Shown here piece after piece: positions 1 through 64,000 of a stretch of 64,000 nt of DNA (the stretch's first letter is position 1; each line of letters starts with the position of its first letter). Source of the stretch: Collinsella sp. An307 (lineage in GTDB: Bacteria > Actinomycetota > Coriobacteriia > Coriobacteriales > Coriobacteriaceae). The notes beneath the pieces are model-generated. The model saw nothing but the letters and a program-made list of their open reading frames with translations, ran no database searches and was not told the DNA's origin. Where the stretch lies: assembly GCF_002161805.1 (NCBI RefSeq), contig NZ_NFIP01000005.1, positions 1 through 64,000 on the forward strand, written 5' to 3'. The position numbers were made by a program, and so were the translations under genes.

Positions 1-55
1 TCCAGCCCTCCTCGAGCGCCATCAGCGCCAGCTCCACGTCCTCCCTGCTGTGCAT
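1..55 (-). CDS. Partial transposase OrfA-like protein (N-terminus only)
   Basis: Reading leftward from ATG at 55 gives MHSREDVELALMALEEGW before the window ends. The charged start followed by an amphipathic helix resembles the N-terminal helix-turn-helix of IS3-type OrfA proteins. The terminal-repeat-like sequence just outside it supports this. Only 18 residues are visible, so the family call is tentative. Confidence 0.4.
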   Translation of the reverse strand, partial: MHSREDVELALMALEEGW

Positions 56-106
56 GCGGACCTCCCGTCCGGACCGCCGCGCGGTCCAACTTTTTGTCCG
101 CGGTCC
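1..106 (-). mobile_element. End of an IS3-family-like insertion sequence
   Basis: The minus strand reads inward from a putative terminal repeat near 86-106 that contains acaaaaagttgg, the kind of A-tract end seen in many IS3-family elements. A transposase OrfA-like start codon follows at 55. The rest of the element lies left of the window. The outer boundary is estimated at about 103-108 because the other terminus and the target duplication cannot be seen. The element would end immediately before the promoter region of the pheS T-box leader. Confidence 0.45.
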
Positions 107-111
107 CCTTG

Positions 112-416
112 AGCGTAGAAAGAGCGCGTGTGCTAACATACTGACCAACGCGTTGACGGAGAGGGTTGCACCCGCCGCGTCGCCGCCAAGAGAGGGAGGG
201 TCACCGGCTGAGAGCCCGCCTGCGGAGACAAGGATGCAGCGTTCACTCCCGAGCAGCGACTTGAACGGTTCGCGCCCCGCGCCGAGCTGAGTAGGGAAGC
301 CGTTGCCCCACGACACGGGGCCATGAGGGGGTACGTGGGGAGACATCCCACGGCCAAACAAGGTGGTACCGCGGTAATTGAGCCGTCCTTGGGACTAATC
401 CCAAGGACGGTTTTTT
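112..416 (+). promoter_or_regulatory. T-box riboswitch leader of pheST
   Basis: The antiterminator hallmark ggtggtaccgcgg lies at 362-374 and is followed by a strong terminator, the classic T-box layout. Uncharged tRNA would pair with the leader and favour readthrough into pheS. A long stem I begins near 148 (cgttg) and can close on cagcg near 254-258. A TTC triplet at 242-244 sits where the specifier codon is expected, matching phenylalanine and the tRNA-Phe(GAA) gene at 23888-23963, but its exact pairing was not modelled. A weak promoter-like TTGAGC at 109-114 lies right at the IS boundary. The transcript probably starts near 145. Confidence 0.85.
383..416 (+). terminator. T-box-controlled intrinsic terminator
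   Basis: A near-perfect stem (ccgtccttggg / cccaaggacgg) with a short loop is followed by six T residues at 411-416. It lies directly after the T-box sequence and before the pheS ribosome binding site. It is the terminator that the tRNA-stabilised antiterminator would compete with. Confidence 0.85.
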
Positions 417-440
417 AGTGGCTCTACAGGAAGGACAGGT

Positions 441-1517
441 ATGAGTCTGATTGAAGATCTGGACGCGCTCGAGGCTCGCGCGCGCGAGATGATCGACAAC
501 GCCAACGATGCCGGCAAGCTCGAGGCGGCTCGTGTGGCGCTGCTTGGCAAGAAGGGCGAGGTAACCGCCCTTATGCATATGATGGGTAAGGTGGCCCCCG
601 AGGAGCGCCCGGTGCTCGGCAAGCGCGCCAACGAGCTGCGTCGCATGGTTGAGGGCCTGATCGAGAATCGCGGCGAAGGCATTCGCCGTGAGGCGATGGC
701 GGCGGCGATTGCCTCTGAGGCTATTGATGTGACGCTGCCCGGCGCGCGCCCCACGCTTGGCCATCAGCACCTCATCACGCAGATTGCTCAGGAGATGGAA
801 GACGTCTTCTGCGCCATTGGCTACACCGTTGAGGCGGGTCCCGAGGTCGAGACGAGCTGGTACAACTTCACCGCGCTCAACGCCCCCATGGATCACCCCA
901 GCCGCTCAGCGCGCGACACGTTCTACGTGGTTGACAACGCGCCCGGCAGCGTCGTGCACCCCGAGGAGCACGCGGCGGGCGAGTCCGACGTGCTGCTGCG
1001 CACCCAGACCTCGGGTACGCAGATTCACATCATGGAGAACCAGAAGCCGCCCATCTACGCCATCGTACCGGGCACGGTGTATCGTCCCGACACCGCTGAC
1101 GCCTGCCACCTGCCGCAGTTCCACCAGGTGGAGGGCCTCGTGGTGGACGAGGGCATCACCTTCGGCGACCTCAAGGGCACGCTTGATTACTTTGCCAAGG
1201 CCATGTTTGGCCCCGACCGCAAGACGCGCTACCGTCCGCACTTCTTCCCGTTCACGGAGCCCAGCTGCGAGCTCGACGTATCCTGTCACGTCTGCGGCGG
1301 CAAGGGTTGCAGCTTCTGCAAGCACTCGGGTTGGATTGAGATTCTGGGCTGCGGCATGGTCGACCCCAACGTGCTTGTGAACTGCGGCGTCGACCCCGAG
1401 CGCTACACCGGTTTTGCCTTTGGCATTGGCGTCGAGCGCGTGGCAGCGCTTCGCTACGACCTGCCGGACCTCCGTGCCCTCATGACCGGTGACATGCGCT
1501 TTTTAGCGCAGTTCTAA
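441..1517 (+). CDS. pheS: Phenylalanine--tRNA ligase alpha subunit
   Basis: Charges tRNA-Phe with phenylalanine as the catalytic subunit of the cytoplasmic alpha2-beta2 class II synthetase. The 358-residue length is typical of PheS. An N-terminal coiled-coil region (about 1-90) binds tRNA. The catalytic core follows, with the signature region HQVEGLVVDEG near residue 228, a cysteine-rich segment (CHVCGGKGCSFC) and a C-terminal GIGVERVAALRY motif-3 region. ATG 441 is preceded by aggaagga. It follows a T-box leader and lies 15 bases from pheT, forming the usual pheST operon controlled by tRNA-Phe charging. Confidence 0.97.
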   Translation: MSLIEDLDALEARAREMIDNANDAGKLEAARVALLGKKGEVTALMHMMGKVAPEERPVLGKRANELRRMVEGLIENRGEGIRREAMAAAIASEAIDVTLPGARPTLGHQHLITQIAQEMEDVFCAIGYTVEAGPEVETSWYNFTALNAPMDHPSRSARDTFYVVDNAPGSVVHPEEHAAGESDVLLRTQTSGTQIHIMENQKPPIYAIVPGTVYRPDTADACHLPQFHQVEGLVVDEGITFGDLKGTLDYFAKAMFGPDRKTRYRPHFFPFTEPSCELDVSCHVCGGKGCSFCKHSGWIEILGCGMVDPNVLVNCGVDPERYTGFAFGIGVERVAALRYDLPDLRALMTGDMRFLAQF

Positions 1518-1532
1518 GAGAAGGAGATACGC

Positions 1533-3995
1533 ATGCGCGTTTCATATACCTGGCTCCGCGATCTTATCGATGTGCCGGAGTCTCCCGACGAGCTTTCCCG
1601 CGAGTACATTCGCACCGGTACGGAGGTCGAGGCGATCGAGACGGTCGGCGATGCTTTTGAGCACGTGGTCACCGCTCAGGTCGTTTCCAAAGAGCCGCAC
1701 CCCGATTCTGACCACATGTGGGTCACGAAGGTCGACGTGGGCCGTTTTAACCTCGGCGAGGACGGCGAGCCCGAGCCGCTGCAGATTGTTTGCGGCGCCC
1801 AGAACTTCGAGGCAGGCGACCATATTGTGACGGCGCTCGTGGGCGCCGAGCTCCCCGGTGGCATCAAGATCAAGAAGTCGAAGCTCCGCGGCGTCGTCTC
1901 GTGGGGCATGAACTGCTCCGCGCGCGAGCTCGGTCTCTCGGGCGATCACTCGGGTATTATGATCTTGCCCGAGGACGCGCCGGTGGGCGTGCCCTTTGCG
2001 GAGTATCACAACACCGCGGACACCGTGCTCGACTGCGAGATCACGCCGAACCGCCCCGACTGCCTCTCGATGATCGGTATGGCGGTCGAGACCTCGGCGA
2101 TTTTTGACCGTGACACGCACATCGAGCTGCCGCGCATCCAGCACGAGGATGCCTCGGTGCATGTGGACGACCTCGTCGAGGTCCGCGTGGACGACCCCGA
2201 GCTCTGCAGCCGCTACACAGCGCGCGTGGTTCGCGGCGTGAAGATCGGTCCTTCGCCCGAGTGGCTCGCGAGCCGCGTTGCCGCTGCCGGTATGCGCCCC
2301 ATCAACAACGTGGTGGACGTCACCAACTACGTGATGATGCTCACCGGGCAGCCCCTGCACGCCTTTGACCTCGGCAAGCTCTCCGAGCGCGAGGGCCGCC
2401 GCCATGTGGTGGTGCGCGCTGCGCACGAGGGCGAGCAGATCCAGACCCTCGACGGTGTCGAGCGGACGCTTTCTGCCGATATGTGCGTCATCACCGACGA
2501 CGGCGAGCGTCCGGTGTGCCTCGCCGGCGTGATGGGCTCGCTCGATTCCGAGATTGACGAGACCACGCACGACGTGCTGCTCGAGGCGGCGTGCTTCGAT
2601 TCGAGCCACATCTCGCGTACGAGCCGCAACCTCTCGCTCATCTCTGAGGCGTCCATCCGCTACGAGCGCCAGGTCGACCGCACGCGCTGCGATATGGTGT
2701 CGAGCATAGCGGCGGCGCTGTTTGAGCAGTGCTGCGGCGCAACCGTGGTATCGGGCGCCATCGACGTCTACCCGGTGCCCGCCGAGCCCGTAACGCTCAC
2801 CCTGCGCCCGGCGCGCGCCTGCGCGATTGCCGGCACCGACATCCCGGCTGAGTTCATGTCCGCGCGCCTCACGCGTCTGGGCTGCACGGTCGAGACGGCC
2901 GCTGACGGCACGCTTGCCGTGACGGTTCCCACCAACCGCCCCGACCTCGAGCGTGAGATTGACCTCATCGAGGAGATCGTGCGCCTTTGGGGCATGGACC
3001 GCGTGCCCGCGACCATCCCCGCCGCCAAGAACCACATCGGCGGCCTCTCCCACGACCAGCGCCTTGTGCGCGAGGTCGGTCAGATCCTGCGTGCCTGCGG
3101 CCTCAACGAGACGCTCTCCTACGCCTTTGCCGCCCCCGGCGACCTCGAGCGTTGCGGCATGTCCGACGAGGGTCGCGGCGTGCCGGTGAAGATCATGCGC
3201 CCGCTCGTTGCCGAGCAGTCCGAGATGCGCCGCACGCTTCTGCCCGGCCTTCTCACCTCGGTTGCGTACAACGAGGCGCACGGTCACGAAAACGTGCACC
3301 TCTACGAGATCGGCACGCTCTTCCACGGCCGCGAGAATGCGAGCCTGCCCAAGGAGAACCAGAGTGTGGCAGGCGTGCTCTCTGGCACCTGGGGCGACAT
3401 CTCCTGGAATCAGAAATATGCGCCGCTGCGCTTCTTCGATGGTAAGGGCATTGTCGAGGAGCTTTTGGCGCAGCTGCGCGTGGAGAAGGTCCGCTTCCGT
3501 CCGGCCGAGGGCGAGGGCTTTGGCTTCTTGCAGCCCGGCCGCGGCGCGGAGGTGCTCTCGGGCGGTACCGTGCTCGGCTGGGTGGGCGAGATTCACCCCG
3601 AGGTCCGCGCGTCTTATGACATCGCGCTGCCGGTCGTGGCGTTTGAGCTCTCGCTTGACGCGCTTCTGCGCGCCGCGCACGACCAGGGCGCCTACGCTGG
3701 CTTCTCCACCTATCCTTCGGTCGATGTGGACCTGGCCATTGTGGTCGATGAGTCGGTGACCTACGAAACGCTCGTCCAGCGCCTGACCTCCGCCGGCGGA
3801 AAGCTCCTGCGCGACGTCCGTCTCTTCGACGTCTACCGCGACGAGGAGCGCGTTGGTGCGGGCAAGAAGTCCATGGCGTTCGCACTCACCTATCGTGCCG
3901 ACGACCACACGCTTACCTCCGATGAGGTGGAGCGCGTCCACGGCAAGCTCGTCACCAAGGTGTGCCGCGCCGTGGGCGGCGAGGTACGCGGCTAG
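1533..3995 (+). CDS. pheT: Phenylalanine--tRNA ligase beta subunit
   Basis: Partner of PheS in charging tRNA-Phe. It holds the editing site that removes mischarged tyrosine and contacts the tRNA. The 820-residue length suits a full bacterial PheT. Domains in order are an EMAP-type OB tRNA-binding domain (about 40-155), the B3/B4 editing domain (about 215-395), B5 (about 410-480), a catalytic-like domain with no active site, and a C-terminal anticodon-binding FDX-ACB domain (about 725-818, near STYPSVDVDLAIVVD). The ATG has a strong agaaggaga site. The operon ends here at a nested hairpin element. Confidence 0.97.
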   Translation: MRVSYTWLRDLIDVPESPDELSREYIRTGTEVEAIETVGDAFEHVVTAQVVSKEPHPDSDHMWVTKVDVGRFNLGEDGEPEPLQIVCGAQNFEAGDHIVTALVGAELPGGIKIKKSKLRGVVSWGMNCSARELGLSGDHSGIMILPEDAPVGVPFAEYHNTADTVLDCEITPNRPDCLSMIGMAVETSAIFDRDTHIELPRIQHEDASVHVDDLVEVRVDDPELCSRYTARVVRGVKIGPSPEWLASRVAAAGMRPINNVVDVTNYVMMLTGQPLHAFDLGKLSEREGRRHVVVRAAHEGEQIQTLDGVERTLSADMCVITDDGERPVCLAGVMGSLDSEIDETTHDVLLEAACFDSSHISRTSRNLSLISEASIRYERQVDRTRCDMVSSIAAALFEQCCGATVVSGAIDVYPVPAEPVTLTLRPARACAIAGTDIPAEFMSARLTRLGCTVETAADGTLAVTVPTNRPDLEREIDLIEEIVRLWGMDRVPATIPAAKNHIGGLSHDQRLVREVGQILRACGLNETLSYAFAAPGDLERCGMSDEGRGVPVKIMRPLVAEQSEMRRTLLPGLLTSVAYNEAHGHENVHLYEIGTLFHGRENASLPKENQSVAGVLSGTWGDISWNQKYAPLRFFDGKGIVEELLAQLRVEKVRFRPAEGEGFGFLQPGRGAEVLSGGTVLGWVGEIHPEVRASYDIALPVVAFELSLDALLRAAHDQGAYAGFSTYPSVDVDLAIVVDESVTYETLVQRLTSAGGKLLRDVRLFDVYRDEERVGAGKKSMAFALTYRADDHTLTSDEVERVHGKLVTKVCRAVGGEVRG

Positions 3996-4009
3996 CAGCT
4001 CCTGGGGGT

Positions 4010-4078
4010 GGGAGGTTGGTTTCTGAGAACGTCCTCGGCGCTTTGCGCCTGCGGAATGTTCTCAGAAACCAACCTCCC
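4010..4078 (+). repeat. Nested hairpin element, copy A
   Basis: A perfect 21-bp outer stem (4010-4030 with 4058-4078) encloses a conserved asymmetric internal loop, GTCCTC at 4031-4036 opposite TGCGGAAT at 4050-4057. A short inner hairpin (GGCGC ttt GCGCC, 4037-4049) caps it. It lies 14 bases after the pheT stop in the same orientation. Three other copies in the window keep the loop sequences but have unrelated, still complementary arms. It could act as a 3'-end or termination structure, but no T-tract follows. Confidence 0.8.
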
Positions 4079-4131
4079 GCCCTGCTGCAGCCAACCGTAC
4101 ACCTACGCGCGCCTACATAATGAGATGTGGA

Positions 4132-4168
4132 TAACAGACTCGTGAGTAACTTACTCGTGAGTCTGTTA
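4132..4168 (+). promoter_or_regulatory. Palindromic operator-like sequence
   Basis: An 18-bp inverted repeat with a 1-bp centre (taacagactc.. and ..gagtctgtta) contains two copies of ACTCGTGAGT, itself a palindrome. It lies about 40 bp before the gene starting at 4209, a typical place for a dimeric repressor operator such as a TetR-type site. No matching regulator gene is adjacent, so the binding protein is unknown. Confidence 0.5.
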
Positions 4169-4208
4169 CGCTTTCTTTGGCTTGTCTATTACTTGTCCGG
4201 AGGCATCG

Positions 4209-5051
4209 ATGCCCAGCTGGAACATTCATATCGCTCAAACGCAGCGGCTGTTTGAACGCGGGGGAGCGGTTGCACGCATCGTGCGCGACCGCAATGCGTT
4301 TCTCTTTGGCAGCCTCATCCCCGATATCTACGTGGGCTACATGGTGCCTGCCATCAAGGATCCCATCCCGTATCGCATCACGCACTTTGCTACGCCCGCG
4401 CACATTCCCAAGCCGCGCGAGGGGGAGTTTTGGGATACGTATGTTGCCCCCGCGGCAGAAAGAATGGGTATCACGGCGGCTGCGGCGCTCGCCGTGCCTG
4501 CCGCAGAAGAGGTGATTCCCGCAGCGTCGCTTGCCGTCGAGCAGGACTATGTGAGCCGCTCCCACTATCCGCAGCGCTACGAGGATGCCGAGCCGCCCGT
4601 TTGGCAGGCGTCGGCGGCTGATGACGACCTTTCGCCGGCAGCCATCGAGCAGTCGCTCTTTGACCTGCTCTTGGGCACGTGGTCGCATCTTTTGGCCGAT
4701 AACATCTGGAACACGCGGGTAAACGAGTTCCTGGACGCCCACGGCGGAAAGCCGAGCGAGAGCTTCCGCATCAAGAAGCAGGGTGACTTCGACCTATTTG
4801 GCAAAGCGCTGCCGCTCGACCTTCTACCGCGGATGACCCCGCGTCTTGCGGCGACCGTTCGGGCGTTTCCCCAGTACGCTATCGACGAGGCCGCCGTGCT
4901 CACTACCATAGGTGTGGCGCACGAGACGGTCCGCACCAACCATGGGGACCAGAACCCGCGCTACCAGCTGCTTACGACTGACTTCTTTGAGCATGTCTTT
5001 GGCGAGAATCTCGATGAAGCGGACCGGCTTGTGGTTGAGCGACTGGGCTAG
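4209..5051 (+). CDS. Zinc-dependent phospholipase C-like family protein
   Basis: A 280-residue protein starting MPSWNIHIAQTQ. The N-terminal W/H pattern and later His/Asp residues (GSLIPDIY, GTWSHLLADNIWN) resemble the bacterial zinc-dependent phospholipase C-like family often annotated in Coriobacteriia. Activity is not demonstrated. ATG 4209 is chosen over an upstream TTG at 4182 because a ggagg site lies 5-10 bases before it and the homology-like region begins there. No signal peptide is evident, so it may be cytoplasmic. The last 33 bases, stop included, are duplicated immediately downstream. A palindromic operator-like site lies upstream. Confidence 0.65.
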   Translation: MPSWNIHIAQTQRLFERGGAVARIVRDRNAFLFGSLIPDIYVGYMVPAIKDPIPYRITHFATPAHIPKPREGEFWDTYVAPAAERMGITAAAALAVPAAEEVIPAASLAVEQDYVSRSHYPQRYEDAEPPVWQASAADDDLSPAAIEQSLFDLLLGTWSHLLADNIWNTRVNEFLDAHGGKPSESFRIKKQGDFDLFGKALPLDLLPRMTPRLAATVRAFPQYAIDEAAVLTTIGVAHETVRTNHGDQNPRYQLLTTDFFEHVFGENLDEADRLVVERLG

Positions 5052-5084
5052 GCGGATCGGCTTGTGGTCGAGCGACTGGGCTAG
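5019..5084 (+). repeat. Tandem duplication of the gene 3' end
   Basis: Two 33-bp units (5019-5051 and 5052-5084) differ at two positions. The first encodes the final ADRLVVERLG and stop of the preceding gene. The second repeats the same ten residues and stop in the same frame, but after the stop codon. It looks like a recent slippage or unequal-exchange duplication with no effect on the protein. Confidence 0.9.
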
Positions 5085-5195
5085 ACAGTCCTATCCGTTC
5101 GCGCGTTCCAGCCTCCGTTATAAGAAGGAAACAGAGGTAGCGTAAACTAGTGCGCTCAAGTGACGCCGTTTTAGTGACGCCCAAGAGAGGTACCC

Positions 5196-6626
5196 ATGTT
5201 CGACATCATGTCTTTGCTGGCCGCGCTGAACACCAACGTGCTGTGGGGCATCCCCATGGTCGTGCTGATGATCGGGACGGGCGTGTTTTTGCTCGTCGTT
5301 ACGCGCGGCGTTGTCTTTTCGCGCTTCAACGTGGTGATGCGCTACACCACCAAGACGCTTTTCCAGCGCCAAGACAAGTCTGAGGCGGGGGAGGGCACCA
5401 TCTCGCCCTTCCAGGCGGTGTGCACCGCGCTTGCGGCCACGCTCGGCACCGGCAACATTGTGGGCGTGGCGCTCGCGGTGGCAACGGGCGGCCCGGGCTC
5501 TATCTTTTGGCTGTGGCTCTCCGCGCTGGCGGGCATGGTCATCAAGTTCTGTGAGGTCACGCTTTCGGTCGCCTACCGCACGCGCAACGAGCGCGGCGAG
5601 ATTGTGGGCGGTCCCATGTACTACATCTCCCGCGGTTTGGGTCTCAAGTGGCTCGCGGTCCTCTTTGCCGTCTTCGGTTTTCTGGCGTCCTTTGGCATCG
5701 GGGCGAGCGTGCAGGCAAACTCGCTCGCCAGCAGCGTTAACGCGACCTTTGGGGTTCCCTTCGCCGTGATCGGCGCCGTTGTGGCGTTGCTTGCGGGTCT
5801 GGTGCTTATCGGCGGCATCAAGCGCATCGCGCAGATCACTGAGGTGCTCGTGCCCTTTGCCGCCATCTTCTACCTCGTTTGCGCCGCCGTGGTACTCATC
5901 TGCAACGCCGCGGAGATTCCCGCTGCCATCGCGGTGATCTTCCGCGATGCGTTCACCGGCACGGCGGCCACGGGCGGCTTTCTGGGCGCGACGGTCATGT
6001 ACGCGTGCCGCGTCGGCATGTCGCGCGGCGTCTTCACGCATGAGGCGGGCATGGGCTCCGCGCCCATCGCGCACGCCTCCGCCGACACCGACCACCCCGC
6101 TCGCCAGGGTCTGTGGGGTACCTTCGAGGTGTTCTTCGACAGCATCGTCATGTGCACCATCACCGGGCTGGTGATCATCACCTCGGGGTTGTGGTGCGCC
6201 GACCCCATGATGACCGAGGGAGCCATGAGCTCCGCCGCCTTTGAGCAGAGCATCCCCGGCGGCCAGTACGTGGTGACGGTCGGGCTCATGCTTTTTGCCT
6301 TCGCCACGTTGATTGCGTGGTACTACTACGGCGAGAAGTGCGTCGAGTACCTCTTTGGCGCGCGTCGCGGCGGGCGCGTGGCGATTCGCCTCTACCAGGT
6401 GGCGTACGTGGCGATGGTGTTTGCCGGCTGCGTGGCTAACCTCGATACGGTCTGGGAGCTCGCCGACTTCTTCAACGGCCTCATGGCGATCCCCAACCTC
6501 GTCGCCCTCATCGCGCTCGCCCCGGTGATTCGGCGGCTCTCGCAGGACTTCTTCCGCGACCCCGACCGCCGGCGTCCGCGTGACACCGACTACCGTGACC
6601 TTCTGACCTTCCGCGACGGCGAGTAA
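5196..6626 (+). CDS. Alanine/glycine:cation symporter family protein (AGCS)
   Basis: An integral membrane transporter of 476 residues, expected to import alanine or glycine with sodium. It has about 10-11 hydrophobic segments and the family signature region TISPFQAVCTALAATLGTGN near residues 69-88, followed by GPGSIFWLW and GGPMYYI. The N-terminal segment (LWGIPMVVLMIGTGVFLLVV) is also typical of AlsT/AgcS proteins. The ATG follows a gagagg site. It appears to be a single-gene unit closed by a strong terminator. Substrate choice within the family cannot be read from sequence. Confidence 0.9.
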   Translation: MFDIMSLLAALNTNVLWGIPMVVLMIGTGVFLLVVTRGVVFSRFNVVMRYTTKTLFQRQDKSEAGEGTISPFQAVCTALAATLGTGNIVGVALAVATGGPGSIFWLWLSALAGMVIKFCEVTLSVAYRTRNERGEIVGGPMYYISRGLGLKWLAVLFAVFGFLASFGIGASVQANSLASSVNATFGVPFAVIGAVVALLAGLVLIGGIKRIAQITEVLVPFAAIFYLVCAAVVLICNAAEIPAAIAVIFRDAFTGTAATGGFLGATVMYACRVGMSRGVFTHEAGMGSAPIAHASADTDHPARQGLWGTFEVFFDSIVMCTITGLVIITSGLWCADPMMTEGAMSSAAFEQSIPGGQYVVTVGLMLFAFATLIAWYYYGEKCVEYLFGARRGGRVAIRLYQVAYVAMVFAGCVANLDTVWELADFFNGLMAIPNLVALIALAPVIRRLSQDFFRDPDRRRPRDTDYRDLLTFRDGE

Positions 6627-6634
6627 CTAAAAAA

Positions 6635-6663
6635 GGCGCCTGGCACAGAGCCAGGCGCCTTTT
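6635..6663. terminator. Bidirectional terminator between symporter gene and pyk
   Basis: A 9-bp perfect GC stem (ggcgcctgg / ccaggcgcc) with a 7-base loop has an A-run before it and a T-run after it. It can serve both the plus-strand transporter gene and the converging minus-strand pyk. Confidence 0.9.
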
Positions 6664-6696
6664 GCATTAGGGGATGCGTTGCCGCGCAGCTGCGAG

Positions 6697-8157
6697 CTAG
6701 TGCACCTGAACAACGTAGGCCACGTTGGTGGAGGTCACCTTGTCGGCCAGAGCGATGGAGGTCTTGGGATCACCGACCGTCACGACGGCGAGGTCGTTCT
6801 TATCGACGTAGCCGTGCTCCTTGGCGGAGGCAATCGCCTTCTGCACGGTCTCGTCGACGGTGCCCTGGGTGATGGCGGCGTAGCGCGGCTCGACGCCCCA
6901 GTACATGATCATCTTCTGCACGGCCCACTTGTGACGCGAGAAAGCGACAACCGGGGTCTTGGGGTGGAAGTGCGAGATCAGACGCGCGGAGCGGCCGGTG
7001 GTCGTCGGGACGATGATGGCCTTGGCGTCGATGGTGGTGGCCATGTTAACGGCGGAGAGACCCACGACGTTGTTGATTACGCGGGTGCCGTGGCTGCCAG
7101 CCGGAACCTGGAGCGGACCGTGGTCGGCGATGTGCTGCTCGGTCTCGTGGGCGATAGAGGCCTGCATGCGGACGGCCTCGACCGGGTACTTGCCGGCAGC
7201 GGTCTCACCAGAGAGCATGACAGCGTCGGTGCCGTCATAGATGGCGTTCGCCACGTCGGCAACCTCGGCGCGGGTCGGGCGCGGGTTGCGGATCATGGAG
7301 TCGAGCATCTGGGTCGCGGTGATGACGGGCTTGTAGGCCGCGTTGCACTTGGCGATGATGGTCTTCTGGATGTGCGGCACGAGCTCGGGCTGAATCTCGA
7401 TGCCGAGGTCGCCGCGGGCAACCATAACGCCGTTGGAGGCCTTCAGGATGTCGTCGAAGTTCTTGACGCCAAGAGCGCACTCGATCTTCGGGAAGATGCC
7501 AACGTGCTCGCCGCCGTTCTCGTCGCAGAGCTTGCGGATCTCGCGCACCGCGTCGCCGTCGCGCACGAAGGAGGCCGCGATGTAGTCGATGCCCTCCTTA
7601 AGACCGAAGAGGATGTCCTCACGGTCGCGCTCGGTGATGGCGGGAAGACCCGTCTCAACGTTGGGGACGTTGATGCCCTTGCGCTCGCCAATCTCGCCGC
7701 CGTTCTCAACGGTGCAGTGGATGTCCTGGCCGTGGATGGCGTTGACCACAAGACCAATGAGGCCGTCGTCAATCAGGATCTTGGAGCCGGGGCGGACCTC
7801 ACGGGGGAGGTTGACGTAGTCAAGGGAGATGTGGCTGGCGTTGCCGAGGTTCTCCTCGGTGGTCGGCTCAGCCGTGACGATAATCTTGTCGCCGGCCTTG
7901 ACGGTGACCTTCTGATGATCCTCGAGCAGGCCCGTGCGAATCTCGGGGCCCTTGGTGTCGAGAAGGATGCCCACGGGCGTGTCGAGCTCCTCGGCAATGC
8001 GCTTGACGCGCTCGATGCGGCCGTGGTGCTCCTCGTAGGAACCATGGGAGAAGTTGAAGCGGGCGACGTTCATACCCGCCTTGATCATCTCGCGGAGTGT
8101 CTCGTCGTTGTCGCAGGCGGGACCCATCGTGCACACGATCTTGGTGTGTTTGTACAT
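6697..8157 (-). CDS. pyk: Pyruvate kinase
   Basis: Catalyses the last glycolytic step, converting phosphoenolpyruvate and ADP to pyruvate and ATP in the cytoplasm. The 486-residue protein starts MYKHTKIVCTMGPAC, contains the FPKIECALGVKN region with the catalytic lysine and the metal-binding MVARGDLGIEI segment, and ends in the usual C-terminal allosteric domain. It lacks the extra PEP-utiliser domain seen in some Gram-positive enzymes. ATG at 8157 is preceded by ggagga. The longer reading frame upstream has no such support. A TATAAT -10 lies about 44 bases upstream. Confidence 0.97.
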   Translation of the reverse strand: MYKHTKIVCTMGPACDNDETLREMIKAGMNVARFNFSHGSYEEHHGRIERVKRIAEELDTPVGILLDTKGPEIRTGLLEDHQKVTVKAGDKIIVTAEPTTEENLGNASHISLDYVNLPREVRPGSKILIDDGLIGLVVNAIHGQDIHCTVENGGEIGERKGINVPNVETGLPAITERDREDILFGLKEGIDYIAASFVRDGDAVREIRKLCDENGGEHVGIFPKIECALGVKNFDDILKASNGVMVARGDLGIEIQPELVPHIQKTIIAKCNAAYKPVITATQMLDSMIRNPRPTRAEVADVANAIYDGTDAVMLSGETAAGKYPVEAVRMQASIAHETEQHIADHGPLQVPAGSHGTRVINNVVGLSAVNMATTIDAKAIIVPTTTGRSARLISHFHPKTPVVAFSRHKWAVQKMIMYWGVEPRYAAITQGTVDETVQKAIASAKEHGYVDKNDLAVVTVGDPKTSIALADKVTSTNVAYVVQVH

Positions 8158-8200
8158 CAGTCCTCCAGAGTCTTTTCTTATTCCTTGTAACGTCATGCGC

Positions 8201-8206
8201 ATTATA
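8201..8206 (-). promoter_or_regulatory. Probable -10 element of the pyk promoter
   Basis: The minus strand carries a perfect TATAAT about 44 bases before the pyk start, with no clear TTGACA at ideal spacing. The 344-bp divergent gap (8158-8501) must also hold the promoter of the P-type ATPase. A TAAGAT at 8376-8381 on the plus strand is a weak candidate for that. Nothing else was recognised in the gap. Confidence 0.5.
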
Positions 8207-8501
8207 GAAGGACTAGCAAGACCGAATAGCGAAAAATAGATGCCGCACACCGATTTCTAATAGATTTTTTACAAGATAAGGTGGCAATAGCTTCAAATAG
8301 TCCGAGCAAGGACGTCCTCGGCAATTAACCTCTTATAAACCAGATAAGGGCGCTCACGAACGCTTCATTTTACGCTAAGATAGAGCGCATTGTCAGCTGC
8401 TGCCCGGATCGGCGGCTTTGACGAGCCCTTGCCCCACTCCCGGGGAATTACGATCGGGCGTCAACCTGCAGGGCGGCTTGATGCTCCCGGGAGGGAAACG
8501 T

Positions 8502-11186
8502 ATGCAAAAAGAATACTTGGCTTCGGCCGAGGAGGTGCTTGAGGAGCAATCCACAAGCGCTGATGCGGGCCTTGCTGCCAATGTGGCGGCGAGCCGCCTG
8601 GCGGCGGTAGGCCCCAACAAGCTCGACGAGGAGGAGAAGACGCCGCTGTGGAAGCGCTTCTTTGAGCAGATGGCCGACCCCATGGTCATCATGCTCATCT
8701 GCGCCGCGGCCATCTCCGCCATCACGGGCACCATTCAGGGTGAGCCCGAGTGGGCCGACGTCATCATCATCATGGCGGTCGTCATCATCAACTCCGTGCT
8801 CGGCGTGGTCCAGGAGGCCAAGAGCGAGCAGGCCCTCGAGGCCCTGCAGCAGATGAGCGCCGCGCAGTCCAAGGTCATGCGCGACGGCAAGCTCATCCAT
8901 CTGCCGTCCGCCGAGCTCGTGCCCGGCGACATTGTGCTGCTCGAGGCCGGCGACTCGGTACCTGCCGACTGCCGCGTGCTCGAGAGCGCCTCTATGAAGA
9001 TCGAGGAGGCCGCGCTCACCGGCGAGTCCGTGCCGGTTGAGAAGCACGTTGAGGCCATCGCCCTTGCCGACGGTGTCGACGACGTGCCGCTGGGCGACCG
9101 CAAGAACATGTGCTACATGGGCTCCACTGTGGTCTACGGCCGTGGCCGCGCCGTGGTTGTTGCCACCGGTATGAAGACCGAGATGGGCAAGATCGCCAAC
9201 GCGCTCACCACCGCTAAGAAGGAGCTCACGCCGCTCCAGATCAAGCTGAACGAGCTCTCGGGCATCCTCACCAAGCTCGTGCTCGGCATCTGCGTGGTCA
9301 TTTTTGCCGTCGACCTCATCCGCCACGGCGGTGAGCTCGGAAGCAACCCCGAGATGATCCTCGACACCTTTATGGTCGCCGTGTCGCTCGCCGTTGCCGC
9401 CATCCCCGAGGGCCTCGTGGCCGTCGTGACCATCGTGCTTTCGATGGGCGTCACCAAGATGGCGCGCCGTCAAGCGATCATCCGCAAGATGACCGCGGTC
9501 GAGACGCTCGGCTGCACCACCGTGATCTGCTCGGACAAGACGGGTACGCTCACGCAGAACAAGATGACCGTTGTGAAGCACGAGCTCGCTGCGCCTGAGG
9601 AGAAGTTCCTCGCCGGTATGGCGCTCTGCTCCGACGCAAAGTGGGACGAGGAGAAGGGCGAGGCCCAGGGCGAGCCCACCGAGTGCGCGCTTGTGAACGA
9701 CGCCGCCAAGGCCGGCATGCAGGGGCTCGACGTTGAGCACCCGCGTGTGGGCGAGGCGCCGTTTGACTCCGGCCGCAAGATGATGTCTGTGGTGGTCGAG
9801 GAGGCCGACGGCACCTTTGAGCAGTACACCAAGGGTGCGCCCGACGTCGTGATCGACCTCTGCACGCACATCTACGACGGCGACCAGATCGTGCCGCTCA
9901 CGCCCGAGCGCAAGGCAGAGCTGCTTGCCGCCAACAAGGACATGGCCAACGAGGCCCTGCGCGTGCTCGCGCTCGCAAGCCGCACGCACGACGCGGTGCC
10001 TGCCGACTGCTCGCCCGAGGCACTCGAGCACGACCTCGTGTTCTGTGGCCTCTCCGGCATGATCGACCCCGAGCGTCCCGAGGTGGCCCCCGCCATCTCC
10101 GAGGCCCGCGAGGCCGGTATCCGTCCGGTTATGATCACGGGCGACCACATCGATACCGCCGTGGCCATCGCCAAGAACCTCGGCATCCTCGAGGGCGATG
10201 GCGCAGGCCACGCCATCACGGGCGCTGAGCTCGACAAGATCTCGGACGAGGACTTCCACGAGAAGGTTACCGAGTACAGCGTCTACGCGCGTGTCCAGCC
10301 CGAGCACAAGGCCCGCATCGTCGATGCCTGGAAGAGCCGCGGCAACATTGTCGCCATGACCGGCGACGGCGTGAACGACGCTCCGTCCATCAAGCGCGCT
10401 GACATTGGCGTGGGCATGGGCATCACCGGTACCGACGTCACCAAGAACGTGGCCGACATGGTGCTTGCCGACGACAACTTCGCCACCATCGTGAGCGCGG
10501 TCGAAGAGGGTCGTCGTATCTACGACAACATCCGTAAGGTCATCCAGTTCCTGCTTTCCGCCAACATCGCCGAGGTGCTCTCGGTCTTTGTGGCCACGCT
10601 CGTGGGCTTCACCATCTTCCAGCCCGTGCAGCTGCTTTGGATCAACCTCGTGACCGACTGCTTCCCTGCGCTCGCGCTCGGTATGGAAGGTGCCGAGGGC
10701 GACATCATGAAGCGCAAGCCGCGTAACGCCAAGGACGGCGTCTTTGCCGGCGGCATGGGCCTCGACATCGTGGTCCAGGGTGTGATCATCACCGCGCTCG
10801 TGCTCGCCAGCTTCTTTGTGGGTGTGTACTTTGACATGGGTTACATCAACATTGCCGACATGATTGCCGGTACGGCCGACGAAGAGGGCGTGACCATGGC
10901 GTTCATCACGCTGTCCATGGTCGAGATCTTCCACTGCTTCAACATGCGCAGCCGCCGTCAGTCGCTCTTCAGCATGAAGAAGCAGAACATGTGGCTCTGG
11001 GGTGCCGCGGTGCTCGCGCTCATCCTGACGGTTGTTGTGGTTGAGGTGCCGTTCCTGGCCGAGATGTTTGGCTTCATGGAGCTGCCGCCGGTGGCGCTTG
11101 CCTCCGCGCTTGGCCTCGCGTTCCTCATCATCCCGCTTATGGAGATCTACAAGGCCATCATGCGTGCGGTGGAGAAGGACGCGTAA
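8502..11186 (+). CDS. Calcium-translocating P-type ATPase (P2 type)
   Basis: An 894-residue membrane pump that uses an aspartyl-phosphate intermediate to export cations, most likely calcium. It has the actuator motif TGES near residues 173-176, a PEGL transmembrane motif (AAIPEGLVAVVT) typical of P2A pumps, the phosphorylation motif CSDKTGTLTQNKM with the reactive Asp at about 345, and the hinge TGDGVNDAP near 621. About ten membrane segments follow the standard 2-2-6 order. ATG 8502 has a gggaggga site. An upstream TTG at 8418 has no such support. It is monocistronic and ends before nested hairpin element B. Confidence 0.92.
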   Translation: MQKEYLASAEEVLEEQSTSADAGLAANVAASRLAAVGPNKLDEEEKTPLWKRFFEQMADPMVIMLICAAAISAITGTIQGEPEWADVIIIMAVVIINSVLGVVQEAKSEQALEALQQMSAAQSKVMRDGKLIHLPSAELVPGDIVLLEAGDSVPADCRVLESASMKIEEAALTGESVPVEKHVEAIALADGVDDVPLGDRKNMCYMGSTVVYGRGRAVVVATGMKTEMGKIANALTTAKKELTPLQIKLNELSGILTKLVLGICVVIFAVDLIRHGGELGSNPEMILDTFMVAVSLAVAAIPEGLVAVVTIVLSMGVTKMARRQAIIRKMTAVETLGCTTVICSDKTGTLTQNKMTVVKHELAAPEEKFLAGMALCSDAKWDEEKGEAQGEPTECALVNDAAKAGMQGLDVEHPRVGEAPFDSGRKMMSVVVEEADGTFEQYTKGAPDVVIDLCTHIYDGDQIVPLTPERKAELLAANKDMANEALRVLALASRTHDAVPADCSPEALEHDLVFCGLSGMIDPERPEVAPAISEAREAGIRPVMITGDHIDTAVAIAKNLGILEGDGAGHAITGAELDKISDEDFHEKVTEYSVYARVQPEHKARIVDAWKSRGNIVAMTGDGVNDAPSIKRADIGVGMGITGTDVTKNVADMVLADDNFATIVSAVEEGRRIYDNIRKVIQFLLSANIAEVLSVFVATLVGFTIFQPVQLLWINLVTDCFPALALGMEGAEGDIMKRKPRNAKDGVFAGGMGLDIVVQGVIITALVLASFFVGVYFDMGYINIADMIAGTADEEGVTMAFITLSMVEIFHCFNMRSRRQSLFSMKKQNMWLWGAAVLALILTVVVVEVPFLAEMFGFMELPPVALASALGLAFLIIPLMEIYKAIMRAVEKDA

Positions 11187-11210
11187 GCGCACGTACGCAT
11201 CTGCCTCGTT

Positions 11211-11290
11211 GGGCCGGGTGCAATCCCTTCGGGTGTGGTCCTCGCCGCTTTGCGGCTGCGGGAAACACCCTCCGGGATTGCACCCGGCCC
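11211..11290 (+). repeat. Nested hairpin element, copy B
   Basis: A 17-bp arm (gggccgggtgcaatccc, 11211-11227) pairs perfectly with 11274-11290. After a 3-base loop on each side, gggtgt pairs with acaccc. The conserved internal loop GTCCTC (11238-11243) / TGCGGGAA (11257-11264) flanks an inner hairpin (GCCGC ttt GCGGC). It sits 24 bases after the ATPase stop, in gene orientation, and is followed by TTTT, so this copy may work as an intrinsic terminator. Confidence 0.8.
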
Positions 11291-11346
11291 TTTTGCGTAT
11301 GGTTTGAACACAAGGTACGTCACGCACTCTGACGTTGTAGGGCCAG

Positions 11347-11376
11347 TTCATCTGTCGACTATGTTCGACAGATGAA
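11347..11376. repeat. 12-bp perfect inverted repeat in the ATPase-rsgA gap
   Basis: TTCATCTGTCGA and TCGACAGATGAA are separated by six bases. The stem is perfect but has no T-tract, so it is either an operator-like site or a recombination remnant. The rest of the 395-bp gap (11187-11581) holds nested element B and, near 11546, a TAAGAT that could be the rsgA -10. Nothing else was recognised. Confidence 0.5.
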
Positions 11377-11581
11377 TAGTCTTGTTGAGCACCTCGATGC
11401 CAGCGGGCGGGCACACGAGGAAGTTGCACAGTACACCGCGCGCGAAACGGGACATATCGCTCCCTTGATTGATTCACCTTACCGATAAGGGGGCAGGGTC
11501 CTGAGGGTGCTTCCGGTTTGCGCACATTCCCCTAAGCTGCTGCGCTAAGATGGTGCGCGAGTACGTAGAGAAAGGCGGCGC

Positions 11582-12778
11582 ATGGCGAAGAAGACGCGCG
11601 GCAAAAGACAGGTGAAGCGAAGCGCTGCACGAGCGACAAAGCCTCGTGCCGCTGGGGGAGCTCGCGATGGGTTAGGGGTTGTCGAAGGGTCGACCCACGA
11701 GATGCCCCCGCTGCCTGCGGCCGATGCGCTTGCTGACGCGCCGACCTTCACGGATCTGTGCCTTGATGACGCCCAGCGCCGTGCGTTTGATGCGTTCTGC
11801 GCCGAGGCCGAGGCGCCCGATGAGATGCATATTGGCTTCGTGATTCGCCTTGACCGCGGATTTCCCTTGGTCGCCTGCGAGGGTACGATGTTTCGTGCCG
11901 AGCACGCGGTGAGCTTTGCCAAGCGGAACCGCGAGAAGGACGATATGGCTCTGCCCGCCGTGGGCGACGCCGTTGCCGTGCGCCTGGCGCCCGGGCATGA
12001 TAGGGGGGTTATTGAGCGCGTGCTCCCGCGTCGCTCTACCTTTGAGCGCTGGCGCGGCAAGAACCGCGGCGAGCGTCAGGTCCTCTGCGCCAACGTCGAC
12101 CGGGTGCTCATCGTTGCGGCGCTTGGTGCAGGCGAGGTGCTGCTCGACCGCATCGCTCGCTCCCTTGTGCTTGCGGCGGATTGCGGCGCTGCGGCGAGTG
12201 TGGTGCTCACCAAGGCGGACCGCTGCACGCCTGAGGAGCTTGCCGAGGAGGTCGCACGCGTGCGGCGTCTTGTGGGCGAGCACGTGGATGTGGTTGTGAC
12301 CTCTTCGCTTGCGGGCGAGGGGCTTGACCCTGTGCGTGCCTGCGTGCCCGAGGGCACGGTCGCCATGATCTTGGGCGAGTCCGGGGCCGGCAAATCTACC
12401 CTTCTGAATGCGCTTCTTGGTCATGAGGCGCTTGAGACGAGCGCGGTGCGTGCGCGCGACGATGCGGGACGTCACACCACGGTTGCCCGGGTGATGGTGA
12501 AGCTTCCCGACGCGGGCGTGATTGCAGACGCCCCGGGTTTGAGGAGCTTGCCGCTCGTGGGGCACGAGCGGGGACTCGCTCGCGTGTTTCCCGAGGTGGT
12601 TGAGGCGGCGCACGGCTGCCGCTTCAACGATTGCACCCATACGCACGAACCTGGCTGCGCGGTGCGTGAGGCTGTTGAAACGGGCGAGATAGACGAGGTG
12701 CGACTCGAGGCATGTCTTGCCCTCGCGCGGGAGATGCGCGTGAGTGCGCAGAGCCTCGACCCCGATGTGAAGCTCTAA
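11582..12778 (+). CDS. rsgA: Ribosome small subunit-dependent GTPase A
   Basis: A circularly permuted GTPase that checks late 30S subunit maturation. An OB-fold region (about 75-165) precedes the GTPase. The order of motifs shows the permutation: G4-like LTKADRC near residue 210 comes before the P-loop LGESGAGKSTLLN near 264 and the G3 region DAPGLRS near 320. A C-terminal zinc knuckle CRFNDCTHTHEPGC lies near 346-359. The basic N-terminal tail and 398 residues are slightly longer than average. The ATG follows aaaggcgg, and a strong terminator follows the gene. Confidence 0.95.
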   Translation: MAKKTRGKRQVKRSAARATKPRAAGGARDGLGVVEGSTHEMPPLPAADALADAPTFTDLCLDDAQRRAFDAFCAEAEAPDEMHIGFVIRLDRGFPLVACEGTMFRAEHAVSFAKRNREKDDMALPAVGDAVAVRLAPGHDRGVIERVLPRRSTFERWRGKNRGERQVLCANVDRVLIVAALGAGEVLLDRIARSLVLAADCGAAASVVLTKADRCTPEELAEEVARVRRLVGEHVDVVVTSSLAGEGLDPVRACVPEGTVAMILGESGAGKSTLLNALLGHEALETSAVRARDDAGRHTTVARVMVKLPDAGVIADAPGLRSLPLVGHERGLARVFPEVVEAAHGCRFNDCTHTHEPGCAVREAVETGEIDEVRLEACLALAREMRVSAQSLDPDVKL

Positions 12779-12830
12779 GCGGCACGCGCGGCCCGCTACT
12801 TTTCCACCGGTGTCAGAAACCGATCAGATT

Positions 12831-12862
12831 GCCCTCCGCCACGCGGTGCGGAGGGCTTTTTT
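12831..12862 (+). terminator. Intrinsic terminator after rsgA
   Basis: A 9-bp GC-rich stem (gccctccgc / gcggagggc) with an 8-base loop is followed by six T residues at 12857-12862, 53 bases after the rsgA stop. Confidence 0.9.
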
Positions 12863-13112
12863 CTGCCGAATGGAGCGTTTTGGGTCCATTTTGCCTTACT
12901 TTGGAACGCTTCAAGTGCGCGCTGCAAACAAACAAACCATTGAAGCCGACTTGCATGCTGTTATCTAACAGGCTGGTCAGAAACGTGTACAGCGATTGGT
13001 AAGAACGCGTCGGACTTTCTCAGATTGATCCGGGCGCTCCTCGACGCCTCTCAGAGAATGTGTCCCAAGGGGAGCCGATGGGCTTTGGGCCGAGAGATGA
13101 GAGGTGCAACGC
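12863..13112 (+). other. Upstream region of the Tad pilus operon
   Basis: About 250 bases between the rsgA terminator and the first Tad gene. Arms gcttcaa (12909-12915) and ttgaagc (12940-12946) form an inverted pair. A TTGAAG followed 15 bases later by TTATCT could be a weak promoter near 12940-12966. No recognised riboswitch was found. The region probably carries the promoter and 5' leader of the pilus operon. Confidence 0.3.
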
Positions 13113-13868
13113 ATGAAACGGACTACAAGATTGATGCTGAGCGTTGCCTCGGGCATTCTGGCCGCGGGACTTGCCCTTTGGTACGGCTCCTCGGTGCGTG
13201 CGGAGGCGGACCAGGCGCGCCAAGAAGTGCTTGCCGCGTACGGCGGCGAACTGGTGAGCGTCTGCGTTGCCTCGCGCGATGTGGATGCCGGCGAGGTCTT
13301 GAGCGAGGCGAATGTCCAAGTCGAGGAATGGGTGGCGAGCCTGCTTCCCGATGAAGCGGAGACATCGCTCGAGGACCTCGTCGGCCAGCGCGCCACTTCT
13401 TCCATTCCCGCCAGCGCGGTCATTTGCCCGACCTATCTTGAGCAGCACGACGGGGCTATCGAGGTGCCTGCGGGAAAGGTTGCCGTTTCTGTTGCGGTGG
13501 ACGAGGAGCATGCCGTGGGCGGCGCCATCGCACCGAACGATCAGGTGGACGTGTATGTGTCGAGCAATGGCGTGGCTGACCGTCTTTGCAGTGCGAGCGT
13601 AATAGATACGAGCGCGCATGGTCAGGAGTCTGAGTCCTCGTCCATCACCTGGGCGACTCTGGCAATCGACCCCGAACGGGTGAGCGAGGTCCTGGCCGCT
13701 ACGGCAAAAGGGGCGGTAAGCCTCACCATGCCCGAGGCGGCAAGTGACGAGACGGCATCTGATGGTGATACTCACGAAGCCAGCGACAAAGATGCCGACG
13801 ACAAAGATGCCGGGGAGCAAACGACTTCCGATTCTTCCGGTAACGAGAACGGCGAGGAGGCTGCATGA
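13113..13868 (+). CDS. cpaB: CpaB/RcpC-like Tad pilus assembly protein (SAF domain)
   Basis: A 251-residue membrane-anchored protein, first gene of the Tad locus. A hydrophobic N-terminal segment (about 6-24) anchors it. A SAF-like region (about 45-160, with VASRDVDAGEVLSEANVQ and VAVSVAVDEEHAVGG) matches the CpaB/RcpC pattern. The last 45 residues are an acidic, Ser/Asp-rich tail (DKDADDKDAGEQ), unusual and probably disordered. The start is ATG 13113, eight bases after gagagg, rather than the GTG at 13104. The stop overlaps the next start. In Gram-positive bacteria its role is in pilus assembly rather than an outer-membrane secretin. Confidence 0.8.
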   Translation: MKRTTRLMLSVASGILAAGLALWYGSSVRAEADQARQEVLAAYGGELVSVCVASRDVDAGEVLSEANVQVEEWVASLLPDEAETSLEDLVGQRATSSIPASAVICPTYLEQHDGAIEVPAGKVAVSVAVDEEHAVGGAIAPNDQVDVYVSSNGVADRLCSASVIDTSAHGQESESSSITWATLAIDPERVSEVLAATAKGAVSLTMPEAASDETASDGDTHEASDKDADDKDAGEQTTSDSSGNENGEEAA

Positions 13869-15358
13869 TGGGGAACGTTTGGCTTGCATGCTGCGCCTGC
13901 GATAGGTATCCGGAGCTACAGCGTGAGATTGAGCTGCGCGATCCTCGAGCGAAGATTCTGCGCGTAGGGGACGGCGAATCGTTGCTGCGCGTGATCGAGG
14001 CGTTTGCCCGCTCGGGGGAGCGGACGCCGGTGATGATCGGGCGGGAGACGGACGCCGAGGGGGCCCTTCTGGATTTGGTCGAGGGTCTTTGCCAGAGCGG
14101 TGCCGCTGCCCAGATTGTTGTTATGGCAGAGCGGGCAGATGCCGCACTTGCAGCGCGCCTATTCAATGCCGGGGCAAATGAGGTCATCGCGGGACAGGGC
14201 AAGGTCCCGACCGATAGGGAAAGAGAGGCCGGTGCGGAGACGGGGCACATGGCCGCGATACGGGATGGGGACAAAGGCCGCGATGACGCTGCTTCTGGGG
14301 CGCCGCATGATACCGGTAGGCTGACCCGCGTTGTCGAGGGAGCCATCCATGGCGGCGCCCCTGAGGAGCATCTGTCCCATGCAAACTACGCTGATGACCT
14401 CGATGAGCCCGATGCATTCTCATCTGCTGGGAACGATGCTTCCGCATTGCCTTCCGTAAGGGATGTGGCGCCGACGCCCTTGGCACGAAGTGCGACACCG
14501 CGCTCCCGCCCCGTTCGAAATGAGCGAGGTGGAGCCCCTCTCATCACCCTCATATCTGGCCGCGGTGGTTGCGGAAAGACGACGGTCGCTGCAGCGCTCG
14601 CCTTGCGTTCCGCAGAGGTGGGCCTGCGCTGCGCCCTGCTCGACCTGGACCTTATGTTTGGGAATCTGTATGCAATCTTGGGCATCGAGGAGCCGAGTGA
14701 CGCGTTTGCACTCGAGCGTCCGGCACGGGCGGGGGCGCTTGGTGAGGAGGATATCGTGCGCGCGTCCATGCGTGTCGCACCGGGGCTCACGCTGTGGGGA
14801 CCGGTGCGGGCTCCTGAGCATGCGGAGCTCATGGCGCCCGCGGTGGAGCAGCTAATTGAGGTCATGCGTGGCGAGGCGGACCTCATCGTAGCGGACACCT
14901 CTCTGTATTGGAGCGATTCGGTTGCCGCCGCAGTCGCTTCTTGCGACCGCTGCCTTGTGGTGGGGGATGCCGGCGTGGGGTCCATCTCCTCTGCGGAGCG
15001 CGCGATCGATTTCGCCGGAAGGCTCGGTGTTTCCCGTACCAAGATGGCGAGCGTCTTCAACCGCTTGTCGCCGCACGGTGGCGAGGACGCTGCTACGCGC
15101 TTTGAGTTCACGACAGCCCTCGGCTGCAAGGGGCGTATCGCTGACGGCGGCGAGGAGCTCACAGGGCTCGCATCCATCGGGCATTTCTCCGACGCCTTTA
15201 CGCATGCTGGCCCGTTCCGCTCAAGCGCCTGCACGTTTACAGACCAGCTGTTGAGGGAGCTCGGGTTCAGCATAACAAGTCAAGAAGTTCCGTCTGCGGA
15301 TGCGCACGAGAGGCCCCGCATTCGGCTTCCGTGGCACCGTGGGGGTGACGCAAGATGA
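13865..15358 (+). CDS. cpaE: CpaE/TadZ-like pilus localisation ATPase
   Basis: A 497-residue cytoplasmic protein. The N-terminal ~130 residues look like a degenerate receiver-type domain. A variable linker follows, then a MinD/ParA-like ATPase with a deviant Walker A, SGRGGCGKTT, near residue 235 and LLDLDLMFGNLY after it. Such proteins place the Tad machinery in the cell. ATG 13865 overlaps the cpaB stop, and the 3' end overlaps cpaF by 4 bases, so translation is probably coupled. Confidence 0.82.
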   Translation: MMGNVWLACCACDRYPELQREIELRDPRAKILRVGDGESLLRVIEAFARSGERTPVMIGRETDAEGALLDLVEGLCQSGAAAQIVVMAERADAALAARLFNAGANEVIAGQGKVPTDREREAGAETGHMAAIRDGDKGRDDAASGAPHDTGRLTRVVEGAIHGGAPEEHLSHANYADDLDEPDAFSSAGNDASALPSVRDVAPTPLARSATPRSRPVRNERGGAPLITLISGRGGCGKTTVAAALALRSAEVGLRCALLDLDLMFGNLYAILGIEEPSDAFALERPARAGALGEEDIVRASMRVAPGLTLWGPVRAPEHAELMAPAVEQLIEVMRGEADLIVADTSLYWSDSVAAAVASCDRCLVVGDAGVGSISSAERAIDFAGRLGVSRTKMASVFNRLSPHGGEDAATRFEFTTALGCKGRIADGGEELTGLASIGHFSDAFTHAGPFRSSACTFTDQLLRELGFSITSQEVPSADAHERPRIRLPWHRGGDAR

Positions 15359-16686
15359 GCGTGATGGAGCGCGTGCGGCGCGCTACCGCAGAGACTTCCG
15401 TTCACGCGTCTCCCGTGCTCAGCCGCCGGCAGGGTATGGTGCGCACAGTGAAGCGTCATGCCATGGAGCGCGTTGGCTACGACGAGATGACGCGCCTGGT
15501 TGCCGATGAGGACGTGGACCATGCGCGGAGCGAGTTGCGCCCCGCGGTGGAAGCGGTGGTGAATGCCCAGGATATGCTCGAGCTTGACCCGGCAACGCGT
15601 GAGGAGATGGTCGACGGCATCCTCGATGACATCGTGGGACTCGGCCCCCTGCAGCCGCTCATAGAGGACGACTCGGTGACCGAGATCATGGTGAACGGCT
15701 GCCATTCGTCGTTCTTTGAGCGCGGGGGAACGCTCCATCCCATGGAGAACTTTTTTGAGAACGACGAGCAGATCCGCATCCTCATCGATCGCATCATCGC
15801 GCCGCTCGGACGCCGCATCGATGAGCGAAGCCCGCTCGTAAACGCCCGCCTCAAGAACGGTTACCGCGTCAACGCGGTGATCCCGCCCATCGCCATAGAC
15901 GGGCCGGCGCTTACCATACGCAAGTTCTCGGACCGCATCACGTCTCTTCGCGAGCTTGTGGAGTTGGGGTCCCTTCCTGAGTGGTATGCGTGCCTACTCT
16001 CGTGCGCCGTGGCGCTGAGACAGGATCTGGCAGTTGTGGGAGGCACAGGTTCGGGGAAGACGACGCTTCTGAACGCGCTTTCCACGGAGATCCCCATGGG
16101 CGAGCGCATCGTGACGATAGAGGATTCCGCCGAGCTCAAGTTCGCGCGTCATCCCCATGTGGTGCGCTTAGAGGCTCGCGAGGCGTCCATCGAGGGAGAG
16201 GGTGCCGTCACCATACGCGATTTGGTGGCAAACTCCCTGCGTATGCGGCCTGACCGCATCGTGGTGGGCGAGGTCCGTGGCGGCGAGGCCATCGACATGC
16301 TGAGCGCTATGCAGACCGGACACGACGGTTCCCTCACGACGCTTCATGCGGGAAGCGAGGAGGAGGCGGTGGTGCGTCTCACCCTTCTTGCCCGCTACGG
16401 GATCAACCTGCCCTCGGAGCTTATCGAGGATCAGATCGCCCTCGCGCTCGACGGCATCGTCATGTCCGAGCGGCGCCCCGATGGCAGGCGGTTTGTGTCG
16501 AGCTATTCGGGCGTGTCGCGTGCCGCGGGAGGCGGGGTCAAGCTCGAGCGGTATGTGACGTTCGACCGCGCGAGCGCCTCGTGGACGCTCGAGAAAGAGC
16601 CACCGTTTATCGCCGCTGCCCTAGATGCAGGAGCGCTTACCGAGAAGGAGGTGGAGCAATGGAGGCAATCTTGCCCTGCTTCATAG
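15355..16686 (+). CDS. cpaF: Tad/Flp secretion motor ATPase (CpaF/TadA)
   Basis: The hexameric ATPase that powers pilus assembly at the cytoplasmic face. The 443-residue protein has an N-terminal all-alpha/sensor domain (DDIVGLGPLQPLIEDDSVTE) and a RecA-like domain with Walker A GGTGSGKTT near residue 230. The Asp box (VTIEDSAEL), Walker B-like RIVVGEVRGGEA and His box TGHDGSLTTLHA follow in the order expected of secretion ATPases. It overlaps its neighbours and belongs to the Tad operon. Confidence 0.95.
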   Translation: MSVMERVRRATAETSVHASPVLSRRQGMVRTVKRHAMERVGYDEMTRLVADEDVDHARSELRPAVEAVVNAQDMLELDPATREEMVDGILDDIVGLGPLQPLIEDDSVTEIMVNGCHSSFFERGGTLHPMENFFENDEQIRILIDRIIAPLGRRIDERSPLVNARLKNGYRVNAVIPPIAIDGPALTIRKFSDRITSLRELVELGSLPEWYACLLSCAVALRQDLAVVGGTGSGKTTLLNALSTEIPMGERIVTIEDSAELKFARHPHVVRLEAREASIEGEGAVTIRDLVANSLRMRPDRIVVGEVRGGEAIDMLSAMQTGHDGSLTTLHAGSEEEAVVRLTLLARYGINLPSELIEDQIALALDGIVMSERRPDGRRFVSSYSGVSRAAGGGVKLERYVTFDRASASWTLEKEPPFIAAALDAGALTEKEVEQWRQSCPAS

Positions 16687-17609
16687 CGCTGTCTGCGAGT
16701 TTTGGCGCATGGCATGCCGCCGTGCTGATGGATGCCGCCGACGCCATGAGAAGGGATTGGCGCGCTGCGGTTGCCAGAGGAAAGATGGCCGCTCGCATCG
16801 CTGTTCGTCGGCTGGGTGCTGCCCTTCCGGTCCCCGCGCTGTGGGCGACGACGGTGGACGGCTGCGCCGACGAGCTTCTCCGTGTGCTTGGTCGCGACGC
16901 GGAAGGCGCGGTTGCGGATCGCGCGTTTGCCCGCGGAGCGCTTGAGGCAAGCGTTTGCGCGGGAGCTCTCGCCGGTGCAGTTATCTCACTATCCCCCTTG
17001 GGAATTCCTGTGGGCGCGGCGCTCCCGCTCGGGTGGTGCGCCGCCCGCGCAGCGCGACGGGAGCGCGAGCGGCGCCAGGCGCTGGAGAGCGCCATGCCTG
17101 AGGCGTTTCAGGCGCTGGCGATCTCGCTGGGGTCGGGGCACTCTCTGGCACAGGCCTTGCGCTTTGTGGGCAACCATGCACAAGAGCCCGTTCGCTCTGA
17201 GTTTCTGCAGGCGTCGCTCGAGATATCCTGCGGCCTTTCTGCCACAGATGCCCTCAACGGCCTTCTCGAGCGCCTGCCGGCACCGGGGATGGACCTTGTC
17301 TCGAGTGCACTCGTTGTTTCCCAGCGCACGGGAGCGCCGCTTAAGGACCTTCTCGCGAATGCGGCATCGATGGTGGGAGAGCGCATAGAGCTCGCTCGGC
17401 GACTCGAGGTCAAGACCGCGCAGGCGAGGTTGTCCGCGCGCCTCGTCGGTGTCATGCCTGTGGCGATGATGGCGGCGCTTACCCTGCTCTCGTCGGATTA
17501 TCGTGCGGGCGCGGCATCGCCCGGAGGGGCCCTTGCTATAGCCGTGGCCATGGCGCTTGACGTGTGCGCCTGGCTTCTCATCAGGCGAATCATGGAGGTG
17601 AGGGTGTGA
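16659..17609 (+). CDS. tadB: TadB-like inner-membrane platform protein
   Basis: A 316-residue polytopic membrane protein with a type II secretion F-like domain (about 135-280, including PEAFQALAISLGSGHSLAQA and the second helical bundle near SQRTGAPLKDLL). Membrane segments lie near residues 95-125 and at the C-terminus. It serves as the membrane platform of the Tad system together with the next gene. ATG 16659 follows a strong gaaggaggtgg site and lies inside the 3' end of cpaF. The longer upstream frame is only overlap. Confidence 0.85.
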   Translation: MEAILPCFIALSASFGAWHAAVLMDAADAMRRDWRAAVARGKMAARIAVRRLGAALPVPALWATTVDGCADELLRVLGRDAEGAVADRAFARGALEASVCAGALAGAVISLSPLGIPVGAALPLGWCAARAARRERERRQALESAMPEAFQALAISLGSGHSLAQALRFVGNHAQEPVRSEFLQASLEISCGLSATDALNGLLERLPAPGMDLVSSALVVSQRTGAPLKDLLANAASMVGERIELARRLEVKTAQARLSARLVGVMPVAMMAALTLLSSDYRAGAASPGGALAIAVAMALDVCAWLLIRRIMEVRV

Positions 17610-18244
17610 TGGTCGATTCGACTGTCCTTTTAGCGGCAACGGGCACCTCTGCTGCGGTCTCGGTCGCCTTCGCGACATCCTGGCCCCTTGCCGACCGGCT
17701 GTGGCTGATAGAGCACCTCAAGCAGGCCCGCGCTTCTTTAATAGAGCGGGCACGCATCCTCGAGAGATCAGTTCGTGAACGCAGGCAGCGGGCGACGCCG
17801 GTGACCACGCTTTCCGAGGCTTCGGGGATGATCGATGTCGTCAACCTCGGCCTGTCCGCGGGACTGTCGTTTGACGCATCTCTCGAGCTCTATTGCGCAT
17901 CGCACGACTCCCTTTTAGCAGCTGCGCTCGAGGAGGCACTGCTTTCCTGGCGCATAGGGGCCGGTACCCGAGAGGAGGAGCTCACGCGCGTTGCTCGCCG
18001 CTGTCGGCTCAAGGTGCTTGAAACCTTTGCCATCGCAGTCTCCGAGGCGTTGCTCTTGGGGGCTCCCTTGACCGAGACGCTCTCCGCCCAAAGCCGGGAA
18101 ATCAGATCGGCGCATCGCGCCGAGGTGGAGCGCCAGATAGAGCGTGCACCGGTAAAGCTTCTCATACCCACCGGCACGCTCATTCTCCCGGCGCTGTTGC
18201 TGTCTATATTGGGCCCGTTCGCTGCGGCGAGCGGCATGTGGTAA
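17609..18244 (+). CDS. tadC: TadC-like inner-membrane platform protein
   Basis: A 211-residue second F-domain protein with an N-terminal membrane segment, a cytoplasmic helical region (GLSAGLSFDASLELY, LLSWRIGAGTREEEL) and a hydrophobic C-terminus (LILPALLLSILGPFAA). It pairs with TadB in Tad platforms. The start overlaps the tadB stop as TGATG with an aggtgaggg site, so translation is likely coupled. It is shorter than typical TadC because it lacks extra N-terminal membrane segments. Confidence 0.8.
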   Translation: MVDSTVLLAATGTSAAVSVAFATSWPLADRLWLIEHLKQARASLIERARILERSVRERRQRATPVTTLSEASGMIDVVNLGLSAGLSFDASLELYCASHDSLLAAALEEALLSWRIGAGTREEELTRVARRCRLKVLETFAIAVSEALLLGAPLTETLSAQSREIRSAHRAEVERQIERAPVKLLIPTGTLILPALLLSILGPFAAASGMW

Positions 18245-18254
18245 GGAGGACACC

Positions 18255-18506
18255 ATGGCTTGGAACATCGACGGATTAACGGCCACGCACGGGACTGAGC
18301 ATTTTGTGACGTGCGCAGGTGACCTTGTGAGGCGCACTCAGACCTCGCTAAAGAAACTTGCAAGAGAGGAGAGCGCGCAGGGTACCACCGAGTACGCCAT
18401 TTTGGTGGGTGTGCTCGTCGTCATCGCGATTATCGCCATCGTTGCCTTTCGTGACAAGGTAAGCGAGCTCTGGCAGGCGATCTCAAGCGGCATCAACAGC
18501 CTGTGA
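18255..18506 (+). CDS. flp: Flp-type prepilin (major pilin candidate)
   Basis: An 83-residue protein with a 42-residue leader followed by ESA|QGTTEYAILVGVLVV, a Flp-like prepilin signature with Glu at +5 and Tyr at +6, then one hydrophobic helix and a short tail. The predicted residue before cleavage is Ala, not the usual Gly. The ATG follows taaggagg, one of the strongest ribosome sites in the operon, consistent with a major subunit. It overlaps the next start by 4 bases. No prepilin peptidase gene is present in the cluster. Confidence 0.85.
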   Translation: MAWNIDGLTATHGTEHFVTCAGDLVRRTQTSLKKLAREESAQGTTEYAILVGVLVVIAIIAIVAFRDKVSELWQAISSGINSL

Positions 18507-19066
18507 GCAGATTTCGCCGGGCGCACCTCTCATCAAGGGCGCGCGGCATCGGCCTCGCGCTGCTCTTAGCGGTGTCGTTGTGTACCTCCTGGTGCCTTAT
18601 TGATCAAGAGCGCAGGGGCGAGGGGACTGCTCCCGCCGCGATTGAAAGCGATGCTGAGGTTGCTGCTCCGAAGGGGGAGGGTGCGTCGGACGGGGACACT
18701 CTTGCTGCGGGAAGTGTACCCGGTGGAGAGGTGGGAGGGGAGGCCGCGTCTCTTGCAACGTTTATGGACATCCTCGAGCAGGATGACGTTCAGGATGCGA
18801 CTGAAAAGGCTTCGACGAGCGTTTCTTGGAGGGAATCGAGGGACATTGTGGAGGCGGCGAGCGGGGCGCTGGAGGTGTATCGCGAGGTCGAGTCGGTCGA
18901 TTTGGTGACGAGCGGATACGTCGACCTCTCGGGAAATGTATGGGCGGCGCTCTTGAGTGACGGGAAGGGATGGGTGGACATGGTGACGATCGAGGCGGGG
19001 GAGAACGATGAGGGGTCTACGGTCACGGTTGTGCGGCTCAGGGCGTCGGCGGTTCCCTCACTTTGA
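18503..19066 (+). CDS. Hypothetical secreted or membrane-anchored Tad-locus protein
   Basis: A 187-residue protein from GTG 18503, overlapping the Flp gene stop. A basic N-terminus and hydrophobic segment (IGLALLLAVSLCTSWC, about 16-31) suggest a signal anchor. A lipobox is not convincing. The middle is low-complexity and acidic (about 40-80), and the C-terminal half looks folded (GYVDLSGNVWAALLSDGKGW). No known family was recognised. Position and coupling suggest an accessory pilus or surface component. Confidence 0.7.
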   Translation: MSRFRRAHLSSRARGIGLALLLAVSLCTSWCLIDQERRGEGTAPAAIESDAEVAAPKGEGASDGDTLAAGSVPGGEVGGEAASLATFMDILEQDDVQDATEKASTSVSWRESRDIVEAASGALEVYREVESVDLVTSGYVDLSGNVWAALLSDGKGWVDMVTIEAGENDEGSTVTVVRLRASAVPSL

Positions 19067-19280
19067 GAGGGGCGGTGATGTTGAGCGCCCCTTTCTATTC
19101 GAAGATTCAGCTCAGGGGACGGTCGAATACGCGATTGTCTTCTGCGCCTTTCTCGGCATGCTCGTTGTCCTCGGCCTGCTCTGGCAGACAGGCGCGGGAG
19201 GGGCGTTCGTCGCCCTTGCGTCCGAGGCTGCCTCCCATCAGTTCAACGGGCTGGGGGCGCTCGATATCGCGCTGTTTTGA
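19008..19280 (+). CDS. Second Flp-like prepilin
   Basis: A 90-residue frame whose core EDSA|QGTVEYAIVFCAFLGM repeats the processing motif of the first Flp gene, with Ala before the cleavage point, Glu at +5 and one hydrophobic helix. ATG 19008 has a ggcgggggag site but overlaps the upstream gene by 59 bases. The first ~30 residues are Arg-rich, overlap-constrained sequence, so the true start is uncertain. Its tail (QFNGLGALDIALF) is short. It is likely a minor pilin. Confidence 0.6.
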   Translation: MRGLRSRLCGSGRRRFPHFERGGDVERPFLFEDSAQGTVEYAIVFCAFLGMLVVLGLLWQTGAGGAFVALASEAASHQFNGLGALDIALF

Positions 19281-19758
19281 GGTACTCGGAGAGTGCAAAG
19301 CCCAAGCGACGGTGGAGGCAGCGCTTTTGTTGCCGAGTTTTCTCTTCGTGCTCCTGTTGGCGTTGCAGCCGGTGTGCATGCTGTACACACGCGCGGTTAT
19401 GGAGGGGGCGGCAGCGGAGACCGCACGCCTTATGGTTACGGGCTCCGATGGGGGTGCGGAGGCGTATCGCGCCTTCGCACTCCGTCGGCTCGCAGCCGTC
19501 CCTAACCTTGCGCTTTTCCACGAGGGAGGTCCCCTTGCCTGGGATATCGAGCTCTCTGCCGCATCCACCGGGGCGGGAAAGGTCCGTGTTGAGATTGAGG
19601 GAGCGGTAAAACCGTTACCCGTGTTGGGAGCATTTGCCGGGCTGTGGGGAGAGCGCAATGGGCAGGGAGACGTGCTGGTGAGGACCGAGGTCTCCTACGA
19701 AGGACGGCCGTCTTGGCTGGAGGGAAGCTATGAGACGTGGATCGCATCTTGGAGTTGA
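19078..19758 (+). CDS. TadE-like pseudopilin
   Basis: The recognisable protein begins near 19290 with KA|QATVEAALLLPSFLFVLLL, a TadE-type prepilin motif and membrane helix. A soluble C-terminal domain of about 120 residues follows (AAAETARLMVTGSDGG and so on). ATG 19078 has a gagagggg site, but codons 1-70 overlap the second Flp gene in another frame and look like shadow sequence. No good start codon lies between 19230 and 19300, so initiation may be coupled or atypical. It overlaps the next gene by 29 bases. Confidence 0.65.
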   Translation: MLSAPFYSKIQLRGRSNTRLSSAPFSACSLSSACSGRQAREGRSSPLRPRLPPISSTGWGRSISRCFEVLGECKAQATVEAALLLPSFLFVLLLALQPVCMLYTRAVMEGAAAETARLMVTGSDGGAEAYRAFALRRLAAVPNLALFHEGGPLAWDIELSAASTGAGKVRVEIEGAVKPLPVLGAFAGLWGERNGQGDVLVRTEVSYEGRPSWLEGSYETWIASWS

Positions 19759-21766
19759 GCTGTTCATAGAGGACGGCGCGTACACCACGGTTGCTGCCGC
19801 CGTTTCGATGCTGGTTGTGCTGACCCTGCTGTTCTCTGCGGCAACGGCGGTGTGGAGTGCGGCTCGATCGAGTGAGGTGCAGGCAGCGGCAGATGCGACG
19901 GCGCTCGCCGGGGCGAACGTTGTGTCCTCGTATCGCACCGCTGCGACGGTGGTCGATGCGGCCGTTCTCAGCATGGGGCTTGCTGGGTTCTGCACAACCG
20001 GGGCAGGGCTTGTCGGCCTTCTGATCCCGGGTGGTCAGGCGGCGGCGAAGAAGACCGTCGATGCTGGCATACGGATGCTCGAGCTGAGAAACGACCTCGC
20101 CGCCTCCGCCTCAAAAGGCCTTTCCAAGTTGGAGGATGCCCTGCCCTATCTGGTGGCGGCGAACGGGACGCGCGTATGCGCGGCTCAGGGTTCAGAAAAG
20201 ATAACGTACACGGGAACGGCAATCGCTGCGCCACGGGAGAGCGCATCATCCTTTCCCGCCCTGGAGGGCTCGGGCGTACCCACGCAGGGGCTTAAGGAGA
20301 CCTCGGAGCGCTTGGATGAGGCGGCCGAGGAACTGGCGCGCGCCGCAGAGGCGTCTGAAGACGCCAAGCGAGAGGCATGGCTGGCTGACTGCGGAAAAGA
20401 AGGCGCCAACATGCAGGAGAGGGCCGCGAGTCTGTCGGGTCTCTCGGCAGCCGAGAACCCGGATTATGCGTCGAGCGTCACATGGAGCCCGCAGGTCGCC
20501 GTTGACCGAACGCGGGCATATTACCGGTGGCGTCTTGAGCACAACGCTCCGGAGGGCACCGGCACGGAGGCGGCTGCAGATGCCTCCGCGCGCGAGGCGT
20601 TTTACCGTTTTGCGCTGAAGGAGTTCGAGGGTGCGCGTGTGGAAGAGGTTGACGGCGTCGTCGTTTCGACGGTGCCCCTGCTGCCCCGTAATACCGATGA
20701 GGTGCGAGCAAGTGAGCTGTATCGTGAGGCGATTTGGCCTTCGAGCTATGAGGATAAGGGACTTACCCTCCATTACGGATCGGCGTGCCCGGGTGCGACC
20801 GGCTCATCGGGGCCTTTGCTTGCCCTGTCCGCCACCGAGGCCGGGACGGCGCGCGAGTGCGAGGTCTGCCGATTCGGCGTGGGCGACGTGGGCAAGACGC
20901 CCGCTGCATCCACCTCGATTGACAACGGCTACGAATATCATCTGCGCGCGTTCACGCTGGCGCTTGAGGACTATGTCGATTGTCGCAACGAGGAGCTCGC
21001 TCTCGAGAAGAAGGCGCGAGGGGAGGCGGAGGGCGCTGCGAGCGCTTTTGACGATGCACTGTCTGTACTCGGCGGAAAGCGTCCCCGCATAGCGCCGCCG
21101 GGTAGAAACGGCACGCTCGGATTTGCGGTGACCGGTGAGTCCGCTACCCCCGCGGAGCTTACGAGCGCCTTTGCGCCGGGGACGTCTGTCGCATCGCGCG
21201 GGGCCGTGGCGGGTGCCGTTTTGGCTCCCGATAAAGCGACCGCCGAGAATAACGTGCTCTCTGAGTTTCTCAGCACGTTTGCAGAGCGGGCAGATGGCGG
21301 GGCAATTGGACTTGTCGACGATGTGATGGGCCTATGGGGCCGTCTTTTGGTCTCGTATGGGGATTTGACCGGAAAGCTCTCGGGCGTGATGGATGACCTG
21401 CTTGGAGGTCTTAAGCAATGGGGGTTGGGGTCTTTGGCGACATGGCTTGAGGACCGAGTGGACGATGCAGTGAAGGCGCTCGACCTCGAACCAGCCGATC
21501 TTACGCTCATGAAGCCGGTGCTTACCGACTCAGCAAACGTTGTGACGCACGCCGGGGTGTCGGGATTAGCGGACGTTCAGGAGCGGTTGCGGTCCATCAC
21601 AGTTGGGACCACCGATCCTGCGGCGTTGCTGCAGGCGATGGGCTACGGTGCGGTTGAGGCTATACAGGAGTCGACATTCACCATCGCCGAGATTCCTCTT
21701 CCGGGCGGAGGCTCGTTCCCCCTTACCGTGCGCGTTCGAGATTTGCTGGGAGGTGGAAAGACATGA
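19730..21766 (+). CDS. TadG-like large Tad-locus protein
   Basis: A 678-residue protein with a prepilin-like hydrophobic N-terminus (EDGAYTTVAAAVSMLVVLTL, about 14-33) that lacks the +5 Glu. The TadG-type sequence SSEVQAAADATALAGANVV follows. The rest is a large extracellular region with helical stretches (about 185-240 and 410-440) and few recognisable domains. Its place among pseudopilins fits a pilus-associated surface or assembly factor. The ATG has a ggaggg site inside the preceding gene, and the stop overlaps the next gene. Confidence 0.75.
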   Translation: MRRGSHLGVELFIEDGAYTTVAAAVSMLVVLTLLFSAATAVWSAARSSEVQAAADATALAGANVVSSYRTAATVVDAAVLSMGLAGFCTTGAGLVGLLIPGGQAAAKKTVDAGIRMLELRNDLAASASKGLSKLEDALPYLVAANGTRVCAAQGSEKITYTGTAIAAPRESASSFPALEGSGVPTQGLKETSERLDEAAEELARAAEASEDAKREAWLADCGKEGANMQERAASLSGLSAAENPDYASSVTWSPQVAVDRTRAYYRWRLEHNAPEGTGTEAAADASAREAFYRFALKEFEGARVEEVDGVVVSTVPLLPRNTDEVRASELYREAIWPSSYEDKGLTLHYGSACPGATGSSGPLLALSATEAGTARECEVCRFGVGDVGKTPAASTSIDNGYEYHLRAFTLALEDYVDCRNEELALEKKARGEAEGAASAFDDALSVLGGKRPRIAPPGRNGTLGFAVTGESATPAELTSAFAPGTSVASRGAVAGAVLAPDKATAENNVLSEFLSTFAERADGGAIGLVDDVMGLWGRLLVSYGDLTGKLSGVMDDLLGGLKQWGLGSLATWLEDRVDDAVKALDLEPADLTLMKPVLTDSANVVTHAGVSGLADVQERLRSITVGTTDPAALLQAMGYGAVEAIQESTFTIAEIPLPGGGSFPLTVRVRDLLGGGKT

Positions 21767-22230
21767 GAGCGGGCGTCCCTGTTGCGGAGGACAAGGCCCA
21801 GGCGACGGTAGAGATGGCCGTCGTGCTGCCGGTGCTGCTGATCCTCGCAATCTTGGTCTACAACGTGATGCTCTTTGTCTGCGCGGTCGCACGTTTCGAT
21901 CATGTTGTGGCGGACGTGGTCATGGCTCAGGCAGTTTCGCCTCCAGGAGACTCGGGCGCTACCGACGGCGCCGCGCGTGTGGCTGCCTCTCTCGAGGAGG
22001 CCATGGAGGGCTATCGTGTGTCGATTTCCGTTGCCGGCGAGCGGGGTGTATCGGCGGACGGGGGCGTGCTGGAGTTGGTGGGCGCGCTGCACACCTATCG
22101 CTGCGAGATGCGATTCCAGCCTTGGCCGGGCGCTCTCTCTATTGCGGGCGTGTCTTTGGGCGCGCCTCTTGAGCTCACGCATACACGCTCGATAACGGTA
22201 GATCCTTGGAGACCGGGGGTGGTGGCATAG
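21763..22230 (+). CDS. TadE-like pseudopilin 2
   Basis: A 155-residue protein with DKA|QATVEMAVVLPVLLILA near the N-terminus, the same Ala-Gln processing motif seen in the other Tad prepilins, then one membrane helix and a ~100-residue periplasm/exterior-side domain. ATG 21763 overlaps the upstream stop and follows gaggtgg. It is probably a minor pilin-like component of the machinery. Confidence 0.8.
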   Translation: MRAGVPVAEDKAQATVEMAVVLPVLLILAILVYNVMLFVCAVARFDHVVADVVMAQAVSPPGDSGATDGAARVAASLEEAMEGYRVSISVAGERGVSADGGVLELVGALHTYRCEMRFQPWPGALSIAGVSLGAPLELTHTRSITVDPWRPGVVA

Positions 22231-22676
22231 TGCGGCCGTTTACAAAGAGATTGATAGGGTTTGGTGCGGCAGTTGCCGAGCGGATTGGTGGCTTATGGCG
22301 AAGCGGGGCCACGCGTTGCGCTTCTTGTGATGACCCTTACGGATTTCGGCGAGCAATGCAGGAGCTAGGGTGGGACGATTGCGAATTTAAGGTGGCAGAG
22401 CATTTCGTCACTCGTTTGACTGGGCTCATCGGAGTGGTGGGCGATTTATCTGCCGACGGACCTCCACGCGTGCTGGGGTTTCCTCGATGTAGCTCGGTGC
22501 ACACCTGCTTTATGGTCTGCCCGATTGATGTCGCATTCTTGGATGGCGAGGGAAGCATCATCGCAGTTCATGTCGCGGTGCCTCCTTGGCGCTTGTTGCG
22601 TTGTCCGACCGCAGCTTCGGTGCTCGAACGTCTGTCTTTAGCGGGAACGGGGGAGCCTGTTATTGGTTGGCTGTGA
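22230..22676 (+). CDS. DUF192 family protein
   Basis: A 148-residue protein. The C-terminal two-thirds match the DUF192 pattern: GFPRCSSVHTCFMVCPIDVA, FLDGEGSIIAVH and a final SVLERLSLAG. The biochemical role of the family is not settled. The GTG start overlaps the stop of the preceding TadE-like gene, so it is translated as the last gene of the Tad operon, a position also seen for DUF192 genes in other Tad loci. There is no clear signal peptide, although the first 30 residues are basic. Confidence 0.75.
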   Translation: MRPFTKRLIGFGAAVAERIGGLWRSGATRCASCDDPYGFRRAMQELGWDDCEFKVAEHFVTRLTGLIGVVGDLSADGPPRVLGFPRCSSVHTCFMVCPIDVAFLDGEGSIIAVHVAVPPWRLLRCPTAASVLERLSLAGTGEPVIGWL

Positions 22677-22692
22677 ACTGTTTCCCATCATC

Positions 22693-22720
22693 TTGACCCC
22701 TATGTAATGCAGGGTATAGT
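22693..22720 (+). promoter_or_regulatory. Sigma-70-type promoter of the abi leader RNA
   Basis: TTGACC (22693-22698) and TATAGT (22715-22720) are separated by 16 bp, one of the clearest promoters in the window. Transcription should begin near 22727. It lies 16 bases after the Tad operon's last stop codon and gives the Abi gene its own transcription. Confidence 0.75.
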
Positions 22721-22726
22721 AGATGG

Positions 22727-22809
22727 CAGTGATACGGCCTGGTGTCTTTAAGTGAGCCCAGGGCTGGAAAGGGGTCGCTGCCTTGAAGGCAAGCGGCCCC
22801 TTTCCTTTT
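22727..22809 (+). ncRNA. Structured leader RNA upstream of the Abi_2 gene (abiF-motif candidate)
   Basis: About 80 nt from the predicted start to a T-run. A first hairpin can form from cctgg (22738-22742) and ccagg (22758-22762). A long second hairpin pairs 22766-22783 with 22787-22805 (ggaaagggg / ccccttcc-type ends, one wobble, one bulged A), followed by tttt at 22806-22809 and then directly by the gene's ribosome site. It can act as a terminator that releases a small RNA, or hide the ribosome site. A structured RNA called the abiF motif is known upstream of Abi_2-family genes. Membership is inferred from position and shape. Confidence 0.7.
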
Positions 22810-22819
22810 GGAGAGAAGC

Positions 22820-23743
22820 ATGGAGAAAGCCAAATCATTCAAGACAATCAACGAGCAGATTGAAATACTGGAATCAAGGAACGTGATCGTTGATGACCGA
22901 GAAGCTGCTCGGCAGTTTCTGCTAAGAAACAGCTATTACTCACTTGTTAACGGCTATAAAGAATTTTTTCTCGATAAGGATCGAACGAATAGAGACGTCG
23001 AAGTTTATCGAGACGGTACTACATTTGCACATTTGGCAACTCTGTATCGTTTTGATAACGAGCTCAGGCTTGCGATGATGCGCTGCCTCACGATTGCAGA
23101 GAAAGCGATGAAAACAGCAACTGTGCACGCGTTCTGTCACAAGTTCCCCGATCCCGAGGACTACCTCGATCCTTCGTCGTACTGCCTTAAAAAGGATTAT
23201 CGCGGCAAGGAGTACACTGCCAATCTCATCCGTCTGCTCTCGACGCTGCAGGGTATCCGAGACGGACGGGGAGATAGGCGTCCGTATATTGAGCATTACC
23301 GCAGGAAATATGGCTTCGTTCCTTTATGGGTGGTAGCGAACGCGCTCACCTTTGGAAACATGTCGCACTTCTATAGTCTCCAGAAGATTGGAGTTCAAAA
23401 TGAGACGTGCCATCTTATATGCAAATCAATAGACCGTGATGTTATAAGTGCAAAAACCTTGCGAGGAATCTACTCGACGTTGACGGCTTTCCGCAATACG
23501 TGCGCCCATGGAGGGAGGCTGTTCTGCAAACGATCGGGGAAGCGCGGCGATAAGAGATTCGTGGATATGCTCAACGATTTATCGACCGTTTCGACGCGTA
23601 TGGAAATGGATGCGACTGTCATATCTATTATGCAAAGCCTGTCTACATTGGAAGAGGTCGATGGGCTGAGGTCTTTGGTAGAAAAGGAAATGGGTCTCAC
23701 CGAGACTAAGATGATGAAATTGCTTGAGTGTCCTTGTGGATGA
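22820..23743 (+). CDS. Abi_2/AbiF-like HEPN abortive-infection protein
   Basis: A 307-residue cytoplasmic protein of the Abi_2 (AbiD/AbiF) family. Family landmarks are a helical start, LLRNSYYSLVNGYKEFF near residues 34-50, IAEKAMKT near 92-99, VPLWVVANALTFGNMSHFYS near 167-186, and a HEPN RNase motif RNTCAH at 225-230 (R-x4-H). Such proteins are thought to cut RNA during phage infection or act as RNA-controlled toxins. ATG 22820 follows ggagaga. The codon and base composition are clearly more AT-rich than the neighbours, suggesting transfer. It lies between its leader RNA and tRNA-Phe. Confidence 0.85.
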   Translation: MEKAKSFKTINEQIEILESRNVIVDDREAARQFLLRNSYYSLVNGYKEFFLDKDRTNRDVEVYRDGTTFAHLATLYRFDNELRLAMMRCLTIAEKAMKTATVHAFCHKFPDPEDYLDPSSYCLKKDYRGKEYTANLIRLLSTLQGIRDGRGDRRPYIEHYRRKYGFVPLWVVANALTFGNMSHFYSLQKIGVQNETCHLICKSIDRDVISAKTLRGIYSTLTAFRNTCAHGGRLFCKRSGKRGDKRFVDMLNDLSTVSTRMEMDATVISIMQSLSTLEEVDGLRSLVEKEMGLTETKMMKLLECPCG

Positions 23744-23840
23744 GTGGGGCGTGAGACTGTAGGCGACTTGAGAACCTGGCTGAAATGCAGGTTCTTCTCC
23801 TACTTTACCGAGGGGATCCTGCAGATCGACTCTCATGGTG

Positions 23841-23877
23841 AAAAGCAGCAAGCCCGCAGGTGGTCTGCGGGCTTGCT
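23841..23877 (-). terminator. Terminator of tRNA-Phe
   Basis: A perfect 13-bp stem (agcaagcccgcag / ctgcgggcttgct, 23847-23859 with 23865-23877) ends in a T-run on the minus strand, ten bases past the tRNA CCA end. It also separates the Abi gene from the tRNA gene. Confidence 0.85.
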
Positions 23878-23887
23878 CGAATTGCGA

Positions 23888-23963
<76 letters not shown>

Positions 23964-23989
23964 GGGGCTGTCTCAACAACAGCTTGTTA

Positions 23990-24017
23990 AATATACCAAA
24001 ATCGTTCGCAGGGTCAA
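23990..24017 (-). promoter_or_regulatory. Promoter of tRNA-Phe
   Basis: On the minus strand TTGACC and TATATT are spaced 16 bp apart, about 27 bases before the mature tRNA 5' end. This is a typical strong stable-RNA promoter layout. Confidence 0.65.
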
Positions 24018-24135
24018 GGGAGAAATTTCTTTTTCTAAAACTGCGTCTGCGCCGGCGCTCTCGGGCGCATGGGGCATCGGCTATACTCATGGACACGATT
24101 GTGCGAGCAGTGTGAGCGATGAGGATGGAGCGGGT

Positions 24136-25200
24136 ATGTTCGAGAGAATTCGCGGCGTCAACCTTTCTGGATGGTTTCTTCCCGAGCCGTGGGTCACGCC
24201 CTCGCTCTTTGCTGCCACCGGCGCCTCCAATGTGTCGGAACTGCAGGCGGCGCTCGGCGCCACCAAGTTCAATGAGCGCGTGCGGCAGCATCTGGAGACG
24301 TTCATCACCGAAGACGACTTTCGCCGTATCTCTGCAATCGGCCTAAACGCCGTGCGCCTCCCGGTACCGTGGTATGCCTTTGGCTCGCAGAGCGAGTCTG
24401 AGGTCTACATTCCCCTGGTCGACTATATCGACCGTGCCTTTGAGTGGGCCGAGAAGTACGACATGGGCGTGCTGCTTGATTTGGCGACCGTGCCGGGCGG
24501 ACAGGGCGATTCCAACGCCACGCCGAGCACGCCCGAGTCGACCGCTGCCTGGCATTCCTCAACCAACGGACGCCATATTGCCCTGAACGTTCTCGAGCGT
24601 CTTGCGGTTCGTTATGGGTCGCGCAAGGGTCTGATTGGTCTGGAGCTGCTCGACTCGCCGATTATGAGCCGGCGCGTGAATCTGTTTACCACAAGCGACG
24701 GCATTCCTCGTCACTATCTCAGGAACTTCTACCGTGACGCCTACGAGCTTGTGCGCGCACACATGCCAGAGGACAAGGCGGTGGTGTTCTCCGCTTCGGG
24801 TGACCCCGGCGCGTGGAAGCACTTCATGAGCGGCGACAAGTACCAGAACGTCATCATGGACGTGCACCTGTATCACTACCGTGACGACAATGCCCAGGAC
24901 ATTACAAGCCCGCGCGGCCTTTCCGCAGCGATTGCCCGCAACCGAAAGCTCATCAAAGAAGCCCGCTCGGCGGGATTCCCCGTTATTGTGGGCGAGTGGT
25001 CCGGCGCGGCGGTGTTCGCTAACGCTTCGATTACTCCGGAGGGCCATGCTGCCTACGGGCGCGTGTTTATCTCGAACCAGCTCGCCTCCTTCTCCGACGC
25101 AGCGGGGTGGTTCTTCCAGACGTGGAAAACCGAGAAGCGCATCGCCGCCTGGGATGCCCGTGTGGCGCTCGGCGCACTTGAGCGTGCCATGCTCGATTAG
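24136..25200 (+). CDS. GH5-like glycosidase homologue with altered catalytic site
   Basis: A 354-residue TIM-barrel protein related to the exo-beta-1,3-glucanase branch of glycoside hydrolase family 5: IRGVNLSGWFLPE at the start, LNAVRLPVPWY near 70-80, DVHLYHY near 242-248 and the nucleophile strand VIVGEWSG with Glu near 287. The strand that normally ends in N-E-P reads LLDSP (171-175), so the general acid/base Glu is replaced by Ser. The usual active-site DLHGAPGSQ segment reads DLATVPGGQ. It may be non-hydrolytic or have another activity. There is no signal peptide. ATG 24136 follows ggagcggg, and a GTG at 24112 is an alternative. Confidence 0.8.
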   Translation: MFERIRGVNLSGWFLPEPWVTPSLFAATGASNVSELQAALGATKFNERVRQHLETFITEDDFRRISAIGLNAVRLPVPWYAFGSQSESEVYIPLVDYIDRAFEWAEKYDMGVLLDLATVPGGQGDSNATPSTPESTAAWHSSTNGRHIALNVLERLAVRYGSRKGLIGLELLDSPIMSRRVNLFTTSDGIPRHYLRNFYRDAYELVRAHMPEDKAVVFSASGDPGAWKHFMSGDKYQNVIMDVHLYHYRDDNAQDITSPRGLSAAIARNRKLIKEARSAGFPVIVGEWSGAAVFANASITPEGHAAYGRVFISNQLASFSDAAGWFFQTWKTEKRIAAWDARVALGALERAMLD

Positions 25201-25214
25201 CGGGGCGGTCTGAT

Positions 25215-26135
25215 ATGCGCACGCATGCGGATGGCTCGCCCGCCGCGGGCAAGCTCTATGTAGTGGGAACGCCTATTGGCAATCTGGGGGATTTGTCTCC
25301 CCGCGCGGCTCAGGCGCTCTCTGAGGCGGATGCCGTGTGCTGCGAGGATACGCGCGTGACCGGTAAGATCTTGGCGCACATCGGGAAGCGCAAGCCGCTC
25401 GTTCGCTGCGATGAGAACGTGATCGAAGCTCGCGCGGTGGGCCTTGTCGAGCGGATGCTCGCGGGAGAGACTATCGCCTTCGCCTCCGACGCGGGTATGC
25501 CCGGCGTCTCCGACCCCGGACAGGTGCTCGTCGACGCTGCGCGCGCAGAGGGTGTTGACGTTGAGGTCATACCGGGTCCCACTGCGTGCATCACGGCGCT
25601 GGTGAGCTCGGGCATTGCATGCGAGCACTTCTTTTTTGAGGGATTCCTTCCGCGCAAGACGGGGGAGCGCGCACGGCGCTTGGCGGAGCTCGCGTCTGTC
25701 CCGGGGGCGCTTCTGTTCTACGAATCGCCCCATCGCGCGGCGGCGACCCTCGCCGCTATTGCCGAGGCATATCCCCGTCGCGAGGCCGCGCTCTGTCGCG
25801 AGCTCACCAAGCTGCACGAGGAGGTGCTTCGCCTTCCTGCCGCCGAGCTCGCCCGCGAGGTGGCGGGGCGCGAGGAGCTCAAGGGGGAGATTGTTATCGT
25901 AGTCGCTCCGCCCGATGCTGAGGAGCTCGCTGCCCTGAGGGCCGCTTCCCCGGCGGGTGCGTCGCGGAGTGCGGCGGATGACATCGACGCCGCCCTGAGG
26001 ACAGAGATTGAGGCCGCGCTCGATGCGGGCGAGGCCGCCTCGGCAATTGCCAAACGTCTTTCGCGGCGGTTTTCTCGCAAACGGCGGGACGTGTACGCGC
26101 TGGTACTCGACATGCAAGACGCTCGTTTGCGGTAA
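25215..26135 (+). CDS. rsmI: 16S rRNA (cytidine1402-2'-O)-methyltransferase
   Basis: Uses S-adenosylmethionine to methylate the ribose of C1402 in the 16S rRNA decoding centre. The 306-residue protein shows GKLYVVGTPIGNLGDLSPRA at the start, CCEDTRVTGKIL, ASDAGMPGVSDPG, the P-loop-like VIPGPTACITALVSSG and FYESPHRAAATL, all hallmarks of the RsmI branch of tetrapyrrole methylase folds. It heads a run of translation genes (metG, rsmA, tatD). Confidence 0.95.
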   Translation: MRTHADGSPAAGKLYVVGTPIGNLGDLSPRAAQALSEADAVCCEDTRVTGKILAHIGKRKPLVRCDENVIEARAVGLVERMLAGETIAFASDAGMPGVSDPGQVLVDAARAEGVDVEVIPGPTACITALVSSGIACEHFFFEGFLPRKTGERARRLAELASVPGALLFYESPHRAAATLAAIAEAYPRREAALCRELTKLHEEVLRLPAAELAREVAGREELKGEIVIVVAPPDAEELAALRAASPAGASRSAADDIDAALRTEIEAALDAGEAASAIAKRLSRRFSRKRRDVYALVLDMQDARLR

Positions 26136-26219
26136 AATCCCTCTTTAGCCGACGCGGCGCCGACCGCGTCTTGAGTCACACCCTATCGGCCCCGTGCCGT
26201 GAAAGAAAGGACGCGCATC

Positions 26220-27842
26220 ATGGAGCATACGCAGCCTTCGTATTACATCACCACGCCTATCTACTACGTGAACGCCCGCCCGCACCTCGGCACGGCGTAC
26301 TGCACCGTTCTGGCCGATGTTCAGGCCCGCTTCCAGCGCTCCTGCGGCCGCGACGTCAAGTTCCTCACGGGCATGGATGAGCACGGCGAGAAGATTGCTG
26401 AGGCCGCGGAGAAAAACGGTTTCGACTCCCCGCAGGCATGGTGCGATTCCATGGAGCCGGCGTTCCGCGACCTGTGGAAGACGCTGAACATCTCCAACGA
26501 CGATTTCATCCGCACCACGCAGCCGCGCCATATCGCGGGCGTCCAGAAGTTCCTCGAGACGCTGCTCGAGCGCGGCTACATCTATAAGGACGCCTACGAC
26601 GGCTGGTATTGCCGCCCGGATGAGACCTACTTCACCGAGACCCAGGTGCGCCACCATGAGGAGGAGCGCATCGCGGCAGGTGAGGAGCCCGCCGACCCCG
26701 AGCACCCGCTCTGCCCGGATTGCGATCGCCCGCTCGAGCGCATCAAGGAGGAGAGCTGGTTCTTCAAGCTCTCCGAGTTCCAGCAGCCCTTGCTTGACTT
26801 CTATGAGGCGCACCCCGATTTCATCCAGCCCGAGACGCGCCGCAACGAGGTGCTCTCCTTTGTGAAGGGCGGTCTCAAGGACCTCTCCATCAGCCGCTCG
26901 ACCTTTGATTGGGGCGTGCCGTTCCCCTTTGACGAGAAGCACGTTGCCTACGTTTGGGTCGACGCCCTGATCAACTACCTCTCGGCCGTGGGCTACGGCG
27001 CTGAGGGCGAGGAGGCGGCCGATGAGCTCGCCTTCCGCTGGCCGGCGCAGGTGCACGTAGTTGGTAAGGACATCATCCGTTTCCATTGCGTCATCTGGCC
27101 CGCGCTTCTTATGGCCGCCGGTCTGCCGCTTCCCGAGAAGGTCTTTGTGCACGGCTTCCTCACGGTGCGCAACGAGGAGACCGGCAAGGTCGAGAAGATG
27201 AGCAAGAGCCGCGGCAACGCCATCGCCCCCGAGGAGGTCCTCGAGCTTCTTGGCGTGGATGCCTACCGCTACTACTTCATGAGCGACGTTGTGCACGGAA
27301 CCGACGCGCCCATCAGCTGGGGTCGCATGCGCCAGGTCTACAATGCCGACCTTGCCAACAGCTGGGGCAACCTCGTCTCCCGTACGCTCAACATGAGCGC
27401 CAAGTACTTCGACGGCTGCGCGCCCGTGCGCCCCGCTAACTTTGATGAGCCCTCGCCGCTGCGCGATGCGTGCGCCGGCATTTTTGAGCGCTACGCCGCC
27501 TGCATGGAGACGATGGATTACAGCGGGGCCGCCACCGAGGTGCTCGCCATCGTGTCCGCCGCCAACCACTACATCGAGGACATGGCCCCGTGGGCGCTTG
27601 CCAAGGACCCCGAGCGCGCTGACGACCTTGCCCTGGTGATTTGGAACCTCCTTGAGGTCATCCGCATCGTGGCCGAGCTGTACGACCCCTTCATGCCGAG
27701 TATCTCCGCCGAGGTTCGTCGCCGCCTGTCGCTCGACACAGCGCCAACGAGCGACCTCGCCCGTGCCTGCGTGTGGGGCGGCCTTGCGGGTGGTGCGCCC
27801 GTTGAGAAGGGCGAGCCGCTCTTCCCGCGTCTGGTCGACTAG
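26220..27842 (+). CDS. metG: Methionine--tRNA ligase
   Basis: Class I synthetase that charges tRNA-Met in the cytoplasm. The 540-residue protein has the HIGH-like HLGT near residue 22, KMSKS near 326, and the MetRS connecting region with CPDCDRPL and WFFKLSEFQQ. The anticodon-binding helical domain (about 370-520) is present. The C-terminal dimerisation/tRNA-binding extension of longer enzymes is absent. ATG 26220 is preferred over a GTG at 26199, since gaaagga precedes it and the conserved sequence begins there. It is followed directly by rsmA with no gap. Confidence 0.96.
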   Translation: MEHTQPSYYITTPIYYVNARPHLGTAYCTVLADVQARFQRSCGRDVKFLTGMDEHGEKIAEAAEKNGFDSPQAWCDSMEPAFRDLWKTLNISNDDFIRTTQPRHIAGVQKFLETLLERGYIYKDAYDGWYCRPDETYFTETQVRHHEEERIAAGEEPADPEHPLCPDCDRPLERIKEESWFFKLSEFQQPLLDFYEAHPDFIQPETRRNEVLSFVKGGLKDLSISRSTFDWGVPFPFDEKHVAYVWVDALINYLSAVGYGAEGEEAADELAFRWPAQVHVVGKDIIRFHCVIWPALLMAAGLPLPEKVFVHGFLTVRNEETGKVEKMSKSRGNAIAPEEVLELLGVDAYRYYFMSDVVHGTDAPISWGRMRQVYNADLANSWGNLVSRTLNMSAKYFDGCAPVRPANFDEPSPLRDACAGIFERYAACMETMDYSGAATEVLAIVSAANHYIEDMAPWALAKDPERADDLALVIWNLLEVIRIVAELYDPFMPSISAEVRRRLSLDTAPTSDLARACVWGGLAGGAPVEKGEPLFPRLVD

Positions 27843-28736
27843 ATGACGACGTCACCTCTGGCGAGCCCGGCCGCCACACGCGAGCTGCTTGACGCCTTTG
27901 GGCTCGCCACCAAGCACCGCTTGGGGCAGAACTTTCTTATCGACAACCATGTGATCGAACGCATCATGGCGCTCGCCGAGCTCACGGGCTCGGAGCGCGT
28001 GCTCGAGGTGGGGCCCGGCATCGGCACCCTTACGCTCGCGCTGCTGCAGGAGGCGGGTCGCGTCGTTTCGATCGAGATGGACCGCGAGCTCGAGCCCGTG
28101 CTCGGCGCGCATGCCGCAGCGCACGACAACTTCCGCTTCCTTATGGGGGACGCGCTCAAGGTCCCTTCCGACCTCGTTGCCGAGGCGGCGGGTGGGGAGC
28201 CGACCGTTTTTGTGGCGAATCTTCCCTACAACGTGGCGGCGACCATCATCCTCGACTTTTTTGAGCGCATGCCGACGCTTGAGCGTGCCGTCGTGATGGT
28301 GCAAAAGGAGGTCGCCGACCGCATTGCCGCACGCCCGGGCACCAAGGCGTACGGCGCCTATACCGCTAAGCTTGCGCTTTTTGCCGAGGTGACGGGCCGT
28401 TTTGAGGTACCGCCGCGCTGCTTTTTGCCTGCGCCCCATGTTGATTCCGCGGTAGTGAGGCTCGACCGCATCCCTGCCGAGCGCGGGGCGTTGGCGGCGT
28501 GTGCCGAGGACGGGTGCTTGCTCGGGCTTGCGGATGTCTGCCGCGTGATCGATGCAGCGTTTGCCCAGCGTCGCAAGACCATCCGCAACTCTATGGGCGC
28601 AAACGGTTTTGCCAAAGACGTGCTCGACGCCGCGTTCGCTACGGCGGGCATTGCCGCCACGGCACGCGCCGAGACGCTTACGGTTGATGATTTTGTCCGC
28701 CTTGCCTGCGCTCTGAGCAAGGCAGGTGCCCTGTGA
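27843..28736 (+). CDS. rsmA: 16S rRNA dimethyladenosine transferase
   Basis: Methylates A1518 and A1519 near the 3' end of 16S rRNA. The 297-residue protein has LGQNFLIDNHVIERI at the start, the SAM-binding VLEVGPGIGTLTLALL, and the catalytic NLPYNVAATIIL motif near residues 124-136. A C-terminal helical domain follows (RRKTIRNSM). It starts at the base after the metG stop and overlaps the next gene start, indicating an operon. Confidence 0.96.
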   Translation: MTTSPLASPAATRELLDAFGLATKHRLGQNFLIDNHVIERIMALAELTGSERVLEVGPGIGTLTLALLQEAGRVVSIEMDRELEPVLGAHAAAHDNFRFLMGDALKVPSDLVAEAAGGEPTVFVANLPYNVAATIILDFFERMPTLERAVVMVQKEVADRIAARPGTKAYGAYTAKLALFAEVTGRFEVPPRCFLPAPHVDSAVVRLDRIPAERGALAACAEDGCLLGLADVCRVIDAAFAQRRKTIRNSMGANGFAKDVLDAAFATAGIAATARAETLTVDDFVRLACALSKAGAL

Positions 28737-29704
28737 TGTACGAGTCGCGCCCCCAGGCGTCCGACGGTGCCACTATAGAGCCGCTGACGTTTGTCAAACA
28801 CACCAAACGGGGTGACAAGAGCTATACCGCTCCGAGTCTCGCGCTGCCGCTTGCAGACACCCATGCGCATCTGACCTGCTTCTGGTCAAAAGATCCTGCC
28901 CAGGTTCTCGAGCGTGCAGCGTGCGCGGGGGTACATCGCCTCGTGACGCCCTATGATCCCGTGGGCGACGATATGGATCTTCCAACCTACCAGGAGCTTC
29001 TGCGGTCGTGGCTCGATCAGGTGCGTGCGGCGGGCTGTGCCCTTGCGGATAACGTCCGGTTTCTCGCGGGCGTCCACCCCTATGGCGCGCCGGACTACAC
29101 CGATGCGGTGCACGAGGTGCTCGAGCGTGCGCTCAACGACCCATTATGCGCCGGTATTGGCGAGATAGGGCTCGACTACCACTTTGACGCCGACGACCAT
29201 ATCGAGGCGGCGCCGCACGATGTGCAGATGGATGCGATGGCGCGGCAGCTGGCGCTTGCCTGCGAGCGTAACGTTCCGGTCGAGCTTCATTTGCGCAACG
29301 ACGCGGGCGACGCCTTGCGCGAGGCACATGCGGATGCGTATCGTGTGCTCCGCGAGGTCGGCGTACCCGAAGCGGGCTGCATCCTCCACTGCTTTGGAGA
29401 GGACGCACCCACCATGGAGCGGTTCGCGGAGCTCGGTTGCTACATCGCTTTTGGCGGGGCGGCGACGTTTAAGCGCAACGAGTTCGTTCGCGAGGCCTTT
29501 GCGGTGTGCCCCCTCGACCGCATACTCTTTGAGACCGATTGCCCCTACATGGCTCCCGAGCCCATCCGCGGGCTCGAGTGCGAACCGGCGATGATTACGT
29601 TTACGGCCGATGCCCTCAGCCGTGACCGAGCGGAGCGCACGGGCGAAGCGCCGGATGATATCCTGCGCGCGGCATACGACAATGCCCTCCGCATCTTTTT
29701 CTAA
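28736..29704 (+). CDS. TatD-family metal-dependent hydrolase
   Basis: A 322-residue TIM-barrel metal hydrolase, probably a DNase. It shows the metal motif DTHAHL near residue 41, GIGEIGLDYHFD near 140, VELHLRNDAG, CILHCFGED and the late Asp in FETDCPYMAPEP. Residues 1-35 are an N-terminal extension not usual for TatD. The start TGATG overlaps the rsmA stop. The metG-tatD-rsmA grouping is common in bacteria, here with rsmA before tatD and no rnmV. Confidence 0.9.
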   Translation: MYESRPQASDGATIEPLTFVKHTKRGDKSYTAPSLALPLADTHAHLTCFWSKDPAQVLERAACAGVHRLVTPYDPVGDDMDLPTYQELLRSWLDQVRAAGCALADNVRFLAGVHPYGAPDYTDAVHEVLERALNDPLCAGIGEIGLDYHFDADDHIEAAPHDVQMDAMARQLALACERNVPVELHLRNDAGDALREAHADAYRVLREVGVPEAGCILHCFGEDAPTMERFAELGCYIAFGGAATFKRNEFVREAFAVCPLDRILFETDCPYMAPEPIRGLECEPAMITFTADALSRDRAERTGEAPDDILRAAYDNALRIFF

Positions 29705-29751
29705 CAAACAGCACAGGTTGGTGTGCGCTTCGTAGGTCGCAAGGGAGTCGC

Positions 29752-30423
29752 ATGGAAACGAACAAGGTGTTTTCTGGATATGCCCACGTCTCGGGTCGCA
29801 TGGAGTCGACGCTGAGCGCCGGGGAGCTTTTCGATTGCTTTGCTGCAGGCGAGGCGGAAGTGTCGCGGGGCGCGTTCCGCGCGCTCGAGCTCATCGGTTC
29901 TGATGCGGCGGATGCCACTTTTGAACAGGTGCTTTTTCACGACTGTCTTTTTGAGGATGTCGACTTTTCCAACAGCACGCTCACCGATGTGCGGTTTGAG
30001 AACTGCCGGTTCATCTCGTGCCGGATGGAGCGCTGCTGGCTTAACCGCGTTGATTTCTGCTCCTGCTCGGCACCCGGCCTGAGCCTCATTAAGAGCCGTA
30101 TCACAAGCGCCTTTATCGATGACAGTCAGCTGCGCTACGCGAACTTCTCGGAGGCGAACGTGCGCGGACTGCGCGTGTGCACGACCAATCTCGCGGAGAG
30201 CTCGTGGCATGCGACGGCACTTAAGAGCGCGGGCTTTTCCGACTGCGACCTCACCGGCGCCGAGTTCATCCGCACCCCGCTTTCGGGCATTAATCTGACG
30301 TCTTGCCGCATCGGCGGGCTTGTTGTCTCACAGGATTATCGTGAACTGTGCGGCTGCGTGATTGCTCCGGAGCAGGCGGTGGATCTTATCGGGCTTTTGG
30401 GTGTGCACATCGCCGATGATTGA
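29752..30423 (+). CDS. Pentapeptide-repeat protein
   Basis: A 223-residue protein whose middle (about residues 55-185) is made of A(D/N)LXX-type pentapeptides, for example FEQVLFHDCLFEDVDFSNST, NFSEANVRGL and DLTGAEF, predicted to form a right-handed beta-helix. Cysteines are frequent at stack positions. The last 35 residues (EQAVDLIGLLGVHIADD) look like a capping or dimerising helix. Some relatives mimic DNA and protect gyrase, but nothing here shows that function. A terminator follows. Confidence 0.85.
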   Translation: METNKVFSGYAHVSGRMESTLSAGELFDCFAAGEAEVSRGAFRALELIGSDAADATFEQVLFHDCLFEDVDFSNSTLTDVRFENCRFISCRMERCWLNRVDFCSCSAPGLSLIKSRITSAFIDDSQLRYANFSEANVRGLRVCTTNLAESSWHATALKSAGFSDCDLTGAEFIRTPLSGINLTSCRIGGLVVSQDYRELCGCVIAPEQAVDLIGLLGVHIADD

Positions 30424-30424
30424 T

Positions 30425-30442
30425 GGCGGCACAGCCGCCTTT
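30425..30442 (+). terminator. Intrinsic terminator after the pentapeptide gene
   Basis: A 6-bp stem (ggcggc / gccgcc) with a 3-base loop is followed by TTTT, immediately after the stop codon. It separates two converging genes. Confidence 0.75.
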
Positions 30443-30491
30443 TGTGGTTCTGGCAAGCCTTGCCTGCTGCGTGTCCAGGAGGAATTGCAGG

Positions 30492-31556
30492 CTAGCTGAT
30501 GAGGCTTGCGCGTATGGCGTCGAGCATCTCGGCGCAGCGAATGCTCGCGGCAAGCGGCATGACGGGGGATTCGGGGGCGCCGGTGCGCATAAGCTCACAG
30601 AAGTGATGAATCTGCCCGTAGAAATCGTCCACCTCATAAGGGAGGTCGATGGTATACGGGTCCTCATCTTCGATGCGGACCTCGGCGTGAACGGGGCGAT
30701 GCAGGTCATCGACGATGATGGTGCCCTTGGTGGCGATAAGACGTGCCTGGCGCGGGAGCTCGTCGCTGTCGCATGCCGTGATGAGGCGAGCGGTGGCCTG
30801 CTCGTTTGGGGCAGCTGCACGGGTGACGTGCGAATCGGTGTCGCCCTGACCGGCAAAGGAGAGTTCGGCATCGACAAAGCTGTCCACGTCGGTATCGAAG
30901 CGAGCGCGCGATCTGGTAACCTCAAACTGCCCCGCGAGGTAGTCCTCCAGCCAGCAGGCGCAGTAGATGCCGGTGTCTAGCAGCACGCCGCCCTGCTTGG
31001 GGTCGGACATATAGTCCGTTCTCGAGGAGAGACGCTCGCCCATATCGTTTTCCAGCGCGGTCTCTACGCGCGTGATCCTACCGATGGCGCCTGCGGCAAC
31101 AAGCTCGCGCACGCGGGCGTAGCAGGGGGTGAAGCGTGTTTTCATCGCCTCCATAAAGAGCGTGCCCGTCTCGCGAGCGACAGCTGCCACCTCGCGCATC
31201 TCATCGGCGGAAAGCGCCGCCGGCTTCTCGCAGAGAACGGCCTTGCCCGCGCGCAGGGCCCGTATCGCCCAGACGCGGTGGAGGCCGTGGGGGAGGGCGA
31301 GGTAGATCGCGTCGATGTCGGGGCGTGTGAGAAGGGTCTCGTGCGCTGCGCCCGCCTCGCCGCCGAGCGCCTCGTCGGAAAGCGCATCTGCGGTGGCAAC
31401 GTTGAACTTTTCTGCAAAGGCAGCGGCTTTGGCAGCGGAGCGGCAGCTGATGGCTACGAGCTTTGCCTGCGGCTCGGATCTAAGGCTCGCGGCAAAGCGG
31501 TGCGCGATGCGCCCTGCCCCTAAAATGCCCCAGCGAATGACCTGATCAGCACTCAT
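30492..31556 (-). CDS. Gfo/Idh/MocA-family oxidoreductase
   Basis: A 354-residue NAD(P)-dependent dehydrogenase. The N-terminal Rossmann fold begins WGILGAGRIAHRFA. The family EKP motif follows (LCEKPAALSADEM, near residues 108-120). The C-terminal alpha/beta dimerisation domain lies after about residue 125. Substrate, usually a sugar or inositol derivative, cannot be told from sequence. It lies 24 bases downstream of the thioesterase gene on the same strand. Confidence 0.88.
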   Translation of the reverse strand: MSADQVIRWGILGAGRIAHRFAASLRSEPQAKLVAISCRSAAKAAAFAEKFNVATADALSDEALGGEAGAAHETLLTRPDIDAIYLALPHGLHRVWAIRALRAGKAVLCEKPAALSADEMREVAAVARETGTLFMEAMKTRFTPCYARVRELVAAGAIGRITRVETALENDMGERLSSRTDYMSDPKQGGVLLDTGIYCACWLEDYLAGQFEVTRSRARFDTDVDSFVDAELSFAGQGDTDSHVTRAAAPNEQATARLITACDSDELPRQARLIATKGTIIVDDLHRPVHAEVRIEDEDPYTIDLPYEVDDFYGQIHHFCELMRTGAPESPVMPLAASIRCAEMLDAIRASLIS

Positions 31557-31580
31557 AGCACGTCTGCTTTCTAGCTCGCT

Positions 31581-32396
31581 CTAGCGCAGCTCGACGACGG
31601 CGAACGTGGCGCCCTCGTGATCGGTGAGCGTCACGACGGCGCGGTCGCCATCGATGGCAACATGCGGATAGATGACGTCGCCGAGGACGGCGGCGCGGCG
31701 GTAGTCCACGCGCACGCCTCGGGCTCCGCGCTCACGCACCTGCTCGGGCAGGTCCTCGCGTGCGACCTGCTCGAAGGCCATCTGGACATAGTGGCAGTTG
31801 TTGACATGCTCGTTGGTGTCGATAAGGCTCGGCCCAACGGTGATGGGCTCGTCGTCGCGCAGATGCTCGGGCAGCTCGATGCGGCGGTTCTCGGCAGGTA
31901 GAGGCAGCGCCTCCGCCTCGCCATAGGGGGCGATGTGCTCGGGTGCCGGGCGGGTCGGGCGCATGGTGGCAAGGTCCATGAACGCCCACGACGACAGCGC
32001 GCGCACGATATAGCGCCCCGCCTCATCGCGCAGGTAGAAGCAGCGCTTTGCCGTGAACCCTCTAAAGTGCGTGGCAAACGTGCCCACCGTTACCGGTTCG
32101 CAGAGCGACGGGTAGCGGTCGATGACGATGTGCCAGTGGGTGAGGACCCAGGCGCGCTTCTCGTGCTTGAGCCAAGCCATGCCGAGGCCGAGCGTCTCGG
32201 ACTGAAAGGTGCTCGCGTCCTGGAAAGCGTTGATAAGCGCGGGAAGTGTCATGAGGCCGCGGTGCCCGACTTCGCTGTAGCGCACGTTGTAGGTGTACTC
32301 GAAGGCGTTTGGCGCCGGCTTGACGGCGCTGCCGGTGGCGCGCGCCGCCGGCGTTGCGGGCTCGGTGGTATCGGTTGGATCGAGGGGTGCGTCCAT
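31581..32396 (-). CDS. Acyl-ACP thioesterase family protein
   Basis: A 271-residue double hot-dog protein that would hydrolyse acyl-acyl carrier protein to free fatty acid in the cytoplasm. The first ~30 residues are a flexible Pro/Thr-rich extension. Hot-dog 1 starts at YTYNVRYSEVGHRGLMTLP with the helix FQDASTFQSETLGLG. Hot-dog 2 contains DTNEHVNNCHYVQMAFEQV, the region that holds catalytic residues in this family. It is probably co-transcribed with the oxidoreductase that follows. Confidence 0.87.
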   Translation of the reverse strand: MDAPLDPTDTTEPATPAARATGSAVKPAPNAFEYTYNVRYSEVGHRGLMTLPALINAFQDASTFQSETLGLGMAWLKHEKRAWVLTHWHIVIDRYPSLCEPVTVGTFATHFRGFTAKRCFYLRDEAGRYIVRALSSWAFMDLATMRPTRPAPEHIAPYGEAEALPLPAENRRIELPEHLRDDEPITVGPSLIDTNEHVNNCHYVQMAFEQVAREDLPEQVRERGARGVRVDYRRAAVLGDVIYPHVAIDGDRAVVTLTDHEGATFAVVELR

Positions 32397-32451
32397 GGTG
32401 GTCCTTTGAGATGGTATGGGTTAGCGTTGCCGGGCGGTGCGCGGGACGGCG

Positions 32452-32802
32452 CTAGAACGTGCTGCCGTTCCAGCCAAAGTTGGGTGTAGACGAGCAACTC
32501 ACGTAGATGCGCGAGGGATCGATGCCAAGCGTCTGCGCCACGCTTTGGGTCACTTCGGCAGTGAGGGCGTCCCATGCAGCGGCCGGTACCTCGCTGCGTG
32601 CGAAGACGCCCACCTCGATAAGGGCAGAGGGCTGCGTGTCGTCGCCGGCGAAGTAGATGGGCGCGCATTCGTCAAAAAGGCACATGAGCCATTGCTCGGA
32701 CTTGCCAGGGATGGCCTCGATGGCAGATCCGTACGCAGCCTTGAGCGCGGTGCGCGCATCCTCGGGGATGGGCGTGGATGCATAGGTCTTGATAACGGGC
32801 AT
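32452..32802 (-). CDS. MIF/tautomerase-superfamily protein
   Basis: A 116-residue protein with the tautomerase catalytic Pro directly after Met (MPVIKTYAS) and the MIF-like order of segments: GKSEQWLMCLF, ALIEVGVFARSEVP, LGIDPSRIYVSCSSTPNFGWNGSTF. MIF relatives tautomerise phenylpyruvate-like substrates as trimers. The gene lies 55 bases upstream of the thioesterase gene on the same strand. Confidence 0.85.
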   Translation of the reverse strand: MPVIKTYASTPIPEDARTALKAAYGSAIEAIPGKSEQWLMCLFDECAPIYFAGDDTQPSALIEVGVFARSEVPAAAWDALTAEVTQSVAQTLGIDPSRIYVSCSSTPNFGWNGSTF

Positions 32803-32850
32803 GATGGCTCCTCTCTGGGCTGTCTCAGAGTTTCATCATACCCAAAGGAG

Positions 32851-32873
32851 GCGGCAAGACGTCTTTCTGCCGC
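32851..32873 (-). terminator. Weak stem-loop between mscS-like and tautomerase genes
   Basis: A 6-bp stem (gcggca / tgccgc) with an 11-base loop lies just downstream of the minus-strand mscS-like gene, whose reading would continue leftward. On the minus strand it is followed by cttt, so termination is only weakly supported. Confidence 0.3.
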
Positions 32874-32880
32874 GAATGCG

Positions 32881-33651
32881 CTACCGCGTGAACGGGGCGA
32901 TGGCGCGCACGGCGGCGTCGATCGCGGCGGCGACGAGCTCCGGGTTCTCTATGTGCAGGATGACCTTGCCGCGGAAGCCGTACTCGGTGATGTCTGAGAA
33001 GAGCACCTTGACGGGCGGGTCGGAGACGATGGGGGAGACCGCGCGCACGGCTGTCTCGGTTGCCTGGGCTATGCGTTCGGCGTCCTCTGCGAGCGGCTTT
33101 TCGGTTGAGGTGATGGCAAAGGGCACCACAACGAGGCTCGCCGGCGGCAGCTTAACAAAGGAGCTTTTCGACAGAACCGAGTTGGGGATGATGATGGTCT
33201 GACCGGTGGCGTTCTCGATGGTGGTGTGCCGCAGACCCACGTCGGTCACCACACCTTGATCGGTGCCGACGCGGATGTGGTCGCCGGGAGCCACAACGCG
33301 CATGAAGGTGAGTTGCAGGCCGCCGATAAGGTTGGAGAGCGTGTCCTGGAAGCCGAGCGAGATGGCGATACCGCCGACGCCAAGGGCGGCAACGAAGGTG
33401 CTCACGTTGACGTCAAAGCAGGTCTCGAGGATGATGCTTCCCCCTACAAACCAGACGGCGCCGCGCGCGATGTTGACGATGATGGAGGTTGCGGGAAGCG
33501 GGTTCTCGTCGCTGCGCAGGATGCGCCGAAGTCCATGGGCGATGGCACGCTCGCAGGCAAATGTTATCGCCAGAAGGATGGCAAACCAGGCGACCTGCCG
33601 CATCCAGCCTTCGGGGAGGATGGAGAGGAACTGGGTGAGAAACTGGTCCAT
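32881..33651 (-). CDS. Small-conductance mechanosensitive channel (MscS family)
   Basis: A 256-residue inner-membrane channel that opens under membrane tension to release solutes. N-terminal helices lie near residues 15-35 and 60-80. The pore-lining and beta-domain entry segment is VAALGVGGIAISLGFQDTLS near 88-107. The beta domain carries VAPGDHIRVG and TTIENATGQTIIIPNS, and a C-terminal alpha/beta vestibule domain follows. Its compact length is that of a minimal MscS. It is divergent from the patatin-like gene. Confidence 0.92.
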   Translation of the reverse strand: MDQFLTQFLSILPEGWMRQVAWFAILLAITFACERAIAHGLRRILRSDENPLPATSIIVNIARGAVWFVGGSIILETCFDVNVSTFVAALGVGGIAISLGFQDTLSNLIGGLQLTFMRVVAPGDHIRVGTDQGVVTDVGLRHTTIENATGQTIIIPNSVLSKSSFVKLPPASLVVVPFAITSTEKPLAEDAERIAQATETAVRAVSPIVSDPPVKVLFSDITEYGFRGKVILHIENPELVAAAIDAAVRAIAPFTR

Positions 33652-33783
33652 GCGCGTGTCCCGTCTGCCGCTGGCGTCGTGATGTTCCCATGGTATACCC
33701 GTGCCCCTTTGCGCAATGCGGAAATCTCGGCGGCGGCGCAGCGCGTATACTGTCCTGCAGATGAGTTGACGGAAGGACCGATA

Positions 33784-34734
33784 ATGTCACAAGCCCGGAC
33801 CACCATAACAACGCCCCAAGGAAAAACCTTTGTTGTGGGCGATCCTATTGTGGATGTGCCCGCGCCCGAGCCCGTGCGCGGGGCGGATACCACGGGCGTG
33901 GTGCTCGAGGGCGGTGGCATGCGCGGCCTTTTTACCGCGGGCGTGATCGATGTGTGGATGGAGCACGGTATTACCGCCGCCGAGGTCGTGGGCGTGTCTG
34001 CGGGCGCTACCTTTGGGTGCAACTTCAAATCGCGCCAGATTGGGCGCGCTCGCCGCTACAATGAGCGGTTCTGCGCAGACCCACGCTACAGCGGTTTCAA
34101 GAACCTGCTCACCACAGGAGACCTCTACAGCAAAGACTTTGCGTACGGCGAGGTGCCCTGGGTGCACGACCCCTTCGACCTCGACACATTTGAGCGCAGC
34201 CCCATGCGGTTTTTCACCACCTCGACAGACCTTGCCTCGGGCGAGGCGGTGTATCACGAGCTTTCTGGCGACGGCGGCGATATTATCGAGTGGATTCGCT
34301 CGTCGGCCTCGATCCCGGTGCTCTCGCGCCCGGTCGAGCGGGACGGCAGACTGCTCCTCGACGGCGGCGTGGCCGACTCCATCCCGCTTGACTGGATGCT
34401 CGCGCGCGGGCACCAAAAGACGGTGCTCGTTCTCACGCAGCCGCAGGGCTACCGCAAGGAACCCAATGCGATAATGCCGTTTTTGCGTCTGTGGTTCCGT
34501 CATTACCCTCAGTTCGTGGCGCAGCTCGCCAATCGCCACGAGCGCTACAATGCCACGCTCGATACAATCGAGCGCCTCGAGCAGGCGGGCGAGATTTTTG
34601 TGGTGCGGCCGAGTTCCTCGGTCAAGACCCCGGCGGTCGTGCGCGACCCGGCTGTGCTCGAGGAGGTCTATCAGCGCGGGCGCGCCGATGCGGAGGCGAC
34701 CCTCGACGGTCTTGTGGCCTATCTAGATGCGTAA
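33784..34734 (+). CDS. Patatin-like phospholipase family protein
   Basis: A 316-residue predicted lipid acyl hydrolase. It has the oxyanion-hole glycine run LEGGGMRGLF near residues 40-50, the nucleophile motif GVSAG with Ser near 72, and the catalytic dyad Asp in LLDGGVADSIPL near 192. The C-terminal region resembles the YjjU-type patatins. No signal peptide is seen. ATG 33784 is where homology begins. The much longer upstream frame is antisense to the mscS-like gene. A terminator follows. Confidence 0.88.
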   Translation: MSQARTTITTPQGKTFVVGDPIVDVPAPEPVRGADTTGVVLEGGGMRGLFTAGVIDVWMEHGITAAEVVGVSAGATFGCNFKSRQIGRARRYNERFCADPRYSGFKNLLTTGDLYSKDFAYGEVPWVHDPFDLDTFERSPMRFFTTSTDLASGEAVYHELSGDGGDIIEWIRSSASIPVLSRPVERDGRLLLDGGVADSIPLDWMLARGHQKTVLVLTQPQGYRKEPNAIMPFLRLWFRHYPQFVAQLANRHERYNATLDTIERLEQAGEIFVVRPSSSVKTPAVVRDPAVLEEVYQRGRADAEATLDGLVAYLDA

Positions 34735-34802
34735 ATGTTCTGTTACTGAATACGTCACATCTTTGCGGGTATAGGAAACTCAAAGATGCGTACATATGCC
34801 AT

Positions 34803-34834
34803 GCGGCCTTCGCGTCACCGAGAGGGCCGCTTTT
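34803..34834 (+). terminator. Intrinsic terminator after the patatin-like gene
   Basis: A stem gcggcc / ggccgc with a 16-base loop is followed by TTTT, in the gap before the antiporter gene. Confidence 0.6.
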
Positions 34835-34918
34835 CGTATCGCGACGCCGCGGGTTTGCACTATACGTGATCCCGACGTCGCGTGTCCGCATACCGTTTTA
34901 CCTACCCGAGAGGACCCT

Positions 34919-36928
34919 ATGCACGGCGACACCATTTTGCTGCTCACCTTTGTATTCGCCCTCGTCGCGGCGTTTGCCGGCGGCCTCGTCGCGCGAGCGC
35001 TCCACCTGCCGCCCATTGTGGGCTACTTGCTCGGCGGCTTTGCGGTGGGGCCCTTCACGCCGGGCTTCATCGGTGACTCGCATGCCATGAGCCAGCTCTC
35101 CGAGGTTGGCGTCATGTTCATGATGTTCGGCGTCGGCATGCATTTCTCGATCCGTGACCTGCTCTCGGTCAAGGGCATCGCCATCCCCGGCGCGGTACTG
35201 CAGATCGCGCTTGGCACGCTTGCGGGCTGGGGGCTCGCGCAGGTGCTCGGTTGGTCAAGCGAGGCGGGCATCATGCTGGGACTTTCGGTGAGTATCGCCT
35301 CCACCGTCGTGCTCATCCGCAACCTCACCGACGCGGGCCGCTACCAGAGCGCGGGCGGACGCGTGGCCACCGGCTGGCTCATTGTGGAGGACCTCGCGAC
35401 CATCGTCATCCTCGTCATTTTGCCGGTGGTGTTTGGCCCGGGCGAGGTTGCGGGCCCGGCGCTTGCGTTTGAGGTGGTCGAGGCGCTCGTGCTCACGGCC
35501 GCGTTTGTGGCGCTCATGCTCGTGGTGGGGTCGCGCGTTCTGCCGTGGCTGCTCACCAAGATCGCGCGCTTCTGCCCGCGCGAGCTTTTCCAGCTCGCGG
35601 TGGTGGTTGTGGCGCTCGGCGTCGCCATGGTCGCGTCGCTTGTCTTCAACGTATCGGTTGCGCTCGGCGCATTTCTGGCCGGCGTGGTGGTGAGCGGGTC
35701 TGCGCTTTCGCACCGCATCGCGGCTGAGGCCGTGCCCTTTCAGGACCTGTTCTCCATCATCTTCTTTGCCTCGGTGGGCATGATGGTCGACCCGGCGGTG
35801 CTCGTGGCGCACCTGGGCGAGCTTCTTGCCATCGTGGCACTCATCATGGTCGGCAAATGGCTCATCAACATGGTGCTCGGCATCGTGCTTTCCGCCGGGC
35901 TCGCAACCACGCTCACCGTTGCTGCCGGCCTCTCGCAGATAGGCGAGTTCTCCTTCATTATCGGGCAGCTCGGCGTGTCGCTCGGCGTGCTCACCTCCGA
36001 GCAGTACAGCCTCATCTTGGGCGGCGCCGTCATCTCGATTGCGCTCAACTCGTTTGTGTTCAAGTCCGTCGACCCGCTCGAGCGCGTACTCGGCGCGCAC
36101 CCGCTGTTCCATAAGCTCTACGACCGTCACGTGCGCACCATCGAGACGCCCGGTACAAAGATGCTCGCCAACCATGTGGTCGTGGTGGGCTACGGCCATG
36201 CGGGCCGCTGCGTGGCAGATGTGCTCGCCCGGCTCGATATTCCGTGCTTGGTGGTAGAACGCGCCTTCGAGGCGGCCGAGGAGGCGGAGGCAGCCGGCCT
36301 CAGGGTGCTCCAGGGCGACGCGGCCAACTCCACCATCCTCGAGCACGCGCGGCTCGATGCGGCGCGTCTGCTTGTGGTCGCCATCGATCAGGAGGCGTCC
36401 GCCGAGCTCGTCGCCCGCGAGGCGCGCGAGCTCGCGCCGGGGCTCACGGTCGTCGCGCGCGCCGACTCCGACGGTGCGGTCGAGGCGCTCGTAGAGGCGG
36501 GCGCCGCTGACGTGGTGCGCCCCGAGCTGGAGGGCGGCATCGAGCTCATGCGCCATGCCCTGCTGCGTCTGGGTTACCGTCCGCAACAGATTCAGGGCTA
36601 CGCGAACGACCTGCGCGAGAGCGGTTATGAGGCTCTGGGCGATGGCGCGCAGCTCGCCCGCGTCCGTGCGGTCGAGCGCCTCATGACGGCGATGCACGAC
36701 CTCGAGCTCGACTGGGTTGAGGTAGAAGAGGGGAGTGCGCTTGCCGGCACCACCCTCGCTGAGAGCGATCTGCGTGCCCGTACGGGAGCGCAGGTGGTGG
36801 CGCTGCGTCGCGGCGAGGCGGTAACGCTTGCCGTTGCGCCCGACGAGGTTCTGCGCGCAGGCGATGTGCTCGGCCTCATGGCTTCGCCCGAGGGCCTCTC
36901 CGCCGCGGAGCGCGAGCTTGCGGGCTAG
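34919..36928 (+). CDS. Monovalent cation:proton antiporter, KefB/CPA2 type with RCK domains
   Basis: A 669-residue protein with about twelve membrane segments (residues 1-385, including GYLLGGFAVGPFTPGFIGD and a SQIGEFSFIIGQLG segment). A TrkA-N NAD-binding domain follows (HVVVVGYGHAGRCVADVL near 420), and a C-terminal TrkA-C domain near 585-665 (VEEGSALAGTTLAESDL). This architecture matches CPA2 exchangers such as KefB/KefC that move potassium or sodium against protons. The start is ATG 34919 after gaggac; the earlier frame has no homology. A 20-bp repeat array follows. Confidence 0.9.
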   Translation: MHGDTILLLTFVFALVAAFAGGLVARALHLPPIVGYLLGGFAVGPFTPGFIGDSHAMSQLSEVGVMFMMFGVGMHFSIRDLLSVKGIAIPGAVLQIALGTLAGWGLAQVLGWSSEAGIMLGLSVSIASTVVLIRNLTDAGRYQSAGGRVATGWLIVEDLATIVILVILPVVFGPGEVAGPALAFEVVEALVLTAAFVALMLVVGSRVLPWLLTKIARFCPRELFQLAVVVVALGVAMVASLVFNVSVALGAFLAGVVVSGSALSHRIAAEAVPFQDLFSIIFFASVGMMVDPAVLVAHLGELLAIVALIMVGKWLINMVLGIVLSAGLATTLTVAAGLSQIGEFSFIIGQLGVSLGVLTSEQYSLILGGAVISIALNSFVFKSVDPLERVLGAHPLFHKLYDRHVRTIETPGTKMLANHVVVVGYGHAGRCVADVLARLDIPCLVVERAFEAAEEAEAAGLRVLQGDAANSTILEHARLDAARLLVVAIDQEASAELVAREARELAPGLTVVARADSDGAVEALVEAGAADVVRPELEGGIELMRHALLRLGYRPQQIQGYANDLRESGYEALGDGAQLARVRAVERLMTAMHDLELDWVEVEEGSALAGTTLAESDLRARTGAQVVALRRGEAVTLAVAPDEVLRAGDVLGLMASPEGLSAAERELAG

Positions 36929-36988
36929 TTCGGTGGCAGGTACCAGAGGGTGCTGATGAGCGTTTTCGCGCCCTGTTCTTCGCTCCCT

Positions 36989-37201
36989 GTGTGTGCGCTT
37001 GTAACGCCTCATGTGCATCTGTCACACCCCGTGTGCATCTGTCACGCTATATGCCTGATGAAGCGTTACCGATGCACATAAAGTGTGACGGATGCACACG
37101 GTCCGTGCAAAGTGCACACGCAGCGTGACGAATGCACATGCAGCGTGACGAATGCACACGCAGCGTGACGAATGCACACGCAGCGTTACGAATTCGCAAA
37201 C
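36989..37201. repeat. Array of 20-bp repeats in two opposed orientations
   Basis: Seven direct 20-bp units run from 37062 to 37201 (type agcgtgacgaatgcacacgc; units five and six are identical). Three units in the opposite orientation run from 36989 to 37048, with a 13-bp junction. Most units have internal dyads such as GCGTG..CACGC or GTGTG..CACAC, so each can fold as a small hairpin. There are no unique spacers, which rules out CRISPR. It fills the gap between two converging genes. Confidence 0.9.
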
Positions 37202-37208
37202 AGCGCAC

Positions 37209-38219
37209 CTATGCCGCGGGCAGCGCGACCGTGATGGCGAGCGTGTTGCCCGTCGTCTCGGCAAAGACGGTACCGTCCATGGCGTCCACGAGGCGTGCTA
37301 CAATGGCGAGGCCGAGCCCCGTCCCCTCGCCTGTGCGCGCGGCGTCGCTGCGGTAGAAACGGTCGAAAAGTCGCGCCGCGTCGATGCGCGAGGCATCTGC
37401 CACCGGGTTTTTGAAACGTATCGTCACGCAATCTGCTGGTAAGGTCGCATCCGCTGTGCCGACGGCGCGTGCGAGCTCTCTGCCTGTGGGCGCGCCGCCG
37501 TCTGCCGGTGTCGCAGCGGCGACTTCACGTGCAACCTCCACTGTCGGCGCGCCCGTACCGTGCCGCAGGGTATTGACAGTGAGGTTCATGAGCACGCGTC
37601 CAAGCGCCTCGCGGTTGGCGAGTGCACGGACGCTCTCGCCGATTTCGACGCAGCGGATTATCGGCTCCCAGCCGCGGGCGGTAAGGTCGGGGTAGAACGA
37701 GAGGAGCGCCTCAGAAAGCGCAGGCATGACCTCCACGGGTTCGGTCGCGAGGGTAAAATCCGGGTCGTTCGCCCGTGCATACTCAAAGAGGCCGTCCACC
37801 AGCTCGCGCATGGTGCCCAGGCGCTCGGTTGCCTGGGTGCGGTAACGAGTGGCCTCCTCCTCGTTCTCGGCGCGCTCAGCGAGCTGGAGGTACCCCTGGG
37901 CACCGGCGAGCGGCGTGCGGATATCGTGGCTGAGCGATGCGAGGTCCTGCTGGAAGGCGCCCTTCGCACGCTCGGCGGCGATGCGTTCCCCCTCGGTTCG
38001 GTCGAACTCGGCGTTCAGCGCCTGAGCAAGCTGTGTGAGGCCGGCACTTCGCACATGTAACCTGATGCGTGCGTTGCTGGAGCCTCGGTCGGCGCGCGTC
38101 TCGACGAGGCGGGCGATGCGTGCGAGTTCGCGATCGCGTGCGAGAAGGAGGAGGCCGCAGAGCGCACCCGCCGCGCCGAGAACGGCTACGAGAATCAAAA
38201 GTATCGTCTGCACCTCCAT
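37209..38219 (-). CDS. Sensor histidine kinase (BceS/LanK-like context)
   Basis: A 336-residue kinase with a single N-terminal membrane segment (about 5-26), a short linker, a HisKA domain with the phosphorylated His in SLSHDIRTPLAG (His 98), and a HATPase with N box NLTVNTLRHG and G boxes GEGTGLGLAI. It has almost no extracellular domain, so it probably senses through its partner ABC transporter. ATG 38219 follows ggaggtg. It is the last gene of a regulator-ATPase-permease-kinase set. Confidence 0.9.
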   Translation of the reverse strand: MEVQTILLILVAVLGAAGALCGLLLLARDRELARIARLVETRADRGSSNARIRLHVRSAGLTQLAQALNAEFDRTEGERIAAERAKGAFQQDLASLSHDIRTPLAGAQGYLQLAERAENEEEATRYRTQATERLGTMRELVDGLFEYARANDPDFTLATEPVEVMPALSEALLSFYPDLTARGWEPIIRCVEIGESVRALANREALGRVLMNLTVNTLRHGTGAPTVEVAREVAAATPADGGAPTGRELARAVGTADATLPADCVTIRFKNPVADASRIDAARLFDRFYRSDAARTGEGTGLGLAIVARLVDAMDGTVFAETTGNTLAITVALPAA

Positions 38220-38254
38220 GGGCACCTCCCCGTCCCTAGGTGATATTTTGCCAC

Positions 38255-39058
38255 CTACAGCGTTTTGCGGCGGAAGACAATCCAGCCGAGCGCGCCCGCT
38301 GCGATTGCCCAGCCCACGGCGACGAGCGCGGTGTGCACGAGCGCACCCGCATCCCCGGCGACGAAGGACGTGCCGTTGCCGAGTCCCATCGCCTGTCTGT
38401 AGAGCATGTTGTCGATAGCAAATTGCGCCAGGTCTGTTGCCGGTGGTAGGAAGGCCGCGACCATGCCAAAGAGCAACATGAACCCGTTGCCTACGATGCC
38501 GAGGCCCACGAACATGGTGCTCACCCAGGCGAGCGTTTCCCCGCGGGAGAGGATGGCGCAGAGGGTGCAGACGACGGTGTAGGTAAACCCGACGAGCGAT
38601 GCCAGGCTCCACCACATGAGCAACTGCGATATGTTCGTGACGCTCTCAACGCGCATGCCGAGCATCCAAGGGATGAGCCCGAAGCAGACGAGCATGACGC
38701 CCGGAAGAACGAGTGCAAACAACGCGCCAACTGCGATTTTTGAGGCGATGTAACCGCTTCGGGCGCCACCGCCGACGAGTACGGTTTTGAACCCGCTCGC
38801 CTTCCAATCGCTTGCGACCAGATACGTGGGAGCGTAGGAGGCAAGCAGAGGCAGAAAGCCAGAAAGGAAGGCTATCTCTGCCGTGACATCAAGCGCGTTG
38901 GGAAAATCTACCGTAGAAATCGGCTTGCCCGCGCTAAGCGCGATGACTATGTTCACCCCGACGAAGAACAGGCAGAAACCGACGATAAAGAGTAAAACAC
39001 CCACCGTCACACCCGAGTGGTGCAGGCGGTAGAGGTCGGCGCGCAGGAAGTTCAGCAT
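38255..39058 (-). CDS. ABC transporter permease (ABC-2 type, lantibiotic/bacitracin-immunity style)
   Basis: A 267-residue membrane protein with six hydrophobic segments, beginning MLNFLRADLYRLHHSG. The first two segments flank a soluble loop (STVDFPNALDVTA). This layout is like permeases of the LanEG/BcrB immunity group. It starts 6 bases after the ATPase gene stop, and the kinase gene follows after 35 bases, so all are probably one operon. Confidence 0.85.
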   Translation of the reverse strand: MLNFLRADLYRLHHSGVTVGVLLFIVGFCLFFVGVNIVIALSAGKPISTVDFPNALDVTAEIAFLSGFLPLLASYAPTYLVASDWKASGFKTVLVGGGARSGYIASKIAVGALFALVLPGVMLVCFGLIPWMLGMRVESVTNISQLLMWWSLASLVGFTYTVVCTLCAILSRGETLAWVSTMFVGLGIVGNGFMLLFGMVAAFLPPATDLAQFAIDNMLYRQAMGLGNGTSFVAGDAGALVHTALVAVGWAIAAGALGWIVFRRKTL

Positions 39059-39064
39059 CGCCCA

Positions 39065-40042
39065 TCACCTACCTTTCCGAGAGAAGCGGCCGGCGGTGCG
39101 GCTCGCGGCATTGCCGGACGTGGTGCCGGTATCGCCTACGTCGTGGCCGCCCATGAGCTTCACAAAGAACGCCTCACGGTCGCCCTCTGTGCGGTGCAGG
39201 TCGGTAAGCGCAATGCCCTCGCTCATGAGGACCTCGCCCACACGTGCAGTGTCCACGTCGCCGTCGATGCGCAGGGTGTTGTCCGGCATCATCTGAATAC
39301 ATCCGCCGCGGACGCGCTCAGTGAGCGTCGCGAGGGCGCGTTCTGGCTCAGTGCAGCTGAGGGAAAGGTAGCTCGCACACTCCTCCTCCACGGCGGCTGC
39401 TGTCAGCTCCCGCACCATGTGGCCGTCGCGGATGATGCCGTAGCAGGTACACATGCGCTCGAGCTGGTCGAGTACGTGCGAGCTGATGAGCACCGTCACG
39501 CCGCGCTCGCGGTTGAGACGCACGATCAATGTGCGGATTGCACGCGCCGCGTCCGGGTCGAGGCCGTTCAGCGGTTCGTCCAGCATAAGCACGCTTGGGT
39601 TGCCCATGAGGGCGAGCGCGATGCCAAGACGCTGCTTCATGCCCATGGAGAAACGCTTGGCTTTCTGCCGTCCCGTATCGGCGAGGCCAACCGCGTGAAG
39701 CAGCTCTTGGCAGGTTTGCTTGGCGTCCACGATGCCAAGGGTGAGTGCCTTTACCATGAGGTTGTCACGTGCGGACAGGCTAGGGTAGATTCCGGGGTTC
39801 TCGATGAGCGTGCCTACCGCCGGATGCGCCTCACAGGGCGCAAGCGAGGCGCCTAGCACGTTCACCTCGCCTGCGGTTGCGGGCATGAGCCCTGCCACGA
39901 TTTTCATGGTGGTGGACTTGCCTGAACCGTTCTTGCCAATGAACCCGTAGATTTCGCCGCGTCCCACGGTAAGGTTGAGGCTGCGGAGGGCCCGCTTACC
40001 GCGGAATGTCTTCTCGAGCACGTGCGTCTCGATGGCGTTCAT
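39065..40042 (-). CDS. ABC transporter ATP-binding protein (BcrA-like)
   Basis: A 325-residue ATPase with Walker A GKNGSGKST near residue 38, signature FSMGMKQRLGIALAL, Walker B LMLDEPLNGLDP and the switch His in LISSHVLDQLE. A C-terminal ~90-residue regulatory extension (after about 215) is typical of BcrA-type exporters linked to peptide-antibiotic resistance. ATG 40042 follows aaaggaga. It is grouped with a permease and a two-component system. Confidence 0.9.
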   Translation of the reverse strand: MNAIETHVLEKTFRGKRALRSLNLTVGRGEIYGFIGKNGSGKSTTMKIVAGLMPATAGEVNVLGASLAPCEAHPAVGTLIENPGIYPSLSARDNLMVKALTLGIVDAKQTCQELLHAVGLADTGRQKAKRFSMGMKQRLGIALALMGNPSVLMLDEPLNGLDPDAARAIRTLIVRLNRERGVTVLISSHVLDQLERMCTCYGIIRDGHMVRELTAAAVEEECASYLSLSCTEPERALATLTERVRGGCIQMMPDNTLRIDGDVDTARVGEVLMSEGIALTDLHRTEGDREAFFVKLMGGHDVGDTGTTSGNAASRTAGRFSRKGR

Positions 40043-40150
40043 GGTCGCATCTCCTTTCACTCGACGTTCATCTTGGCATAGAAGATACGGACCGTGCTGC
40101 AAGAAGATGCCAGCAAACCTGCAAGATTGTTGCAAGATTGGGCCCGTTTG

Positions 40151-40909
40151 CTAGCGACGCAGCTTGAAACCGATGCCCCAGACCGTCTCGATATGGACAT
40201 CAGCGCCCAACGCCTTAAGCTTGGAGCGAAGGTTGCCCATGTGGGTGACGACGGTTTTCTCGTCCGCAACGGTGGGGATGAGCGCGGGGTCGTCGGTGCA
40301 GCAGAGTGTGTAGAGTTCGCGCTTGGTGAAGACGCGGTCTGGGTGTTCCATGAGCGTGGCGAGAAGATCGAACTCGGTGCGGGTCAGCCTGACAGGTGCG
40401 CCTGCCACCGTGAACGTGCGAGTCTCAGGCGAGAGGCGCCAGGTGCCAAAGGCGAGCACACGCTCCTCAGGGTCTGTAGCGCGCTCGTCTTCGCATCCGT
40501 GCGTGGTCGTTGCGCCGCCTTGCGCGCGTCTAAAGAGCGCTTCTGCACGGGCGGCAAGTTCATCGAGGTCAAAGGGTTTGACGAGGTAATCGTCCGCACC
40601 GGTGCGCAGGAGTGCCACCCGGTCAGACACCGCGCCTTTGGCCGAGGTCACGATGATCGGAATGTCTCCGAGCCGCGCGCGTGCAAACGGCACGAGCTCC
40701 TCGCCGGGCATGCCGGGCAACATGAGGTCGGTGATGATGAGGTTAAAACCGGTTCCACGCACGCAGTCCCGCGTCGCCTCCTCAATAACGAGCCTAGCCT
40801 CGCTTCCCGAGAAGACGGGCACACTGGTATAGCCCTCCTGATTAAGAAAGGTGCATACAATCTCGTTTAGGCTGGCGTCGTCTTCTACCACGAGCACGCG
40901 TCCGGCCAT
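40151..40909 (-). CDS. OmpR-family response regulator
   Basis: A 252-residue regulator with a receiver domain (acidic pair E9/D10/D11, phosphoacceptor Asp 61 in IITDLMLPG, Lys in VKPFDLDEL) and a winged-helix DNA-binding domain ending HIETVWGIGFKLRR. It is the first gene of the module with the BcrAB-like transporter and the kinase at 37209. A 108-bp gap separates it from the ATPase gene, perhaps with an internal promoter. It is divergent from a second two-component system. Confidence 0.92.
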   Translation of the reverse strand: MAGRVLVVEDDASLNEIVCTFLNQEGYTSVPVFSGSEARLVIEEATRDCVRGTGFNLIITDLMLPGMPGEELVPFARARLGDIPIIVTSAKGAVSDRVALLRTGADDYLVKPFDLDELAARAEALFRRAQGGATTTHGCEDERATDPEERVLAFGTWRLSPETRTFTVAGAPVRLTRTEFDLLATLMEHPDRVFTKRELYTLCCTDDPALIPTVADEKTVVTHMGNLRSKLKALGADVHIETVWGIGFKLRR

Positions 40910-41015
40910 GTTTCCTCCTGAGTTGTTATGTGCGGAGCAGTCGGCATCATGCTAGCACGCCGGTCCTCTGCTGGTCGGCTCCCTCTGGGGGGTTTTGCTT
41001 ATCTAGCGGGCCTTG

Positions 41016-41032
41016 GCTTAACGCTAGCTTAA
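41016..41032 (+). promoter_or_regulatory. Direct-repeat regulator box GCTTAA-N5-GCTTAA
   Basis: Two GCTTAA half-sites (41016-41021, 41027-41032) with an 11-bp period lie about 65 bp before the next response-regulator gene. One-turn direct repeats are the usual binding sites of OmpR-family regulators, so autoregulation is likely. Confidence 0.5.
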
Positions 41033-41097
41033 TTTCTGCAATGCCCGGCACCCGTCCGGCTTCGCTGGGCATAATGGGGGCCAGGGAAGGAGTGCCC

Positions 41098-41805
41098 GTG
41101 AATACTCAGCACACACCGCGCGTCCTTGTCGTCGACGACGAGCGCGCCATCACCGATCTGGTCGGAATCTACCTCAAAAACGAGGGATACGAGGTGACGC
41201 TCGCCTATAACGGGGCGGACGCTGCTCGCGCCATCCTCACGCAGGAATTCGACCTTGCCCTTCTCGACATCATGCTGCCCGACATCGACGGGTTCGAGCT
41301 GTTGCGCACCGTACGCGCAAACCACACCTATCCGGTCATCATGCTCACCGCGCGCGATGCCCAGTCCGACAAGATCGAGGGGCTCTCGCTGGGGGCAGAT
41401 GACTACGTGGTAAAGCCGTTTAGGCCGCTAGAGCTTGTTGCCCGCGTCAAAGCGCAGCTCAGGCGCTATACGAGCTACGGCACGCGCGACCAGGCAGAAG
41501 AGGCGGTCCTAAACGTCAACGGACTATCCATCAACCGCGACGCCCGCCAGGTGACGGTGGACGGGAAGCCCGTGCGCACCACACCGCTCGAGTACGCGAT
41601 TCTGCTGTATCTGGTCGAGCACCGCGGCAAGGTCGTTCCCGTGGAGGAGCTCTTTGCCGCCGTGTGGAAAGAGCAGTTCATGGCGGGGTCCAACAACACC
41701 GTCATGGTGCACATCCGCCACCTGCGCGAGAAGATCGGCGACGACGCGGCCAATCCGCGTTTCATTCGCAACATTTGGGGCGTCGGGTATACCATCGACG
41801 CGTAG
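41098..41805 (+). CDS. VanR-like OmpR-family response regulator
   Basis: A 235-residue regulator with phosphoacceptor Asp 57 in LALLDIMLPD, the Lys in VVKPFRPLEL, and a winged helix ending IRNIWGVGYTIDA. The overall sequence resembles VanR/YycF-type regulators. GTG 41098 is chosen because gggaagga precedes it and the receiver homology begins within ten residues. It lies 41 bases upstream of its kinase. Confidence 0.92.
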   Translation: MNTQHTPRVLVVDDERAITDLVGIYLKNEGYEVTLAYNGADAARAILTQEFDLALLDIMLPDIDGFELLRTVRANHTYPVIMLTARDAQSDKIEGLSLGADDYVVKPFRPLELVARVKAQLRRYTSYGTRDQAEEAVLNVNGLSINRDARQVTVDGKPVRTTPLEYAILLYLVEHRGKVVPVEELFAAVWKEQFMAGSNNTVMVHIRHLREKIGDDAANPRFIRNIWGVGYTIDA

Positions 41806-41846
41806 GCGAGCAACGCGACGCTTGGCGCGAGACGGGGGTGCAGCGC

Positions 41847-43412
41847 ATGGCGAACAAGATCTGGGCGGACCGGCGTGAGGCCCACGCACCGGTGAATCCG
41901 GTTACGGGCGAGCCGCGGCGTGCAGACAGCGCCGCTGCGCACGAACAGGTGCCGGCAGAAGCGCCCGCGCCAAGCGAGGCGTCCGCGCAGCGCGTTACGG
42001 CAGACGGAGCGGCTTCGTTTTGGGATGACGATACACCCGCCCGTCTCTCGGTGCCGTCCCCTGCTGCTACCCAAGCTGCGGGCGCGGCGCCGGTGAGCGG
42101 TGCTGCCTCGGAGTCGTTTGTCGATCGTGTGGACGAGGAGCTCGCCCCCAAGACCCTGCTCGAGCACCTGAGCGCGCTCATGGGTAACCGAGCGTTTTCC
42201 ATCTGCATGCTCTTTGTGGTGCTGCTTGTGGTGGTCGGCCCCGATCAGCTGCTGCTTTTTGTGGTGCTGCTGTTTTTGGGCTACCTGCTTATCGATCGCT
42301 TCCCGCCGGTGCGCCGCTGCGTCATCATGGGCGGAGCGGCCTGGCTCGCCACGCTCCTGGTGGGCTTCATCGTTTCAGAGAGCGTGACCGCCCCCATCGT
42401 CTTTGGCCTCGACCACGTGTTCATGATTGGTGGCTTTTTGCTTGCCGTCGCCGTGTGCGGGGCGTATTTTGCCGGGCGCTCTATGTACCGCTACGGCTAC
42501 GACCGTGGGCAGGAGGAGGCCGACCACGTTATCTCTGCGCACATCGTTGACCGGCTGATCGAGCATCGCGACAACTGGGACGAGCTCGACGGGAGCTTCC
42601 TCGAGGTGGAGAGCGCGGTCAACCGCGTGCGCGAGAGCGAGCGCAAGGCGGAACAGGCGCTGCGTGACGATGCTGCCCGCAAAGACGACCTCGTCACCTA
42701 CCTCGCCCACGACCTCAAGACGCCGCTCGCAAGTGTGGTGGGCTATCTTTCGCTGCTGGAGGAAGCACCCGACCTGCCGCTTGAGCAGCGTGCTCATTTC
42801 TGCGGCATCGCGCTCGAGAAGGCGCGGCGCCTCGATGCCCTTATCGAGGAGTTTTTCGATATCACGCGCTTCGACTTCCACGATATGGTGCTCACGCGCG
42901 GCTACGTGGACCTCTCGCTGTTGCTCGCGCAGGTGGTGGACGAGTTCTACCCAACGCTTTCCGCCCAGAACAAGGATGCCGAGGTCGATGTGCCGGAGGG
43001 GCTCTCGGTGCTGGTCGATGCGGACAAGATGGCGCGCGTGTTCAACAACGTCATGAAAAACGCCATCGCCTACAGCTACGAGGGCTCGACGATTCGTGTG
43101 AGCGCCCGTCGCCTGGGCACATCGTTGGCTGCGGCTTCCGCCTCTCAGCCGTCGGGCGATGCCGCCACGGTCGCTCATGCCGAGGGGCCGGTTGAGATTC
43201 GCTTCGAGAACCAGGGCGACCCCATTCCCGCCCCCAAGCTCAAGGTGATCTTCGAGAAGTTCTATCGTCTCGATGCCGCGCGTGCCACCAACCACGGCGG
43301 GGCTGGCTTGGGGCTTGCCATTGCCAAGGAGATTGTGACGGCGCACGGCGGCACCATCTCCTGCGAATCGTCGCCCGAGCACACTGTGTTTATCATCGTC
43401 CTGCCGGCGTAG
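41847..43412 (+). CDS. VanS-like sensor histidine kinase
   Basis: A 521-residue kinase. Residues 1-110 form an unusual long, Ala/Pro-rich cytoplasmic N-terminus. Four hydrophobic segments follow (about 115-215), then a HisKA domain with AHDLKTPLASVVGYLSLLEE (His about 288) and a HATPase with NNVMKNAIAYSYEG and GGAGLGLAIAKEI. The HisKA sequence is characteristic of VanS-type kinases. There are no van ligase genes nearby, so glycopeptide resistance is not implied. ATG 41847 follows gacggggg. Confidence 0.9.
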   Translation: MANKIWADRREAHAPVNPVTGEPRRADSAAAHEQVPAEAPAPSEASAQRVTADGAASFWDDDTPARLSVPSPAATQAAGAAPVSGAASESFVDRVDEELAPKTLLEHLSALMGNRAFSICMLFVVLLVVVGPDQLLLFVVLLFLGYLLIDRFPPVRRCVIMGGAAWLATLLVGFIVSESVTAPIVFGLDHVFMIGGFLLAVAVCGAYFAGRSMYRYGYDRGQEEADHVISAHIVDRLIEHRDNWDELDGSFLEVESAVNRVRESERKAEQALRDDAARKDDLVTYLAHDLKTPLASVVGYLSLLEEAPDLPLEQRAHFCGIALEKARRLDALIEEFFDITRFDFHDMVLTRGYVDLSLLLAQVVDEFYPTLSAQNKDAEVDVPEGLSVLVDADKMARVFNNVMKNAIAYSYEGSTIRVSARRLGTSLAAASASQPSGDAATVAHAEGPVEIRFENQGDPIPAPKLKVIFEKFYRLDAARATNHGGAGLGLAIAKEIVTAHGGTISCESSPEHTVFIIVLPA

Positions 43413-43488
43413 CGCCACTGCATCTGTCCGCGCATGTTTGGGTACAAGCGGCTACAAGTGCACGGTGTTTGTTGAAAGGTCCCCGTCG

Positions 43489-44646
43489 GTGGCGAATGTC
43501 TTTGAATATCTCGGTTACGAGCTCGCCTCATTTGACGAGCGACCGGTGAATGCCGTCGACGCGGCAATTTTCTCGCAGGCTGCCATGATCGACGGGGCGG
43601 GCATTGTACCCTCCGTCCCGCGTACGCCTGCGGCGCTCTCGCGGCTGCGCACGCTGGTTGCGCCCGCCGCGCTTCGCGCCGCACGGTTTGAGGACCTGGC
43701 GCGTGCCGAGCGCTTCGACGCGATGTTCACGGGGTTTGTGCCCGAGGACCTCAAGAAACTCCTCTTTGCCCTCATCGCGAGTCCGCGCTTTCGCGACATG
43801 CGGCTCATAGGCTACAAGGCGACTTTTGACGAGACAACGCATGCGCAGTTCTCCGCGACGACGTATCTGTGGCGCGATAGCCTGGCGTTTATTGCCTTCC
43901 GCGGAACCGATACTTCCTTCTGCGGCTGGCGCGAGAATTTCGACATGACCTACAAGCCCGTGGTGCGCGCACAGCGCCTTGCGCGCTTCTATCTAGAGAC
44001 CATGGCGGCACATCTACCGTGTCCCCTTGTGGTGTGCGGCCACTCCAAGGGCGGCAACCTTGCGCTTTTTGCCGCGCTTACCGCCGCGCCCAAGGTGCAG
44101 TCCCGCATCGAACATGTGTGGGCGCTGGATGCACCGGGGTTCAAGGCGGGGGTGTTTGACGAGGGCGCCTACCGTCCGCTCGAGGGCCGCATTACGCGCA
44201 TTGTGCCGCAGGACTCCATCGTAGGGATGCTGCTCGAGCACCATGGCGGCGAGCGCTGCGTGGAGAGCTTTGCCGCGGGGCTCGACGAGCATTCCATCTT
44301 CTCGTGGGAGACCTATGGCGAGGACTTTGTGGCGCGCGAGCGGGTGAACGACGCCTCTCAGGCGCTCCGTGCGGTGGCCGCCGAGTGGCTCGCGAGCATG
44401 GACGATGCCCGCAAGGAGCAGGTAGTAGAGGCGATTTTTGCCGCTATTGCCGTGAGTGGAGCCAAAAGCGCGGCGGAGATCTTTGCGGGCGGGCCGGAGC
44501 TCGGCCGTGCAGCGGCGCGAGCACTGCGCGAGCTCGATCCCGACGAGCGGGATCTGCTCACGCAGGAGTTTGGCAACCTCGCCGGTATCGTGGCGCGCCG
44601 CGTTGGGCAGGATGTGGCGAGCGCGCTTTTCGACTGGATGGGTTAG
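43489..44646 (+). CDS. Mbeg1-like (DUF2974) alpha/beta hydrolase
   Basis: A 385-residue cytoplasmic protein. The start MANVFEYLGYELASF and NAVDAAIFSQAAMIDGAGIV match the Mbeg1-like family, with the core FRGTDTSFCGWRENFDM and the nucleophile motif CGHSKGGNLALF (Ser near 186), then ALDAPGF. Natural substrates are unknown. GTG 43489 is chosen because aaagg lies about nine bases before it and family homology starts exactly there. The upstream TTG is only open frame. The stop overlaps the converging ABC-F gene by 4 bases. Confidence 0.82.
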   Translation: MANVFEYLGYELASFDERPVNAVDAAIFSQAAMIDGAGIVPSVPRTPAALSRLRTLVAPAALRAARFEDLARAERFDAMFTGFVPEDLKKLLFALIASPRFRDMRLIGYKATFDETTHAQFSATTYLWRDSLAFIAFRGTDTSFCGWRENFDMTYKPVVRAQRLARFYLETMAAHLPCPLVVCGHSKGGNLALFAALTAAPKVQSRIEHVWALDAPGFKAGVFDEGAYRPLEGRITRIVPQDSIVGMLLEHHGGERCVESFAAGLDEHSIFSWETYGEDFVARERVNDASQALRAVAAEWLASMDDARKEQVVEAIFAAIAVSGAKSAAEIFAGGPELGRAAARALRELDPDERDLLTQEFGNLAGIVARRVGQDVASALFDWMG

Positions 44647-46121
44647 CTGCCCTCGCGCACCCGGCCTGCGCGTACTTCCCACGTGCGTGTGGTGCAAGCG
44701 TTAAGAAACGCCCGATCATGGCTTACCAGCAAAAGTGCGCCGGGGTAGGCGGCGAGCGCCCGCTCGAGCGCCTCGGTTGAATGCAGGTCAAGGTGGTTGG
44801 TCGGCTCGTCCATGATGATGAGGACGGGGTGGTCGAGCATTCCCGCCGCGAGCATGAGCTTGCGCAGCTCGCCGGGGCTTGTGCGCGCACCTATGAGGAT
44901 GCGGTCGGGGTCTGAGTTGAGTTGCGCCACGGTCGAGAGCACCTGCCCGCGCGCGGTGGTGGAGAGCGCCCGGATGCTCTTAAGCACACGCTTGCGCTCT
45001 GCAGGCGTTGGCTCCTGTGGGATATCGAGCACGGTGAGGTCCGGCGCAAGGAGCGTGCGGATGTGCGCGAGAAGCGTCGACTTGCCGGCGCCGTTGGGTC
45101 CCACGATGGCAATGTGGTCGGTGTTGCCTACAAAGAACTCAGGGATTGCGAGCGTGCCCGGCCCGCAGGGTATCTCCGTGGGCGCGATATGCACGAGGGT
45201 CTTGCGCGGGCACGGATGAGCGTCCAGCCAGAGGTCTCCGTCGTAGCGCTTGGCCACGTACGCTGCGGCAACCCGCTTCTGAGCTGCCTCCATACGCGCC
45301 CCCATCTGGGCAGAGAGGCGTCCGCGGGCGCCGTCTTGTCCAGTGTAGACGGCAAGGTCGATCTTGGCCTTTGCCGATTTGTCCTTAGGGTCGAGCCTGC
45401 GCTTGCTGCGCCGCGCATCTGCGCGCGCTGCCTCATGCTCGCGGCGGTCGCGCTCCTGAGCCAGGCGGGCGAGTTCGTCTTTGGCGCTTTTGCGTTCCCG
45501 AGTGAGGCTTTCGCGCTCAAGCGCTGCCTGGGCGTGCGCCGCCGTGTAGCCTCCCGGTCTCACGACGATACCGCCGTTCTCAAATGAGACGCAGCGCTCG
45601 GCGAGCGCATCCAAAAGAGCGCGGTCGTGGCTCACCAAGATGCCGATACCCCGAAAGCGTGCGAGTGCCCGGGTAAGCTCGCCGCGGGCGTCGCCGTCGA
45701 GGTGGTTGGTCGGCTCGTCTGCCACCAGCACGTCGGGACGGCGCCAAAGTGCCACGGCGATCTGAATCTTTTTGCGCTCGCCGCAGGATAGCTCGGCAAA
45801 GCGCCAGGGCATGTCGTCTTCGATCCTAAAGATCTCGCGTAGCTCGCGCGCCTCGCGGCCATAGTCGGCAGCAAAATCAAAGAGCCCGTCTGGCTCGTCA
45901 TCGACCTCCTGCGCGCAGAGCACCGAGACGAGCCCCGAGGTCACGCTTCCGCGCTCGGGCACAATCTCGCTTGTTGCGATGCGCGCGAGCGTTGTCTTGC
46001 CGCAACCGTTGTCACCTAATAGTCCCGTCCAACCGCGGGGGAAGGTGACCGACACGTCTTGCAAGAGGGGAGCAGGCGCAGCAGGGTAGGTGTAAGTGAT
46101 ATGAGAAAGCACGAGTTGCAT
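44643..46121 (-). CDS. ABC-F family ATPase
   Basis: A 492-residue soluble protein with two ABC domains and no membrane segment. Domain 1 has GDNGCGKTT, LSCGERKKIQIA and VLVADEPTNHLDG. A charged linker follows (about 195-270, AHEAARADARRSKRRLD-like composition). Domain 2 has GPNGAGKST, a divergent signature TSPGELRKLMLA and LIIMDEPTNHLDLHS. ABC-F proteins act on ribosomes, some giving resistance to ribosome-targeting antibiotics, others aiding translation. The second ATG (46121) is chosen because taggag gives correct spacing only to it. Confidence 0.88.
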   Translation of the reverse strand: MQLVLSHITYTYPAAPAPLLQDVSVTFPRGWTGLLGDNGCGKTTLARIATSEIVPERGSVTSGLVSVLCAQEVDDEPDGLFDFAADYGREARELREIFRIEDDMPWRFAELSCGERKKIQIAVALWRRPDVLVADEPTNHLDGDARGELTRALARFRGIGILVSHDRALLDALAERCVSFENGGIVVRPGGYTAAHAQAALERESLTRERKSAKDELARLAQERDRREHEAARADARRSKRRLDPKDKSAKAKIDLAVYTGQDGARGRLSAQMGARMEAAQKRVAAAYVAKRYDGDLWLDAHPCPRKTLVHIAPTEIPCGPGTLAIPEFFVGNTDHIAIVGPNGAGKSTLLAHIRTLLAPDLTVLDIPQEPTPAERKRVLKSIRALSTTARGQVLSTVAQLNSDPDRILIGARTSPGELRKLMLAAGMLDHPVLIIMDEPTNHLDLHSTEALERALAAYPGALLLVSHDRAFLNACTTRTWEVRAGRVREGS

Positions 46122-46144
46122 GGGCATCTCCTAACGTAGGCGCC

Positions 46145-46162
46145 GCGCACCGCAGGGTGCGC
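46145..46162 (-). promoter_or_regulatory. Leader hairpin before the ABC-F gene
   Basis: A 7-bp perfect GC stem (gcgcacc / ggtgcgc) with a 4-base loop ends about 12 bases before the ABC-F ribosome site. Many antibiotic-resistance ABC-F genes have attenuator leaders, but no leader peptide is established here. The rest of the 336-bp divergent gap holds PHO-box-like repeats and a weak -10 (TATACT on the minus strand near 46265). Confidence 0.3.
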
Positions 46163-46341
46163 CGAACGCTTGGGGAACAGATGAGAGATGTCTAGCGGAT
46201 ACGCAACCTCGTAAACCTTTCTGCCGCAGGGGCCGCACGTCGCATGCACGGCAAATCCGCTTCAGTATAGCTCAGGCCAGACGCGGATGCGGTTGCATAT
46301 TTTGACCCCGTCCCCAAATGAGCGCATCATGTGCGGTGTGC

Positions 46342-46370
46342 CTTACACTTCCCTAACATGTCTCTTTCAG
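46342..46370 (+). promoter_or_regulatory. PHO-box-like triple direct repeat
   Basis: CTTACAC (46342), CTAACAT (46353) and CTTTCAG (46364) recur with an exact 11-bp period, close to the TTAACA-type repeats bound by PhoP/PhoB regulators. It lies about 90 bp before pstB, which is followed by a PhoP/PhoR-like pair, so phosphate control is likely. Confidence 0.6.
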
Positions 46371-46457
46371 CTGCCTGAACTCGGACGCGTACCATCAAGC
46401 GAGCTATCACGCTTGATATGGGCGCCCTGGGCGCGCATAACGTTTGGAGGTACTCAG

Positions 46458-47312
46458 GTGGATACTGCTGAGCAGAGCTGGGCGGCAGAGGTCGAGGCGG
46501 CGGCAGCGCGCGAGCGGGGCGAAGTCGTACCCCCGGCAGCTGGCGATGCCAAGCCGGAGCATCCGGTGCGCCTGTCGGTGCAAAACCTCGACCTGTTCTA
46601 CGGCGACTTCCATGCGCTCAAGAACGTCTCCATCGACATCCGGGACCGAGAGGTGACCTCGTTCATCGGCCCCTCCGGCTGCGGCAAGTCAACGCTTCTG
46701 CGCACGCTGAACCGCATGAACGACCTCGTCAAGGGATGCCGCATCGAAGGCACGATCGAGCTCGACGGCGAGGATATCTACCAGGACTACAACGTCACCC
46801 GCCTACGCCAGCGCGTGGGCATGGTGTTCCAGCGCCCCAACCCCTTCCCTATGAGCATCTTCGACAACGTTGCCTATGGTCCGCGCGGGATGGGCATCAA
46901 GAGCAAAAGCGAGCTCGAGGGCATTGTTGAGGAGTCGCTGCGTCGCGCTGCCTTGTGGGACGAGGTAAAGGATAAGCTCAAGAGCTCCGGCATGGGTCTT
47001 TCGGGCGGTCAGCAGCAGCGCCTGTGCATTGCGCGTGCCATCGCCGTGCACCCCGAGGTCCTTCTCATGGACGAGCCCACCTCCGCTCTCGACCCCATCT
47101 CCACCCAGATGGTCGAGCAGCTCGCGCTTGAGCTCAAGGAGCACTACACGCTCGTTGTCGTTACCCACAACATGCAGCAGGCATCGCGCATCTCCGACTC
47201 CGTTGCCTTCTTCCTCTTGGGCGAGCTCGTGGAGCACGCGCCCACCGAGCAGCTCTTCGCCACGCCGCAAGACCAGCGCACGGCGGATTACCTGACGGGC
47301 CGATTCGGGTAA
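46458..47312 (+). CDS. pstB: Phosphate ABC transporter ATP-binding protein
   Basis: Energises high-affinity phosphate import with PstSCA. The 284-residue protein has Walker [10 protein letters not shown] near residue 70, the PstB-specific Q-loop region [21 protein letters not shown], signature [14 protein letters not shown], Walker [16 protein letters not shown] and switch [13 protein letters not shown] ~38-residue charged N-terminal extension is unusual. GTG 46458 follows tttggaggt. pstS, pstC and pstA are not adjacent; a PhoP/PhoR-like pair follows instead of the usual phoU. Confidence 0.95.
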
Positions 47313-47363
47313 GATGGGAGCATGCCGGCTTTGGCACTCGGCAGATGAGAAGAGGATGGCACG

Positions 47364-48044
47364 ATGATCTATTACGTCGAGGACGACGACAACATTCGCG
47401 GTCTTACGCTCTACGCGCTGCACCAGCAGGGTATAGAGGCCGAGGGCTTCGCTTCTGACAGCGAGTTCAAAGCTGCGGTGGCTCGTCGCGTTCCTGACGC
47501 CGTGCTGCTCGACATCATGCTTCCCGATACCGACGGCCTGGAGATCCTGCGCCGCCTGCGCGCCGACCAAGAGACCGCCACGGTTCCCATCATGATGCTC
47601 ACCGCCAAGGATACCGAGCTCGACAAGGTGGTTGCGCTCGACGGCGGTGCGGACGACTACCTCACCAAGCCCTTCTCGCTCATGGAGCTCACGAGCCGTT
47701 GCCGCGCGCTTCTGCGCCGTGGCGGCATGACCAAGAAGGTGTCCGACGTGCTCTCCTCGGGTGGCATCGTGCTTTCGCCCAGCCATCGCGAGGTGAAGGT
47801 CGACGGCGAGGAGATCAAGCTGACGCTGCGCGAGTTTGACCTGCTCGAGTACCTTATGCGCAAACCCGGCGTGGTCTTTAGCCGCGAGGCCCTGCTGCAG
47901 AGCGTGTGGGGCTGGGACTTTGACGGCGGCTCGCGCACGGTCGATGTCCACGTGCAGACGCTCCGCCAAAAGCTCGGCGATCATGCCGGCTGTATCGAGA
48001 CGGTCCGTGGCGTGGGTTACCGCTTTGCCGACCGCGCTGAGTAG
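47364..48044 (+). CDS. PhoP/PhoB-like response regulator
   Basis: A 226-residue OmpR-family regulator: acidic pocket EDDDN at the start, phosphoacceptor Asp about 49 in LLDIMLPDTDG, Lys in LTKPFSLMEL, and a winged helix ending IETVRGVGYRFADR. The position between pstB and a PhoR-like kinase indicates a phosphate-starvation regulator, the likely binder of the repeats upstream of pstB. The ATG follows agaggatgg. Confidence 0.92.
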   Translation: MIYYVEDDDNIRGLTLYALHQQGIEAEGFASDSEFKAAVARRVPDAVLLDIMLPDTDGLEILRRLRADQETATVPIMMLTAKDTELDKVVALDGGADDYLTKPFSLMELTSRCRALLRRGGMTKKVSDVLSSGGIVLSPSHREVKVDGEEIKLTLREFDLLEYLMRKPGVVFSREALLQSVWGWDFDGGSRTVDVHVQTLRQKLGDHAGCIETVRGVGYRFADRAE

Positions 48045-48068
48045 CACCGCGTACCAGGCGGTCTGCCC

Positions 48069-49493
48069 ATGAGCCCCTTTGGATCCAAGCGCACCCTTTC
48101 CAGACGCGTCTTTGGGACGGTCTTTGTAGTCGCGTTTGCGGCGATCGCGGTCTTCACGGTGGTGGGTTCGGCATTTCTGCAGAACAACCTCGCCCAGGTC
48201 ACGCGCAGCGAGCTGCATGACGAGGCGGAGATCGTTGCGGCGGCGCTCGAAAGCACCGTGAACGACATCGCGGTGCTCGAGCGGGTGGACATCGACAACA
48301 CGCGTCTCACCCTCATTGCGGAGGACGGCACCGTCATCTACGACAATCAGGAACCGGCGAGTCAGATGGAAAACCACGGGCAGCGCCCCGAGGTCATCGC
48401 CGCGCGCGAGACGGGCCACGGTTCCGACGAACGCGATTCCTCCACGCTCGGCGAGGTCATGCTCTACGAGGCGGTGCTGCTCGGTAACGGTCAGGTGGTG
48501 CGTATCGCGCAGGCCCAGGCGGGCGTGCTCTCCATCTTGCTGTCGTTTGTGGGCCCTTTGCTCATCATCGCCGCCGTGGTAATTGTCGTGTCGTTCTTTG
48601 CGGCGCGCCGCGAGTCGCGTGCCATCATTGCGCCTCTGCTCGACGTCGACCTCGACCACCCCAAGCGCAACATGGAGGCCGCCTATGCGGAGATGGTCCC
48701 CATGCTCGAGCGGATTGAGAGCCAGCGCCAAGAGCTCAAGCAGCAGATGCGCGTACTTGCCGATAACGATCGCATGCGCCGCGAGTTCACGGCCAACATC
48801 ACCCACGAGCTCAAGACCCCGCTTACGACCATCTCCGGCTATGCGGAGCTTATCTCGTCTGACATGGTGGTCGACGAGGCGGACATCAAGGACTTTGGCA
48901 GCCGCATCTACCGCGAGGCGGGCCGTCTGACGTCGCTTGTGAACGACATCCTCACCCTGTCGAATCTGGATGAGGCGGAGCGCTCCGAATCGAACGATGC
49001 GGCAAGCGTGCTTGGCTCCACCGAGCCCGTCGACCTGCCGCGCATGCTCGAAACGGTGCAGCAACGCCTCGAGCACGTTGCGCATAAAGCGGACGTTGCG
49101 GTCTTTTTGGACGCCCATCCCGCCATGGTGATCGGCGTTCCGCGCCTGCTCGACGAGCTTGCCTACAACCTGGCGTCAAACGCCATCCGCTACAACCGGC
49201 CCGGTGGCTCGGTGGTGCTCTCGTGCGGCATCGAAGAGGGACGCCCCTTCATTCGTGTGGAAGACACCGGTATTGGCATTGCGCACGACGAGCAGGCAAA
49301 GATTTTCGAGCGTTTCTACCGTGTGGACAAGAGCCGCTCCAAGGCGCGCGGTGGTACCGGTCTGGGCCTTGCCATCGTCAAGCACGCCGCCGCCTTCCAC
49401 GGCGCGACCATCGACCTCGAAAGCGAGCCCGATTGCGGCACGCGCATTACGGTCACTTTCCCGGTGCAGGTGCTGCCCTCTGTGTCTGAGTAA
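48069..49493 (+). CDS. PhoR-like sensor histidine kinase
   Basis: A 474-residue kinase with two membrane segments (about 15-37 and 158-180) enclosing a ~120-residue extracellular domain, a short linker, HisKA with ITHELKTPLTTISGYAELI (His about 246), and HATPase with ELAYNLASNAIRYNRPGG and GGTGLGLAIVKHAA. It is the expected partner of the preceding regulator. A PAS domain found in many PhoR proteins is not obvious here. Confidence 0.92.
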   Translation: MSPFGSKRTLSRRVFGTVFVVAFAAIAVFTVVGSAFLQNNLAQVTRSELHDEAEIVAAALESTVNDIAVLERVDIDNTRLTLIAEDGTVIYDNQEPASQMENHGQRPEVIAARETGHGSDERDSSTLGEVMLYEAVLLGNGQVVRIAQAQAGVLSILLSFVGPLLIIAAVVIVVSFFAARRESRAIIAPLLDVDLDHPKRNMEAAYAEMVPMLERIESQRQELKQQMRVLADNDRMRREFTANITHELKTPLTTISGYAELISSDMVVDEADIKDFGSRIYREAGRLTSLVNDILTLSNLDEAERSESNDAASVLGSTEPVDLPRMLETVQQRLEHVAHKADVAVFLDAHPAMVIGVPRLLDELAYNLASNAIRYNRPGGSVVLSCGIEEGRPFIRVEDTGIGIAHDEQAKIFERFYRVDKSRSKARGGTGLGLAIVKHAAAFHGATIDLESEPDCGTRITVTFPVQVLPSVSE

Positions 49494-49544
49494 CTGCTGG
49501 CACGAATGCTGTGCTGCGATGATGCTGTGATTAATAATCTAAGT

Positions 49545-49557
49545 CTTAGAGACTAAG
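49545..49557 (+). promoter_or_regulatory. Short inverted repeat upstream of htpG
   Basis: CTTAG-aga-CTAAG is a perfect 5-3-5 dyad about 115 bp before htpG. It is not a CIRCE or HAIR heat-shock box. A role as an operator is only a guess from its place in an otherwise plain 178-bp gap. Confidence 0.3.
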
Positions 49558-49671
49558 GTTTTATGAGTGAGAATATGGGTACTATGGTGTGCGTTAACGA
49601 GATGTTGCGGTGAGGTGAGCGCTGCATAGCATGGGCGCCCTTGCCGACACGTCAACGGGAAGGACGTTTTC

Positions 49672-51705
49672 ATGCGCAAGTTCAAGACAGAGAGCAAAAA
49701 GCTTCTCGACCTCATGATCAACTCGATCTACACCAACAAGGAAATCTTCTTGCGTGAGCTGATCTCCAACGCATCGGACGCGGTGGACAAACTCAACTTT
49801 AAGAGCCTGACGGACGAAAGCATGCACGTTGACCAGGCTGACCTGGCAATTCGTGTTTCGTTCGATCGCGATGCACGCACCATTACGGTTTCGGACAACG
49901 GCATCGGCATGACCGCCGAGGAGCTCGAGCGCAACCTGGGCACCATCGCCCACTCCGGTAGCGAGGAGTTCAAGACCGAGAACGCCGAGAGCCAGGGCGA
50001 CGCGCTCGACATCATCGGCCAGTTTGGCGTGGGCTTCTACTCCGCCTTTATGGTCGCCAAGCGCGTGCGCGTGGTGTCGCGTGCCTTTGGTGAGGACGAG
50101 GCGCATGTGTGGGAGTCCGATGGCTTGGAGGGTTACACCATCGAGCCCGGCGAGCGCGCCGAGCACGGTACCGACGTCATCCTGACTCTGCGCGAGAACG
50201 TGCCGGGTGAGAACGGCGAGGAGGGCGAGAACTATGATCGCTACCTCTCTGAGTGGGGGCTCAAGGATCTCATCCGCCGCTACAGCAACTATGTGCGCTA
50301 TCCCATTCAGATGATGGTGATGAAGTCTCGCCAGAAGCCCAAGCCCGAGGACGCCGGCGACAACTACAAGCCCGAGTACGAGGACTACGAGGAGCTTGAG
50401 ACCATCAACTCCATGACGCCGATCTGGAAGAAGCGTCGCGAGGACGTTGAGGACGCCGACTACAACGAGTTCTACAAGTCGACCTTCCACGATTTCGAGG
50501 ACCCCGCCCGCACCATCAGCTTCCATGCCGAGGGCGCCCTCGAGTACGATGCGCTCCTGTTTATCCCCGGGCGCGCGCCGTTTGACCTCTACAGCAAGGA
50601 CTACGAGAAGGGCCTTGCGCTTTACAGCTCCAACGTCATGATTATGGAGAAGTGCGCCGACCTTCTGCCCGACTACTATAACTTCGTCCGCGGTGTGGTC
50701 GACTCCGCCGATGTGTCGCTCAACATTTCCCGTGAGACCCTGCAGCAGAACCGCCAGCTTCGCGCCATCGCGCGCCGTATCGAGAAGCGCGTGACGTCGG
50801 ATCTGGAGGACATGCGCGATAACGCCCGCGAGGCGTACGAGAGGTTCTTTGAGAACTTTGGTCGCGGCCTCAAGTACGGCATCTACGCGAGCTATGGCGC
50901 AAAGGCCACCGAGCTTGCGGACCTGCTGCTCTTCTGGAGCGCCAAGGAGCAGAAGATGATTACGCTCGCCGAGTACGCTAAGGCGATGCCCGAGGGTCAG
51001 AAGGCCATCTACTTTGCCGCCGGCGACGACCGCGACCGTCTGTCCAAGATGCCGGTGGTGACGGGCGTGCTTGCGCGCGGCTTTGACGTGCTTCTGTGCA
51101 CGCAGGATGTGGACGAGTTCACCTTCCAGTCCATGCGCGAGTATGTGGCGCGCGATATGCCGAAGGTCTATGAGGACGACGCAGCGCGCGAGGCTGCCGA
51201 GAAGGCCGTGGCAGATGGCGCCGAGCCTGAGCTCGAGGACCGCCATCTGGAGCTCAAGAACGTCGCGACGGGCGACTTGGACCTTGCATCTGAGGATGAG
51301 AAGAAGGAGGCCGAGGAGGCATCCAAGGAGCACGCCGACCTCTTTAGCGCTATGAAGGAGGCGCTCGGCGACCACGTCCAGAAGGTTTCGGTTTCCTCGC
51401 GTCTGGTCTCGGCCGATGACGCGCCCGCCTGCATTACTACCGAGGGCCCGCTCTCGCTCGAGATGGAGAAGGTCCTAAAGCGCGGTCCCGAGGGTGATGT
51501 CGAGGGCATGCCCACCGCCCAGCGCGTGCTCGAGCTCAATGCGAAGAGCCCGGTGTTTGCCAAGCTTGCTGCCGCTCAGGAGGCGGGTGACGCCGATAAG
51601 GTCAAGCTCTACACCGGCCTTCTCTACGACCAGGCGCTTCTGGTCGAAGGCATCCTGCCCGAGGATCCGGTGGCCTTTGCCAAGAACGTATGCGAGCTGA
51701 TGTAG
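49672..51705 (+). CDS. htpG: Hsp90-family molecular chaperone HtpG
   Basis: An ATP-dependent cytoplasmic chaperone acting as a dimer. The 677-residue protein has the GHKL ATPase motifs LRELISNASDAVDKL, DNGIGM and GQFGVGFYSAFMVA, a charged linker region (about 205-250), the middle domain with the client and catalytic-arginine region (LQQNRQLRAIARRIEKR near 350-370), and a C-terminal dimerisation domain. An acidic Glu-rich stretch near 535-550 is a little longer than usual. The ATG follows gggaaggacg. Confidence 0.96.
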   Translation: MRKFKTESKKLLDLMINSIYTNKEIFLRELISNASDAVDKLNFKSLTDESMHVDQADLAIRVSFDRDARTITVSDNGIGMTAEELERNLGTIAHSGSEEFKTENAESQGDALDIIGQFGVGFYSAFMVAKRVRVVSRAFGEDEAHVWESDGLEGYTIEPGERAEHGTDVILTLRENVPGENGEEGENYDRYLSEWGLKDLIRRYSNYVRYPIQMMVMKSRQKPKPEDAGDNYKPEYEDYEELETINSMTPIWKKRREDVEDADYNEFYKSTFHDFEDPARTISFHAEGALEYDALLFIPGRAPFDLYSKDYEKGLALYSSNVMIMEKCADLLPDYYNFVRGVVDSADVSLNISRETLQQNRQLRAIARRIEKRVTSDLEDMRDNAREAYERFFENFGRGLKYGIYASYGAKATELADLLLFWSAKEQKMITLAEYAKAMPEGQKAIYFAAGDDRDRLSKMPVVTGVLARGFDVLLCTQDVDEFTFQSMREYVARDMPKVYEDDAAREAAEKAVADGAEPELEDRHLELKNVATGDLDLASEDEKKEAEEASKEHADLFSAMKEALGDHVQKVSVSSRLVSADDAPACITTEGPLSLEMEKVLKRGPEGDVEGMPTAQRVLELNAKSPVFAKLAAAQEAGDADKVKLYTGLLYDQALLVEGILPEDPVAFAKNVCELM

Positions 51706-51733
51706 TCCGAATAGACTGACAATACGGACGGGA

Positions 51734-51826
51734 CGGCCGCAAGGTCCCCCGCGAGTTCCGCAGAAAAAAGAGCCCCGCAGGGGCTCTTTTTTCGAGGACT
51801 GTCCGAAGCGGGGGACCTTGCGGCCG
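51734..51826 (-). repeat. Nested hairpin element, copy C
   Basis: A perfect 19-bp outer stem (51734-51752 with 51808-51826) encloses the conserved loop read on the minus strand as GTCCTC (51799-51794) opposite TGCGGAA (51762-51756). The loop is widened here by extra bases. The inner hairpin is long (51763-51793) and contains A/T-runs, so it is terminator-like by itself on both strands. It lies between converging htpG and the acetyltransferase gene, downstream of the latter on the same strand. Confidence 0.8.
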
Positions 51827-51858
51827 CCCCGCCCCATGGCGTGTCGCTTTGGCAGCGA

Positions 51859-52290
51859 CTACAGCTTCATCGTGTAGTAGCGGTGATCAAAGACCATGCC
51901 CTCGCGCTCATAGAAGCGATGCGCGCCTTCGCGCCAGCAACTGGTCTCGAGCTCGATCTGGACACAGCCCGCCTTGCGCGCGGCGTCGCACCCGGCGCGG
52001 AAGAGCTCTTGCCCAATGCGTCCCCCGCGGCAGGCCGGGTCGACAACAAGTTCCAGAATACCTGCCACGCGTGCGGCGTGATGCAGCTGGTCTTCAAAGC
52101 GGATGTTGATAAGTCCCGCTGCCGGCGCGCCGGGCGTCTCGCGGGCAACCAAGCAGCAAAATGAGGGGTTTTCGAGCTGCGCCTCAAAGATTTCCTTGCA
52201 GCGCGCGTAATCGAGCTCGGTGTTCTCGAGAATGCACTCAAGTTCAATTACGCGGTCAGTGTCAGCAAGCGAAGCGTTCTCGATAATCAC
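51859..52290 (-). CDS. GNAT-family N-acetyltransferase
   Basis: A 143-residue acetyltransferase. It has the GNAT order: an N-terminal helix pair, the central strand GILELVVDPACRGGRIGQEL with the acetyl-CoA phosphate-binding R-G-G-x-G/A motif near 80-93, and a final YEREGMVFDHRYYTMKL. Amino-group substrate is not predictable. It is followed on its strand by nested hairpin element C. Confidence 0.85.
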   Translation of the reverse strand: MIIENASLADTDRVIELECILENTELDYARCKEIFEAQLENPSFCCLVARETPGAPAAGLINIRFEDQLHHAARVAGILELVVDPACRGGRIGQELFRAGCDAARKAGCVQIELETSCWREGAHRFYEREGMVFDHRYYTMKL

Positions 52291-52359
52291 AGGTATTCCT
52301 TTCGCCCATATCAGCCAAAGCCCATTGTAGCGAAGCCTGGAGCATGAGCGTGAGGCGGC

Positions 52360-52392
52360 AAAAATGCAAGAAGCCGGCGCGTGGCCGGCTTC
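52360..52392 (-). terminator. Intrinsic terminator (minus strand)
   Basis: A 9-bp perfect stem gaagccggc / gccggcttc with a 5-base loop is followed, on the minus strand, by ttgcattttt. It would terminate a transcript running leftward from the 52438-52659 region, indirect support that this region is expressed. Confidence 0.7.
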
Positions 52393-52437
52393 TCGCGAGT
52401 CGCTGTGGTACGTCCGTGGCTGCGGACAAAAGGAGAG

Positions 52438-52659
52438 CTACAGGTTAGCCGCATGGGCAAGAGGCAAGGTGTTGAGCGCCTCGAGTAGCTCGTCGCTCGA
52501 ATGCAGGAGGTTTTGTATCTGGTCGCTCGAGCGAGCGGACGACGGCGGGGGAGAGCAGAGGAGGCAGGTTCTCTGTGTTGGGGGGAAGGAGAGGTTACCG
52601 GCACGGTCCTCACGGTATTGGGGTCGCCGTGCTAAGGCTGCATGTTGGGAGCTATGCAT
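52438..52659 (-). CDS. Possible small protein or structured RNA region
   Basis: A 73-codon frame from ATG 52659 with a gaggagg site six bases upstream and a terminator 45 bases downstream. The C-terminal third (SSDQIQNLLHSSDELLEALN) looks like a helical protein, while the N-terminal part is Pro/Arg-rich and unlike its neighbours. The same strand has several strong hairpins and two C-rich tracts, so a noncoding RNA is a real alternative. No family was recognised. The surrounding 533-bp gap (52291-52823) otherwise holds only the terminator. Confidence 0.35.
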   Translation of the reverse strand: MHSSQHAALARRPQYREDRAGNLSFPPTQRTCLLCSPPPSSARSSDQIQNLLHSSDELLEALNTLPLAHAANL

Positions 52660-52823
52660 CGCAGCCTCCTCGCTCATCCGCCGGTGTCGCACGCGCGCCG
52701 GCTGCTGCGTTTCCGGTGCGCTGATGCCATTATCGCCAAGTTGCGACGGGCAATACTTATGGGTGAGTGAAGACTTACTTATATCGCCTTGAAGGGTTCG
52801 TGTATGGTGTGCTACCAGCAGAT

Positions 52824-53684
52824 TTACGCGCTTGCGGCTTGAATCTGGGCGAGCACACGCTCCATGGTCTTGTCAATGTTGGTGCGTTTGAGCTCGCATT
52901 CCCAGATGGTGATGACCGTCCAGCCCGCCTCCTCAAGCGCCGCTACCGCAGCGCGATCGCGCTCAACGTTGCGGGCGAATTTTGCCTCCCAGAAGGCGGT
53001 GTTGCGCTTGGGAACGCTCGGGTGGCAGTGGGGGCAGCGATGCCAGAAGCAGCCGTTCACAAAGATGGCGATCTTGCGCCCGGGGAAGGCGATGTCGGGC
53101 CTGCCGGGCGCCTTGGCCCACTGCAGGCGGTATCCCGTGAGCCCAGCGGCGCGCAGACGCTGGCGTACGAGCAGCTCGGGCTTAGTGTTGGCGCGCTTAT
53201 TGCCCTTCATGGACTTGCGGATGGCGGCGCGGCGGCGGACGAGTTCTCCCTCGACCGCGTGCTCGGCATCGTCTCCTTTTGCAAGGGCCTCTACAAGGCC
53301 GGTGTCCGCGGGCATCCAAGCAAGCTCGCCGAGGCGCTCGCGCTCGACCCAGCGCAGGCCGAGCTGCCGGTCGGAGAGGCGCGGGCTTCCTGCGGTAATC
53401 TCGCAGAAGTAGCACTCCATCGAAAGGTGGAAATCGGGATAATCGTATTCGACGGTATAGAACGCCTGCAGGTTCTCGACGGTAACATCGAGTTCCTCGG
53501 CAAGTTCGCGCCGGCAGGCGTCCTCGGGTGTCTCGCCGCGCTCGACCTTGCCGCCGGGGAATTCCCACAGGCCGCGCATCTCTCCGTAGCCGCGTTGCAC
53601 GGCGAGCACCTCGGACGTAGCGGACGATTCGGCCGTGCGGCGGATGATGCCGGCGGCAACATGTATCGTCTTCAAGGTACTCAC
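52824..53684 (-). CDS. NUDIX hydrolase fused to a Vsr-type endonuclease
   Basis: A 286-residue two-domain protein. Residues 1-135 are a MutT-like NUDIX domain with the box GGKVERGETPEDACRRELAE at 44-63 continuing EELDV. Residues 150-286 match very-short-patch-repair endonucleases: NTKPELLVRQRLRAAG near 166, GRPDIAF with the metal-binding Asp near 197, and FVNGCFWHRCPHCHPS near 208-223. The first part would clean oxidised nucleotides, and the second would nick DNA at T:G mismatches. Fusion joins nucleotide sanitation with mismatch repair. No cytosine methyltransferase lies in the window. Confidence 0.9.
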   Translation of the reverse strand: MSTLKTIHVAAGIIRRTAESSATSEVLAVQRGYGEMRGLWEFPGGKVERGETPEDACRRELAEELDVTVENLQAFYTVEYDYPDFHLSMECYFCEITAGSPRLSDRQLGLRWVERERLGELAWMPADTGLVEALAKGDDAEHAVEGELVRRRAAIRKSMKGNKRANTKPELLVRQRLRAAGLTGYRLQWAKAPGRPDIAFPGRKIAIFVNGCFWHRCPHCHPSVPKRNTAFWEAKFARNVERDRAAVAALEEAGWTVITIWECELKRTNIDKTMERVLAQIQAASA

Positions 53685-53842
53685 CTCCCGCCGGCGCTGA
53701 ATCTTTTAGGTTCCGAGGTCCTATGCTAGCAAAATCGTATCGCCGCCGCCCCGCTTCGTGTCCGCGCGAATCGCTATGATAAGGCATAAACAACGCATTC
53801 TATGGCGCCGCGCGCGGGCGCCATTGTGAGAGAGGCACTGCT

Positions 53843-56293
53843 ATGTCTGCCCAAGAGATCAAGATTCCCCTGCTCTGCCAGGCAACGCATCTCAAGGCGC
53901 TTCCTGCGCAGGCGGAAGGGTCGCGCTATGCCGTGTGCTGGGGCGCCGGCATGCCGGAGCCTGAGGGAGGCCTTGGCTACCTTATTGATTTCACGGGCAA
54001 GCGCACCGGGTACGTGATCGCATGGATTCAAGACGGCGGCTACGTCTACGCCTGCGACGGGTACCTCGACGTCATTCCGGAACGCGAGCCCGACCTGAGC
54101 GTCGCCCGCTGGCGCAGCAACCCGCGCACGGGGCGCATCGCGCTGCGCACGCCGGGCGGCGAGGAGCGGCAGGTAACGGAATACAAGCAGCTCGATGACG
54201 GGTCCTACGCGCTTGTCGACCCGGTAAGCGACCTTGGGCCTGTGTACAGCGCATCTGCTGTCAACCTCCGGCAGATGCTCGCGGTGGCTTTTCTTGCCTT
54301 CTGGCATCTTCCCCGGCGAGCGGATGCGGGTGCCGCGTCCGGCAAGCGCATGGGCGAGGTCCTGACGGCGTTTTTGGACCTTCCCCCGGCAGATGCGATC
54401 GATGCGTTTTTGGGCGAGGTCAAACGAGGCGAGCGCACCTCTGGGTTCGAGCGCTATGCCGCGCGGATTCTGACTGATGCCGACCCCGTTACGCTCCGAG
54501 CGCTTACCGCGCGCCATGAAGTTTCTCTGCGTCGCTTAAGGACAACGGGGCTCTTTTGGTTTGCGTGCGATGTCGACGAGCTAAACGAGGAGGAATTCGA
54601 TGCGCTGACGACGATGGAAGGGGCGCTCAACCGTCTCGCCCTCATCGCCCGCCGTGCGCGCGAGAATGGGGCGGATGACCTTTCCGCAGCGTCGGAGGCG
54701 TATTGCGCTGATGAGGACTGGCGTTGCGTGCGCGCCATTACCGACCAGACGGCGCCCTATCTCAAGCAGGCGGCGTATACCGACAATCGCCTGCTCAACC
54801 TGTTTGGCACCATGGGCGAGCGCGGGGGCGAATGGGACCTGCGCACGCGCGTTGCCATCCTTCTTGAGGAGCTGGCGCTGCCCTTTAGACTTACCTATCG
54901 TTTTTCTGCCAATGCCTCGCAGGGTGCGGTGACCATTACCGCAAAGGTCCCGGGTGCGCAGGCAATGCCGCGCTGGGTCCGCGCGCAGGCGCCGGGCGAG
55001 GAGGGAAGCCCCCTTGCGGATTGCAGCGGCCACGCAGAGGTTGCGGCGAGCGCCTATGCCCTCCGCCTTGCCACCGCCCTTGCCACGGTGGGGTTCAGTG
55101 CCAGCGCGGGCGTGGGCGGCGTACGGGTGGTTCTTTGCGAGGACCGCGCGTTTGAGCACCCGCTGCTGCGCATGGACGTGGACCGCGAGGGCTTCATCAT
55201 GTCGGTCTACGATGTCGTGCGCAAAGGCGTTCTCTCTGAGCCGCGCCTCACGTGGAGTGTGAGCGGCATCAAAGAGCAGCTTTTGGCGGCACGCCTCACG
55301 TTCACGCTGAATGAGCGCCTGGGTTTGGAGCCCTTGGCCTTGCCGGAAGATGAGCGCACCGATCCAGACGCGGCGCGCACTTGCCCCGTTTGGGAAGACA
55401 CCCGTTCGCTTACGCCAGAGCTCGCCGAGTTTCTTCATGCGGAGCGCGTATGTGACCTTGACGTGTACCACCTGGGCGAGGATCCGTTTGTCGGGCGCCT
55501 GCGCGAGGCAATTGCCCTCGCGGAGGGGCGTCCCGCCGAGGCGGCCCAGCAGCTCTCTGACCTGTTGGGCGTCATGAGTCTTATGGACGAGGATACTGGC
55601 TTGCGGCCGCTCTATTGCGCAAGCGGTGCTTCCCGTCTTGCGATGGCGCTTGTTGATGACGACCCGGCGGTGCGGTATCGCTACGTCTACGACTCGCAGT
55701 ACGACGCGTACGTCTCGCTCGCAAACCTCTGCACCGACAACGGCGACGCCGAGCACGGGGCTGCCTACGCCGAGCAGGCGATTGAGCTCGGCCCAACCTC
55801 GCCGAGCGCCTATATCGCAGCGGCGACGGCCGAGTCTAAGCTCGGCGAGCTCGAGAAGGCGGCGGAGCATCTCAAGTGCGCCCTGCGCTTTGATGTCGAT
55901 CCGGCGTCGTTCACCTACACGTATTACCGACTTGCCTTTGTGCTGTGGCGCATGGCCGACTATCGGACGAGTCTTGCTTGCTACCAGCGCGCTCTGCCCA
56001 ACCCGCGTCTGCGCGAGATGGTTGAGGAGGAGATGCGCGACCTTATGACGGCGGCATCCGTCGAGAGTCGTCTGGAGCCGGAGGACGTGAGAGGCATACT
56101 TGATGCCGCGGAGATTCCGATCGCACCGAGCGACGAGATTCTCGAGGTTGCTGCGCGCGCGACGGTTCTGGCGGCCGACGCGGGCTTTTTGAACCTCGCG
56201 CATTCCTACGGACAGGTGCTCAGCCGTGTGGTGGGCGATGACGCCTTTGCGTCCACCCTGGCCTCTATGCGTCCGCGGAAACCCATGCATTAA
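53843..56293 (+). CDS. Large TPR-containing protein of unknown function
   Basis: An 816-residue cytoplasmic protein with no signal peptide. Residues 1-130 form a beta-rich domain (YVYACDGYLDVIPER). A long helical/mixed middle follows, with a repeat-poor region near 290-520. At about 625-730 there are tetratricopeptide repeats (AYVSLANLCTDNGDAEHGAAYA, broken here into helices, and AYIAAATAESKLGELEKAAEHL-type units). No catalytic motif was recognised. It may be a scaffold or tape-like surface regulator. The ATG follows gagaggc. It is monocistronic, next to an ABC transporter locus. Confidence 0.75.
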   Translation: MSAQEIKIPLLCQATHLKALPAQAEGSRYAVCWGAGMPEPEGGLGYLIDFTGKRTGYVIAWIQDGGYVYACDGYLDVIPEREPDLSVARWRSNPRTGRIALRTPGGEERQVTEYKQLDDGSYALVDPVSDLGPVYSASAVNLRQMLAVAFLAFWHLPRRADAGAASGKRMGEVLTAFLDLPPADAIDAFLGEVKRGERTSGFERYAARILTDADPVTLRALTARHEVSLRRLRTTGLFWFACDVDELNEEEFDALTTMEGALNRLALIARRARENGADDLSAASEAYCADEDWRCVRAITDQTAPYLKQAAYTDNRLLNLFGTMGERGGEWDLRTRVAILLEELALPFRLTYRFSANASQGAVTITAKVPGAQAMPRWVRAQAPGEEGSPLADCSGHAEVAASAYALRLATALATVGFSASAGVGGVRVVLCEDRAFEHPLLRMDVDREGFIMSVYDVVRKGVLSEPRLTWSVSGIKEQLLAARLTFTLNERLGLEPLALPEDERTDPDAARTCPVWEDTRSLTPELAEFLHAERVCDLDVYHLGEDPFVGRLREAIALAEGRPAEAAQQLSDLLGVMSLMDEDTGLRPLYCASGASRLAMALVDDDPAVRYRYVYDSQYDAYVSLANLCTDNGDAEHGAAYAEQAIELGPTSPSAYIAAATAESKLGELEKAAEHLKCALRFDVDPASFTYTYYRLAFVLWRMADYRTSLACYQRALPNPRLREMVEEEMRDLMTAASVESRLEPEDVRGILDAAEIPIAPSDEILEVAARATVLAADAGFLNLAHSYGQVLSRVVGDDAFASTLASMRPRKPMH

Positions 56294-56311
56294 GGATTCC
56301 TTTAGCCTACC

Positions 56312-56336
56312 TTACAAAACTGCAAGCCGGCTGTAA
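56312..56336 (+). promoter_or_regulatory. BceR-like operator upstream of the BceAB-type locus
   Basis: TTACA-aaac-TGCAA (56312-56325) is one base from the TNACA-N4-TGTAA box bound by BceR-type regulators of peptide-antibiotic transporters. A further TGTAA lies at 56332-56336, making a wider TTACA...TGTAA dyad. It is about 75 bp upstream of the first small gene and fits control of the following ABC transporter. Confidence 0.5.
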
Positions 56337-56361
56337 GGCAAATCGATGGATAGCGCAAACG

Positions 56362-56387
56362 CCTCCTGACACTATAGTGCCAGGAGG
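56362..56387 (+). promoter_or_regulatory. Hairpin that covers the ribosome binding site
   Basis: CCTCCTG (56362-56368), CACTATAGTG (56370-56379) and CAGGAGG (56381-56387) form a 26-bp near-perfect palindrome. The right arm is the Shine-Dalgarno sequence and the left arm its exact complement. As RNA it would block initiation at ATG 56396; as DNA it could be an operator. Confidence 0.6.
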
Positions 56388-56395
56388 TGTTTTAC

Positions 56396-56593
56396 ATGGA
56401 TGCCCTTTCAACCAATGCCATGTACACGAACATGACGAGAAAAAGTCCGTACGACCCCGAGCCTGTGCGCGACCGTCCACGCAGCCGCATTGTCCGCGCC
56501 GGTATGTCGGTCGTGGAGATGGTGGTGTGGATTGTCATCATGGCGGTGCTTGCCATCGGCATGATCGCCCTGCTCTGGAACGTCTCCAAATAA
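56396..56593 (+). CDS. Small single-pass membrane protein with a prepilin-like motif
   Basis: A 65-residue protein from ATG 56396 with the strong site aggaggt. A polar N-terminus (about 1-36) leads to RAG|MSVVEMVVWIVIMAVLAI, which matches a type IV prepilin cleavage pattern (Gly before, Glu at +5) and one membrane helix, but almost nothing follows (LLWNVSK). It may be a tiny transporter-associated membrane protein rather than a pilin. It heads the BceAB-type locus and lies 57 bases before the ATPase gene. Confidence 0.65.
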   Translation: MDALSTNAMYTNMTRKSPYDPEPVRDRPRSRIVRAGMSVVEMVVWIVIMAVLAIGMIALLWNVSK

Positions 56594-56650
56594 CGCGGGC
56601 GCGCACGGCGCCCAAACTTGTACCGTATCTCTTATCGAGAAAGGACCGCT

Positions 56651-57496
56651 ATGCTTCCGGCAACTATGACCTCGAGCCCGGCGCGGGCTGACCTTAGCAA
56701 GCTCCCCCAAACCCCTGCGCAGGCAACGTCGGCGCCGGTGCTCGAGGTGCGCCATGTAGAGAAGGTCTACGGCAACCGCCAAAACGTCACGCGTGCGCTG
56801 AACGACATCTCGTTTACCGTTTCCCGCGGCGAGTTTGTGGGCATCATGGGCGCCTCGGGCTCCGGCAAGTCGACGCTGCTCAACTGCGTCTCGACCATCG
56901 ACGCCGTCACGTCGGGCCAGGTGCTTATCGACGGTACCGATGTGACCCGCATGAAGAGCGGCAAGCTCGCGCGCTTCCGTCGCGAGCAGCTCGGCTTCAT
57001 CTTTCAGGATTCCAATCTGCTCGATACGCTGACCGCGCGCGAGAACATCGCGCTGCCGCTCACCATCAGCCATGTGCCCGCGCGCGAGGTACTGCGCCGC
57101 GTGGACGAGATGGCCCAGCGCCTCGGCATCCGCGAGATTCTGGAGAAGTATCCCTATCAGATGTCGGGCGGCCAGCAGCAGCGCGTTGCCGCGGCGCGAG
57201 CGCTCGTGACTGATCCCGCCCTCATCATGGCGGACGAGCCCACCGGTGCCCTCGACTCAAAAAACGCGCGCCTGCTTCTTGAGAGCTTCGAGACCATGAA
57301 CGAGCGCCTGCGCGCAACGGTGCTCATGGTGACGCATGACAGCTTTGCCGCGAGCTACACGCATCGCGTGCTCTTCATTCGCGACGGCAAGATCTTTACC
57401 GAGCTTCGTCGCGGCGGCTCCACGCGTCAGGCGTTTTTCGAGCGCATCATGGAGGTCGTGGCGATGATGGGCGGTGAGGGTTCCGATGCTCTGTAA
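56651..57496 (+). CDS. BceA-like ABC transporter ATP-binding protein
   Basis: A 281-residue ATPase of the MacB/BceA class: Walker [10 protein letters not shown] near residue 66, Q loop [18 protein letters not shown], signature [16 protein letters not shown], Walker [17 protein letters not shown] and switch [15 protein letters not shown], all characteristic of peptide-antibiotic detoxification transporters. An N-terminal ~30-residue tail is extra. ATG 56651 follows gaaagga. It overlaps the permease gene by 11 bases. Confidence 0.92.
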
Positions 57497-59759
57497 AATC
57501 GCCTTTGGCAACGTGCGGCGCGCGGGTAAAGATTATCTGGTCTACCTGCTTACCTTGACGCTCGCCGTCACGGTGTTCTACGCGTTCAACACCATCTCGG
57601 TGCAGGTGGATATCGCAGGTGTTTCGGCGCAAAACAACGGTGTGGGCGAGCTGCTCGGCAGCGTCATCTCCGGTCTCACGGTGTTCCTCGCCCTCGTTAT
57701 GGGCTTTCTTATGGTCTACGCCAACAACTTCATCATGAAGCGGCGCAAGAAGGAGTTCGGCCTCTACCAGGTGCTCGGCATGGGGCGCGGACAAGTGTCT
57801 GCCATCATGGCGCTCGAGACGCTGTTTGTCTCGGGGGCGGCGCTCGTACTGGGGCTTTTGCTCGGCCTTGCCCTCTCTCAGCTTATGGTGTTCTTTACGG
57901 CGTCGCTCTTTAAGACGCAGATCGCCGACTTCCACTTCTTCTTCTCGCTCGGTGCGTTTGTGACCACGGTGGGCTGTCTTGTCGCCATCTTCTTGGTCAC
58001 GCTCATCTTCAACCTGCGCGTGGTTGGCCGCGCTCGCATCATCGACCTCATGAGCGCGAGCCGCCAAAACGAGACAGTAAAGACGCGCAACCCCTGGATA
58101 TCTGCAGCGGTCTTTCTTGTGGGCCTTGCGGCGATCATTGTCGCGTACGTGCGCCTGCTGCACGATGGGCTGCCCTACGACGGTCAGCCCGAGGCTATGA
58201 GCGCGTTTCTTGTCACTACGCTCATTGTGGTGGCGGGTACGATCCTCTTCTTCTTTGGTCTTTCGGGCTTTCTTCTCAAAGCGCTGCAGAGCGCGCGTGG
58301 TCTGTATTGGCGTGGCCTCAACATGGTGACGATGCGCCAGCTTGCCGCCAAGGTGAACACCGTGTCCTTCTCGATGGCCGTGATCGCGATGATTCTCTTT
58401 TTGGCCATTACCTCGGTAACGACGGGCATGTCCCTCGCCGACACGATGAACAACACCGTCGAGCGTGGCACGCCCGTGGACTACACGCGCTGCCTTGTGT
58501 ACTTTGGCCCCGCCGTGGTGGACGAGATGAACGCTGCGGAAGCGGTGAGCGCATCCGCGCAGGAAGGCGGCGCCGCGAGCGATGCCGAGGCGGTGGTCGG
58601 GCGCACCGGGGCGGTGCGCTATGCGGTGGCGGACGCGCCGGTAGATGTGATGGAGGAGAGCGCACACGACGTCATCACGGCCACAAGCGATGAGATCGCA
58701 CAGGGCGCACCCGCCGAGCAGCCCTTCGACCTTGCGTCGGTGGCGGGCGACTACATCCAGGTGGATGGGTACGACTCCACGCCGCGCGGTGCCGACCGCC
58801 CGGTCGTGACGCTCGGCGACCTGTGCCGCGCGGTCGACATGCCGCTTCCCGCCGGAGTGGACACGTCCAGCGAGAGCAGCTTGGGCCTTCTCGTCATGAC
58901 CGAGAGCAACTACAACGACTACCTGCGGTTCCGCGGAATGGAGCCGATCGAGCTCGGCGAGGGCGGCTACACGATCCTCTCCGATATGGGCGCTACGGTG
59001 AACGACATCTACAACAAGGTGCTCGGCCAGGGGGTGGAGCTCCAAATCGACGGGCGCACGCTCACGCCTGCGCAGGACCGCGTGCCCGAGGATGCAAGCA
59101 CCTTCCAGAACGCCATGATGGGCATGAATTCCGGCACCATTGTGCTGCCGGACGACCTGGTGGCCGCACTCGATCTGCCTCCGTACTACAGCTACCTCAT
59201 GGTGAACTACGCCAACGGTGTCTCGACCGAAGAAGGTGACGCCTACGTGGGGGCACACCGGACGTACAGCGACGTGACGAACGACGCGGGTGAGAGCATT
59301 GCCGGCTGGGGCACCGAGGCGACGCGTACCAACACGTACGAGAGCACCGATACCATGAACGGCCTCATCAGCTACCTCGCCATCTACATTGGCTTTGTGC
59401 TCGTGGTGGCTTGTGCGGCGATTCTCACCATCCAGCAGCTCTCGGGCGTGGCGGACGCTGGGGCAAACTACCGAATCTTGGCAGAGCTCGGCACCTCTAC
59501 GAAGGAGATTTCCCATTCCGTGCTGGCGCAGCAGACGGTCTTCTTCCTGTTCCCGCTGCTTATGGGTGTCGCTCATTCTATCGTGGCGCTCAGTGTGATC
59601 ATCAAGCTCGTGGCGCTCTTTGGCGGACTCACCATCGAGGGCACGGTGGGCATCACGGGCCTGATCTTTGTGGTCGGTTACGGCGGGTACTTCTGCGTGA
59701 CCTATCTCATGAGCAAGGGCATGGTGCGCGACTTTGTGAGGGTGCGCGCATCTGAGTAG
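57486..59759 (+). CDS. BceB-like ABC transporter permease
   Basis: A 757-residue FtsX-like permease with about ten membrane segments: one at 20-38, three near 55-175, four near 200-320, a large extracellular domain (about 325-620), and the last three near 645-745. This arrangement is that of BceB-type permeases, which bind bacitracin or lantibiotics through the large loop. The first FtsX domain contains KEFGLYQVLGMGRGQ. ATG 57486 overlaps the ATPase gene. No two-component system is adjacent; the one at 37-41 kb is a different type. Confidence 0.92.
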   Translation: MLCKIAFGNVRRAGKDYLVYLLTLTLAVTVFYAFNTISVQVDIAGVSAQNNGVGELLGSVISGLTVFLALVMGFLMVYANNFIMKRRKKEFGLYQVLGMGRGQVSAIMALETLFVSGAALVLGLLLGLALSQLMVFFTASLFKTQIADFHFFFSLGAFVTTVGCLVAIFLVTLIFNLRVVGRARIIDLMSASRQNETVKTRNPWISAAVFLVGLAAIIVAYVRLLHDGLPYDGQPEAMSAFLVTTLIVVAGTILFFFGLSGFLLKALQSARGLYWRGLNMVTMRQLAAKVNTVSFSMAVIAMILFLAITSVTTGMSLADTMNNTVERGTPVDYTRCLVYFGPAVVDEMNAAEAVSASAQEGGAASDAEAVVGRTGAVRYAVADAPVDVMEESAHDVITATSDEIAQGAPAEQPFDLASVAGDYIQVDGYDSTPRGADRPVVTLGDLCRAVDMPLPAGVDTSSESSLGLLVMTESNYNDYLRFRGMEPIELGEGGYTILSDMGATVNDIYNKVLGQGVELQIDGRTLTPAQDRVPEDASTFQNAMMGMNSGTIVLPDDLVAALDLPPYYSYLMVNYANGVSTEEGDAYVGAHRTYSDVTNDAGESIAGWGTEATRTNTYESTDTMNGLISYLAIYIGFVLVVACAAILTIQQLSGVADAGANYRILAELGTSTKEISHSVLAQQTVFFLFPLLMGVAHSIVALSVIIKLVALFGGLTIEGTVGITGLIFVVGYGGYFCVTYLMSKGMVRDFVRVRASE

Positions 59760-59776
59760 GGTGTTGCAAGATAACG

Positions 59777-59816
59777 GGCCGTGCCCTGTTCCCGGGCGCG
59801 TTTGCGGGGCACGGCC
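59777..59816 (+). terminator. Stem-loop after the BceB-like gene
   Basis: A 10-bp perfect stem (ggccgtgccc / gggcacggcc) with a 20-base loop begins 17 bases after the stop. It lacks a T-tract, so it is a likely but not certain terminator. Its loop does not contain the conserved bases of the four nested hairpin elements. Confidence 0.5.
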
Positions 59817-59889
59817 GCTTCTGTCTGCGGAAAAAAGAAGCTTAGAACCGTTCGTATGGGATGGTTTGGCAGCCGTTTTGCGGGGTCTT

Positions 59890-60093
59890 GGTCAATGAAA
59901 CGCTTCAAATAATTTTTTGGGCGGGCGAGCGCTGGGCCGTGTTTTGGCCGTCTAGATAAAACCCCAGCTAGAAGAGGTGGCAGCGGAAAGGAGTCGAGAC
60001 TGAAAGGTCGTCAGGTACGGCGAGAAAGCTGATTTTCAAGCCAAACCCCTCTGTTTAGGCCCCTGAATCATTATTCTAAGCGCTTCAATGACC
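59890..60093. repeat. AT-richer segment with imperfect terminal inverted repeats
   Basis: Ends ggtcaatgaaacgcttc.. (59890-59913) and its inverted partner at 60070-60093 match at 20 of 24 positions. The ~200-bp segment is MITE-like in shape, but no target duplication or second copy was found. Each end contains a TGAARCGCTTCA-like dyad, so the alternative is two LacI-type operator sites. It fills most of the 426-bp gap before the YxeA-like gene. Confidence 0.4.
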
Positions 60094-60185
60094 AGGCTGG
60101 CGCGAGGCAACGACGAATTGGTTGTTCCTGAGGCGCTGAAAAGTCATATACGAGGAATGGACGAGCTCTGAAAGGTGGGATTGCT

Positions 60186-60605
60186 ATGAATCGATACGTT
60201 GCGCGCGGTTTGAAGGTGCTGGCAATCGCTGCCGCGCTTGTGCTGGCAGCGGTTGCAGCCGGGTGGGGCTACGAGAAAGTATTCATTTCTTCCGATGCGT
60301 GGTATGCGCAGGTGGACAACGAGAAGCTGACCACAGCGGACGAAAACAACAATGGCTTTGACTATCACTACGATTTGCCGGCGGTGAGCGCTGAGGGAGC
60401 TACGGAGACCCTTGGGTTTGACACGAGCCGCGAGCTTCGCGAAGGTGCCTACCTGCGTTTGGAAACGCTTGCACTCCGTGGCGTCTCCTCGTGGGAGGAG
60501 GTCGCATGGGACGAGATTCCCGCGGCCGCCCAAGAGAAACTTGTGCCTCCGGAGGGTCAGGATGCGACCGATGCGATTGCCGAGGAGGCGTCTCATGCTT
60601 CCTGA
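60186..60605 (+). CDS. YxeA-family secreted or membrane-anchored protein
   Basis: A 139-residue protein with an N-terminal hydrophobic anchor (about 10-29) followed by the YxeA/DUF1093 pattern: WYAQVDNEKL, FDYHYDLPAVSAEGATETLG, SRELREGAYLRL, GVSSWEEVAWDEIPAAAQEKL. YxeA-like proteins often occur beside BceAB-type transporters; their role is unknown. The ATG follows aaggtggg. Its 3' end overlaps a tiny membrane-protein gene. Confidence 0.85.
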   Translation: MNRYVARGLKVLAIAAALVLAAVAAGWGYEKVFISSDAWYAQVDNEKLTTADENNNGFDYHYDLPAVSAEGATETLGFDTSRELREGAYLRLETLALRGVSSWEEVAWDEIPAAAQEKLVPPEGQDATDAIAEEASHAS

Positions 60606-60720
60606 GCTTGATTGGGGGATTGCTGTTGCCGTTGCGACCGATATCTTGATGCCCCTGGCGGGTTGGGCCGCGGCAGCAGGTGTGATGTGGCTCATTTGGA
60701 GCGCCTATCGTGTGCATTGA
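60595..60720 (+). CDS. 41-residue single-pass membrane protein
   Basis: ATG 60595 lies seven bases after gaggagg and overlaps the end of the YxeA-like gene by 11 bases. The product MLPELDWGIAVAVATDILMP... is one hydrophobic helix ending in WLIWSAYRVH. Strong translation signals, coupling and a terminator right after suggest a real gene, perhaps a partner of the neighbouring transporter or of the YxeA-like protein. No family was recognised. Confidence 0.6.
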   Translation: MLPELDWGIAVAVATDILMPLAGWAAAAGVMWLIWSAYRVH

Positions 60721-60749
60721 GCGCGACGGATGATATCTAGACAGCAAAA

Positions 60750-60774
60750 GGGCGCCGCAGGGTAAGCGGCGCCC
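60750..60774. terminator. Bidirectional terminator
   Basis: A 9-bp perfect stem gggcgccgc / gcggcgccc with a 7-base loop. On the minus strand it is followed by cttttgct, so it mainly ends the converging ABC exporter operon. It also closes the small plus-strand genes. Confidence 0.8.
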
Positions 60775-60800
60775 TTGGCGTCTCTAGGCACATCTATGGT

Positions 60801-62456
60801 CTAGTTGGTGTAGAGCCGCGCGTCTTTGCAGGTGCGCGTGAACCGCAGATGCCCTGCAACGATTCCGATGATGCCTGCTACGAGGTTGAGGGCGAGGCCT
60901 GCGGCAGGCGCGACGGTAAGCGACAGCGCGGGTGCGCCAAAGAGCCCGGTAAAGCTGAGCACCATGCCGCCAATAACGGTTACGTTGATAGGCTTGCTGC
61001 GCTTGACGACCTCGTTGGGAGAGGTCCAGGAGAAGTTGGGTTCCCGTGCATCGATGCCAAGGCCGACGTTCACCATAGCGTAGAACAGGCCAAAGGCGGT
61101 GACCAGAATCGAGACGGCGTGGAGGAAATCGACCTGGCCGGTCACCAACAGAATGAGCGCAGAGACAAGAAGCGTCACTCCCATAGGCACTGCGTTGGCG
61201 GCAAGTTTGGCGCCGAGGATCGTGCGCATAGGAAGTGGTGCGCTCGCACAGATCCACGCCGCCTTGCCCTCCATGGACACCGAGCAAGCGGCGCTTGGGC
61301 TTGCGATGGCACAGAACACAAAGACCCACGGCAGTGCGTTGGCGATGCCGCTTGCGGCTTCGCGGTAGGTCGCTGCATCCATTTCGATGCCGTTGAGCGC
61401 GCCTGACGCAAGGAAGTCCTCGAGCCCCACCACGCTTAGGGCCACGGCGATGATGAGCATGAGGAGGTAGCCAAATAAGCAATTGAACGCATAGGAAGGT
61501 ATGCCGAGGAGGGTCTGGAGTTCTTTGCGCATAAGCGCGGCAAACGGTGCGGTATGCTCGCCGCTGCGACGGCGAAGTTCGCTGCCGGAGAGTGCGCGCC
61601 TGTGCACGCTGGCAGAAAGTGCTGCATTGATGTTGAGGTAGAAGCGCTGCATGACCTCGAGGGCGAGGGCGGGTACAGCAATCGATGCGGCAACAAATGC
61701 AACGAGCGCAACGAGGCTCCCCTTGGTGCAGGCGAGTGCGATCCAGCGGGCGGGCGGCCAAGCAATGCCGATGAGGTCGCTTGCAAGGGCAAGGCCGCTC
61801 TCGAGCTGCTGCATGGTTGCCTCATGGCCGCTCATGTTGCTCGAGAACGAAAATCCGTAGACCCCGATGAACAGCGCCGCGAAAGCGACGAGCGAGATGA
61901 TGATATAGGCGAGGTTCGCATGGCGGAAGCGCGACGCGAGGGCAGCCACGCCAAAGGCCGCGAATATCGCGATGGCCGTGGGAATCGCGGGCGCGAGCAG
62001 CAGGCTTATGAGGCAGCTCACCACAGCCATAGGTGTGGAGTTAACCAGTAAGAGGTAGATAGCCCACATTGGGCCGCCGAGCACAAGACCCAAGAAGATG
62101 GCGCTTGCGTAGAGCGCGGCAACGCGCGAGGCAACGACGGTCCGGCGCGAAATGGGAAGCGACATCACAAGGTCAAAATCGGTGAGGCCAAAGAGCGTGC
62201 CGTTTGCCTTGAGGAACGTGAACACCACGCCGCCAACGGCACCCATAACGACCGCGAAGGCGGGAATGGCGTCGGCGAGTCCAAGGGACATGAGTGAGAC
62301 GCCGGTAAGCGCGAGGTAGAACACGCCGAGAAGGCAAAGTAGCACATAGCTCCCGATGATCAGGCAGCCGCCGCTGCGTCCTGAGCGCGTGCGCGGGGCG
62401 AGGCTGTGGAGCAGCGCTAAGAGCTGGACGCGTATGAGGATGAGAAAGGTGCGCAT
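60801..62456 (-). CDS. ABC exporter permease (large, ABC-2-like)
   Basis: A 551-residue membrane protein with about twelve to fourteen hydrophobic segments. The repeated half-structure includes LTDFDLVMSLPISRRTVVAS near residue 90 and LRRRSGEHTAPFAALMRKEL near 297 followed by a second block of helices. Such long permeases pair with a single ATPase to form exporters of unknown substrate. It follows its ATPase gene after 9 bases, on the same strand, and is closed by a terminator. Confidence 0.85.
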   Translation of the reverse strand: MRTFLILIRVQLLALLHSLAPRTRSGRSGGCLIIGSYVLLCLLGVFYLALTGVSLMSLGLADAIPAFAVVMGAVGGVVFTFLKANGTLFGLTDFDLVMSLPISRRTVVASRVAALYASAIFLGLVLGGPMWAIYLLLVNSTPMAVVSCLISLLLAPAIPTAIAIFAAFGVAALASRFRHANLAYIIISLVAFAALFIGVYGFSFSSNMSGHEATMQQLESGLALASDLIGIAWPPARWIALACTKGSLVALVAFVAASIAVPALALEVMQRFYLNINAALSASVHRRALSGSELRRRSGEHTAPFAALMRKELQTLLGIPSYAFNCLFGYLLMLIIAVALSVVGLEDFLASGALNGIEMDAATYREAASGIANALPWVFVFCAIASPSAACSVSMEGKAAWICASAPLPMRTILGAKLAANAVPMGVTLLVSALILLVTGQVDFLHAVSILVTAFGLFYAMVNVGLGIDAREPNFSWTSPNEVVKRSKPINVTVIGGMVLSFTGLFGAPALSLTVAPAAGLALNLVAGIIGIVAGHLRFTRTCKDARLYTN

Positions 62457-62465
62457 GCTGCCCTC

Positions 62466-63233
62466 CTAGCCGAGGTTGCTCTGCGCGGGCGACTCGGGCT
62501 TGTCAACATCGGTGAGCTCGAGGAACACGTCCTCAAGAGAATCGTCGCCGCGCACCTCGTCGGTAGTGCCGGAAGTCACCAGTTCGCCCTTACGAATGAT
62601 GGCGACCTTGTTGCAGAGCTTCTCGACCACCTCGAGAACATGGGAGGAGAAGAAGACTGCCCCACCGGAGGCGGCAAGTTCGTGCAGGATGGTTTTGAGC
62701 TCGTGGGAGGCCAGCGGGTCGAGGCCCACGAAGGGCTCGTCAAGCAGAAGCAGCTTGGGGGCGTGAATCAGCGCGCCTATGAGGACGAGCTTCTGGCGCA
62801 TGCCGTGCGAGTAGCCGCTGATCTGGTTGCCGAGGTCCTGGGCAATCTCCAGACGCTCGGCGAGCTCGGCGATGCGTGCCGTGCGTGCGTCGGCGGGCAC
62901 CTCAAAAATGTCGGCGATGTAGGTGAGGTACTGGATGCCCGTCATGAAATCGTAGATGTCGGGGTTATCCGGCACGTAGGCGATCTGGCGCTTTGCCGCG
63001 ACGGGGTCAGCCGATACGTCGACGCCGCAGACGCGGATCGTGCCGGCATCGACGGGCTGGACACCGGCGATGGAGCGAATGAGCGTTGTCTTGCCGGCGC
63101 CGTTGTGGCCAATGAAGCCGTAGATGTCGCCGGCCTCGACGGTGAGCGACAGGTCACGTACGGCGAGTTTCTTGCCGTAGCGCTTCTCGTAATGGGCGAC
63201 CTCGAGAATCGGGGTGCGGTTGGGGATGGACAT
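62466..63233 (-). CDS. ABC transporter ATP-binding protein
   Basis: A 255-residue ATPase with Walker A GHNGAGKTT near residue 40, the loop AYVPDNPDIYDFMTGIQYLT, signature ISGYSHGMRQKLVLIGALI, Walker B LLLLDEPFVGLDPLAS and switch FFSSHVLEVVEKLC. These features match ABC-2 exporter ATPases. It is downstream of a ribbon-helix-helix gene and upstream of its permease, so the three genes probably form one operon. Confidence 0.93.
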   Translation of the reverse strand: MSIPNRTPILEVAHYEKRYGKKLAVRDLSLTVEAGDIYGFIGHNGAGKTTLIRSIAGVQPVDAGTIRVCGVDVSADPVAAKRQIAYVPDNPDIYDFMTGIQYLTYIADIFEVPADARTARIAELAERLEIAQDLGNQISGYSHGMRQKLVLIGALIHAPKLLLLDEPFVGLDPLASHELKTILHELAASGGAVFFSSHVLEVVEKLCNKVAIIRKGELVTSGTTDEVRGDDSLEDVFLELTDVDKPESPAQSNLG

Positions 63234-63307
63234 GGTTCCTCCGAAAGGTATGTGATTGTGGGTTGTGTTTCTTGCGGGAGTAGTGGGAGAGAGCGGAAAG
63301 GTGGTCG

Positions 63308-63496
63308 CTACGATTGGTCATCGTCCGACCCGTGCTCTTCGCCCCGCTTTTTGGGCAGGCGCCCGGCACGCTTGAGCGCATCGCGCAATATCCACTCCAC
63401 CTGACCGTTGGCGCTGCGCATCTCGTCATCGGCCCAGCGTTGCACCGCCTCCCAGATAGCGGGGTCTATGCGAAGGGGATACTGCTTACGGGCCAT
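63308..63496 (-). CDS. Ribbon-helix-helix (Arc-like) DNA-binding protein
   Basis: A 62-residue protein from ATG 63496. RKQYPLRIDPAIWEAVQRWA followed by SANGQVEWILRDALKRAG is the strand-helix-helix pattern of Arc/MetJ-type regulators. A charged tail ends it. It lies 74 bases upstream of the ABC ATPase gene on the same strand and is likely its regulator. No toxin gene is adjacent. Nested hairpin element D lies between it and the SPFH gene. Confidence 0.82.
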   Translation of the reverse strand: MARKQYPLRIDPAIWEAVQRWADDEMRSANGQVEWILRDALKRAGRLPKKRGEEHGSDDDQS

Positions 63497-63563
63497 ACCA
63501 ACCAACTGCCTACATAGGAATGCGCAAAATAGTTCTCATTGCGAGCCTCTATAAGCTCGCGTC

Positions 63564-63641
63564 GTCCGCCGGGATGTTCCCTAAGCGCGCATTCCGCAGG
63601 CCGAAGGCCGAGGACGCGCGCGTGGGAACTTCCCGGCGGAC
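63564..63641 (-). repeat. Nested hairpin element, copy D
   Basis: Outer arms gtccgccggg (63564-63573) and cccggcggac (63632-63641) pair, then gttccc/gggaac after a 2-base mismatch, then gcgcgc/gcgcgc. The conserved loop reads on the minus strand GTCCTC (63615-63610) and TGCGGAAT (63598-63591), identical to copy A, around an inner hairpin GGCC-ttc-GGCC. It lies just downstream of the SPFH gene on its strand. A further 6-bp hairpin (gcgagc/gctcgc, 63541-63560) adjoins it. Confidence 0.8.
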
Positions 63642-63650
63642 GCAGGTGCG

Positions 63651-64000
63651 TTAATAGAGCGAGCCAGCGTTCACGATGGGCTTCGCCTCGGACTCGCCGC
63701 AAAGGACGACCATGAGGTTCGAGGCCATCTGCGCCTTGCGCTCCTCGTCGAGGTCGATCTTGCCGTGCTGGCCGAGCTCGTCGACGGCCATCTCGACCAT
63801 GGTGACGGCACCCTCGACAATCTTCTTGCGGGCGGCGATCACGGCTTCTGCCTGCTGACGGCGAAGCATCGCCTGGGCAATCTCGGGCGCGTAGGCAAGG
63901 TGCGTGAGGCGCGCGTCGTCCACGGCCACGCCGGCGGGCGAGAGGCGCTGCGTGAGCTCGTGCTTGAGCGCCGTGGAGACCTCCTCAATATTGGAGCGCA
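63651..64000 (-). CDS. SPFH/band-7 (stomatin/prohibitin-like) protein, C-terminal part
   Basis: The window holds the last 116 codons; the start lies beyond the right edge. Visible features are the late SPFH segment [19 protein letters not shown] with [18 protein letters not shown], followed by the coiled-coil region [23 protein letters not shown] short helical tail ends NAGSLY. Such proteins form membrane-bound oligomeric scaffolds. Most likely it has an N-terminal membrane anchor outside the window. Confidence 0.88.

Follow-up and report, generated by a model that had tools for sequence, protein, structure and literature searches.

Closest described enzymes and the fused gene

Both component families of the protein analyzed here, Nudix and Vsr, are already known. 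On the nucleotide side, the Bacteroides fragilis 5-Me-(d)CTP pyrophosphohydrolase Q5LBB1 (structure 3gwy) acts with kcat/Km values of 4.8e6 on 5-Me-dCTP, 4.4e6 on 5-MeOH-dCTP and 8.5e4 on 5-OH-dCTP (PMC5158307), and MutT2 and Orf135 also act on 5-methyl-dCTP, a nucleotide that Q5 DNA polymerase inserts like dCTP (PMC10742078). On the DNA side, SauUSI, a PLD-helicase-DUF3427 enzyme, cuts m5C and hm5C DNA (PMC3874153). The gene studied here, a minus-strand open reading frame within positions 52824-53684 of a 64-kb stretch of Collinsella sp. An307 DNA (the window), joins a Nudix domain to a Vsr domain. Its Vsr half resembles V.EcoKDcm in sequence (1e-22 to the E. coli structure 1cw0) and in its catalytic Asp, His, wedge residues and zinc cysteines, whereas the fusion protein carries a Nudix domain, has neither a neighbouring nor an obligatory Dcm, and replaces the zinc ligand H71 by a Cys-rich CPxC arrangement. 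Its Nudix half finds its best fold match in 3gwy, with which it shares the pocket residues F, M, C, W, A and D, although that enzyme is stand-alone and 34% identical, and its E-H is replaced by D-R-Q or E-Q-Q in the fused clade. E. coli NudG/Orf135 and mycobacterial MutT2 share the fold and an Asp at the position of MutT N119 but are only 31-40% identical, and the YPDFHLSM strand motif is absent from NudG. E. coli MutT shares the Nudix fold and box at 33% identity, yet the fused protein has D for N119 and F for R78 and falls below the equivalog cut-off. SauUSI-type type IV enzymes with an adjacent Nudix gene use the same Nudix subfamily, represented by sister paralogues within this bacterial family, but the partner there is a separate PLD-helicase-DUF3427 nuclease acting on 5mC DNA rather than a mismatch endonuclease. 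No paper on a Nudix-Vsr fusion was found in open-access full text, with matches judged largely by title and term counts; the fusion, its methylase-independent conservation throughout the family and the association of Nudix with 5mC nucleases appear undescribed in that literature.

The fusion is real. NUDIX and Vsr share a single reading frame, uninterrupted by a stop or frameshift, as the earlier note had proposed, and the alternative of a frameshift or two genes was looked for and found absent. The ratio dN/dS is 0.03-0.37 in each domain, well below 1, indicating purifying selection on both halves. Since the domains are fused in 32 of 36 same-family genomes and dN/dS is well below 1 in both, the fusion is not due to chance. 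The single chain of the earlier note was borne out, but its length of 286 residues and its GTG start are probably not right. This first in-frame GTG (53684) overlaps the Shine-Dalgarno sequence GGGAGGTG (53682-53689), six bases past which lies a TTG (53675) at the equivalent start position of close relatives. Because the GTG overlaps the ribosome-binding site and the TTG fits both the spacing and the relatives, the TTG is likely the better start, giving a protein of about 283 residues. The features are as follows.

52824..53675, minus strand: Nudix-Vsr fusion gene with the likely TTG start, 283 residues plus stop (a single open frame in which both Pfam domains exceed their cut-offs)
53682..53689, minus strand: Shine-Dalgarno sequence GGGAGGTG, 6 bases before the TTG and overlapping the GTG start of the earlier note (from sequence; the arrangement with the TTG is repeated in relatives L052 and L055-L057)
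53283..53675, minus strand: Nudix domain, residues 1-131 (PF00293, 3.3e-18; fold match to 3gwy and MutT2)
53484..53552, minus strand: Nudix box, residues 42-64, GX5EX7REUXEEXXU, with Asp63 for the final Gly (alignment of 27 homologues)
53304..53306, minus strand: Asp124, aligned with Asn119 of MutT (31 of the 32 fused proteins carry Asp here, as do NudG, MutT2 and 3gwy; the MutT proteins of E. coli and K. pneumoniae carry Asn)
53226..53282, minus strand: flexible linker, residues 132-150 (alignment; pLDDT < 50 at 136-162)
52827..53225, minus strand: Vsr domain, residues 151-283 (PF03852, 2e-18; TIGR00632, 2.6e-33; E. coli Vsr 1cw0, 1e-22)
53094..53096, minus strand: Asp194 in GRPD, equivalent of the Vsr catalytic Asp51 (alignment to 1cw0; invariant)
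53040..53054, minus strand: GCFWH, residues 208-212, with the wedge, the catalytic His and the first zinc-ligand Cys (alignment to 1cw0)
52896..52898, minus strand: Cys260 in WEC, last zinc-ligand Cys (invariant)

Alignment of 27 homologues revealed no loss of catalytic residues in either domain. Against the motif GX5EX7REUXEEXGU, all metal-binding Glu residues and the Arg are retained, with G42, E48, R56, E57, E60 and E61 invariant. The complete NUDIX box of the earlier note was thus borne out, except that its final Gly is Asp63, at a position that varies among relatives (Asp, Gly, Gln, His or other). The Vsr half scored 114.8 bits against TIGR00632 (cut-off, 97.85) and 66.4 against PF03852 (cut-off, 27), placing it in the Vsr family. 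The previously reported Asp and His/Cys motifs were confirmed by alignment to 1cw0: Asp51, His69, the Phe67/Trp68 wedge and the zinc cysteines correspond to D194, H212, F210/W211 and C209/C214/C217/C260, respectively. Among the homologues F210 is more than 90% conserved, and the remaining key Vsr residues, including C209, W211, H212, C214 and C217, are invariant. The AlphaFold model (pTM, 0.50) contains two confident domains separated by a disordered stretch at residues 136-162 (pLDDT < 50). Among relatives, the linker ranges from about 10 to about 100 residues, with Ala/Asp/Lys-rich expansions in several same-family species and one same-genus species (alignment columns 135-243).

Distribution, cytosine methylases and mismatch repair

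Of 60 sampled relatives, 46 have Vsr, and none of the 36 genomes of the same family is without it. In 32 of these 36 it is joined to Nudix, the other four representing one genus (g6), and it is unfused in every other Coriobacteriales family possessing it. Carriers include Collinsella tanakaei, C. phocaeensis and C. aerofaciens, whose fused protein is annotated merely as 'DNA mismatch endonuclease Vsr'. The fused loci lie mostly at one syntenic place; 31 of 32 have at least one neighbour in common with the window (an ABC-FtsX transporter pair, HtpG or a histidine kinase). In our trees, the fused Vsr domains group in a single clade (support, 99), as do the fused Nudix domains (99), the latter within a clade (98) that includes stand-alone Nudix proteins of the same order. 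Most simply, these trees would be explained by one fusion event, in an ancestor shared by most of the family, between a Nudix gene native to the order and a Coriobacteriia-type Vsr. The Nudix-Vsr fusion is a family trait and not a one-off. No such fusion was found outside the family among 396 sampled genomes of the phylum, and no full-length one in phages; the plasmid collection yielded one full-length match, from Collinsella itself.

The earlier note had pointed to the absence of a Dcm-type methylase from the window. A genome-wide PF00145 search, which like our other statements on the An307 genome rests on protein-family searches, upheld this absence and returned a single match, of Sau3AI type, on another contig away from the fusion. 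This match (L118:3469-6147, contig C1) is an 892-aa chain combining a Sau3AI/MutH-like restriction domain (4.8e-119) with a C5-cytosine methyltransferase (2.9e-58). The absence is, however, no peculiarity of the window: 10 of the 36 family genomes, including 7 of the 32 with the fusion, have no PF00145 match, so Vsr retention is untied to a resident C5 methylase. Nor does the locus fit Dcm-coupled very short patch repair, marked by a cognate C5 methylase in the operon or genome, as there is none nearby and only the Sau3AI-type one elsewhere. By contrast, an unlinked Vsr-like gene in Caulobacter harms cells that lose the cognate methylase (PMC12907096). The unfused Vsr genes of Eggerthellaceae, Atopobiaceae and other Coriobacteriia (L159-L190) mostly have no C5 methylase within their 3 kb flanks.

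This independence could also mean that the Vsr half serves chiefly as a T:G mismatch endonuclease of general scope, replacing absent mismatch repair, with the Nudix domain as a secondary add-on. The sampled Coriobacteriales lack MutS_I, apart from one 3249-aa ORF in the same-family genome G028, and lack full-length NucS, for which all matches were weak fragments; this agrees with a report that all analyzed Coriobacteriia are without NucS and MutS-MutL (PMC5290159). Vsr is present in every family genome regardless of C5 methylases, and a gonococcal Vsr acts on T:G whatever the context (PMC6116569). Nevertheless, many other Coriobacteriales without MutS are also without Vsr, which would then not be an essential replacement, and a nick that always removes T would be mutagenic for half of the T:G errors of replication. 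Genome composition carries no clear Vsr signature: CTAG observed/expected ratios are 0.28-0.58 in genomes with Vsr versus 0.50-0.60 in those without, and CTWGG shows no trend with Vsr presence. A stand-in role of this kind seems distinctly unlikely. The G028 frame (contig C11; L099/L100) holds two MutS domain I matches in a genome otherwise without MutS.

Substrate of the Nudix half

The earlier note had suggested 8-oxo-dGTP as a substrate, which would make the Nudix half a MutT-type diphosphatase and the fusion a link between oxidative-damage sanitation and Vsr repair. Several features are consistent with this: the Nudix box is intact, MutT is among the best NCBIfam matches, and the motif EYDYPDxH is shared with E. 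coli MutT. Moreover, the fused domain is the sole MutT-like Nudix found in the An307 genome, and MutY-like glycosylase matches occur in every genome, all below cut-off. A DUF3427 search found no SauUSI-like gene in An307; given this and the lack of another MutT-like Nudix, the fused domain could have assumed the 8-oxo-dGTP duty in this organism. However, the protein scored 85.9 bits against the MutT equivalog TIGR00586, below its cut-off of 97.9, and Asp124 occupies the place of Asn119, a residue that contacts 8-oxoguanine in MutT. Asp stands at this position in 31 of the 32 fused proteins. In addition, the closest structure is a 5-Me-dCTP hydrolase, and the partners of the subfamily are 5mC-related genes. 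The 8-oxo-dGTP reading of the Nudix half is probably wrong, and we consider a MutT-type role unlikely.

Other lines point to 5-methyl-dCTP. The pocket residues F82, M86, C91 and W120 agree with 3gwy and differ from MutT, and Foldseek placed 3gwy first and MutT2 bound to 5-methyl-dCTP fourth. The NudG equivalog NF007834 was also missed (56.8 bits; cut-off, 156). Overall identities to E. coli MutT (33%), 3gwy (34%) and NudG (31%) are alike, within 31-43% for the reference enzymes, and the Nudix tree, which does not group the fused clade with the 5-Me-dCTP enzymes, leaves the substrate undecided; for these reasons, the putative 5-methyl-dCTP assignment draws on pocket residues, fold rank and partner genes.

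Partner genes and proposed role

The theme common to the partners of this Nudix subfamily is 5-methylcytosine. In Coriobacteriales, where Nudix and DUF3427 positions were searched independently, 8 of the 10 DUF3427 genes face a convergent, stand-alone sister Nudix gene at a distance of up to about 160 bp (G001, G002, G003, G019, G027, G036, G042 and G052). Five of these pairs were read as loci and proved SauUSI-like; for three of the nucleases, a type IV methyl-directed identity was confirmed. Independent searches in Bacteroidia located 17 Nudix places, not counting the index genome, and a SauUSI-like type IV enzyme lies next to 8 of them. The pairing of SauUSI-like genes with Nudix seems undescribed. 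Fused genomes without a C5 methylase make up 4 of the 6 with a SauUSI-like gene versus 3 of the 26 others (hypergeometric p ~0.01), a skew toward methylase-free genomes expected if C5 methylases and SauUSI-like genes are incompatible. In the Coriobacteriaceae loci L113-L117, the SauUSI-like DUF3427 type IV gene and the small Nudix gene stand tail to tail, and in Bacteroidia the two are co-directional.

Bacteroidales gut genomes contain at least 17 loci with Vsr and this Nudix subfamily within about 3 kb, among 592 retrieved stretches; as they were retrieved via the Vsr peptide FVNGCFWH, they say nothing on the frequency of Nudix near Vsr. Several of them also hold C5 methylases together with EcoRII, HaeIII or HpaII nucleases, or an McrBC gene. 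A Prevotella locus (L164) encodes a 306-aa Nudix-Vsr fusion that falls inside Bacteroidales clades on both trees and is, on that phylogenetic placement, a second, independent fusion. The statement that Bacteroidales Nudix relatives are nearly all beside Vsr was dropped, every such locus having been pulled in by FVNGCFWH. In independent searches, 1 of 17 new Bacteroidia Nudix places lay beside a Vsr fragment, and none of 20 Vsr genes in a random Bacteroidia sample had a Nudix neighbour, so the Nudix-Vsr link is not general. What stands, judging from the trees, is two or three independent Nudix-Vsr associations.

These associations bear on whether two unrelated housekeeping genes were joined once and kept without a functional link. 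The long and variable linker, the independence of the domains and the single origin within the family would suit such a neutral event, but the second fusion in Prevotella and the repeated adjacency of this Nudix subfamily and Vsr in Bacteroidales argue against it, and we regard it as hardly probable at all. The presence of subfamily paralogues beside type IV restriction enzymes and R-M systems would also fit an anti-phage role, in which the Nudix half drains phage-made 5-methyl or 5-hydroxymethyl dCTP and Vsr handles the DNA that escapes. The subfamily matches the PADLOC candidate model PDC-S07 as well; however, this model is unspecific, and the fused gene is conserved in a syntenic position, unlike a gene of a mobile island, making an anti-phage role quite improbable. 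As a sign of defence, PDC-S07 was rejected, since E. coli MutT and NudG match it likewise.

Our preferred reading, held with evenly balanced confidence, is that the Nudix half would destroy 5-methyl-dCTP ahead of its incorporation into DNA, and that nicking of the T:G arising from deaminated 5mC would fall to the Vsr half. Salvage of methylated DNA would yield 5-methyl-dCTP, which the Nudix domain would hydrolyze, probably along with 5-hydroxymethyl-dCTP, to the monophosphate, keeping salvaged methylated cytosine from polymerization into DNA. Any 5mC that still entered DNA, or was made by a methylase, would deaminate to T opposite G; the Vsr domain would then nick beside the T, and a polymerase would repair the strand, restoring C:G. 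Breakdown of foreign, host or phage DNA could possibly supply the methylated nucleotide, and the Nudix and Vsr pair would for this reason be useful without a resident C5 methylase. Fusion would give equal dosage of both activities; because the linker is long and variable and the two domains fold independently, we infer a benefit from co-production or co-localization rather than from substrate channelling. The coupling of two sources of mutation put forward in the earlier note keeps its two layers of mutation avoidance but probably not the combination of oxidized guanine with deaminated 5mC; more likely, both layers concern 5-methylcytosine, at two stages of the same problem.

A broader proposal, to which we lend slightly less than even credence, is that a family without MutS-MutL and NucS has a core, methylase-independent, one-chain enzyme against 5mC, acting on both the nucleotide pool and T:G. 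This enzyme would then be one example of a larger class, hitherto undescribed: a single Nudix subfamily working alongside nucleases that sense or repair 5mC (Vsr, SauUSI-like, R-M) and keeping 5mC from host DNA. If true, this would explain the persistence of Vsr in genomes without a cytosine methylase, give 5-methyl-dCTP hydrolase a cellular purpose, and provide a candidate mismatch nuclease for the Coriobacteriia, reported to be without both known mismatch-repair systems. It would also suggest a general rule in which a nuclease attacking or repairing 5mC DNA is paired with a Nudix enzyme that removes 5-methyl-dCTP, so that salvage does not mark host DNA.

Further gene arrangements were observed around this subfamily. 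A nucleoside 2-deoxyribosyltransferase-like gene occurs in Bacteroidales R-M loci with Vsr and Nudix (L231:9929-10357, L234:12399-12875 and L224:2-361), possibly as a further step disposing of modified dNMPs. In one Bacteroidia genome, a Vsr fragment, a Nudix gene and the beginning of a type IV restriction gene lie in a row (L287:6768-8465), and at L294:1035-3389 a chain of 784 aa joins the same Nudix subfamily to a Schlafen group 3 helicase domain.
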